Origin: Mongoliibacter sp.
GTDB lineage: Bacteria > Bacteroidota > Bacteroidia > Cytophagales > Cyclobacteriaceae
NCBI RefSeq assembly: GCF_007692705.1
Contig: NZ_REBN01000218.1
Span: 1-33,279, forward strand
Direction: 5' to 3'
DNA length: 33,279 nucleotides
Shown here: piece by piece, positions 1-33,279 of the stretch
How the letters are laid out: every line of letters begins with the position of its first letter
How positions within the stretch are numbered: the stretch's first letter is position 1
Notes under the pieces: model-generated
What the model was told of the DNA's origin: nothing
The model's database searches: none
The model's input: the letters and a program-made list of their open reading frames with translations, nothing else
Position numbers and translations under genes: made by a program

Positions 1-3
1 AAA

Positions 4-38
4 AAAATCCCGAAGTGCATGAATTCCTTCGGGATTTT
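4..38 (-). terminator. Rho-independent terminator after the DUF4412-like gene
   Basis: A perfect 12-bp stem (AAAATCCCGAAG at 4-15 with CTTCGGGATTTT at 27-38) encloses an 11-nt loop. Read on the minus strand it follows the stop of the gene at 60-989 and ends in seven T residues (positions 7 to 1), the classic intrinsic terminator form. The plus-strand side ends in only four T, so it is mainly a minus-strand terminator. Confidence 0.85.
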
Positions 39-59
39 AAGATGGGGTAAGAAAGATGG

Positions 60-989
60 TTATTTCTTGTCTGCTTGCATTCCTGCAAACACACTTGGAT
101 AATCATCCATGTTGAATACTTGCTTTTTGCTGTCATTGATCTCAATGACTTTCATATTCATGATGCTTTTGTCCAGCTTACTTTCATAATTCATCTCCAT
201 CAGGTTTCCTTTGGGCATGTCATTGAAATAAGAAGGATTGCTTTGTTTCATTTTGGAATTGAGGAAAGGGTTTTCACTTCCCCAAAAGGTATTGTTACCC
301 TGTATAGGGTCTTTAGTAATCCAGTACCGACCTGTGCCTTCCTCAGTATCTGAAACGTACTCCTCGCAGCTATAACCATTGATGGTTTTGGTATTACCTG
401 TTTTTTGGAAAGAAAAATCATCCGTTTCTTCAATATCATCGGTCTCAATTCCTTCAGAAATTTTTACCAAGTCTATGCCATAGGCCATCCTTTGTTTTTC
501 GCCATCACTTTCCATCAGGATGATTGAAGCATTCCTTGCAAAGTCATAGATCATGATAGCAGTTCCATCGTCCTTTTTCTTACTGCCCTGATCCATGTCT
601 ACTTCCATACCCATTACCTGTACATCTTCTGTGAGAAAAGACTTTATTTTCATGGGGTCATTATCTTTTCCTTTACCGTCTTTACCGGTAATTTCCAATA
701 AATTGTACCCGGTGAAGGAGTATTGATCAGCTACTTCTACATCAGAACTAATACCGCTTAGGATTTTATCCCAATCCATTCCCGGCATGCCTTCATCTCC
801 ATAAAGTCCTTCAAAAGCTTTTTGAAGTTGTCTCTGTGCAAGTTTTTCGGCCTCATTCTCTACTGTTTTTTCTACCGCGCGACTCACACCTCTCTCTGCT
901 GCATTCCTAAGCCTGTTCATGATCTGAGCTTCAGCGAAAAATGGATTCACGACAAAAATTACCAGCAAAAGTTTACATAAATTTTTCAT
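60..989 (-). CDS. exported DUF4412-like protein
   Basis: A 309-residue protein with a clear Sec signal peptide (MKNLCKLLLVIFVVNPFFAEAQ, cleavage expected after AEA), so it is periplasmic or surface-exposed. The N-terminal third is charged and probably helical (RLRNAAERGVSRAVEKTVENEAEKLAQRQ). The rest is beta-rich and carries the pattern seen in Bacteroidota DUF4412 proteins: a stretch on a measured molecule (MIYDFARNASIILMESDGEKQRMAYG), then NGYSCEEYVSDTEEGTGRYWITKD near residues 205-227. No catalytic motif is visible and the biochemical role is unknown. It stands alone: a terminator follows it, and 133 bp separates it from the fmt stop. The family assignment is from recall of the motif pattern; the signal peptide is seen directly. 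Start chosen because the signal peptide begins at this ATG. Confidence 0.8.
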   Translation of the reverse strand: MKNLCKLLLVIFVVNPFFAEAQIMNRLRNAAERGVSRAVEKTVENEAEKLAQRQLQKAFEGLYGDEGMPGMDWDKILSGISSDVEVADQYSFTGYNLLEITGKDGKGKDNDPMKIKSFLTEDVQVMGMEVDMDQGSKKKDDGTAIMIYDFARNASIILMESDGEKQRMAYGIDLVKISEGIETDDIEETDDFSFQKTGNTKTINGYSCEEYVSDTEEGTGRYWITKDPIQGNNTFWGSENPFLNSKMKQSNPSYFNDMPKGNLMEMNYESKLDKSIMNMKVIEINDSKKQVFNMDDYPSVFAGMQADKK

Positions 990-1122
990 AAGGTGCTAAT
1001 TTAGATTTGTTTAACAAGTTAATAAAAATAAGATGGATAGGCCAATACCAGTACATTAAGCTTTATCCCAACTGATTATAAAAGGATTTTCAATTAGAAT
1101 TTTTGGCTTTTGGGAAAGACCT

Positions 1123-2055
1123 TTAATTTTTAAACTGATAACCTCTTAGGAAATCGGCTATATCCATCCGCTTTTTGCCTTCAAGCTGTAATTGGAGAAT
1201 TGAAATCATACCTGAACCGGTTTGAAAGGTCAGGTGGGTTTTTTCATCAGTCTGAAATTCACCAATAGACAAATCAGAGGTTTTGCTTTCTATTGTTTTG
1301 GTTTTAAAAATTTTACAGTTTTTTCCTTCCAAGGTAGTCCAAGCAGCCGGGTAGGGTGAAAGTCCCCTTACCAGGTTGTGGATTTCTTCCGCAGATCTGC
1401 TCCAATCTATCTCACAGGTTTCTTTGAAGATTTTTGGTGCATGGTGTTTGAACTTCCCTTCATCCTGAACCACTGGGTTAACCCTACCTTCCGAAACTGC
1501 CTCAATGGTTTTCAGCACGAGCATTGAACCCTTATGCATAAGCCTTTCATAGAGTGTCCCCACATTGTCCTCTGGATGAATAGGTTCCTTTTCCTGAAAA
1601 ATGATACTTCCGGTATCTATTTCATGCTTCAGGAAAAAAGTAGTGACACCCGTTTCTTTTTCTCCATTGATGATGGCCCAATTGATGGGAGCAGCACCTC
1701 TGTAATTGGGAAGGAGGGAAGCATGTAAGTTGAAGGTGCCCTTTGGAGGCATGTTCCATACTGCTTCGGGTAACATGCGAAAAGCAACCACCACCTGAAT
1801 GTCGGCTTGATAGGATTTCAGTTCTTCTTGAAAATCAGGGGATTTGAGATTGGTAGGCTGAAGTACGGGAATATGATGCTTTAAAGCAGATTCCTTGACA
1901 GGAGAGGGAATTAATTTTTGCCCCCTTCCCTTTGGTCTGTCGGGTGCAGTGATGACAGCGACCACGTTCCATCCATTATTTACCAATACTTCCAATGCAG
2001 GCACCGCAAACTCCGGTGTACCCATATAAATGATTCTTAAGTCTTTTTTATTCAT
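1123..2055 (-). CDS. fmt: methionyl-tRNA formyltransferase
   Basis: This enzyme transfers a formyl group from 10-formyl-THF to Met-tRNAfMet for translation initiation. The protein is 310 residues, the normal family length, and cytosolic. The N-terminal formyltransferase fold starts with RIIYMGTPEFAVPAL. The catalytic set is present: Asn109 and His111 in FNLHASLLPNYRGAAPI, with Asp147 in HEIDTGS. The SLLPNYRGAAPI folate-binding signature is intact. The C-terminal tRNA-contact domain follows from about residue 205 (HHAPKIFKETCEIDW, then LVRGLSPYPAAWT). The ATG at 2055 gives the standard N-terminus. In many bacteria fmt sits with def; no def is visible here. No terminator is evident right after the stop, and the next minus gene lies 133 bp away. 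Confidence 0.97.
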   Translation of the reverse strand: MNKKDLRIIYMGTPEFAVPALEVLVNNGWNVVAVITAPDRPKGRGQKLIPSPVKESALKHHIPVLQPTNLKSPDFQEELKSYQADIQVVVAFRMLPEAVWNMPPKGTFNLHASLLPNYRGAAPINWAIINGEKETGVTTFFLKHEIDTGSIIFQEKEPIHPEDNVGTLYERLMHKGSMLVLKTIEAVSEGRVNPVVQDEGKFKHHAPKIFKETCEIDWSRSAEEIHNLVRGLSPYPAAWTTLEGKNCKIFKTKTIESKTSDLSIGEFQTDEKTHLTFQTGSGMISILQLQLEGKKRMDIADFLRGYQFKN

Positions 2056-2167
2056 TATGCAAATGTCTAAAATATGAATGATTTCAAAGGATTAATTCCA
2101 CTTCAATATCTGGTTTTGTGAGAACTTCTTGTAATGTAACTTCGAAAAAGTAAAAAAGGTACCATAA

Positions 2168-2196
2168 AAAAGCCTCTGTAACATACAGAGGCTTTT
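2168..2196 (-). terminator. Terminator of the S9 peptidase operon
   Basis: A perfect 13-bp stem (AAAAGCCTCTGTA at 2168-2180, TACAGAGGCTTTT at 2184-2196) has a 3-nt loop. On the minus strand it is followed by six T in total (2171 to 2166), so it can end transcripts from the peptidase genes about 190 bp upstream and insulate fmt. The plus side is also T-rich (TTTTGTTTTT), so it may act in both directions. Confidence 0.8.
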
Positions 2197-2288
2197 GTTT
2201 TTGGGGATGACCCATTTTTAAAACTTAAACACTTTAGGAGTATAACTCAAAAAGATGTTTCAAGTATACAATATTTAATCCGTGAAAT

Positions 2289-2310
2289 AAATACCCAATA
2301 TTGGGTATTT
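2289..2310. repeat. perfect 22-bp palindrome
   Basis: The half AAATACCCAAT (2289-2299) is followed by its exact reverse complement ATTGGGTATTT (2300-2310), with no spacer. It lies 73 bp beyond the stop of the S9 peptidase gene and is flanked by A/T-only DNA. The T-rich run follows on the plus strand, where no gene would need terminating. It could be a protein-binding site or a cruciform element; no adjacent regulator gene is seen. Confidence 0.75.
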
Positions 2311-2382
2311 TTATTTTTTAAATAATTTTTTATTATAATTTATACATCGATATGTTATATTATTTATTGATGGCATGATCAG

Positions 2383-5331
2383 TTAAAACACCCTTTTTTC
2401 TAAATGGGTGTCTAATTGTAGCCTGTCCACTCCATCAGAAACCCATTTAGGAGCTTCTTTACCTTTAAGGTGATGATCAAAGAATTCCATCATCCTCACA
2501 CTGTAATCTTTTCTGTTTTCAAGTTTAGAAAGTCCGTGGTTTTCTCCTTTGTATTGAACCATGATCACAGGTTTTTTTAGCCTTCTTAGCGCATTGTAAT
2601 ATTCGATTCCCTGAGTGAAATCAACTGCCCCATCTTTGTCATTGTGCAGCATCAGCAATGGAGTCTTTACATTTTTGACATGATAGACAGGTGAATTTCT
2701 GAGATAAGAATCCCAGTTTTCCCAAGGGCCGCCTCTGAATCTTCCCTGAGAGGATTCAAATATGGACATATTACCCGCACCAGTGTTCCAATAGATCAAA
2801 TCATACATAGATATCATATTGGTAAGTGGTGCACCTGCGGCTGCTGCCTTAAACATATCTGTTTGGGTAATAAGGAAAGAGGTTTGGTAACCTCCCCAAG
2901 AATGACCGTGAAGTCCCATGTTTTCCCGATCGATTATACCTGTTTTTACGGCTTCCTTCACTGCAGGCAACACACACCATACAGCAGACATGCCCGGGTC
3001 ATCCAGGGTGTATACGATATCTGGAATCAATACGGCGTAGCCATTACTGGTGTAGACTCCGGGGTTCCAACCCGTTCTTGAAAACTCTGGGTTGGAATAA
3101 TTATGAAGGGTTTGGGAAAGTTTCTCATAATAGTAAATGATCGTAGGGTATTCATTCCCTTCTTCATAACCTGCGGGTAAAAACAAGGCTGCCTGAAGAC
3201 TATCCCCTTTATCAGAAACATAATCCACCAATTTCACACCTTTCGACCAGCTGTATTTTCCGGCATCAGGTGCATTGGAGGTTAGTTTTGTGGGGTTTTC
3301 TAATTTTGGTCCAGTGGTATAATAATCTGTTGGTGTGCTGAATTTTTCTTTGGTAAAGAAAAACACATCAGCATTTTCAGCTTTAGAAAGTCTGTTGATA
3401 TTGGCTTCTTCCCAAATAAGTTTATCGACCCCAGGTTTCAGTCCGTTTTTAGCAGGATTGATTTTGCCGATACCGCTCATTTTGGTATTCTCTCCGTATA
3501 TCCTAACATACATGCCTTTGCTTAGGTCTATACCTTTTTCTTCAGGATCCAAAGCGAATCTGTCTTGGTATCGGATTTTGTCTGTTTTACCATTTTGGGT
3601 AAGATTGACGGCATTTCCAGTACCTCCTACTGGCACTTGCCAGATATCCCAGCTATCTCTCAATAGGACATACTTGCTGTCAGCACTCCAACCTAATGGA
3701 CCATTCATGGGCTTTTCGATATTTCTATCGTCCTCCACATTCACAAAAGTGGTGGATACATTCTCTGTAAGATTGGATTTTTCTCCCTTTGATATGTCAT
3801 AGATGTAGAAGTGACCGTCTTCTGCATATAAGAGTTTGGTCCCATCCTCAGATGCCCTTGGGCGAGAGTTGTAGTTAGGCTGGTAGAATTTCGTAAACAG
3901 TTCCTTCCTCTCTCCTGAAAACAAATCCACAATATAATAATCATAATAGCTCTGTCCATCCAAATTCATATCCAGTTCATATTGTTTCAGATCAGAACCT
4001 AAAGCAAATTTCTGCTTGGGGAGAATTAGCAGATCTTTCATGCTGCTGTCCTGTAAAGCTATATGTTTGGCATCTGATACATGGTACATGGCCCAAAAGC
4101 TGTAGTTTTTATCTTGGTTTTCCAGAACCTGCTGCCTAGACTGCAGCCTACTGTCTTTCCAATGCCAAATGGTCATGTCAGGCTTAGGAAGGTCTGCTTT
4201 GGCATTGCTGCTTTTGTTTTTTCCTGTATCCAATTTAGCAATGGCAGTCTGTAAATCTGAAATGGACTTGATCGTTGTATCGGCCATGATTTTACCGAGT
4301 TTATCAGCTTCATTCGATTCAGGTTTTTCTTCCTCTTTTTCTCCTTTTTTATCCTCTTTCTTTTCAGCCACCAGGGGATGTATACCATAAAATAACCTTC
4401 CCAGGTCTTCAGACCACATAGGCTTTCTGTTAGGACTTATGGTGAAATCTTTTGGGAATCCAACACTGTCGGTTTTTGGGTCGTATAAGGTCAACTCAGG
4501 CTTTGCTGGATTTTTTACACCTATTACTTTTCCATGGTCTTGCTTGAAAGCTTTATCGTCTACCATTTTGAGGAGGGCAAATGCATCACCTTTTTCGGTC
4601 CAATTGATGGATTTGTAGGTCGCTTTGTCGGTTTCCAGGATATTGATATTTCCTGATCCTACCTGATAAAGGTGCAGGCCATTGCCATTTTTATTGGCAG
4701 CATCTATTGTATATGCTAAGTACTCACCGCTTTTATTAAACGCAAATTCCAATACATTGCCAATATTGTGGGACCTCAGGTTGGACAGGTTGACAATCAA
4801 AAGGTCTGATCCTTTGGCATCTCCATTTGAACCTTCCTTGCTCAGGTTAATTGCTAAGTGACTGGAAGATTTGCCATTGAAGGCATAAGAGGCAATATTG
4901 TCGTACTCTGTTTTTTTGAAGTCATTCTGAAGGTCGATCAGAATCAGTTTTTCCTTAAGGTTTTTACCACCGTTTTTTGAAGCAGCCTTCTTCTCCTTTT
5001 CTTTAGGATACTCTTTAAAAGCCACCCATCTTCCATTTTCGGAAAAAGCAATGCTGGGATTGCTTGAAGAACCTATGGGGAATGTTTTTTTACTTTCAGG
5101 CTCATCGACCTTCTGAAGTACGACTTCTCCGTCGCCTTCCACGGGCACCATCCCATAAGCCATCCATTTTCCGTCTTTAGAAAACTGTACAGAACCTTGT
5201 GAAATGGACTTCCAGGATGGGATATCCTTCCAAGATATGGGTTTAAGGTCTTGGGTATTTCCTTCAAAAGCAAAGCAAAAGGAAATGATAATCAAACTTA
5301 AAACACCCTTCAGGGCAGTCATTTTTAACAT
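2383..5331 (-). CDS. exported S9 family peptidase (prolyl oligopeptidase type)
   Basis: A 982-residue serine peptidase with an N-terminal hydrophobic export signal (MTALKGVLSLIIISFCFAFEGNTQ), so it is likely periplasmic. Residues about 30-680 form a divergent beta-propeller-like region with repeated WD40-style strands (KDGKWMAYG, ENGRWVAFK, EDGTKLLYAEDGHFYIYD). The C-terminal alpha/beta hydrolase domain holds the triad: Ser811 in GLHGHSWGGYQ, Asp900 in HNDKDGAVDF and His932 in GENHGLS. By family it cleaves oligopeptides or dipeptides, but substrate preference cannot be read here. A very charged insert near residues 320-345 (KKEDKKGEKEEEKPE) and a helical segment after it interrupt the propeller. 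It starts 4 bp after the stop of the second S9 gene, so the two are co-transcribed. The ATG at 5331 is preferred; Met4 is an alternative start. Confidence 0.93.
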   Translation of the reverse strand: MLKMTALKGVLSLIIISFCFAFEGNTQDLKPISWKDIPSWKSISQGSVQFSKDGKWMAYGMVPVEGDGEVVLQKVDEPESKKTFPIGSSSNPSIAFSENGRWVAFKEYPKEKEKKAASKNGGKNLKEKLILIDLQNDFKKTEYDNIASYAFNGKSSSHLAINLSKEGSNGDAKGSDLLIVNLSNLRSHNIGNVLEFAFNKSGEYLAYTIDAANKNGNGLHLYQVGSGNINILETDKATYKSINWTEKGDAFALLKMVDDKAFKQDHGKVIGVKNPAKPELTLYDPKTDSVGFPKDFTISPNRKPMWSEDLGRLFYGIHPLVAEKKEDKKGEKEEEKPESNEADKLGKIMADTTIKSISDLQTAIAKLDTGKNKSSNAKADLPKPDMTIWHWKDSRLQSRQQVLENQDKNYSFWAMYHVSDAKHIALQDSSMKDLLILPKQKFALGSDLKQYELDMNLDGQSYYDYYIVDLFSGERKELFTKFYQPNYNSRPRASEDGTKLLYAEDGHFYIYDISKGEKSNLTENVSTTFVNVEDDRNIEKPMNGPLGWSADSKYVLLRDSWDIWQVPVGGTGNAVNLTQNGKTDKIRYQDRFALDPEEKGIDLSKGMYVRIYGENTKMSGIGKINPAKNGLKPGVDKLIWEEANINRLSKAENADVFFFTKEKFSTPTDYYTTGPKLENPTKLTSNAPDAGKYSWSKGVKLVDYVSDKGDSLQAALFLPAGYEEGNEYPTIIYYYEKLSQTLHNYSNPEFSRTGWNPGVYTSNGYAVLIPDIVYTLDDPGMSAVWCVLPAVKEAVKTGIIDRENMGLHGHSWGGYQTSFLITQTDMFKAAAAGAPLTNMISMYDLIYWNTGAGNMSIFESSQGRFRGGPWENWDSYLRNSPVYHVKNVKTPLLMLHNDKDGAVDFTQGIEYYNALRRLKKPVIMVQYKGENHGLSKLENRKDYSVRMMEFFDHHLKGKEAPKWVSDGVDRLQLDTHLEKRVF

Positions 5332-5335
5332 TTTA

Positions 5336-7501
5336 TCAGTTATTTGAATGTTCTACATATCTTTCGAAGAATTCAATAATCCTCCCCATTCTGTCAATTC
5401 TTCTATGAACGGCACCAGACCTGGACATTTCATGACCTTCTTTTGGATACCTTACGTACTCCACTGGTTTGCCTAATATTTTTAGGCTTTTGTAAAGTAA
5501 TTCTGATTGTCTGACTCCCGTTCTAAGATCCTGATCACCATGTTTGATCAAAAGAGGAGTTTCTATGTTTTGAACGTAGGTCTGCGGACTATTGTAGTCC
5601 AAGATTTCTTTTACTCCATTTTCCCAAGGGTAACCAAAGTGGTTTGGAACCAATCTCCAGGCATTGCCTTCACCCATAAAGAAGGTGAGTTCGTATACAC
5701 CCCTCTGGGAAAATGCGGCATTGAACCTATGGTCATGACCCACTATCCAAGCGGTAAGGTAACCAGCATAAGATCCGCCTGTGAGGACAAGGTTTTCACC
5801 ATCAATCCAATCGAATTTTTCCATGGCAGCATCAAGTGATCCCAATACATCAGCAGCAGGTCCATCGCCCCAATTCTGAAAATTGCCTTTTTGAAAAACT
5901 TTGCCGTAGCCACCACTACCTCTTGGATTTGAGTAGACTACTCCATAACCTTTGGAAGCCATTACCTGGAATTCATGCCACATAGAAGCTTCCCCAGGTC
6001 CCCACATGGCTGATGGTCCACCATGCATATTTACCACTGTAGGGTACTTGGTTCCCTCTTTTCTATCGATAGGTTCCATAACCCAATAGTCTACCGTAAA
6101 GCCATCATCTGTTTTTAGCTGATGGGCAGTAGGTTTGGAGATCTTTTTACCGGCAAGCCAAGATTCATTGTTTTTGGTGATTTGTTTAGCGCCTTTATTG
6201 GAAAGGTCCGCCAAATAAACTTCAGAAGGGTTTTCGATTTTGGTAAGTGCGTAGACCAGATTCTGACCCTTGATGTCGAAACTTGTCACTCCTTGAGGAC
6301 CCGTGATGATGGGGTCAATTTTGGCATTTCCTACATTTACTTTCCAGAGAGAAAATCCTCCTTGATTGGCTCCGGAGAAATAAAAATCCTGCGAATTAGG
6401 CGCCCATTTCCCTGACCCTATACTCCTGTCTAGGGATTCTGTCAACCACTTGAACCCACTGCCATCTGGCTTGATGGCTCCCAGCATCGACATGTTATAG
6501 GAAGGCTCTTCCACATTCATTCCTCTGAAAATTATCCATTTACCGTCAGGAGAGAAATTTGGTGCACCTACACTATGTTCTTCCAGACTGAAAAAAACTT
6601 TAGCGTCTTTGTCTTTCAATGAGATTTTCCAAATTTCAGTGGTTCTTGTCAAATCAGGATGCTCATCGTTTAAAATACTGGAAGCCAATATGTAAGAACC
6701 ATCTGGTGACCAAGTTCCTCCAAAGAAACTTTGAAACCCATCTGTAATCTTTTCTGTTTTCTTAGAATCCAGGTCAAGGATATTTAAGTGGGAAAAGCTA
6801 AGCTCAGGATTGAGATCTCTTTCTCCGAGGAAATTCAACCTGTCTATGACTTTAGGATCTCCTTTAGCATTGTTTTTAGCAAGATAGGCGCGAAGCTCTT
6901 CCAGGGAGCCATCCGGGTTGGGAGTTACTTCTTCTTTGGCCTGTCCGGCATTGATAGCTTTGTAATTAGGTTCATCATTATGTTCCCTTCCAGGTCTCTG
7001 AACTTCCCAGGTTGGCTCACCCTCAATTTGCCATATGGGATGTGTGGAAGAGAATAGGATCTTTTTTCCATCAGGTGACCAAACAGGTCCGGAAGCTCCG
7101 TTCTTTTCAGAAGTTACTACTTGACTTTCCCCACCTCTTAGGGGTAAAATCCAGATTTGTGCCTTCCCATCCTTGGGTCTAACAAAAGCCACTTTGCTGC
7201 CATCAGGTGAAAGGGTGACTGAAGAAACATTGTATTCTGATGAAGTCAATGGCCTGCTTTCATAGGGAGAGCTCAGGTCGCTGATCCACAGCTGACTTTT
7301 GTAGGAGTATTCTTCCTTATCTTTTTCATCAATAAAACTCTTGAGATAGATGACCTGCTTGCCATCAGGGGTTATTTCATGAGAATTGGTGCTGACAATC
7401 TTTGTCAAGTCTGTGATGTTTACCCTCTCTGGGTTTTGTGCCAATACGAAATGGCTTAAAAACATCACCAATAAGCACAGGGATATCTTTTTTCTTATCA
7501 T
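5336..7501 (-). CDS. exported S9 family peptidase (acylaminoacyl/dipeptidyl peptidase type)
   Basis: A 721-residue secreted serine peptidase with a Sec signal (MIRKKISLCLLVMFLSHFVLAQ). Residues about 40-430 carry TolB/WD40-like propeller repeats, seen as recurring SPDGK(K/W) motifs (LSPDGSKVAFV, WSPDGKKILFS, FSPDGKWIIFR). The catalytic domain starts near residue 460, with Ser577 in LTGGSYAGYL, Asp658 in HGDQDLRTG and His690 in PKEGHEMS. The HGGP oxyanion motif lies upstream (NMHGGPSAMWG). Length and layout fit dipeptidyl aminopeptidase/acylaminoacyl-peptidase relatives. It is the first gene of a two-gene unit with the larger S9 peptidase 4 bp downstream. The start has an A-rich leader (AAATAATAAATAAAA) typical of Bacteroidota. 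The two products share little beyond the hydrolase core, so they are not a recent duplication. Confidence 0.95.
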   Translation of the reverse strand: MIRKKISLCLLVMFLSHFVLAQNPERVNITDLTKIVSTNSHEITPDGKQVIYLKSFIDEKDKEEYSYKSQLWISDLSSPYESRPLTSSEYNVSSVTLSPDGSKVAFVRPKDGKAQIWILPLRGGESQVVTSEKNGASGPVWSPDGKKILFSSTHPIWQIEGEPTWEVQRPGREHNDEPNYKAINAGQAKEEVTPNPDGSLEELRAYLAKNNAKGDPKVIDRLNFLGERDLNPELSFSHLNILDLDSKKTEKITDGFQSFFGGTWSPDGSYILASSILNDEHPDLTRTTEIWKISLKDKDAKVFFSLEEHSVGAPNFSPDGKWIIFRGMNVEEPSYNMSMLGAIKPDGSGFKWLTESLDRSIGSGKWAPNSQDFYFSGANQGGFSLWKVNVGNAKIDPIITGPQGVTSFDIKGQNLVYALTKIENPSEVYLADLSNKGAKQITKNNESWLAGKKISKPTAHQLKTDDGFTVDYWVMEPIDRKEGTKYPTVVNMHGGPSAMWGPGEASMWHEFQVMASKGYGVVYSNPRGSGGYGKVFQKGNFQNWGDGPAADVLGSLDAAMEKFDWIDGENLVLTGGSYAGYLTAWIVGHDHRFNAAFSQRGVYELTFFMGEGNAWRLVPNHFGYPWENGVKEILDYNSPQTYVQNIETPLLIKHGDQDLRTGVRQSELLYKSLKILGKPVEYVRYPKEGHEMSRSGAVHRRIDRMGRIIEFFERYVEHSNN

Positions 7502-7618
7502 TTTTATTTATTATTTGAGTTATGGAAAATCCAACGAATATTTTTAGATTGCTATTCCAACAATGCCCCTAAATAAAACCATAAATAATTAAACCTCCAC
7601 CTAGTTTTACAGGATTGC

Positions 7619-10600
7619 ATGGCGTATTTTGAGAAGTTAGACATTTCTGTTTTCAGTTTTTTCGATGAAGTACAGGATCCAATGATGGTATTTAGTGAGG
7701 ATCAAATTGTTTTTGTAAACAAATACTGGCTGGATAATTTCTTTTTTGGATTAAATAAATGGCAGGAATTTGTGAACAGCGGAGCGAGCCAAAATGAACT
7801 TTACCGTTTTTTTCTCAATGGAGATAGTCCCAAGGCGGATTTTCTTAGAACGCTAAAGGATAAAAAAGGCATTCTGCATAAGTTCCATTGGTCATTTGTC
7901 AACCTTTCCTCCAACACAGATGTGCGCTATTGTTTGGCTAAAGGTAAGCATCATATACCATTAAGTGCCTTCATGGACTCGGGCACCCAACAATCGCTCA
8001 TCCTTGAGTCTCAGCAGGAGTTGGGTTTTGTCAAAACAATCCTCAGAAATAATCATGACATACTGGTTATCATAGATGAGGAAGGTGTATTTAAGTTTAT
8101 CAGTGCTGCTGCAATTGATAAACTGGGAACAAAACCAGAAAGGATAATAGGCAAGTCTTTAAATGAATTTATAGCCGAAGGAGTTATTGAACTTGTCAAG
8201 GGAAGTTTTGAATCTTTGCGGTCATCAGAAGATGAGGTTCAGATAGATTTTTGGCTTACCAAAAATGACGGAGAAAAAATTTTCTTGGAAAGTTATGGTA
8301 AAAATTTAATCAATGAACCGAGTATAGGAGGTTACCTGATCAGTGCAAGAGAGGTGACGGATTATTACCTTGCCAAAAAATCTTTACAAAAAAGGTATGA
8401 GCTTGAGATACTGATCAATCAGATTTCAGCACGTTTTGTCAATGCTGATATACAAAGACTTGATGCTGTTTTCAACCTTTCCTTGAAAATGCTGGGTGAT
8501 TTTGAAAAGGCAGATAGGGCCTATATTTTTTTGGTGCATGATGATTTGCAAATTCTGGAATATGCATATGAATGGACCAATGAAGGTATTGATGCGCAAA
8601 TTTCCTATGTAAAAACCATTCCAATCGATGAGGATGCCATGACCATGCAGGAGCTCCGAAAAGGAGAAATTCTGATTATTCCGGATGTGGAGTTGATGGA
8701 AGACGACTTTGCGCACGAAAGAGAAGTATATAAACAACAAGGGATTAAATCAGTGATTTTGATCCCGATATTTTCTGAAAATAGACTAATAGGATTTTTT
8801 GGGTTGGATGCTGTCAAGCAGAAAAGGGATTGGCACGAAAAAGATGAGTATGTCCTAAGGCAATTGGGGGATATTTATGCTGGGAGCTTTATCAATAGAG
8901 CAATCCGCAAAAGCCTTGATAGAAATGAAAGGTTGTTGGAAAGCACAGAAATTCTTGCAAAAGCAGGTTCTTGGAGATTAAGCAATTCCAAAAATCTCAT
9001 TTATTTTTCCAAAGGCTTTTCTCAGATATTTGAATTGGAAGAAGGAAGTTCTGCTTCAAAGGCAAAGGATCTTCTCAAGAGATTGTCATCAGTCCACAAG
9101 AGGCAGGTTTTGGAAAATACCAAGATTGCTAAAAGTACCAAAGCAACTACCTCTGGAGAGTTCAGCCTGATCAATCATGAGGGAAAAGAAAAATACATCA
9201 ATTACAGTATTCAGGTAAGGGATATAGATGAGTCAGGCGAGATTGAGATATATGGGTATTGTTCAGATATTACCCATAAGCGTGATGCAGAGAATTACCT
9301 CAAACTACAATCTCAGATACTGGCGCAGGTAGATGATCCAATTTTTGTAACTGACAATAATTGGGATATTCTTTACATGAACCGAGCAGCCAAAAATGAG
9401 TGTAAGATCAAATCCACAGAATCATTTTCAGGAAAAATATTCGATCTGTATGAGTTTTTGAGCTCAGAAAATATCAATGTCAAAAAGACCCTGCAAAAGC
9501 TTAAGCTCACCAAAGTTTACAAAAAAGAACTGAACCTAAAATCAAGGGATGGTAAGGTAGAGCCCTACGAGGTATCTGTTCAAGCTTTTATGAATGATGA
9601 ACAGGTAAAGATTGGCTACTCCTTTGTCATCAGAAACCTTTCTTTACTTCACAAACAGGAGGCGCTTGCGAAAAGAGCTAAAATGGTTGTGGAAAATAGT
9701 CCAGCAGTATTGTTTACTGTTGATCCTAATGACAATTTCAAATTTTCCTACGTTTCGGACAACATCAGGCAGTTTGGCTATGAGGCTGAAGATTTGATGT
9801 CCAACAGAACCAGTATTATGGATCTTATCCATCCTGATGATGTGGAACTACTCTTATCAGAGCATTTCAGTAATAAGAGTAAAAATGGCATTCCCGCTTA
9901 TTCAGGCGAATATAGACTACGTAGAAAGGATGGGTCATATCGGTGGGTGGAAGATAAATCCAGTGAAATTCTCGATGATATGGGCAATATTTTGTTGCAC
10001 GAAGGTTTGATTCAGGACATTACAGAGCGGAAAAAAACCCGTGAAGAAATAATTAGGAGTCAGTCCAGGTACCGTGTGCTGGCTTCAAATATTCCATTGA
10101 CTTCTGTTTTTCTAATTGACCGAGACCTTAAGTACATTGTGGCAGAAGGTACTACGCTTTCAGCTTGGGGAATGACTCCCGAAGATTTTGAAGGAAAAAC
10201 ATTATCACAGGTCCATGTCAAAAATCTCAAAGAAATCCAGCCAGCAGTGACACAGGCCCTATTGAAAAAGGAGATCGTCCAAAAAAATATGGTCTACCGC
10301 CGAAGGGTCTATGAAATGACCGTCAGGCCTATTTTTTATGGTGGTGAAGTAGAATATGCTTTGGGTATTTTGAGAGATATCAATGAGGAATATGAAGCAA
10401 AAGTCAATCTTAAAAAGAACGAAGAAAAATATAGAAAACTCGTCGAGGAGTCCACAGAAATCATTTTTTCTATCAATCTTGACTTAGAATTTACTTACGT
10501 ATCACCAAATGTCAAGCAGTTTCTAGGTTATGAAGTAGACGAAGTCCTTAACAAAAGCCTCAAAGACTTCTTAGCGGTAGAAGACGCCTCCATTCTTGTT

Positions 10601-11947
10601 GAATTTGATAAAAATAAAAAACAGTTTCTTAAGGAAAACCAATACCTAGAGTTCAAACTCCTAAGAAAAGATGGGGAAAATAGGGTGTTCAGTACCAATG
10701 GTAAACTTGTTGAAACAGAGGAAGGTGAGGTTTATTACAATGGGATAGCAAGGGACATAACCAAACTGAGAAGAGCACAAAAGGAACTCTACCTTGCTAA
10801 AGAAAAGGCGGAACAAGCTTCCATGGTGAAATCGCAGTTCCTGTCAATCATGAGTCATGAGATCCGTACACCGATGAATGCTGTTATCGGGATGTCTCAT
10901 CTTCTCTTAGAAGACAATCCCCGACCTGACCAATTGGAAAATCTCAAAACCCTTCAGTTCTCTGCTGAGAATCTCCTTGGGTTGATCAATGATATTCTTG
11001 ATTATACCAAAATTGATTCCGGGAAGGTGGAGTTGGAGAAAGTTGAGTTTGACCTGAAAAATGTGATCAATAGGATTATACATTCCTATTCTTATCAGGC
11101 CAGGGAAAAATCGTTGGATATACAATTTGATTTTGACAAGAGGATACCTGGTAAAATCCTAGGGGATCCAGTTCGCTTGGGTCAAGTAGTCAATAATTTG
11201 GTTTCTAATGCGGTTAAGTTTACCGAATCAGGCTTTGTTAGGATAAAACTAAGTTTATTGAAGGACTCTGTAAAGAAGGTGAAAATCCGCTTTGAATTTG
11301 AAGATACAGGGATCGGTATTGCAGAGAACAAATTGGAAACAATTTTTGAGGCATTTACACAGGCCAGTGCAGAGACCACCAGGAAGTTTGGGGGTACTGG
11401 TCTTGGCTTGGCTATTGTAAAAAGACTGGTTCTTTTGTTTGAGTCAGAAATTAAAGCATTGAAGAGAGAAGGAGGAGGGAGTATCTTTACCTTTGATGTA
11501 CAGTTTGAAAAATCAGATCCAAGTCAAGATGTCGTTTTAAGCAGTAATGGTGAACTTGGGAGAAACCTGGAAAAAGCAAGTATTCTTGTTGCAGAGGATA
11601 ACTTGGTAAATCAAATCATGATTAAAAAATTTCTTCAAAGATGGGGGGTAGGCAATGTAGTGATTGCAGAGGATGGATTGGAAGCGATAGAAGCTTTCGA
11701 TCAGGGAGATTTCCATTTAGTCTTATTGGATTTGCAGATGCCCCACGTGGATGGATTTGAAGTGGCCGAACATATAAGAAATGTAAAATGTCAAAGGAAA
11801 AGAGAGACTCCGATAATTGCATTGACAGCTTCATCACTGATTGATGTCAAAGAGCAGCTTGAGGAAGTTGGAATGGATGATTTTATACCAAAGCCGTTCA
11901 ACCCAGATAACCTGCATTCTAAAATCATCAAACACCTTAGGCTATAA
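7619..11947 (+). CDS. multi-PAS/GAF hybrid sensor histidine kinase with receiver domain
   Basis: A 1442-residue sensor kinase with no signal peptide or membrane helix, so it is predicted cytosolic. In order I read: a degenerate PAS-like domain (about 1-110), PAS (132-250), GAF (260-430; FEKADRAYIFLVHDD to IGFFGLDAV), PAS/PAC (432-553), PAS (560-675), PAS/PAC (684-804; RLRRKDGSYRWVED), PAS (812-925) and PAS/PAC (932-1050). The kinase core follows: HisKA with phospho-acceptor His1080 (SIMSHEIRTPMN), HATPase with the N box (NNLVSNAVKF, about 1192-1202), G1 (DTGIGIAE) and G2 (GGTGLGLAIV). A receiver domain (about 1320-1442) has acidic AEDN, phospho-acceptor Asp1371 (LLDLQMPHVDGF) and Lys1425 (PKPF). 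All catalytic residues are present. There is no Hpt or DNA-binding output domain, so the phosphorelay partner lies elsewhere. The ligands are unknown. It is divergent from the S9 operon; the gene at 12002 follows after 54 bp. Confidence 0.95.
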   Translation: MAYFEKLDISVFSFFDEVQDPMMVFSEDQIVFVNKYWLDNFFFGLNKWQEFVNSGASQNELYRFFLNGDSPKADFLRTLKDKKGILHKFHWSFVNLSSNTDVRYCLAKGKHHIPLSAFMDSGTQQSLILESQQELGFVKTILRNNHDILVIIDEEGVFKFISAAAIDKLGTKPERIIGKSLNEFIAEGVIELVKGSFESLRSSEDEVQIDFWLTKNDGEKIFLESYGKNLINEPSIGGYLISAREVTDYYLAKKSLQKRYELEILINQISARFVNADIQRLDAVFNLSLKMLGDFEKADRAYIFLVHDDLQILEYAYEWTNEGIDAQISYVKTIPIDEDAMTMQELRKGEILIIPDVELMEDDFAHEREVYKQQGIKSVILIPIFSENRLIGFFGLDAVKQKRDWHEKDEYVLRQLGDIYAGSFINRAIRKSLDRNERLLESTEILAKAGSWRLSNSKNLIYFSKGFSQIFELEEGSSASKAKDLLKRLSSVHKRQVLENTKIAKSTKATTSGEFSLINHEGKEKYINYSIQVRDIDESGEIEIYGYCSDITHKRDAENYLKLQSQILAQVDDPIFVTDNNWDILYMNRAAKNECKIKSTESFSGKIFDLYEFLSSENINVKKTLQKLKLTKVYKKELNLKSRDGKVEPYEVSVQAFMNDEQVKIGYSFVIRNLSLLHKQEALAKRAKMVVENSPAVLFTVDPNDNFKFSYVSDNIRQFGYEAEDLMSNRTSIMDLIHPDDVELLLSEHFSNKSKNGIPAYSGEYRLRRKDGSYRWVEDKSSEILDDMGNILLHEGLIQDITERKKTREEIIRSQSRYRVLASNIPLTSVFLIDRDLKYIVAEGTTLSAWGMTPEDFEGKTLSQVHVKNLKEIQPAVTQALLKKEIVQKNMVYRRRVYEMTVRPIFYGGEVEYALGILRDINEEYEAKVNLKKNEEKYRKLVEESTEIIFSINLDLEFTYVSPNVKQFLGYEVDEVLNKSLKDFLAVEDASILVEFDKNKKQFLKENQYLEFKLLRKDGENRVFSTNGKLVETEEGEVYYNGIARDITKLRRAQKELYLAKEKAEQASMVKSQFLSIMSHEIRTPMNAVIGMSHLLLEDNPRPDQLENLKTLQFSAENLLGLINDILDYTKIDSGKVELEKVEFDLKNVINRIIHSYSYQAREKSLDIQFDFDKRIPGKILGDPVRLGQVVNNLVSNAVKFTESGFVRIKLSLLKDSVKKVKIRFEFEDTGIGIAENKLETIFEAFTQASAETTRKFGGTGLGLAIVKRLVLLFESEIKALKREGGGSIFTFDVQFEKSDPSQDVVLSSNGELGRNLEKASILVAEDNLVNQIMIKKFLQRWGVGNVVIAEDGLEAIEAFDQGDFHLVLLDLQMPHVDGFEVAEHIRNVKCQRKRETPIIALTASSLIDVKEQLEEVGMDDFIPKPFNPDNLHSKIIKHLRL

Positions 11948-12001
11948 TTTTTCTCAATTCATAGATGCATTGATAGGTTTAGCCTTATTTTTGAGTCCGC
12001 A

Positions 12002-13318
12002 ATGAGACTTATGAGAATTCCGATACTGATTCTGTTTTTTCTTTTAATTACGCAAGCATCACAGGCACAGCTTGAGAGGGCTACGAGATCTTCTATGTAT
12101 GTAAATTTCGGACGGACTGGAGCAAACCTGAGGGAATTTAACCTGATGTTGGAAGACAAAGGGCTGACTTCAATGAGAAAGAGTTATTCCAATTTTGGGT
12201 TCGGCTATCAAACCCGATTCAACGATTTCATTCTTGGTTTGGAAGTTTTGCAAAATGCTGGGCCAAAATCTCTTTTCAACGGATACGAAATTGATTATAG
12301 GTCGACGAGGTTTCTACTGAATGTTGGTTTTTCCTTTACTGAGGAAGGACCTTTTCAGTTGATCCACTATATGGCAATTGGGGCTGGAGCATTGAACTTC
12401 CAAATGCTTCGGGAATCCAATGCCAACTCCATCGATAGGTTTTTGCAAGAGCCTCAGCAAGGCTTTATTCTTCGCGACGGTAACATTCAGAAGAGTTCAT
12501 TAAACATGACAGGGTTCCTCACAGAAATTGGGTTCCACACCAGCTATGATTTCCCAATCCCCGGAAGAGATGAATCCTTAGAAATTCTAGCAAGGTTCGG
12601 TTATGCATTTAGCCCATTTGAGGACTCCTGGAATTTGAACGGTATAAATTTCGGGGCAGCCCAGGCAGGAGCTTTTTTTAGGTTAGGGGCTGGTATCACA
12701 CTTCCTGACCATAATTTCTTTTATAGAGATGCCTCAATCGGAGCCCACCTGATTTACGGATTGAATTTCACCACTCCTGATGCCTTAAATAGTAATTTGG
12801 AGGAAAATGGGTTAGAGCCTTTTAATGGTAGACCCAATAATTTCGGACTAAAAATACTCGGATTTAACCGAAGTTTACTTTATGGAGTAGACATTTATAA
12901 TCTTGGACTGTCCGGTCAAGCAAATGAAACCATGAACCATACCCTCAACAGCGTAAGGGTCTATGGCAATGCAGGCCGTGTTTTATTTGACTTCAGGAAT
13001 CTTGAAATAGGTGTTTTAGGTGGATTGGGTTATGGAAACCTACGCTATTCGCTATATTCAACAAAGAAACCTGATTTCCCCAGGTTATTTGAAGAACCCG
13101 ATTTTGATGGTTATGTGAGATCAGCGGGATTGATGGGCAAACCAGAGTTGATGATTACATACGCCTTACCGACTAACAGGGGTAATTTCTACGATGTTGT
13201 TTTTGGCGTTCATGCCGGCTATGAACTTCCATTGACTCCCTATAATTTCTTTGGTCTTCCCATGTTCAAATACATGGCAAATCCCTATCTACAATTTACA
13301 TTGGGCATCAGGCCATAA
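12002..13318 (+). CDS. hypothetical exported protein, probable outer-membrane beta-barrel
   Basis: A 438-residue protein that I do not recognise. It has a Sec signal peptide (RIPILILFFLLITQASQAQ). The mature part is rich in aromatic and glycine residues with alternating patterns typical of amphipathic strands (MYVNFGRTGANLREFNLMLEDKG; SNFGFGYQTRFNDFILGLEV; FFRLGAGITLPDH; LEIGVLGGLGYGNLRYSLY; YLQFTLGIRP), consistent with a beta-barrel or beta-rich surface protein. No enzymatic motif, plug or carboxylate-binding repeat is visible. It starts 54 bp after the histidine kinase stop on the same strand, so it may be co-transcribed with it. Its stop is only 4 bp from the convergent RidA-like gene. An in-frame ATG at 12011 is an equally good start. 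Function unknown. Confidence 0.75.
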   Translation: MRLMRIPILILFFLLITQASQAQLERATRSSMYVNFGRTGANLREFNLMLEDKGLTSMRKSYSNFGFGYQTRFNDFILGLEVLQNAGPKSLFNGYEIDYRSTRFLLNVGFSFTEEGPFQLIHYMAIGAGALNFQMLRESNANSIDRFLQEPQQGFILRDGNIQKSSLNMTGFLTEIGFHTSYDFPIPGRDESLEILARFGYAFSPFEDSWNLNGINFGAAQAGAFFRLGAGITLPDHNFFYRDASIGAHLIYGLNFTTPDALNSNLEENGLEPFNGRPNNFGLKILGFNRSLLYGVDIYNLGLSGQANETMNHTLNSVRVYGNAGRVLFDFRNLEIGVLGGLGYGNLRYSLYSTKKPDFPRLFEEPDFDGYVRSAGLMGKPELMITYALPTNRGNFYDVVFGVHAGYELPLTPYNFFGLPMFKYMANPYLQFTLGIRP

Positions 13319-13322
13319 TTTC

Positions 13323-13877
13323 CTAATCTTCAATTTCAACTATCAGTTCTATTTCAACTGCAATATCCATTGGTAAGGCATTCATTCCTACTGCTGACCT
13401 TGCATGCTTGCCTTTTTCTCCAAAAATCTCAACCATCAGATCCGAGAAGCCATTGATGACCTCGGGTTGATCTTTGAAATCCGAGCCGCAGTTGACCATT
13501 CCAAGAACTTTTACAATCCTTTTCACCCTATTCAAATCTCCTAATTCATGTTTGAGGACTGCTATTTGAGCCAAACCAACCAGCCTTGCGGCTTCTTTTC
13601 CTTCTGCTATGGATAAATCACTACCCACCTTCCCAGTGACATAAGAACCATCTGGCTTACTTGGTCCTTTTCCAGCAAGGAATAATATATTCCCTGTTTG
13701 TACAGCATTTACATAATTGGCTACAGGTTCACTCGGGCTTGGGAGTACTATACCAAGCTCTTCTATTTTTTTTTCGGCATCCCAAGTGTCTTCGCTTATA
13801 AGTGTTTCTTGTCGGTTAGCAGAGTTGCAAGCGTAAAAAATGACGCAGATGAAGAGATAAATTAATTTTTTTTTCAT
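13323..13877 (-). CDS. RidA/YjgF-family protein with lipoprotein signal
   Basis: A 184-residue RidA-family protein (YjgF/YER057c/UK114 fold). Members hydrolyse reactive enamines/imines from PLP enzymes or bind small ligands, and most are cytosolic. Here the N-terminus is a short lipoprotein signal with Cys17 at the cleavage site (LFICVIFYAC then NSAN), so the protein is probably anchored in the envelope. The RidA domain runs from about residue 38 to 184: LGIVLPSPSEPVANYV, LFLAGKGP, then KHARSAVG with Arg160 matching the ligand-carboxylate Arg of RidA, and DIAVEIELIV with an acidic residue at the usual place. The LPSPSEP...LFLAGKGP pattern points to the longer RidA-like subfamily rather than classic RidA. 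It is convergent with the unknown exported gene, with 4 bp between stops and no terminator hairpin. Physiological role unknown. Confidence 0.88.
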   Translation of the reverse strand: MKKKLIYLFICVIFYACNSANRQETLISEDTWDAEKKIEELGIVLPSPSEPVANYVNAVQTGNILFLAGKGPSKPDGSYVTGKVGSDLSIAEGKEAARLVGLAQIAVLKHELGDLNRVKRIVKVLGMVNCGSDFKDQPEVINGFSDLMVEIFGEKGKHARSAVGMNALPMDIAVEIELIVEIED

Positions 13878-13909
13878 GTCTTAATAGTAAGTGGTTGTTG
13901 ATTTTGGAC

Positions 13910-13940
13910 ATAAAGTACTGTCAGAAATCGGTAAATCAAA
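13910..13940 (-). promoter_or_regulatory. weak candidate promoter for the RidA-like gene
   Basis: On the minus strand TTTG (13940-13937) is followed after exactly 19 bp by TACTTTAT (13917-13910), which matches the Bacteroidota TAnnTTTG box at four of six fixed positions. It lies about 33 bp upstream of the start at 13877. The spacing is good but the -7 box is poor. Confidence 0.3.
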
Positions 13941-14027
13941 TAAGGCATCCTGTAAATGGGGAATCTTTAACATACACGCTCAAAAATTAATGAAAAGCGA
14001 ATAGAAGCAGAAGAATTTTGAAAAAAC

Positions 14028-14059
14028 TTGACATATTCCATATAAAGGCTTTACATTTG
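14028..14059 (+). promoter_or_regulatory. Bacteroidota-type promoter of the methionine operon
   Basis: TTG at 14028-14030 (in ACTTGACA) and a perfect TAnnTTTG box, TACATTTG at 14052-14059, are 21 bp apart, inside the spacing seen for Bacteroidota primary-sigma promoters. The expected start of transcription, about 5-7 bases downstream, falls at the first bases of the riboswitch P1 helix. That agreement supports both calls. Confidence 0.75.
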
Positions 14060-14062
14060 AAC

Positions 14063-14164
14063 TTGCTTATCGAGAAAGACTGAGGGAAGGGCCCGTTGAA
14101 GTCTTAGCAACCTGAATCCAAGGTGCTAACTCCCATTCCGGAAAAGCCGGAAAAAGATGAGCGA
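14063..14164 (+). ncRNA. SAM-I (S-box) riboswitch
   Basis: This cis-acting aptamer binds S-adenosylmethionine. The conserved S-box core is visible: CTTATCGAGA, then TGAGGGAAGGGCCC, GAAGTCTTAGCAACC, then AAGGTGCTAACTCC and the closing GATGAG. Helices can be drawn: P1 is a 9-bp helix (14063-14071 with 14156-14164, two G-U pairs); P2 base is AAGAC (14076-14080) with GTCTT (14101-14105); P3 is around AGCAACCT/AAGGTGCT; P4 is TTCCGG (14136-14141) with CCGGAA (14147-14152). It lies directly downstream of a promoter and 57 bp before the first methionine synthase gene, the expected context. High SAM should lower expression of the operon. Confidence 0.93.
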
Positions 14165-14183
14165 AAGAGTTTTTTCTTTTTCG
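14162..14183 (+). promoter_or_regulatory. possible riboswitch expression-platform hairpin
   Basis: CGAAAGAG (14162-14169) can pair with CTTTTTCG (14176-14183) around a six-T loop: 8 bp with one G-U. Its 5' arm includes the last three bases of the 3' strand of the P1 helix, so the two structures partly compete. There is no T tract right after it, so it does not look like a standard terminator; control may act on translation or by another route. Structure seen in sequence; function inferred. Confidence 0.4.
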
Positions 14184-14221
14184 ACCAGTTGTCTCGCATA
14201 GGCTTTTTAAAATATACTTAG

Positions 14222-15265
14222 ATGAATAGAAGCGAGCTATTAATACAATCATCCCAACAAAAAATCCTGATCCTAGATGGCGCTATGGGTACTATGATTC
14301 AGCGGTACAGGTTAACGGAAGAAGATTTCCGCACTCCTGCACTCCAAGATCATCCTAAAGCATTGAAAGGGAACAATGATTTGCTATCTCTTTCCAGACC
14401 GGAAATTATCAAGGCTATTCATGAAGCTTATCTCGAGGCTGGTGCTGACATTATAGAAACAAATACCTTTAGTGGGACTTCTATTGCCCAGGCGGATTAT
14501 GGTTTGGCTCATTTGGCTTATGATATCAATTTTGAATCTGCCAGAATCGCTAAGCAGGCAGCTGAAGCCTATACTTTGAAAGACCCAGATAAGCCTAGGT
14601 TTGTTGCAGGTGCTATCGGACCGACTAACCGTACAGCTTCAATTTCGCCGGATGTAAATGACCCTGGCTACAGGGCTGTTACATTTGATCAATTGTCAGA
14701 AGCCTACCAGGAGCAGGTTAGAGGTTTGCTTGATGGAGGATCAGACGCCTTATTGGTGGAGACCATTTTTGATACATTGAATGCAAAAGCGGCGCTATTT
14801 GCAATTCAGGAAGTCTTTGAAGAAAAAGGAATTCCACTAAGTCCGGAGGAAGGGGGAGTACCTGTAATGATTTCAGGTACTATCACTGATGCTTCAGGAA
14901 GGACACTTTCAGGTCAGACGACGGAAGCTTTTTTGATATCTGTATCGCATGTCCCGCTTTTCAGTATAGGTCTCAATTGTGCTTTGGGCGCAAAAGAACT
15001 CCGTCCATACCTTAAAGTGCTTTCCGAAAATGCGCCTTTTTTGGTTTCTGCCTATCCGAATGCAGGTCTTCCCAACGAATTTGGTCAATATGATCAGGGA
15101 GCAGAAGAAATGGCTGATCAAGTAGAGGAGTTTTTAAAAGAAGGCTTTGTAAATATTTTGGGAGGATGCTGTGGTACTACACCGGAGCATATCTCAGCCA
15201 TTGCAAAGGCTGCTGCAAAATATAAGCCTCGTTTGGTAGAATTAGAAAAAATAGGAGATGACTAA
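14222..15265 (+). CDS. metH: methionine synthase, homocysteine S-methyltransferase subunit (MetH N-terminal part)
   Basis: A 347-residue protein equal to the homocysteine-binding module of cobalamin-dependent methionine synthase. It begins with the family signature [13 protein letters not shown] and has [14 protein letters not shown] near residues 74-86. The zinc/homocysteine ligands are present: Cys253 (GLNCALG) and Cys316-Cys317 (LGGCCGTTP). In E. coli this module is fused to the rest of MetH; here it ends at residue 347 and the pterin, B12 and activation modules are a separate protein in another frame starting inside its last codons (8-bp overlap). Together the two have about 1250 residues, close to E. 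coli MetH. Both proteins are intact with full motifs, so this is a stable split rather than a frameshift. It is first in an operon under the SAM riboswitch. The short BHMT-like alternative is unlikely, given the adjacent partner. Confidence 0.92.
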
Positions 15266-17969
15266 AATCCAAAAACATAATACCTTAAAATTATCGGGCT
15301 TGGAACCTTTGATTTTCACTCCTGAGATCAACTTTGTAAATGTTGGTGAAAGGACCAATATCACAGGATCCAAGAAATTTGCCCGTTTGATTCTGAACGG
15401 ACAATATGATGAAGCCCTGGAAGTGGCCTTGGATCAAGTCCGTGGAGGTGCACAGATTTTGGATGTCTGTATGGATGAGGGCATGCTGGATGGTGTAACT
15501 GCCATGCAGAAGTTTTTGAACTTGATTGCCTCAGAACCTGAAATCAGCAGAATCCCCATTATGATAGACAGTTCCCGTTGGGAAATTATCCTTGCTGGAT
15601 TGAAATGTGTACAAGGAAAGGGTATAGTCAATTCTATCAGTCTCAAGAATGGAGAGAAGGAGTTTGTTCACCAAGCCAAAACCATCAAGAAATTCGGTGC
15701 GGCAGTGGTGGTTATGGCCTTTGATGAAGATGGACAGGCAGATACTTATCAGAGAAGAATTGATATCTGTAAGCGTAGTTATGACATATTGGTGCAAGAG
15801 GTGAAATTCAATCCTCAGGACATCATTTTTGACCCCAACATTTTCCCGGTGGCAACAGGGATGGATGAACATAGGAAAAATGCTCTTGATTTCTTTCATG
15901 CGACACAATGGATCAAGCAAAACCTTCCAGGAGCCAAAGTCAGTGGAGGAGTAAGTAATGTGAGTTTTTCTTTCAGGGGTAACAACACAGTACGTGAAGC
16001 CATGCACGCTTCTTTCCTATATCATGCCATTCGGCATGGAATGGATATGGGGATAGTGAATCCAAGCATGTTGGAAGTATATGACGATATTCCGAAAGAT
16101 CTTTTACAGAAAGTAGAGGATGTTTTTTTCGACAGACATGACAATGCTACGGAGGATTTATTGGACTTTGCGGAAACTGTCAAACAAACTGGGAAAAAGG
16201 AGGTAGTGTCCGCTTTGTGGCGTGAAGATCCTGTAGAAAAAAGGATTGAGCATGCACTTGTAAAAGGTATTATTGATTTTATCATTGAAGATACTGAAGA
16301 AGCTAGAATTCACCTCAAAAATCCCTTGAAGGTGATTGAGGGTCCATTAATGGATGGGATGAATGTGGTGGGTGACCTCTTTGGGGAAGGGAAAATGTTT
16401 TTGCCTCAGGTGGTCAAATCAGCCAGGGTGATGAAGAAGGCAGTGGCCTATCTTGAGCCATTTATGCCACAAGTAGGTGATGCAGACTATAATGCCGAAC
16501 AAAGCAGTATCAAAAAAATCTTATTGGCCACTGTCAAAGGAGATGTGCATGATATCGGGAAAAATATAGTAGGAGTGGTCTTGGCTTGTAACAGTTACCA
16601 AATCATCGACCTTGGCGTAATGGTGGATGCACAGGTTATTATTGATGAAGCTATCAAGAATAAGGTAGATATTATAGGTTTGAGCGGACTGATCACTCCA
16701 TCATTGGACGAGATGGTCTATGTAGCTTCAGAAATGGAAAGGCAGGGCTTAAAAATACCTTTATTGATTGGAGGTGCTACTACATCAAGAATTCACACAG
16801 CTGTAAAAATAGACCCGGTATATTCCGGAACAGTGATCCATGTAACTGATGCCTCCAAGTCAGTACCAATTGCAGGAGAATCAATCAGTGAAGAAACCAG
16901 GGACAGCTATCATAAAAAAATCAAAGAAACCTATTTGCAACTGAGGGTAGATCATGAGGCCAAACAGCAGGTTAAGCAACTGGTAAGTTATCAGGAGGCT
17001 AAATCCAACCCGGTGTATATCAACTGGGAAAATTATCATCCTGTAAAGCCAGCAGTTTTGGGTTTGACTGTAATTGAAGAATTGGATTTAAAGGTTTTAA
17101 GGAAATATATTGATTGGACGCCGTTCTTCAGTACCTGGATGCTCAGCGGCAGGTATCCAAAAATCCTCGATGATACCGTGGTTGGAGCGGAGGCCCAGCG
17201 ACTCTTCAAAGAAGCCAATGCAATGTTGGATCAGGTTATTGCAGAAGGTTGGCTTCAAGCCAAAGCTGTGGTAGGTTTGTTTCCTGTGCAGAGGGAAGGA
17301 GATGATGTCAGGATTTTGGACCTGGAAGAAAAAGAAACGCCTTTCAGTTTTCATTTCCTGAGACAACAAGGTAAAAAAGGAAAAGGAGTACCTAATAGGT
17401 CTTTGTCGGATTACCTTCATCCCGATGAAAAGGATTATATGGGTGGGTTTGCAGTGACTGCCGGATGGGGAATAGAGGAGAAGTTGAAGGAGTTTCAGGC
17501 TACCCATGACGATTATCAAGATATCATGCTCAAGGCGCTAGCTGACAGGCTGGCTGAAGCGGGAGCGGAATATCTTCACGAATTGGTACGAAAAGAATTG
17601 TGGGGTTATGCCCAGGAAGAGCAGTTGGATAACGACGATTTGATCAAAGAAGCTTACCATGGAATAAGACCAGCACCGGGCTACCCGGCCTGTCCTGAAC
17701 ATTCAGAAAAAAGGACTTTATTTGATTTACTACAAGTAGAAAAACAAACAGGAATCACCCTTACGGATAGCTATGCCATGTACCCCACATCTTCGGTAAG
17801 CGGGTATTATTTTGCACATCCGGAAAGTAAATATTTTGGATTGGGGAAAATAGGAGAAGACCAGGTCGTAGACTATGCCGAAAGGAAAGGAGTGTCATTG
17901 ACTCAAGCTGAAAGGTGGCTGTCTCCAAATTTAGCTTATAACCCATCCTTAGCAGCTCAAGAAAATTGA
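15258..17969 (+). CDS. metH: methionine synthase, folate/cobalamin/activation subunit (MetH C-terminal part)
   Basis: A 903-residue protein with the three C-terminal modules of MetH. The pterin-binding domain (about 25-290) starts with [16 protein letters not shown] and includes MIDSSRW. The cobalamin cap is at about 315-415. The B12-binding Rossmann domain carries the D-x-H-x-x-G motif with the cobalt ligand His431 ([10 protein letters not shown]), plus [15 protein letters not shown] and GGATTS. The SAM-dependent reactivation domain (about 570-900) carries Arg804 in [15 protein letters not shown], the SAM-binding signature. It uses 5-methyl-THF to methylate cobalamin and then homocysteine held by the partner subunit. 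It overlaps the upstream gene by 8 bp and is followed by metF after 2 bp, so translation is probably coupled across all three genes. A cobalamin supply is therefore needed; no B12 genes are in the window. Confidence 0.96.
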
Positions 17970-17971
17970 CC

Positions 17972-18925
17972 ATGAAAATCACAGAATATATCAATCAGGC
18001 GGAAAAGCCTTTGTTTTCTTTCGAAATCCTTCCTCCGCTCAAAGGGCAGAGCCTCAATGATCTTTTGGTAGGAATTGAACCTTTGATGGAGTTTAAGCCG
18101 CCTTTTGTAGATGTGACCTATCACAGGGAAGAGTTTATTTACAAGAAACATCCCAATGGACTTTTGGAAAAAGTCAGCACCAAAAAGCGTCCGGGCACAG
18201 TGGGTATCTGTGCAGCTTTGATGAATAGATTTCAGGTAGAAGCAGTACCCCATTTATTATGTGGCGGGTTTACTAAAGAAGAAACAGAAAATGCACTTAT
18301 AGACCTAAATTTTATAGGTGTGCAGAACGTACTTGCTTTGCGTGGAGATGCCCCTAAGAATGAGGGGAAATTTGTTCCTGAACCCAATGGGCATGAATAT
18401 ACCACAACTTTGGTAGAACAGATCATAGGTATGAATCACGGTAAATACCTTCATGAGGAAACGGAGACTAGCTTCCATACCGATTTTTGTGTTGGTGTAG
18501 CTGGGTATCCCGAAAAACACTTTGAAGCACCAAGCATGAAATTTGACTTGAAGTTTCTCAAAGAAAAAGTAGAAGCAGGAGCTGAATATATCGTGACACA
18601 GATGTTTTTTGACAATGAAAAGTATTTTGATTTTGTCAAGAAAGTCAAGGCTGCGGGAATAGACGTCCCGATTATTCCAGGGTTGAAACCAATTACAACT
18701 TTAGGACAGATAACGATGTTGCCAAGGACATTTTTTCTTGACCTGCCAGATGACTTATTGGATGAACTGATCAAGTGCAAGACCAATGCTGATGTAAAAC
18801 AGGTAGGAATAGAATGGGCGATCAAGCAAAGTAAAGAACTGATAGCCAATGGAGCTCCTGTATTGCACTATTATACCATGAGTAAGGCTGATGCGACTTA
18901 TAAGATTGCAAAGGAGGTTTTTTGA
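17972..18925 (+). CDS. metF: 5,10-methylenetetrahydrofolate reductase
   Basis: This flavoenzyme reduces 5,10-methylene-THF to 5-methyl-THF, the methyl donor of the methionine synthase encoded just upstream. At 317 residues it has normal bacterial MetF length and a TIM-barrel pattern: SFEILPP near residues 14-20 with the catalytic Glu, then PPFVDVTYH, NVLALRGDAPKN and YIVTQMFFDNEKYFDFV, with the PIIPGLKPI loop. The start used is the ATG at 17972, 2 bp after the preceding stop. A TTG at 17966 in the same frame would add two residues and overlap that stop, and is less likely. It is the last gene of the SAM-riboswitch operon. Its 3' end overlaps the convergent aminotransferase gene by 28 bp, and no terminator is seen between them. 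Confidence 0.96.
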   Translation: MKITEYINQAEKPLFSFEILPPLKGQSLNDLLVGIEPLMEFKPPFVDVTYHREEFIYKKHPNGLLEKVSTKKRPGTVGICAALMNRFQVEAVPHLLCGGFTKEETENALIDLNFIGVQNVLALRGDAPKNEGKFVPEPNGHEYTTTLVEQIIGMNHGKYLHEETETSFHTDFCVGVAGYPEKHFEAPSMKFDLKFLKEKVEAGAEYIVTQMFFDNEKYFDFVKKVKAAGIDVPIIPGLKPITTLGQITMLPRTFFLDLPDDLLDELIKCKTNADVKQVGIEWAIKQSKELIANGAPVLHYYTMSKADATYKIAKEVF

Positions 18926-20013
18926 TTTTTGAAAAACTCTCTGATAAACCTGCTTATATACAAGACTTCTTTCTTTGTTAAAAATGGATTTAAAGGAAGT
19001 GATAGTGTTTGTTGACTGATCTTCTGAGCATTTGGATAAGATTTACCATCATGGTAAGGTTTCATTTTAGGAATAATCTGCGGATAATGGACCGCAGTTC
19101 CTATTCCATTTTCCAGTAGAATAGCTCTTAATTCGTCTCTTAAGGGCGTCTGTAAGGTGAAAAGGTGAAGACTATGTTGAGATTGCAGGCAATTGAGCGG
19201 TAATTTCAATGCTTTGATTTCTGACAATTCTTCCAAATAGATCTTTGCCAATTCCTTTCTTTGGATCTGCCATTGATCAAAATAATTTAACATCACATTC
19301 AAAAAGGCTGCTTGTATGCTGTCAATCCTGGCATTTTTCCCAAGAATCTCATGCTTATCCCTGTAGCTTTGACCATGATTGATCATTTGTCTAGCTCTTA
19401 GCATGAGTTCTTCATCTTTGCAGAATATTCCTCCAGCTTCTCCCAAAGCACCTAGATTTTTGGTTGGATAGAAACTAAAACAGCCAATATCTCCCCATGC
19501 CCCTGAAGCCTTATTGCCAAGCTTGGCACCGAAGGATTGTGCCGCATCTTCAATGACTTTTATTCCTTTTTCTTTAGACCATTTACACAGTTTTTCCATG
19601 GCTGCTATTTGTCCATAAAGATGGACTGGAATTACTGCTTTTAAATGATCAAGTGGCAATTCAATGAGTTTATCCAAATCAATCAGGCCATCTTGGTCGG
19701 TATCCACAAAAACCAATTCAGCTCCTGTTAGTTTCACCACTTCTGCTGTAGATACCCAGGTCAAAGCAGGTACAGCCACTTTATCTCCCGGTCCAATATT
19801 CAACAGCCTTAATGCTATTTCCAAGGCATCAGTTCCATTCGAACAAGATACAAAATCAGGGATATTCAAATAGGAAGCTATGTTGTTTTCAAAAAGGTTA
19901 ACCTCCTTTCCCCCAGAAAAAACACCCTCTTCTAACATCCTTCTGAATGTCCTTACCAACTCATTTTGTATTCCAACTGGGATTCTTTTCAGGTCGAGAA
20001 AGGGGATGTTCAT
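18898..20013 (-). CDS. DegT/DnrJ/EryC1/StrS-family PLP aminotransferase
   Basis: A 371-residue PLP enzyme of the sugar aminotransferase family, which usually transaminates keto-sugar nucleotides for surface glycans. The family motifs are present: SCSNGTDALEIALR (about 57-69), PALTWVSTAEVV, VIPVHLYGQ, VIEDAAQSFGA (about 153-163) and the PLP lysine Lys185 in SFYPTKNLGALGEAG. The substrate cannot be told from sequence. The start ATG overlaps the stop of the glycosyltransferase gene by 4 bp (ATGA), so translation is coupled. The C-terminal 28 bp overlap the end of metF on the other strand. Pairing with a glycosyltransferase supports a role in making or modifying a glycan, but no full glycan locus is present here. 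Confidence 0.92.
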   Translation of the reverse strand: MNIPFLDLKRIPVGIQNELVRTFRRMLEEGVFSGGKEVNLFENNIASYLNIPDFVSCSNGTDALEIALRLLNIGPGDKVAVPALTWVSTAEVVKLTGAELVFVDTDQDGLIDLDKLIELPLDHLKAVIPVHLYGQIAAMEKLCKWSKEKGIKVIEDAAQSFGAKLGNKASGAWGDIGCFSFYPTKNLGALGEAGGIFCKDEELMLRARQMINHGQSYRDKHEILGKNARIDSIQAAFLNVMLNYFDQWQIQRKELAKIYLEELSEIKALKLPLNCLQSQHSLHLFTLQTPLRDELRAILLENGIGTAVHYPQIIPKMKPYHDGKSYPNAQKISQQTLSLPLNPFLTKKEVLYISRFIREFFKNQKTSFAIL

Positions 20014-21302
20014 AGCTTGTCGAGGAGTTGTACCAATTGAGCAGTAAGATTTCTTCTTGAATACGAAGTGATTTTTTCAGATTGTATGAAAGTGACGGGT
20101 TTTTGGAACTCATTGAGATATTTACTTATCCCCTTCAAATCATCGTGGGCGAATACCTTTCCCGAGCCACTTTCCTTAAGTATTATAGCACTGTCTCCCT
20201 CTGGATCTCCCAATGCAAGAATGGGTCTTCCTGTGGCCATGTATTCAAAAAGTTTTCCGGGGATATTTCCTTTGGCATTTTTGGTGTCCGTGAGGATGAG
20301 TAGAAGTAATTGCGAATTTTTATAGAATTCGAATACTTTTTGATGGCTTACATAGCCTTCGAAGCTTACGTGTTTGGATAGCCAAATGTCATCATTGATG
20401 TATTCCTTTACATCCTCAGAAACCTTCCCTACGAATCGAAGTTGTACTTCCTGTTCTTTATGCCCAAAAGACTTTTTCATGGATGCCAGAAAAGGCTTGG
20501 GATTACGAATAGCATCTATGATACCTATGTAGAGAACTTCCAAGGTTTTGTTTTCGGATTCCTGATTTTTAAAAAATTCCTCAGGAAAATCTGCTTCATC
20601 AAAACCATTGGTCAACAAACGGATATCTCTATTTTTTAGCTCCATGAATTCCTTTTGGAATGTGGGGGAAATGGTCAATACCTCATCGGCTTGATCCAAT
20701 ACTTTGGCCTCCAGTCCTTTGTGTTTGTTTCGGACAAGGGTGGTCATTGGTAAAGTATCCAAAAATTCCCATTTGCTCCAAGGATCCCTAAAGTCGGCTA
20801 TCCAGGGAATACCGGTTTTTTCCTTCAATTTCAGCCCTATCAAGTGCATGCTGTGTGGAGGGCCAGTGGTAATTATACACTGGAATTGGTTTTTCTGCAC
20901 CAAATCAAGCAGGTAACTGACAGATGGCTTTACCCAGAAAATCCTTGGATCAGGTATCAGTAAGTTTGCCCTCGCCCATAGTCCTAATTTGTCTGTTAGG
21001 GAATGCTGTTTTTGCTCTAGAATTTTAGCGGGTTGATTTTTCTTATCCCTTTTCAAAGACCTGAATATGCCATATGGTTCCCATATAGGAAACTTTAATA
21101 CCTCCATTTCAGGCCCGATTTCCTTTTCCAGACTTGGATCCTGAAGTTCAAAATCAGGGTTTTCTGGGGTGAAAATCACAGGTTCCCAGCCATATTCCGG
21201 AAGGTATTTGGCAAATTTCAGCCAACGTTGCACTCCTGAGCCCGCTGATGGAGGCCAGTAGTAAGTGATGATCAGTACGCGCTTGTGGGCTAAATTAGAC
21301 AA
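20010..21302 (-). CDS. GT-B glycosyltransferase (GT4-like)
   Basis: A 430-residue glycosyltransferase of GT-B type with no membrane helix. The N-terminus has KRVLIITYYWPPSAGSGVQRW, typical of family-4-like enzymes of Bacteroidota polysaccharide loci. The N-terminal domain has ADFRDPWSKWEF near residues 168-179, and the C-terminal sugar-nucleotide domain has VLYIGIID, then KGNIPGKLFEYMATGRPILAL at about residues 343-363 with the conserved Glu. Donor and acceptor are unknown. The start codon is TTG at 21302: no ATG or GTG precedes KRVLIITYYWPP in this frame, and the family normally starts just before that motif. It is preceded by the aldo/keto reductase (38-bp gap) and overlaps the aminotransferase by 4 bp. 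Confidence 0.88.
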   Translation of the reverse strand: MSNLAHKRVLIITYYWPPSAGSGVQRWLKFAKYLPEYGWEPVIFTPENPDFELQDPSLEKEIGPEMEVLKFPIWEPYGIFRSLKRDKKNQPAKILEQKQHSLTDKLGLWARANLLIPDPRIFWVKPSVSYLLDLVQKNQFQCIITTGPPHSMHLIGLKLKEKTGIPWIADFRDPWSKWEFLDTLPMTTLVRNKHKGLEAKVLDQADEVLTISPTFQKEFMELKNRDIRLLTNGFDEADFPEEFFKNQESENKTLEVLYIGIIDAIRNPKPFLASMKKSFGHKEQEVQLRFVGKVSEDVKEYINDDIWLSKHVSFEGYVSHQKVFEFYKNSQLLLLILTDTKNAKGNIPGKLFEYMATGRPILALGDPEGDSAIILKESGSGKVFAHDDLKGISKYLNEFQKPVTFIQSEKITSYSRRNLTAQLVQLLDKL

Positions 21303-21340
21303 TGTAAGATGTGGTTGAGTGATATAAGGATTAAAATTCC

Positions 21341-22327
21341 TTACCAGTTTGGATGGATTTCATACCTGAAATACTTGTCATAGACGGCCTTTACCTTTGC
21401 CATTTTTTCAGGTGTAATATCAGGTAAATTCACTGCATTTACATTACTGGAAACCTGTTCCGCTTTGGAAGCTCCCGGAATTACCGTGCTCACAGATGGG
21501 AACATCAAGACCCACTTGATGGCCCAAGTAGCCAGGGTTTCATCACCCTGAAAGATTTCTTTTAATTCTTCCACGGCATTCAACCCTTTTGTATAGTCTA
21601 TACCTGAAAAGGTTTCTCCTTTGTCAAAAGCTTCGCCATTTCTGTTGAAATGACGGTGATCTTCCATGTTAAAGGTAGATGTGGTATTCAGTTTTCCTGT
21701 CAGCATTCCGCTAGCCAATGGAACCCTAACGATGATTCCAAAATCTTTTAACTCAGGCAATATAAATAATTCTTCCGCGGGCTTTTGTCGGAACATGTTG
21801 AAGATGATCTGAATGCTCGACACAACATCATAATTCATAGCCATTCTTGCTTCATTTACCTTCTCCACACTTACACCCAAAGCCCGGATCTTTCCTTCTT
21901 GAATTAAGTCCTCAAAAAGGCCGAATATTTCATCTCTTTCAAAAACAGGAGTAGGAGGGCAATGAAGCTGAATAAGGTCGATGATATCCAATCCCGTGTT
22001 TTTTAGGGAATTTTCAACAAATTTTCTTAGAGCCAATGTTGTATAACCTTCGTTGATGTGCGGGTTGATTTGTCTACCACATTTGGTTGCCACATAGATG
22101 TATTCTGATCTTTCTCTGACCGCTTTTCCCACAGCAGCCTCGCTAAGGCCTTCATCATATACATCAGCAGTGTCTATAAAATTTATTCCCTTGTCAATGG
22201 CTGAGTGGATGATAGTATTGGCTGCTTGATGGTCAAATTTACCTCCCCAGCCCCCTCCAACCTGCCAGGTTCCTAAGCCTACTTCTGATACTTCCCAACC
22301 AGTTTTTCCAAACTTTCTATACTTCAT
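21341..22327 (-). CDS. aldo/keto reductase
   Basis: An NAD(P)H-dependent oxidoreductase of the AKR superfamily, about 328 residues. With the start at 22327 (MKYRKFGKTGWEVSEVGLGTWQVGGGWG) the catalytic tetrad is Asp52 and Tyr57 (FIDTADVYDEG), Lys82 (VATKCG) and His122 (IQLHCPP). The C-terminal cofactor part has TVIPGASKAEQV. This resembles the large group of AKRs similar to sugar or aldehyde reductases; the physiological substrate is unknown. An in-frame upstream ATG at 22360 would add eleven residues (MLPEILVNSIM) not seen in the family and leave only 38 bp to the divergent gene, so I reject it; ATG at 22330 is equally possible. It is probably the first gene of a three-gene unit with the glycosyltransferase and aminotransferase. 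Confidence 0.93.
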   Translation of the reverse strand: MKYRKFGKTGWEVSEVGLGTWQVGGGWGGKFDHQAANTIIHSAIDKGINFIDTADVYDEGLSEAAVGKAVRERSEYIYVATKCGRQINPHINEGYTTLALRKFVENSLKNTGLDIIDLIQLHCPPTPVFERDEIFGLFEDLIQEGKIRALGVSVEKVNEARMAMNYDVVSSIQIIFNMFRQKPAEELFILPELKDFGIIVRVPLASGMLTGKLNTTSTFNMEDHRHFNRNGEAFDKGETFSGIDYTKGLNAVEELKEIFQGDETLATWAIKWVLMFPSVSTVIPGASKAEQVSSNVNAVNLPDITPEKMAKVKAVYDKYFRYEIHPNW

Positions 22328-22398
22328 CATAATACTATTTACTAAAATTTCAGGAAGCAATTTAAATTTTTATCTTTAATGCCCTTAATAAAAGTATT

Positions 22399-22788
22399 AT
22401 GAAATCGAGAAGAAAATTTATCCAAACCCTAGCCGTTGCAGGTGCAGCGTCTACCTTACCTATTTCACTTATGGCACAAGAAAACAAAAAACAAAAAATG
22501 ATACATCAGGTTTACTTTTGGTTGAATGAAGGCGTAGATACGCAGGATTTTATCAAAGAAGCATCTGAATTGGGAAAGTGTAAATCTGTAGATAAATTTT
22601 ACATTGGTACGCCGGCTCCTACTGAGGCAAGAGATGTTGTAGACAGTAGTTATCAGGTAGCGTGTACGCTGTTCTTCAAGAGTATTGAGGATCAGAACGA
22701 ATACCAGGTTGACCCCAAGCACCTTGCCTTTATTGAGAAAAATGCGACAAAGTGGTCAACTGTAAAAGTTTATGATTTTGTAATATGA
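22399..22788 (+). CDS. Tat-signal Dabb-domain protein
   Basis: A small protein of 129 residues. The N-terminus is a twin-arginine signal (MKSRRKFIQTLAVAGAAS then LPISLMAQ), so the folded protein is probably exported by Tat or retained by its uncleaved signal. The mature part (about 33-129) fits the Dabb stress-responsive dimeric alpha/beta barrel: it opens with MIHQVYFWLNEG, has a central SSYQVACTLFFKSIEDQNEYQVDPKHLAFIEK and ends with VKVYDFVI. Dabb domains form dimeric ferredoxin-like barrels; no catalytic residue or cofactor is evident. It is divergent from the aldo/keto reductase and 52 bp upstream of the S41 peptidase, on the same strand. Function unknown. Confidence 0.85.
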   Translation: MKSRRKFIQTLAVAGAASTLPISLMAQENKKQKMIHQVYFWLNEGVDTQDFIKEASELGKCKSVDKFYIGTPAPTEARDVVDSSYQVACTLFFKSIEDQNEYQVDPKHLAFIEKNATKWSTVKVYDFVI

Positions 22789-22840
22789 ACCGAACGGACT
22801 TCATAATACGTTTATAAGATTAAATAAAAATAATTAAAGA

Positions 22841-24184
22841 ATGAATAATCTCCGCTTGTCCCTTTGGAGTCTGATGCTGGCCATGATGCTGGTAATGATT
22901 TCCTGTAATCCTGAAGATGAAGATGTAGATCCAACCAAAGTTCAGAACGAAGTTCATAAGGCTATTTATGACGTGATGAGTGATTGGTATTATTGGAATC
23001 GGGAAATGCCAACTGATGTTAGCTTCTCAGGAACAATGAGTAATCAGGATTTTCTAGAGCAATTGCGTTATACACCTTTGGATAGGCAGGGTTGGACTTA
23101 CATTACAACCCAAGAAGCCTTCAGAGCGGCATTTACAGGTCAGGTGAGTGGGGTCCATGGTTTTAGAATGGGAATGGATCAAAATGAAAGATTGTTTATT
23201 GCTTCTGTGCTGAAAACGGGCCCCGCTGGAGCTGATGGATGGCAGAGGGGATGGCAGATTTTAGAAATCAATGGCAAACAAATAAGCGAATTCCGGAATT
23301 CTAGTGGTGGATATAGCATTGATACTGGACCAAATCAAGTCGGTATATCCAATACATTTAAATTCAAGTTACCTGACGGGACGGAAACTACCAGAACCAT
23401 TACAAAAGAGGCTTTTTCGGCTAATTCAGTTGCATTTCAAGATGTTTTCGAAGTAGAAAACAAAAAAGTTGGATATTGGGTGTATGAAAGCTTTAGAGCC
23501 AGCCCGAATGTTACGCCTACCAAAAGTATAGAGGTTGAAGAGTCATTTAATAAATTTATTTCGGAAGGCATTGATGAACTTATCATAGACCTAAGGTATA
23601 ATGGTGGAGGCTCAGTGGACGTTGCGCTTCAGGTGATGAACTATCTGATTCCTGCCAGTGCAGACAACAGGACAGCTTATGTATACAGATATAATGGAAA
23701 GCAAAGCACGAATAATAGAACGGTAAGTTTCCGTAAAGAAGGTGGTTTGTCTATCAATAAAATTGTTTTTATCACTGCAAGAGGATCTGCTTCAGCTTCT
23801 GAGCTGATTATCAATAGTCTTAAACCTTACATGGATGTAACAATTGTAGGAGATAATACTTACGGCAAACCAGTAGGCCAGTTTCCTTTGTCCTCATTTA
23901 GCAGGACTTTGGTAGAAAACAATGTTGAAGTGGTTCCAGTGACATTTTCATTGGCCAATTCACGTGGTGAGGCTGATTTTTTTGAGGGATTCAAGCCAGA
24001 CGCCATGGTTGGTGATGATCTCACAAGGAACTGGGGAGATAAACAAGAAGCAAGACTTGCTGCAGCTTTAAATATGATTAGTTCAGGCGGTGTTTCTGCA
24101 AGGATGGCAAATACCTATTACAGACCAAAATGGGAAATGATAGATCAATTTGAAGGATTGGAAAAAGAGTTTCCGATGTTTTGA
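22841..24184 (+). CDS. S41 family peptidase lipoprotein (C-terminal-processing protease type)
   Basis: A 447-residue serine protease of the tail-specific (Tsp/CtpA) family. It starts with a lipoprotein signal, with Cys22 after VMIS, and an acidic run NPEDEDVDP that may influence sorting to the outer membrane or surface. Residues about 36-100 form an N-terminal helical part (VHKAIYDVMSDWYYWN), and a PDZ-like domain lies at about 105-190 (VLKTGPAGADGWQRGWQILEIN). The protease domain has DLRYNGGGSVD near 250-260, the nucleophile Ser318 in ARGSASASELI and the general-base Lys343 in YGKPVGQ, 25 residues apart as in known Ser/Lys dyads. It cleaves proteins near their C-termini by family; the target is unknown. 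It may share a transcript with the Dabb gene. Confidence 0.92.
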   Translation: MNNLRLSLWSLMLAMMLVMISCNPEDEDVDPTKVQNEVHKAIYDVMSDWYYWNREMPTDVSFSGTMSNQDFLEQLRYTPLDRQGWTYITTQEAFRAAFTGQVSGVHGFRMGMDQNERLFIASVLKTGPAGADGWQRGWQILEINGKQISEFRNSSGGYSIDTGPNQVGISNTFKFKLPDGTETTRTITKEAFSANSVAFQDVFEVENKKVGYWVYESFRASPNVTPTKSIEVEESFNKFISEGIDELIIDLRYNGGGSVDVALQVMNYLIPASADNRTAYVYRYNGKQSTNNRTVSFRKEGGLSINKIVFITARGSASASELIINSLKPYMDVTIVGDNTYGKPVGQFPLSSFSRTLVENNVEVVPVTFSLANSRGEADFFEGFKPDAMVGDDLTRNWGDKQEARLAAALNMISSGGVSARMANTYYRPKWEMIDQFEGLEKEFPMF

Positions 24185-24192
24185 TTAGAGAT

Positions 24193-24220
24193 AAGACAAA
24201 AGACCCAAGACACAAGATGG
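24193..24220. repeat. heptanucleotide tandem array, AAGACNN type
   Basis: Four consecutive 7-base units start with AAGA: AAGACAA, AAGACCC, AAGACAC, AAGATGG, beginning 9 bp after the S41 peptidase stop codon. The first four or five positions are constant and the last two or three drift, so this looks like an ageing tandem array in non-coding DNA. Confidence 0.65.
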
Positions 24221-24259
24221 GTTTGAATAGATAGAAAGGGTGTGATAATCGGAAGGCTT

Positions 24260-24287
24260 CGTAAATCGTATTTCGTAAATCGTAAAT
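24260..24287. repeat. heptanucleotide tandem array, CGTAAAT type
   Basis: Four consecutive 7-base units: CGTAAAT, CGTATTT, CGTAAAT, CGTAAAT. Three units are identical and the second differs at two bases. It is 39 bp from a second heptamer array of unrelated sequence and 14 bp before the shared terminator hairpin. Confidence 0.75.
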
Positions 24288-24301
24288 TCAATAGCTTTAC
24301 C

Positions 24302-24338
24302 AAAAAAACCAGCAGGATATCTTCTGCTGGTTTTTTTT
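24302..24338. terminator. bidirectional terminator between convergent genes
   Basis: CCAGCAG (24309-24315) pairs with CTGCTGG (24324-24330), flanked by seven A (24302-24308) and eight T (24331-24338), so a strong hairpin with a T tract forms on both strands. It serves the S41 peptidase transcript on plus and the SRPBCC/hydrolase transcript on minus. The stop codon of the minus gene overlaps the T run. Confidence 0.88.
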
Positions 24339-24879
24339 ATTTGCTTTCAAGAATCTCCTTAAGGTTTCTGAGACCGTTTTCAAAATCGTCACCTATCATT
24401 TTTTCCATGTCCATTACCAATAGCATGGCATTCATGGGGTAGGCCATGTGTCCATCAAAACCCCAACGAACTTTGGTGCTAAAATTAGTGGCTTCTTCAA
24501 ATTCCATAAATGCTTTGTCATTTGCCTCAAAAGGCTCAAAAAAGCGCAAAGCATAATCAATCCTTTTGCCATCTTCAATAGCTATAATTTCTTGCTCACC
24601 TGAACCCACATCCGGGTTTTCACTTCTCCAAAAAGAAACAAAACCAACTTCGCCATCAGTGCCTCTATACTCTTTGTGCATATCAGGATCCTTCAGCGCC
24701 CATTTACTATAGTTGTTTTGGTTCTTCAACATTTTGGTGTAAGCGTAGACCTCCTGGTGTGGCCTTTCTATTGTCACTTCTTTGACCACGGAATAATCAC
24801 GCGGAACAAAAAGTGCTGCTATAAATGGAATGACTAAAATAATAGCCAACACGATACCAGCAATTTTTAGAAATTTCAT
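24337..24879 (-). CDS. SRPBCC-family protein with N-terminal membrane anchor
   Basis: A 180-residue protein. Residues 1-26 form one hydrophobic helix (FLKIAGIVLAIILVIPFIAALFV), probably a membrane anchor. The rest fits the SRPBCC (START/Bet v 1-like) helix-grip fold: KEVTIERPHQEVYAYTKMLKNQNNYSKWALKDPD at the start, then strand pairs (GEVGFVSFWRSE, KRIDYALRFFEPFEANDKAFMEFEEA, TKVRWGFDGHM) and a long C-terminal helix (MEKMIGDDFENGLRNLKEILE). Such domains bind hydrophobic ligands; several Bacteroidota proteins of this form are labelled polyketide cyclase-like without proven activity. It lies 42 bp after the alpha/beta hydrolase stop, so it is probably the second gene of that transcript. Ligand unknown. 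Confidence 0.85.
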   Translation of the reverse strand: MKFLKIAGIVLAIILVIPFIAALFVPRDYSVVKEVTIERPHQEVYAYTKMLKNQNNYSKWALKDPDMHKEYRGTDGEVGFVSFWRSENPDVGSGEQEIIAIEDGKRIDYALRFFEPFEANDKAFMEFEEATNFSTKVRWGFDGHMAYPMNAMLLVMDMEKMIGDDFENGLRNLKEILESK

Positions 24880-24921
24880 AGTTATTATGGGTTGATAATC
24901 AGTGAATTTAGGTATTCAGCA

Positions 24922-25737
24922 TCAAAATATTGGCATTGTATTTCCATATTTTTGAACAAAATCAAAAGTATCTTCAACTAAAGTATTATGGCCACTTTGA
25001 AGCTCAAAGTTTTTGAGGTTGGGGATTTTTGAACTGAAACGTTCCAGGTTGTCAGGAGTGATCATTTTATCATATGTTCCAGTGACCAAAAAAATTGGTT
25101 GTTGGTGCATACGTGCCATTTTGATGATGTAGGATAAATCCGTTTGCATAGGTTTAAAAACATTCCAGGTAAAATAGACCTGTGCCCTTTTGGTTCGGGT
25201 TTGCATTTGGAACTTGACAAATTTCACCAAGCTACTTTGTAGGAACCCCAGTCTATGCAATATATCTATGGTTTTAAAAAAGCGGTCAGGGTGGAATACA
25301 ACATGTTTAAATATCCTGTTCAGGATTCCTGGAAAGGTAGCCATATTATACCAAAAACCTGTTTTGATACCATCCGGAGCCATGAGTAGCAATGATTGAA
25401 CGTAATTTGGGAAAAGTTCATAAGTGATTAAGCTGAACTTTCCACCCATAGAATAACCTATGAGGTGAAATTCTTTGAAGGATTCTTCAGCCATTAATTT
25501 TAAAAGAACGTCTCTCCAGATTTCTTTGGTCAGCTTTTTTGAAATTGACTTCCAGCTGCTTTGCCCATGGTAAAAAATGTCTATCAGTAAGAAGCTTTGG
25601 TGTTCTTTACGAATTTGTAAAAATGGGTAATAGATCTTACGGTTTTGTCCGAAACCATGGAAAAACAAGTGCACATCAGGACCTTTTCCATGTCTTTCAT
25701 AAGCTAACTTGCCCAAGGCGGTTTCTAAAAACTTCAT
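24922..25737 (-). CDS. alpha/beta hydrolase
   Basis: A 271-residue hydrolase with no signal peptide, so cytosolic. The oxyanion motif is HGFG (residues 27-30), the nucleophile is Ser96 in GYSMGG, and the acid and base are Asp223 in GTYDKMI and His250 in SGHNTL. The order and spacing fit the esterase/lipase-like alpha/beta hydrolase superfamily. A basic, aromatic cap region (about 125-190: WYNMATFPGILNRIFKHVVFHPDRFFKTID) suggests a lipid-like or membrane-associated substrate, but that is inference. It is the first gene of a probable two-gene minus-strand unit with the SRPBCC protein. Confidence 0.9.
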   Translation of the reverse strand: MKFLETALGKLAYERHGKGPDVHLFFHGFGQNRKIYYPFLQIRKEHQSFLLIDIFYHGQSSWKSISKKLTKEIWRDVLLKLMAEESFKEFHLIGYSMGGKFSLITYELFPNYVQSLLLMAPDGIKTGFWYNMATFPGILNRIFKHVVFHPDRFFKTIDILHRLGFLQSSLVKFVKFQMQTRTKRAQVYFTWNVFKPMQTDLSYIIKMARMHQQPIFLVTGTYDKMITPDNLERFSSKIPNLKNFELQSGHNTLVEDTFDFVQKYGNTMPIF

Positions 25738-26023
25738 ATGTATGTATTTTTTCTTTCAATAGTCATTACCTGTCATAGGTATTGGAATGGAATCATTGAT
25801 AGCGATATTGATCGGAACTTTCAGGTGTGTCTCAATTTCATATCAGGCCTTGGTTTTCTGCCTATAAAGCTACCGGAATTTTTATTTGTGGCACTTTTAT
25901 TCTAGAAACTTTTAGTCCTTATGTTCGATCATGAACAAATAATATTTCTTTTTGGTCATTTCTGAACAGTGGGACAGTATTTCATTTTAGTAAGTATATA
26001 AAATAAGAAAAAAAATTTCAATA

Positions 26024-26067
26024 AAAACTTAGGAAACTTTGAACTTTCATAAAGTTTCTCAAGTTTT
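26024..26067. promoter_or_regulatory. nested palindromic operator, probably for the TetR-family repressor
   Basis: Two inverted-repeat pairs share one centre (26045.5). The inner pair is GAAACTTT (26033-26040) with AAAGTTTC (26051-26058); the outer pair is AAAACTT (26024-26030) with AAGTTTT (26061-26067). Fifteen of seventeen arm positions pair, around a 10-bp spacer. The element covers both promoter boxes of the tetR/efflux operon, the expected place for an autorepressor site. Sequence symmetry is seen directly; binding by the TetR protein is inferred. Confidence 0.65.
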
Positions 26068-26068
26068 G
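26038..26068 (+). promoter_or_regulatory. promoter of the tetR-RND efflux operon
   Basis: TTTG (26038-26041) is followed after 19 bp by AAGTTTTG (26061-26068), which matches the Bacteroidota TAnnTTTG box at five of six fixed positions. The predicted transcript would start near 26074-26076, leaving a leader of about 14 bases before the TTG start of tetR. Both boxes lie within or at the edge of the nested palindrome. Confidence 0.6.
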
Positions 26069-26088
26069 TGTTCTAATCGAAAATTAAT

Positions 26089-26712
26089 TTGGAGACGAAA
26101 GAAAAAATAATTGAAACTGCGACGGAGCAATTTATGCGCTTCGGAGTGAGATCGGTCACCATGGATGATATAGCCAGACAGGCAGGTGTATCCAAAAAGA
26201 CCATCTATCAGGAGTTTTCGGATAAAAACCAACTTGTGTATGAGACCTTTCAAGCAGCCATTGAGAGTGATAAATGTTCCATGGAGAGGTTTCCCCAAAA
26301 GAAAATAGGGGTCATTGAGCACTTGGTACAATTGTCCCAATACATGCGTGAGCGATTTGCAAATATCAACCCATATATTCTTAACGAAATCCAAAGGTAT
26401 TTCCCACAGAGTTGGCAATTGTTTGAAGATTTTAAAAAGGATTTTGTACTCAAGGAGATCATCGAACTGTTGGATTCAGGCAAAGAGCAGGGGTATTTCA
26501 GACCGGAGATCAACTCAGAGATCTTGGGACTTTTAAGATTGGAACAAATGATGTTAAGTTTTGATCCGATCAAATTTCCACCCTCCAAATACAATATTGT
26601 AGATCTTCAGCTGGAAATCTTTGAGCATTTTCTTTATGGGATTTTTACAGAGAAAGGAAAAGAAGCATACCAAAACCAAAAAAATTCAAAGCAACATGAA
26701 AACCACAATTAA
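26089..26712 (+). CDS. TetR/AcrR-family transcriptional regulator
   Basis: A 207-residue one-component regulator, a likely local repressor of the efflux genes that follow. The N-terminal helix-turn-helix is clear: KIIETATEQFMRFGVRSVTMDDIARQAGVSKKTIYQEFSDKNQLVYETF, residues about 6-54. The C-terminal ligand-binding domain (about 60-200) is all-helical and divergent, so the inducer cannot be named. The start is TTG at 26089: an in-frame stop lies at 26074, no ATG or GTG lies between, and the first internal ATG would remove the first HTH helix. The gene ends inside the next gene: the TolC-like start codon lies 17 bp before its end, coupling expression of the two. A palindrome covers the promoter, consistent with autorepression. 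Its C-terminus is Lys/Gln-rich (KEAYQNQKNSKQHENHN). Confidence 0.92.
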   Translation: METKEKIIETATEQFMRFGVRSVTMDDIARQAGVSKKTIYQEFSDKNQLVYETFQAAIESDKCSMERFPQKKIGVIEHLVQLSQYMRERFANINPYILNEIQRYFPQSWQLFEDFKKDFVLKEIIELLDSGKEQGYFRPEINSEILGLLRLEQMMLSFDPIKFPPSKYNIVDLQLEIFEHFLYGIFTEKGKEAYQNQKNSKQHENHN

Positions 26713-28054
26713 ACAGAAATCAGGTATCGCAGCATGCCTGTTTGCGGTTTTTGCAGTCTTTAGTACCCAGGCACAGCAGGTAGTGGAATTATCACTGGAA
26801 GAAAGCCTTCGCTATGCATTGGAGAATAATGTGGATGCAAAAAATGCGCAATTGGAAACACTGATTGCAAAAGCCACAGTTGTTGAAAGGAGATCTGAAG
26901 GTCTTCCTCAGATTAATGCTAATGTAGACCTAACTTATAATGCTGCCATTCCGGTAGTATTTGTTCCGAATGAAGGTCCTTTTGCAGACCCCAGTGTTGA
27001 ATTGGATGTATTACCTTTAAGATTTGGGGTTCCTCTAAGTTCTTCAGTTGCAATACAAGCAACTCAAATGATTTTTGACGGGTCATATTTTGTAGGATTG
27101 CAGGCGGCCAAAACATATAAAATGTTAACTGAATATGACAGACTCAAAACTGAAATTGACGTCAAGGAAGGTGTTAAAAAAGCATATTATTCAGTATTGG
27201 TTAATGATCAAAGAAGGCAGTTGATAGAAGCAAACCTTGAAAGATTGGAAGTATTGTTGAGAGAGACTACTGAGCTCTACGAATCAGGATTTGCAGAAAA
27301 GTTGGATGTTTCTAGGGTGAAAGTTCAACGTAACAATATTAAAACAGAACTGGATAAAGTTTTGGCAGCTACAATGATCAGTGTCGAGCTTTTTAAATTA
27401 CAAATCGGACTTCCCGGAAATCAGGAAGTGTACTTGACAGAATCATTGGAGGATCTTAATACCCGCCTTGATGTGGAAGAGCTAATGGGAATGGATGGAC
27501 AGAGAAGGGTCGAAGTTGATCAGATAGATACCAACCTTGATTTGGTTAGGCTAGATCTGAAAAATAATCAGGTACAATATATTCCGAGAATATCCGCTTT
27601 TGCTACCTACCAAAGAAATGCTGCAAGTGAGCGCATAGGAGATATCCTTCAAACAAACAGATGGTTTACTGGAGCTTTTATAGGTGGGTCCTTATCGATT
27701 CCTATTTTTGATGGCCTCGCCAAAAGTGCTAGGATACAACAAAATCGGGTGCAGATCAGGCAGCTTGAAAATCAGTCCCTTTTCATTGACCAAAATATTG
27801 AAGTGGAAAAGTTTCAGTCTAAGGCAAATCTTCAAAATAGTCTTTCAGCATTGGCTGTACAGGAGGAAAATATGGAACTGGCACTAGAAGTCTTTGAAAT
27901 GACCAAGATCAAATACCAGGAAGGTGTTGGGTCCAATCTTGAAGTAGTAGAGGCAGATTCTGCCTTGAAAGAAGCAGAAACCAATTATTTTTCAGCCCTC
28001 TACGATGCCTTGATTGCGAAAGTCGAATTAGAAAAAGCATTGGGTATTTTATAA
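26696..28054 (+). CDS. TolC-family outer membrane efflux protein
   Basis: The outer-membrane channel of a tripartite pump, 452 residues from the ATG at 26696, which begins a good Sec signal (MKTTIKQKSGIAACLF then STQAQ). The mature protein has the two-fold OEP repeat: LSLEESLRYALENNVDAKNAQLE at the first helix, and a second half with FIGGSLSIPIFDGLAKSARIQQNRVQIR. Long coiled-coil helices follow (NIEVEKFQSKANLQNSLSALAVQEENMELALEVFEMTKIKYQEG), and the end carries VGSNLEVVEADSALKEAETNYFSALYDALIAKVELEKALG, the family C-terminal signature. A longer reading from 26621 lies inside tetR and places 25 charged residues before the signal peptide, so I reject it. It overlaps tetR by 17 bp and is followed by the adaptor gene after 30 bp. 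Confidence 0.95.
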   Translation: MKTTIKQKSGIAACLFAVFAVFSTQAQQVVELSLEESLRYALENNVDAKNAQLETLIAKATVVERRSEGLPQINANVDLTYNAAIPVVFVPNEGPFADPSVELDVLPLRFGVPLSSSVAIQATQMIFDGSYFVGLQAAKTYKMLTEYDRLKTEIDVKEGVKKAYYSVLVNDQRRQLIEANLERLEVLLRETTELYESGFAEKLDVSRVKVQRNNIKTELDKVLAATMISVELFKLQIGLPGNQEVYLTESLEDLNTRLDVEELMGMDGQRRVEVDQIDTNLDLVRLDLKNNQVQYIPRISAFATYQRNAASERIGDILQTNRWFTGAFIGGSLSIPIFDGLAKSARIQQNRVQIRQLENQSLFIDQNIEVEKFQSKANLQNSLSALAVQEENMELALEVFEMTKIKYQEGVGSNLEVVEADSALKEAETNYFSALYDALIAKVELEKALGIL

Positions 28055-28084
28055 CACTTTACTTAAGAAATTATCAAACCGAAT

Positions 28085-29212
28085 ATGAAAACTTATTTTC
28101 CAATATTAATGAGTGCCGTGATTTTGATGGCCGTATCCTGTGGCCAAAAAGATGAGGTCGCAGCAAAAAAAGAAAGTCTGGAATCCAAAAAGAAAGAAAT
28201 GGCCTCTCTGAGGACTTCAATCGAAGCTTTGGAAAAGGAAATTGCCGAGTTGGATCCTGAATTTGGAAGGCAAAACAGAAAGTCAGTCTTAGTCTCTACT
28301 TTAGACCCAAAAGTAGGTCAGTTTGATCATTTTGTAGAAGTGACCGGCTCTGTATTATCCAGAAAAAATGTAAACATCAGCGGTGAAGTATCCGGGAGAG
28401 TCAATGAAATCACAGCGGTAGAAGGCATGCAGGTAAAAGCAGGTCAAGTTCTGGCCAGAGTTGATTCTGAGTCTATCCTGAGAAATATGGACGAAGTGGA
28501 GAAGCAACTTGAATTGGCCAATACCATATTTGAACGGCAGGAGAGATTATGGGACCAACAAATAGGTACTGAATTGCAGTACTTAGAAGCCAAAAATAGA
28601 AAAGAAACCCTGGAAAAAAATCTTGCTAGTCTGAAGACGCAGGAGTCAAGGACTGTTATCAGGGCTCCTTTCAATGGAACTGTGGAATCAGTTGTTATTC
28701 GCTTGGGCGAATTGGTTCAGCCAGGAACTCCTTTATTTCAATTTATTGGGGATAGCGACTTGTTTATCGAAGCTGACTTGTCAGAAAGATATGTAGGGGT
28801 AGTAGGTAGAGGGGATTCTGTAGAAATTACTTTTCCTTCTATTGATACAAACCTTAAAACCAAGGTATCTGCTGTAGGAGGTATAATCAATCCCAATAAC
28901 AGGACTTTTAAAGTAGAAGTGTTTCTTCCGAGAATGCAGAATGTAAAGCCTAATATGATCTCAGTTTTGAGAATAAAAGACTACGAAAGCGAGAATGCGG
29001 TAACAGTACCTAACTACCTTATTTTACAGGATACCAAAGGGGATTATGTCTTTACCGTCGAGGATGGGAAGAGCCGTAAGAGGTATGTCAAAAGGGGAAG
29101 GACCTATAGGGAAATTACAGAAATAATTGAAGGTCTTGATGGAACCGAAACTTTGGTGGACAAAGGTTTCAGGGAAGTAGGAGATGGTTTCAATGTAAAC
29201 ATTGCCCAATAA
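28085..29212 (+). CDS. RND efflux periplasmic adaptor subunit (HlyD/MFP family), lipoprotein
   Basis: The adaptor that bridges the inner-membrane pump and the outer-membrane channel, 375 residues. It has a lipoprotein signal with Cys19 (VILMAVSC), then a predicted coiled coil at about 28-60 (KKESLESKKKEMASLRTSIEALEKEIAELD) that is longer than in AcrA and lies before the barrel domain. The lipoyl half-motifs are SGEVSGRVNEITAVEGMQVKAGQVLARVD (about 99-127) and RAPFNGTVESVVIRLGELVQPGTPLFQFIG, with the alpha-hairpin between them. Beta-barrel and membrane-proximal parts follow to the end. It starts 30 bp after the TolC-like gene and its stop is 2 bp before the pump gene. Substrate unknown. Confidence 0.95.
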   Translation: MKTYFPILMSAVILMAVSCGQKDEVAAKKESLESKKKEMASLRTSIEALEKEIAELDPEFGRQNRKSVLVSTLDPKVGQFDHFVEVTGSVLSRKNVNISGEVSGRVNEITAVEGMQVKAGQVLARVDSESILRNMDEVEKQLELANTIFERQERLWDQQIGTELQYLEAKNRKETLEKNLASLKTQESRTVIRAPFNGTVESVVIRLGELVQPGTPLFQFIGDSDLFIEADLSERYVGVVGRGDSVEITFPSIDTNLKTKVSAVGGIINPNNRTFKVEVFLPRMQNVKPNMISVLRIKDYESENAVTVPNYLILQDTKGDYVFTVEDGKSRKRYVKRGRTYREITEIIEGLDGTETLVDKGFREVGDGFNVNIAQ

Positions 29213-29214
29213 TT

Positions 29215-32200
29215 ATGAGCCAGGTAGAAGATAAAAATAAAGGTATAATCCGGGAGTTTGGGCTAAGTTCACTTTCAGTTAATAATCAGACTTCAGTTGT
29301 AATTCTGGTCTTGATCATATCTGTTTTGGGGATGTTGGCCTATAGGACAATGCCTAAGGAAAGTTTTCCTGAAATCGTCATACCTACAGTATATGTAGGG
29401 ACTTCATACCCGGGCAATTCTCCTGTGGATATGGAGAATTTGATTACCAGGCCTATAGAAAAGGAACTGAAATCAATTAATAACATTAAAGATATCAAGT
29501 CCACATCTGTACAGGATTTTTCTTCTGTTGTTATTGAATTCAACCCTGGAGTGGAGATTACCAAGGCTTTACAGGATGTAAAAGATGCTGTAGATAAGTC
29601 AAAGAGTGAATTGCCCACTGACTTAGACAGAGATCCTGACGTATTGGAAATCAATACCTCGGATTTCCCTATCATGAATGTGAATATTTCAGGTAATTAT
29701 TCCGAGCAGGAATTGAAGAAATTTGGAGAATTCCTGGAGGATGAAATAGAGAAGCTTCCTGAAGTTTCCAAGGCTGAGCTAAGGGGAACAGTAGAAAGAG
29801 AAATACGGATCGACGCGGACATTTACAAGATGGAAGCATTGGGCGTGGCATTCAGCGATATTTCTGATGCAATTTCCCAAGAAAATGTCACCATATCAGG
29901 AGGGAATATTCTAGCAGGAGAGTTTAGACGTTCTTTGAGGATTACAGGAGAATTTACACATCCTGATGAAATCAAAGATATTATTATCAAAACTGAAGAA
30001 AACAAGATTGTTTATCTCGCAGATGTAGCGGAAGTTTCAGATACCTATAAGGAAAGGACCAGTTATGCCAGGAGCAATAAGCTTCCTGTAGTAACGGTCA
30101 ATGTCGTTAAGAGGAGTGGAGAAAACCTTTTGGATGCTGCGGATAAAATCAAAGATATTATCGATAAGGCCAAGATCAACAGGTTTCCTGAAGATTTGGA
30201 GATATCGATTACCAATGACCAATCAAAAACGACAAGATCTCAGGTGAATGACTTGGAGAACTCGATCATATTTGGGGTTATTTTAGTGGTTTTGGTTTTG
30301 ATGTTTTTCTTAGGCTTTAGGAATGCACTATTTGTAGGGATAGCGATACCGCTTTCTATGTTTATTTCTTTTCTGATCTTGAATGCGCTTGGTATTACTT
30401 TAAATCTAATGGTGCTCTTTGCTTTGATTTTGGCATTGGGGATGTTGGTTGATAATGGAATTGTGGTGGTAGAGAATGTTTACCGCTTGATGCAAGAAGG
30501 GAAGTCACCTATTAGGGCAGCAAAAGAAGGAGTGGGTGAAGTAGCCTGGCCTATCATTACATCCACTGCGACCACATTAGCAGCATTTATGCCATTGGCA
30601 TTTTGGGATGATATCATTGGGGAGTTTATGAAATACCTTCCCATCACATTGATCATCGTTTTATCTTCTTCCCTTTTTGTAGCCTTAGTGGTCAATCCAG
30701 TGTTGACGTCTCTGTTTATGAAGGTTCAGGATGTGGAAAAGGACAAACCAAAAAGAAAGAACATCATGATAGCCATTGTGCTAATGGTGATGTCTGGTAT
30801 CAGCTACTTGGCAGGCTCCATTACTTTCGGGAATCTATTTGCACTTGCTGCTTTATTGACGATTTTCAATGTATTTGTACTAAGAGGAGCGATCAAATGG
30901 TTTCAGAATGTGTTTTTGGTCAACTTGGAAAACTTCTATGAAAAAACCCTGAAATTTGCCTTAAGAGGTAAACATCCATACCTGTTTTTTGGTGGAACAG
31001 TATTGCTGTTGTTTTTAAGCTTGGTATTGCTTGGTGTGAGGTCTCCAAAAGTCTTATTCTTCCCTGACAATCAGCCTGCACTTGTCAATGTGTTTATAGA
31101 AAACCCTATTGGTACGGATACTGAAGCTACCAATGATTTTATGAAACAAATGGAGGATGAGTTGACAGATGTTTTGGCACCTTATGAGAATATCATAGAA
31201 GCGATCATTACGCAGGTAGGTGAAGGAACTGGCGATCAAATGTCCAGTATGGGAAATACGCCTACACCTCACAAGGCAAAAGTAACCATCAGCTTTGTTG
31301 AATATCAATTCAGACAGGGGGTCAATACCAATCGGGTGATGGAAGAAATCAGGGATTTGGTGGAAAAATATCCTGGAGTCTTGGTAACTGTCGACAAACA
31401 GACCGCTGGACCTCCAGTAGGTAAGGCCATAAATATCGAGGTCAGTGGGGAGAATTTTGAAGAACTTATCGCATATACCAATAGGTTTAGAGAGTTTCTA
31501 TCCAATGCGAACATTCCAGGTATTGAGGAGCTTAAATCTGATCTGGAGTTAGGCAGTCCGGAAGTGGTATTGAATATTGACAGAGAAAAAGCCAGGAGGT
31601 TTGGTCTTTCTACCTCTACTATCGCCAATGAACTGCGAACTGCATTATTTGGGTTGGAAGTATCCAAATTCAAAGATGGAGAGGATGATTACCCAATTCA
31701 ACTTCGTCTGAAAGATGAATATCGATATGACCTGACTTCACTGATCAATAAAAAAATCAACTTCCGGGATAAATTTGGCAATAAGAAAGAAGTGCCAATT
31801 TCCGCGGTTGCAGACTTGGAATACGGATCCACATACGGTTCTGTGAAAAGAAAGGACTTGGATAAAGTTATTACCGTTTTCTCCAATGTAACGGATGGAT
31901 ACAACCCGACTGAAATCAATAATCAGCTTAAAGCTTTGGCAGCTGACTTTGAAGAAATGGAAGGGATTACCATCAAATTTACGGGAGAACAGGAAGAGCA
32001 GGCCAAATCCACAGAATTCTTGATGAGAGCGCTTTTCATTGCGGTTTCTGTTATTTTCCTGATCATTGTGGCACAATTCAATTCGGTAACGACTCCATTT
32101 ATAATTCTGGCCTCTGTGGTGCTGAGTACCATTGGTGTATTCTTGGGCTTGGTAATTTTCAATATGGATTTTGTGGTCATTATGACCGGTATTGGGATCA

Positions 32201-32622
32201 TCTCGCTCGCTGGCGTGGTCGTCAATAATGCCATCGTATTGATAGATTATACCAACTTGGTAAGAGAGAGAAGGAGGGAAGAACTCAACACTCCTGAAGA
32301 TGAATACTTGCCATATAATGAATTATTGGACAGTATAGTACTTGGAGGAAAAACGAGGTTAAGACCGGTGTTGCTGACAGCCATCACTACGGTGTTGGGA
32401 CTGATACCTTTAGCTATTGGAATGAATATCAACTTCGCTACTTTACTGTCTTCTTTTGATCCTCAATTCTACGTAGGAGGGGATAATGCAGATTTTTGGG
32501 GCCCGATGGCGTGGACTGTAATATTTGGGTTAACCTTTGCTACTTTCCTTACGTTAGTGATTGTACCTGTCATGTATTTGATGGCAGATAAATTAAACAT
32601 GTTGATTCGTAGAATGAAATAG
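29215..32622 (+). CDS. RND-family efflux transporter, inner-membrane permease (AcrB-like)
   Basis: The proton-driven inner-membrane pump, 1135 residues against about 1040 for AcrB. It has the usual two-fold layout: TM1 (VVILVLIISVLGMLAYRTMP), porter domain, TM2-TM6 block (about 350-503), second porter half (from about 608) and the final TM block (about 940-1130). The proton-relay helix has one Asp (Asp413 in GMLVDNGIVVVENV); AcrB has two at this place. On TM10 the AcrB lysine is replaced by Asn (Asn1004-Asn1005 in GVVVNNAIVLIDY), common in this branch of RND pumps. An additional segment at about 516-558 (IMIAIVLMVMSGISYLAG and FALAALLTIFNVFVLRGA) adds two probable TM helices between TM6 and TM7. 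Substrate class cannot be set from sequence; drugs, bile-like or lipid-like compounds are all possible. The operon ends at the terminator 37 bp downstream. Confidence 0.95.
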   Translation: MSQVEDKNKGIIREFGLSSLSVNNQTSVVILVLIISVLGMLAYRTMPKESFPEIVIPTVYVGTSYPGNSPVDMENLITRPIEKELKSINNIKDIKSTSVQDFSSVVIEFNPGVEITKALQDVKDAVDKSKSELPTDLDRDPDVLEINTSDFPIMNVNISGNYSEQELKKFGEFLEDEIEKLPEVSKAELRGTVEREIRIDADIYKMEALGVAFSDISDAISQENVTISGGNILAGEFRRSLRITGEFTHPDEIKDIIIKTEENKIVYLADVAEVSDTYKERTSYARSNKLPVVTVNVVKRSGENLLDAADKIKDIIDKAKINRFPEDLEISITNDQSKTTRSQVNDLENSIIFGVILVVLVLMFFLGFRNALFVGIAIPLSMFISFLILNALGITLNLMVLFALILALGMLVDNGIVVVENVYRLMQEGKSPIRAAKEGVGEVAWPIITSTATTLAAFMPLAFWDDIIGEFMKYLPITLIIVLSSSLFVALVVNPVLTSLFMKVQDVEKDKPKRKNIMIAIVLMVMSGISYLAGSITFGNLFALAALLTIFNVFVLRGAIKWFQNVFLVNLENFYEKTLKFALRGKHPYLFFGGTVLLLFLSLVLLGVRSPKVLFFPDNQPALVNVFIENPIGTDTEATNDFMKQMEDELTDVLAPYENIIEAIITQVGEGTGDQMSSMGNTPTPHKAKVTISFVEYQFRQGVNTNRVMEEIRDLVEKYPGVLVTVDKQTAGPPVGKAINIEVSGENFEELIAYTNRFREFLSNANIPGIEELKSDLELGSPEVVLNIDREKARRFGLSTSTIANELRTALFGLEVSKFKDGEDDYPIQLRLKDEYRYDLTSLINKKINFRDKFGNKKEVPISAVADLEYGSTYGSVKRKDLDKVITVFSNVTDGYNPTEINNQLKALAADFEEMEGITIKFTGEQEEQAKSTEFLMRALFIAVSVIFLIIVAQFNSVTTPFIILASVVLSTIGVFLGLVIFNMDFVVIMTGIGIISLAGVVVNNAIVLIDYTNLVRERRREELNTPEDEYLPYNELLDSIVLGGKTRLRPVLLTAITTVLGLIPLAIGMNINFATLLSSFDPQFYVGGDNADFWGPMAWTVIFGLTFATFLTLVIVPVMYLMADKLNMLIRRMK

Positions 32623-32658
32623 CATGATTAAATAAAGGTTGGTGGTTTTTAAATGTAT

Positions 32659-32690
32659 AAACCCTTGAGGCTCTACTTCAAGGGTTTTTT
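32659..32690 (+). terminator. terminator of the efflux operon
   Basis: A perfect 10-bp stem (AAACCCTTGA at 32659-32668, TCAAGGGTTT at 32678-32687) with a 9-nt loop is followed by T residues to 32690 and a second T run from 32692. It closes the tetR-to-pump transcript and separates it from the UpxY-like gene. Confidence 0.88.
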
Positions 32691-32720
32691 ATTTTTTTCA
32701 GCTTCTCAAAAATCAGGTTC

Positions 32721-32756
32721 TTTGTCCAAGAGAGCTACTGAAATTTTGTATTTTTG
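32721..32756 (+). promoter_or_regulatory. possible promoter of the UpxY-like gene
   Basis: The -7 type box TATTTTTG (32749-32756) is a perfect match to TAnnTTTG and lies 22 bp before the ATG at 32779. The nearest TTTG upstream (32721-32724) is 24 bp away, longer than the usual 19-21, so the upstream half is doubtful. Confidence 0.35.
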
Positions 32757-32778
32757 AATCTAAATTTAATTTTTGAGT

Positions 32779-33279
32779 ATGAGTGAATTGCAGTGGTTTG
32801 TCATGTACACTACCTCAAGGGCTGAAAAGAAAGTGGCCCAAAGACTGAGGGAAAAGGGATTGGATGTGTTTTTACCTATGGTGGAAGAATTAAGACAATG
32901 GTCAGATAGGAAAAAGAAAGTTCAGAAAGCCTTGTTCAATGGATATGTATTTGTGAAAACAACAAAAGCCAATCTTTGGGAAGCATTACAGGTTCCGGGA
33001 GCTGTCAAGTTTGTACATTTTGCCGGTGAACATGCAACTGTTCGACAGACTGAAATTGATACTATCCAAAGAATCCTGGAAACTGGCGTAGCAGTTGAAA
33101 CTGACAATTCTGAAATTGAAAAAGGAGAAGTTGTAAAAATCCTGGGAGGGCCACTTCAAGGTATGGAAGGTGAATGTGTCAACAAGGGTAACAAGGATTA
33201 TTTTATTATCCGTGTTCCTGGAATCCATCAAAATGTGATGGTTAATATTCCAAGGAAGTATTTGGAGGTGATAGGGTAG
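32779..33279 (+). CDS. UpxY-family NusG-like transcription antiterminator
   Basis: A 166-residue NusG paralogue. The NGN domain starts with ELQWFVMYTTSRAEKKVAQRLREKGLDVFLPM (about 3-34) and includes KKKVQKALFNGYVFVKT and VPGAVKFVHFAGEHA. A C-terminal KOW-type domain (about 110-166) has KGEVVKILGGPLQGMEGE. In Bacteroides, UpxY proteins bind RNA polymerase and let it read through long capsular polysaccharide operons, and they sit as first gene of such operons; this one lies alone after a terminator, so a polysaccharide locus very likely follows beyond the window. The stop codon is the last three bases shown. ATG at 32779 is preferred to the in-frame TTG at 32773. A housekeeping NusG is less likely because no secE, rplK or rplA neighbour is visible. 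Confidence 0.88.
   Translation: MSELQWFVMYTTSRAEKKVAQRLREKGLDVFLPMVEELRQWSDRKKKVQKALFNGYVFVKTTKANLWEALQVPGAVKFVHFAGEHATVRQTEIDTIQRILETGVAVETDNSEIEKGEVVKILGGPLQGMEGECVNKGNKDYFIIRVPGIHQNVMVNIPRKYLEVIG

Follow-up and report, generated by a model that had tools for sequence, protein, structure and literature searches.

A conserved nested palindrome over the promoter of a Bacteroidota efflux operon, the predicted operator of its TetR-family repressor

In the sections of the literature compared here, several TetR-family proteins come close to the system analyzed in this work. QacR, CgmR, Ms6564, and CprB bind as a dimer of dimers on operators of 22 to 32 bp (PMC4150764), and solved complexes place the two recognition helices of a single TetR-family dimer 31 to 39 Å apart (PMC4150764, PMC10636190). 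BmeR5 of Bacteroides fragilis is described as the local repressor of bmeABC5, where it binds the intergenic region (PMC4790292), while PsrA of Pseudomonas recognizes G/CAAAC N2-4 GTTTG/C (N5 at one site) and regulates its own gene (PMC3510223). For the TetR-TolC-adaptor-permease operon FJOH_RS06575-RS06590 of F. johnsoniae, the cited account reports that deletion of TolC lowers antibiotic susceptibility and that TolC mutations were gained in four of five coevolved lines (PMC10197871). The promoter consensus of Bacteroidetes is stated to be TTTG near −33 and TAnnTTTG at −7 (PMC7366714). Among the literature matches listed, we found neither a paper on the operator presented below, which does not prove it to be unpublished, nor a pump operator sequence for Bacteroidota, and the compared portions of a flavobacterial transcriptome study (PMC9723704) contain no such motif.

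The window (i.e., the whole stretch of DNA that was analyzed, 33,279 nucleotides from Mongoliibacter sp.) contains a gene for a predicted TetR-family repressor, followed by the genes of an RND-type efflux pump:

26089..26712, + strand: tetR, predicted repressor, TTG start; TetR_N (PF00440), E 2.9e-14
26696..28054, + strand: TolC-like outer membrane efflux protein; PF02321, E 9.7e-48
28085..29212, + strand: HlyD/RND periplasmic adaptor; PF16576, and TIGR01730 above cutoff
29215..32622, + strand: RND permease; PF00873, E 1.9e-189

The regulator possesses the N-terminal TetR helix-turn-helix (PF00440, 53 bits against a cutoff of 24), and its AlphaFold2 model (mean pLDDT 91.8) adopts an all-helical TetR fold along its full length, with 3crj as the best fold match (Z 17.2, rmsd 2.7, 181 residues). 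As is often seen in TetR-family repressors, a palindromic candidate operator lies at its own promoter, as judged from the sequence. The closest relatives of the regulator among organisms with names were found in Cognataquiflexum, Aquiflexum, Lunatimonas, Pleomorphovibrio, and Algoriphagus, which fits the Cyclobacteriaceae orthologs that had been named in an earlier note on this DNA.

The candidate operator is built from two pairs of boxes, which are interleaved with the two putative promoter boxes (alignment columns refer to the 51-locus alignment described below):

26024..26067, no strand: putative operator, nested palindrome, centre 26045.5, located by inverted-repeat search and conservation
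26025..26028, + strand: outer left box AAAC, columns −7 to −4; C at −4 in 76%
26032..26040, + strand: inner left half-site GGAAACTTT, columns 0-8; AAAC 100%
26038..26041, + strand: −33 promoter box TTTG, overlapping the inner left half-site
26051..26059, + strand: inner right half-site AAAGTTTCT (consensus AAAGTTTCC), columns 19-27; GTTT 100%
26061..26068, + strand: −7 promoter box AAGTTTTG (consensus TAnnTTTG), overlapping the outer right box
26063..26066, + strand: outer right box GTTT, columns 31-34, common to the −7 promoter box

The repeat search returned two arms of 17 nt, at 26024-26040 (AAAACTTAGGAAACTTT) and 26051-26067 (AAAGTTTCTCAAGTTTT), which are complementary at 15 of 17 positions (88%) across a loop of 10. 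The inner 9-base arm and the outer AAAC/GTTT pair share the centre 26045.5, and the inner site spans 28 bp and the whole site 44 bp. The earlier note had described two pairs of inverted repeats around one centre, with 15 of 17 arm positions paired, lying over the TTTG and TAnnTTTG-like boxes just upstream of tetR. This description was accurate: The arms are located as claimed, and the coordinates place TTTG and AAGTTTTG, which has one mismatch to TAnnTTTG, within the palindrome at a distance of 19 bases. It is the best inverted pair of its kind within the 351-nt intergenic gap between a divergent hydrolase gene and tetR, and a 15/17 pairing with a loop of 0 to 20 was reached by 2 of 1000 dinucleotide-preserving shuffles of this intergenic region. 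A 15/17 pairing also occurred at six other placements in the window (four of which are one hairpin near 24300), and the palindrome by itself is therefore only moderately unusual, such that symmetry alone is not decisive. The strong evidence comes instead from conservation across genomes.

Three further elements of the window were recorded alongside. A strong A/T-flanked hairpin is located between two convergent genes at 24299-24340 and is probably a terminator common to both; a lone half-site AGAAACTTT, possibly due to chance, is found at 25904-25912, ~120 bases upstream of the operator; and a second exact TTTG-N19-WAnnTTTG lies at 32745-32775, at the window's end, where a NusG-domain gene begins (32773).

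We aligned the regions upstream of orthologous tetR genes, as the earlier note had proposed. From 59 relatives obtained by the regulator search and follow-up stretches, five distant paralogues (L056-L060) were dropped, leaving 54 loci, and 51 of these displayed GGAAACTTT-N10-AAAGTTTCC at a score of at least 14/18 and a spacer of exactly 10. The misses were one locus with a spacer of 11 (L032) and two without a clear site (L051 and L054), and one of the 51 (L048) was weak, with 14/18 at −212; across 590 shuffled upstream regions, the best score was 15/18, which occurred once. Throughout the 51 loci, the inner arms kept AAAC and GTTT without exception, with GGAAAC and GTTTCC as the most conserved columns, while the letters of the loop varied freely and the 10-base centre was without symmetric conservation. 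A separate scan of 80 loci with organism names yielded the best match at spacer 10 in all 80, with AAAC and GTTT intact in 79, a TolC gene on the same strand in every case, and a site-to-tetR distance of 56.5 bases (median; range, 35 to 145). The sets of 54 and 80 overlap in part (e.g., L137/L004), and their counts are hence not independent. We also collected 155 distinct operators, which were chosen for AAAC and GTTT at spacer 10, and the invariance of these letters is accordingly claimed from the 51-locus alignment only. The site was found even beyond the orthologs: In L055, whose regulator is just 24% identical to that of the window, a site scoring the full 18/18 lies 59 bp upstream of tetR, and the operator thus predates the ortholog group. 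Overall, much of Bacteroidota has this site, at a constant spacing, ahead of this repressor gene, with both nested levels conserved; the site is unusually well conserved, while ordinary in kind.

The co-occurrence of site and regulator in whole genomes was evaluated with a blind pattern, GRAAACT-N14-AGTTTYC, which was present in 109 of 395 phylum genomes, the regulator profile (at 1e-15) being present in 169. For the 97 genomes of the same class or closer (window's own left out), we counted 69 with both, 0 with the site only, 12 with the regulator only, and 16 with neither (Fisher p 4e-11, where kinship is uncorrected and independence thus overstated). Of the 12 regulator-only genomes, eight had a variant of the site with a spacer of 10 (L110, L111, L113, L115, L116, L117, L121, and L129), and the other four (L220-L223) had no site at the thresholds used. 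In these 97 class genomes, a reversed control pattern matched 28 places versus 98 for the true pattern, which indicates that some of the single matches are due to chance. The regulator adjoined the site in 27 of the 30 pattern loci shown, and the blind scan thus recovered related regulators, as anticipated by the earlier suggestion that the motif would be transferable for finding related pumps. The quality of the half-sites mattered: All 66 perfect GGAAACT-N14-AGTTTCC sites among the matches listed (48 genomes; no full census) were near the regulator, 40 of them at 83 bp or less and the remaining 26 at distances of 613-771 bp, and sites with imperfect half-sites (GAAAACT or AGTTTTC) were often away from it (L075, L093, and L102). 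Similarly, among 20 genomes chosen outside the class, all pattern-positive, a related tetR stood at the site in 12 of the 20 loci shown, which were exactly the 12 with perfect half-sites (imperfect, 0/8). The window's own genome holds one strong site. The relaxed pattern gave one other match there (C185:9567, locus L072), at which tblastn found no related regulator or pump gene; this match is likely due to chance, and we rejected a wider regulon in this genome.

The sequence, its conservation, the fixed spacing, the overlap with promoter boxes, and the association with the regulator form the basis on which we read the palindrome, with a probability of about 0.93, as the operator of the TetR-family protein from the gene at 26089, which would block the core promoter and repress its own gene along with the pump genes. 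The operator assignment made in the earlier note thus appears strongly supported by phylogenetic footprinting and by the near-exclusive co-occurrence with tetR. In the proposed mechanism, the repressor would dock on the inner half-sites GGAAACTTT and AAAGTTTCC and gain extra contacts to the outer AAAC/GTTT boxes, presumably as two dimers (probably one per arm). Once bound, it would cover the promoter from before the −33 box through the −7 box and would thereby keep the main (housekeeping) sigma factor off, resulting in autorepression of tetR and in repression of the downstream TolC-HlyD-RND genes, until a ligand, probably a pump substrate, would release it.

Other explanations of the palindrome fare less well. 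Use of the site by a different regulator of the cell is scarcely credible: The pattern was absent from all 16 class genomes without this TetR protein (0/16), and the window's own genome has its single strong site here. Equally far-fetched is an RNA hairpin, i.e., an attenuator or terminator in the leader, which an inverted repeat near the start codon might bring to mind: The loop varies freely, no terminator-like site was found at 25700-26200, and the palindrome sits over the promoter boxes and hence upstream of the predicted transcript start. It is also very improbable that the site is nothing but a promoter, with −33 and −7 boxes in an A/T-rich chance symmetry and no repressor involved. TTTG-N19-AAnnTTTG does lie inside the palindrome, and in 101 of the 155 distinct operators, namely those with the −7 box in its usual register at 5/6 or better (shifted in 16, unclear in 38), this box and the outer right box fall together. 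However, conservation is highest in the columns GGAAAC and GTTTCC, which are no promoter boxes and are retained at spacer 10 even in operators with a displaced −7 box, and the perfect sites among the matches listed are confined to the surroundings of the regulator family.

A more restricted version of the operator reading confines the operator to the inner palindrome and takes the outer level for a lineage-specific accident together with the −7 box. We consider this unlikely, though well worth weighing, since the outer left C (column −4) is found in 27/27 of the near group and in only 55% of the 128 others, and since the outer arms displayed no covariation within sequences (own 3.76 versus cross 3.61 pairs of 7, P 0.11). 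Against it, 55% in the distant set is still five times the flank frequency of 11%, and the left window pairs best with the right one when placed in the predicted register (3.76/7 versus 1.7-2.6 for slid windows). Furthermore, in the 54 operators with a shifted or unclear −7 box, G31 is kept in 81% and 89% and T32 in 88% and 92%, respectively, which argues that the outer right box is held by something other than the promoter. Covariation, which was not significant, was set aside as proof of outer-arm pairing; its absence is what one would expect of fixed letters that are read by a conserved protein. We therefore favor an operator in which both levels appear to be real, the inner nearly invariant and the outer left weaker outside close relatives.

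How many dimers would such an operator hold? Measured from centre to centre, 19 bp separate the inner arms and 35 bp the outer pair. At a DNA rise of 3.4 Å per bp, the former distance amounts to ~65 Å, as compared to the 31 to 39 Å reach of one dimer, and one usual dimer would thus hold neither both inner arms nor both outer boxes, which makes two dimers likely, as in QacR, CgmR, Ms6564, and CprB. The earlier idea that the nested levels could bind two repressor dimers is thus supported in modified form only, for the number and not for one dimer per nested level, which does not fit because the outer pair at 35 bp would be beyond the reach of one dimer. The ideal arm AAACTTTGGAAACTTT is a rough palindrome by itself, and pairing within an arm amounted to a mean of 3.18 and 3.74 of 8 at centres 0.5 and 26.5 (other centres, 1.3 to 3.2; common dyad, 3.77). 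These scores would favor one dimer per arm, as a hint and not as proof, and the two dimers probably occupy an arm each rather than a nested level each. Two overlapping, QacR-like dimers may fit as well, though no symmetry is conserved in the 10-base centre. We also tried the half-site spacing of DarR, which, in the portion of the source compared, does not match the conserved letters.

Additional sites were seen in one genus of the same class (g68), where four genomes (L214-L217), apparently Flavobacterium-like, each carry another one or two copies of the site, ~700-800 bp upstream of tetR. They precede a gene with a YceI domain in L214 (the L216 product is similar by eye), and this YceI-family gene lies between tetR and a polyprenyl synthetase gene, its other neighbor. 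Before this gene, the operator stands once or as a pair about 51 bp apart (L214 1306-3165; L215-L217, with sites 55-795 bp upstream of tetR). Operator pairs were also seen outside the class, there 40-41 bp apart and close to four helical turns (L234 1500-1568; G069, G074, and G440). The YceI gene and its polyprenyl synthetase neighborhood hint at a lipid or isoprenoid ligand. Because the operator also stands before this gene, we put forward, as a speculative and in its entirety quite unlikely proposal, a phylum-wide TetR branch that senses a polyisoprenoid-like lipid and uses a four-box operator (AAAC/GTTT, spacings 9-17-9), with two dimers side by side on one pseudo-palindromic arm each across a fixed 10-base gap.

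The motif can serve as a DNA signature by which one large group of Bacteroidota regulators of RND pumps is specifically recognized, with a single search pattern recovering the regulator, the pump, and the extra YceI target in Flavobacterium-like genomes, and its fixed spacing and two nested levels constitute a testable case of TetR dimer pairing on DNA. As far as the compared sources describe them, the nearest known systems are the dimer-of-dimers TetR proteins and BmeR5, with PsrA near by its half-site letters only. With QacR, CgmR, Ms6564, and CprB, the present system shares a long operator (44 bp, of which the inner site takes 28), and with QacR and CgmR the predicted control of drug efflux; the fold of the TetR model resembles DNA-bound QacR (1jt0, Z 14.6) and CprB (4pxi, Z 14.5) at a sequence identity of only 13-16%. 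Unlike in those four, the 10-base centre is not symmetrically conserved here and the boxes are spaced 9-17-9, and a side-by-side geometry of two dimers at a 10-base gap seems to be absent from the solved complexes described in the literature compared. AcrR-, MtrR-, and CmeR-type repressors of RND pumps are alike in role and gene neighborhood (MtrR-DNA 7jnp, Z 15.5), whereas the window's TetR scores far below the cutoffs of the NCBIfam AcrR and MtrR models (35.4 versus 271 and 33.9 versus 280 bits). PsrA is a TetR-family protein that has, in the account cited above, the half-site letters GAAAC/GTTTC and autoregulation, but its half-sites are 2-5 bases apart as compared to 16 here (GGAAAC-N16-GTTTCC), and its regulon differs. 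BmeR5, from the same phylum, is likewise a TetR protein adjoining an RND pump, a likeness of role and position drawn from an account without operator sequence. Last, the F. johnsoniae operon FJOH_RS06575-RS06590 has, by its published description, the gene order of the window's operon and may encode the orthologous pump.
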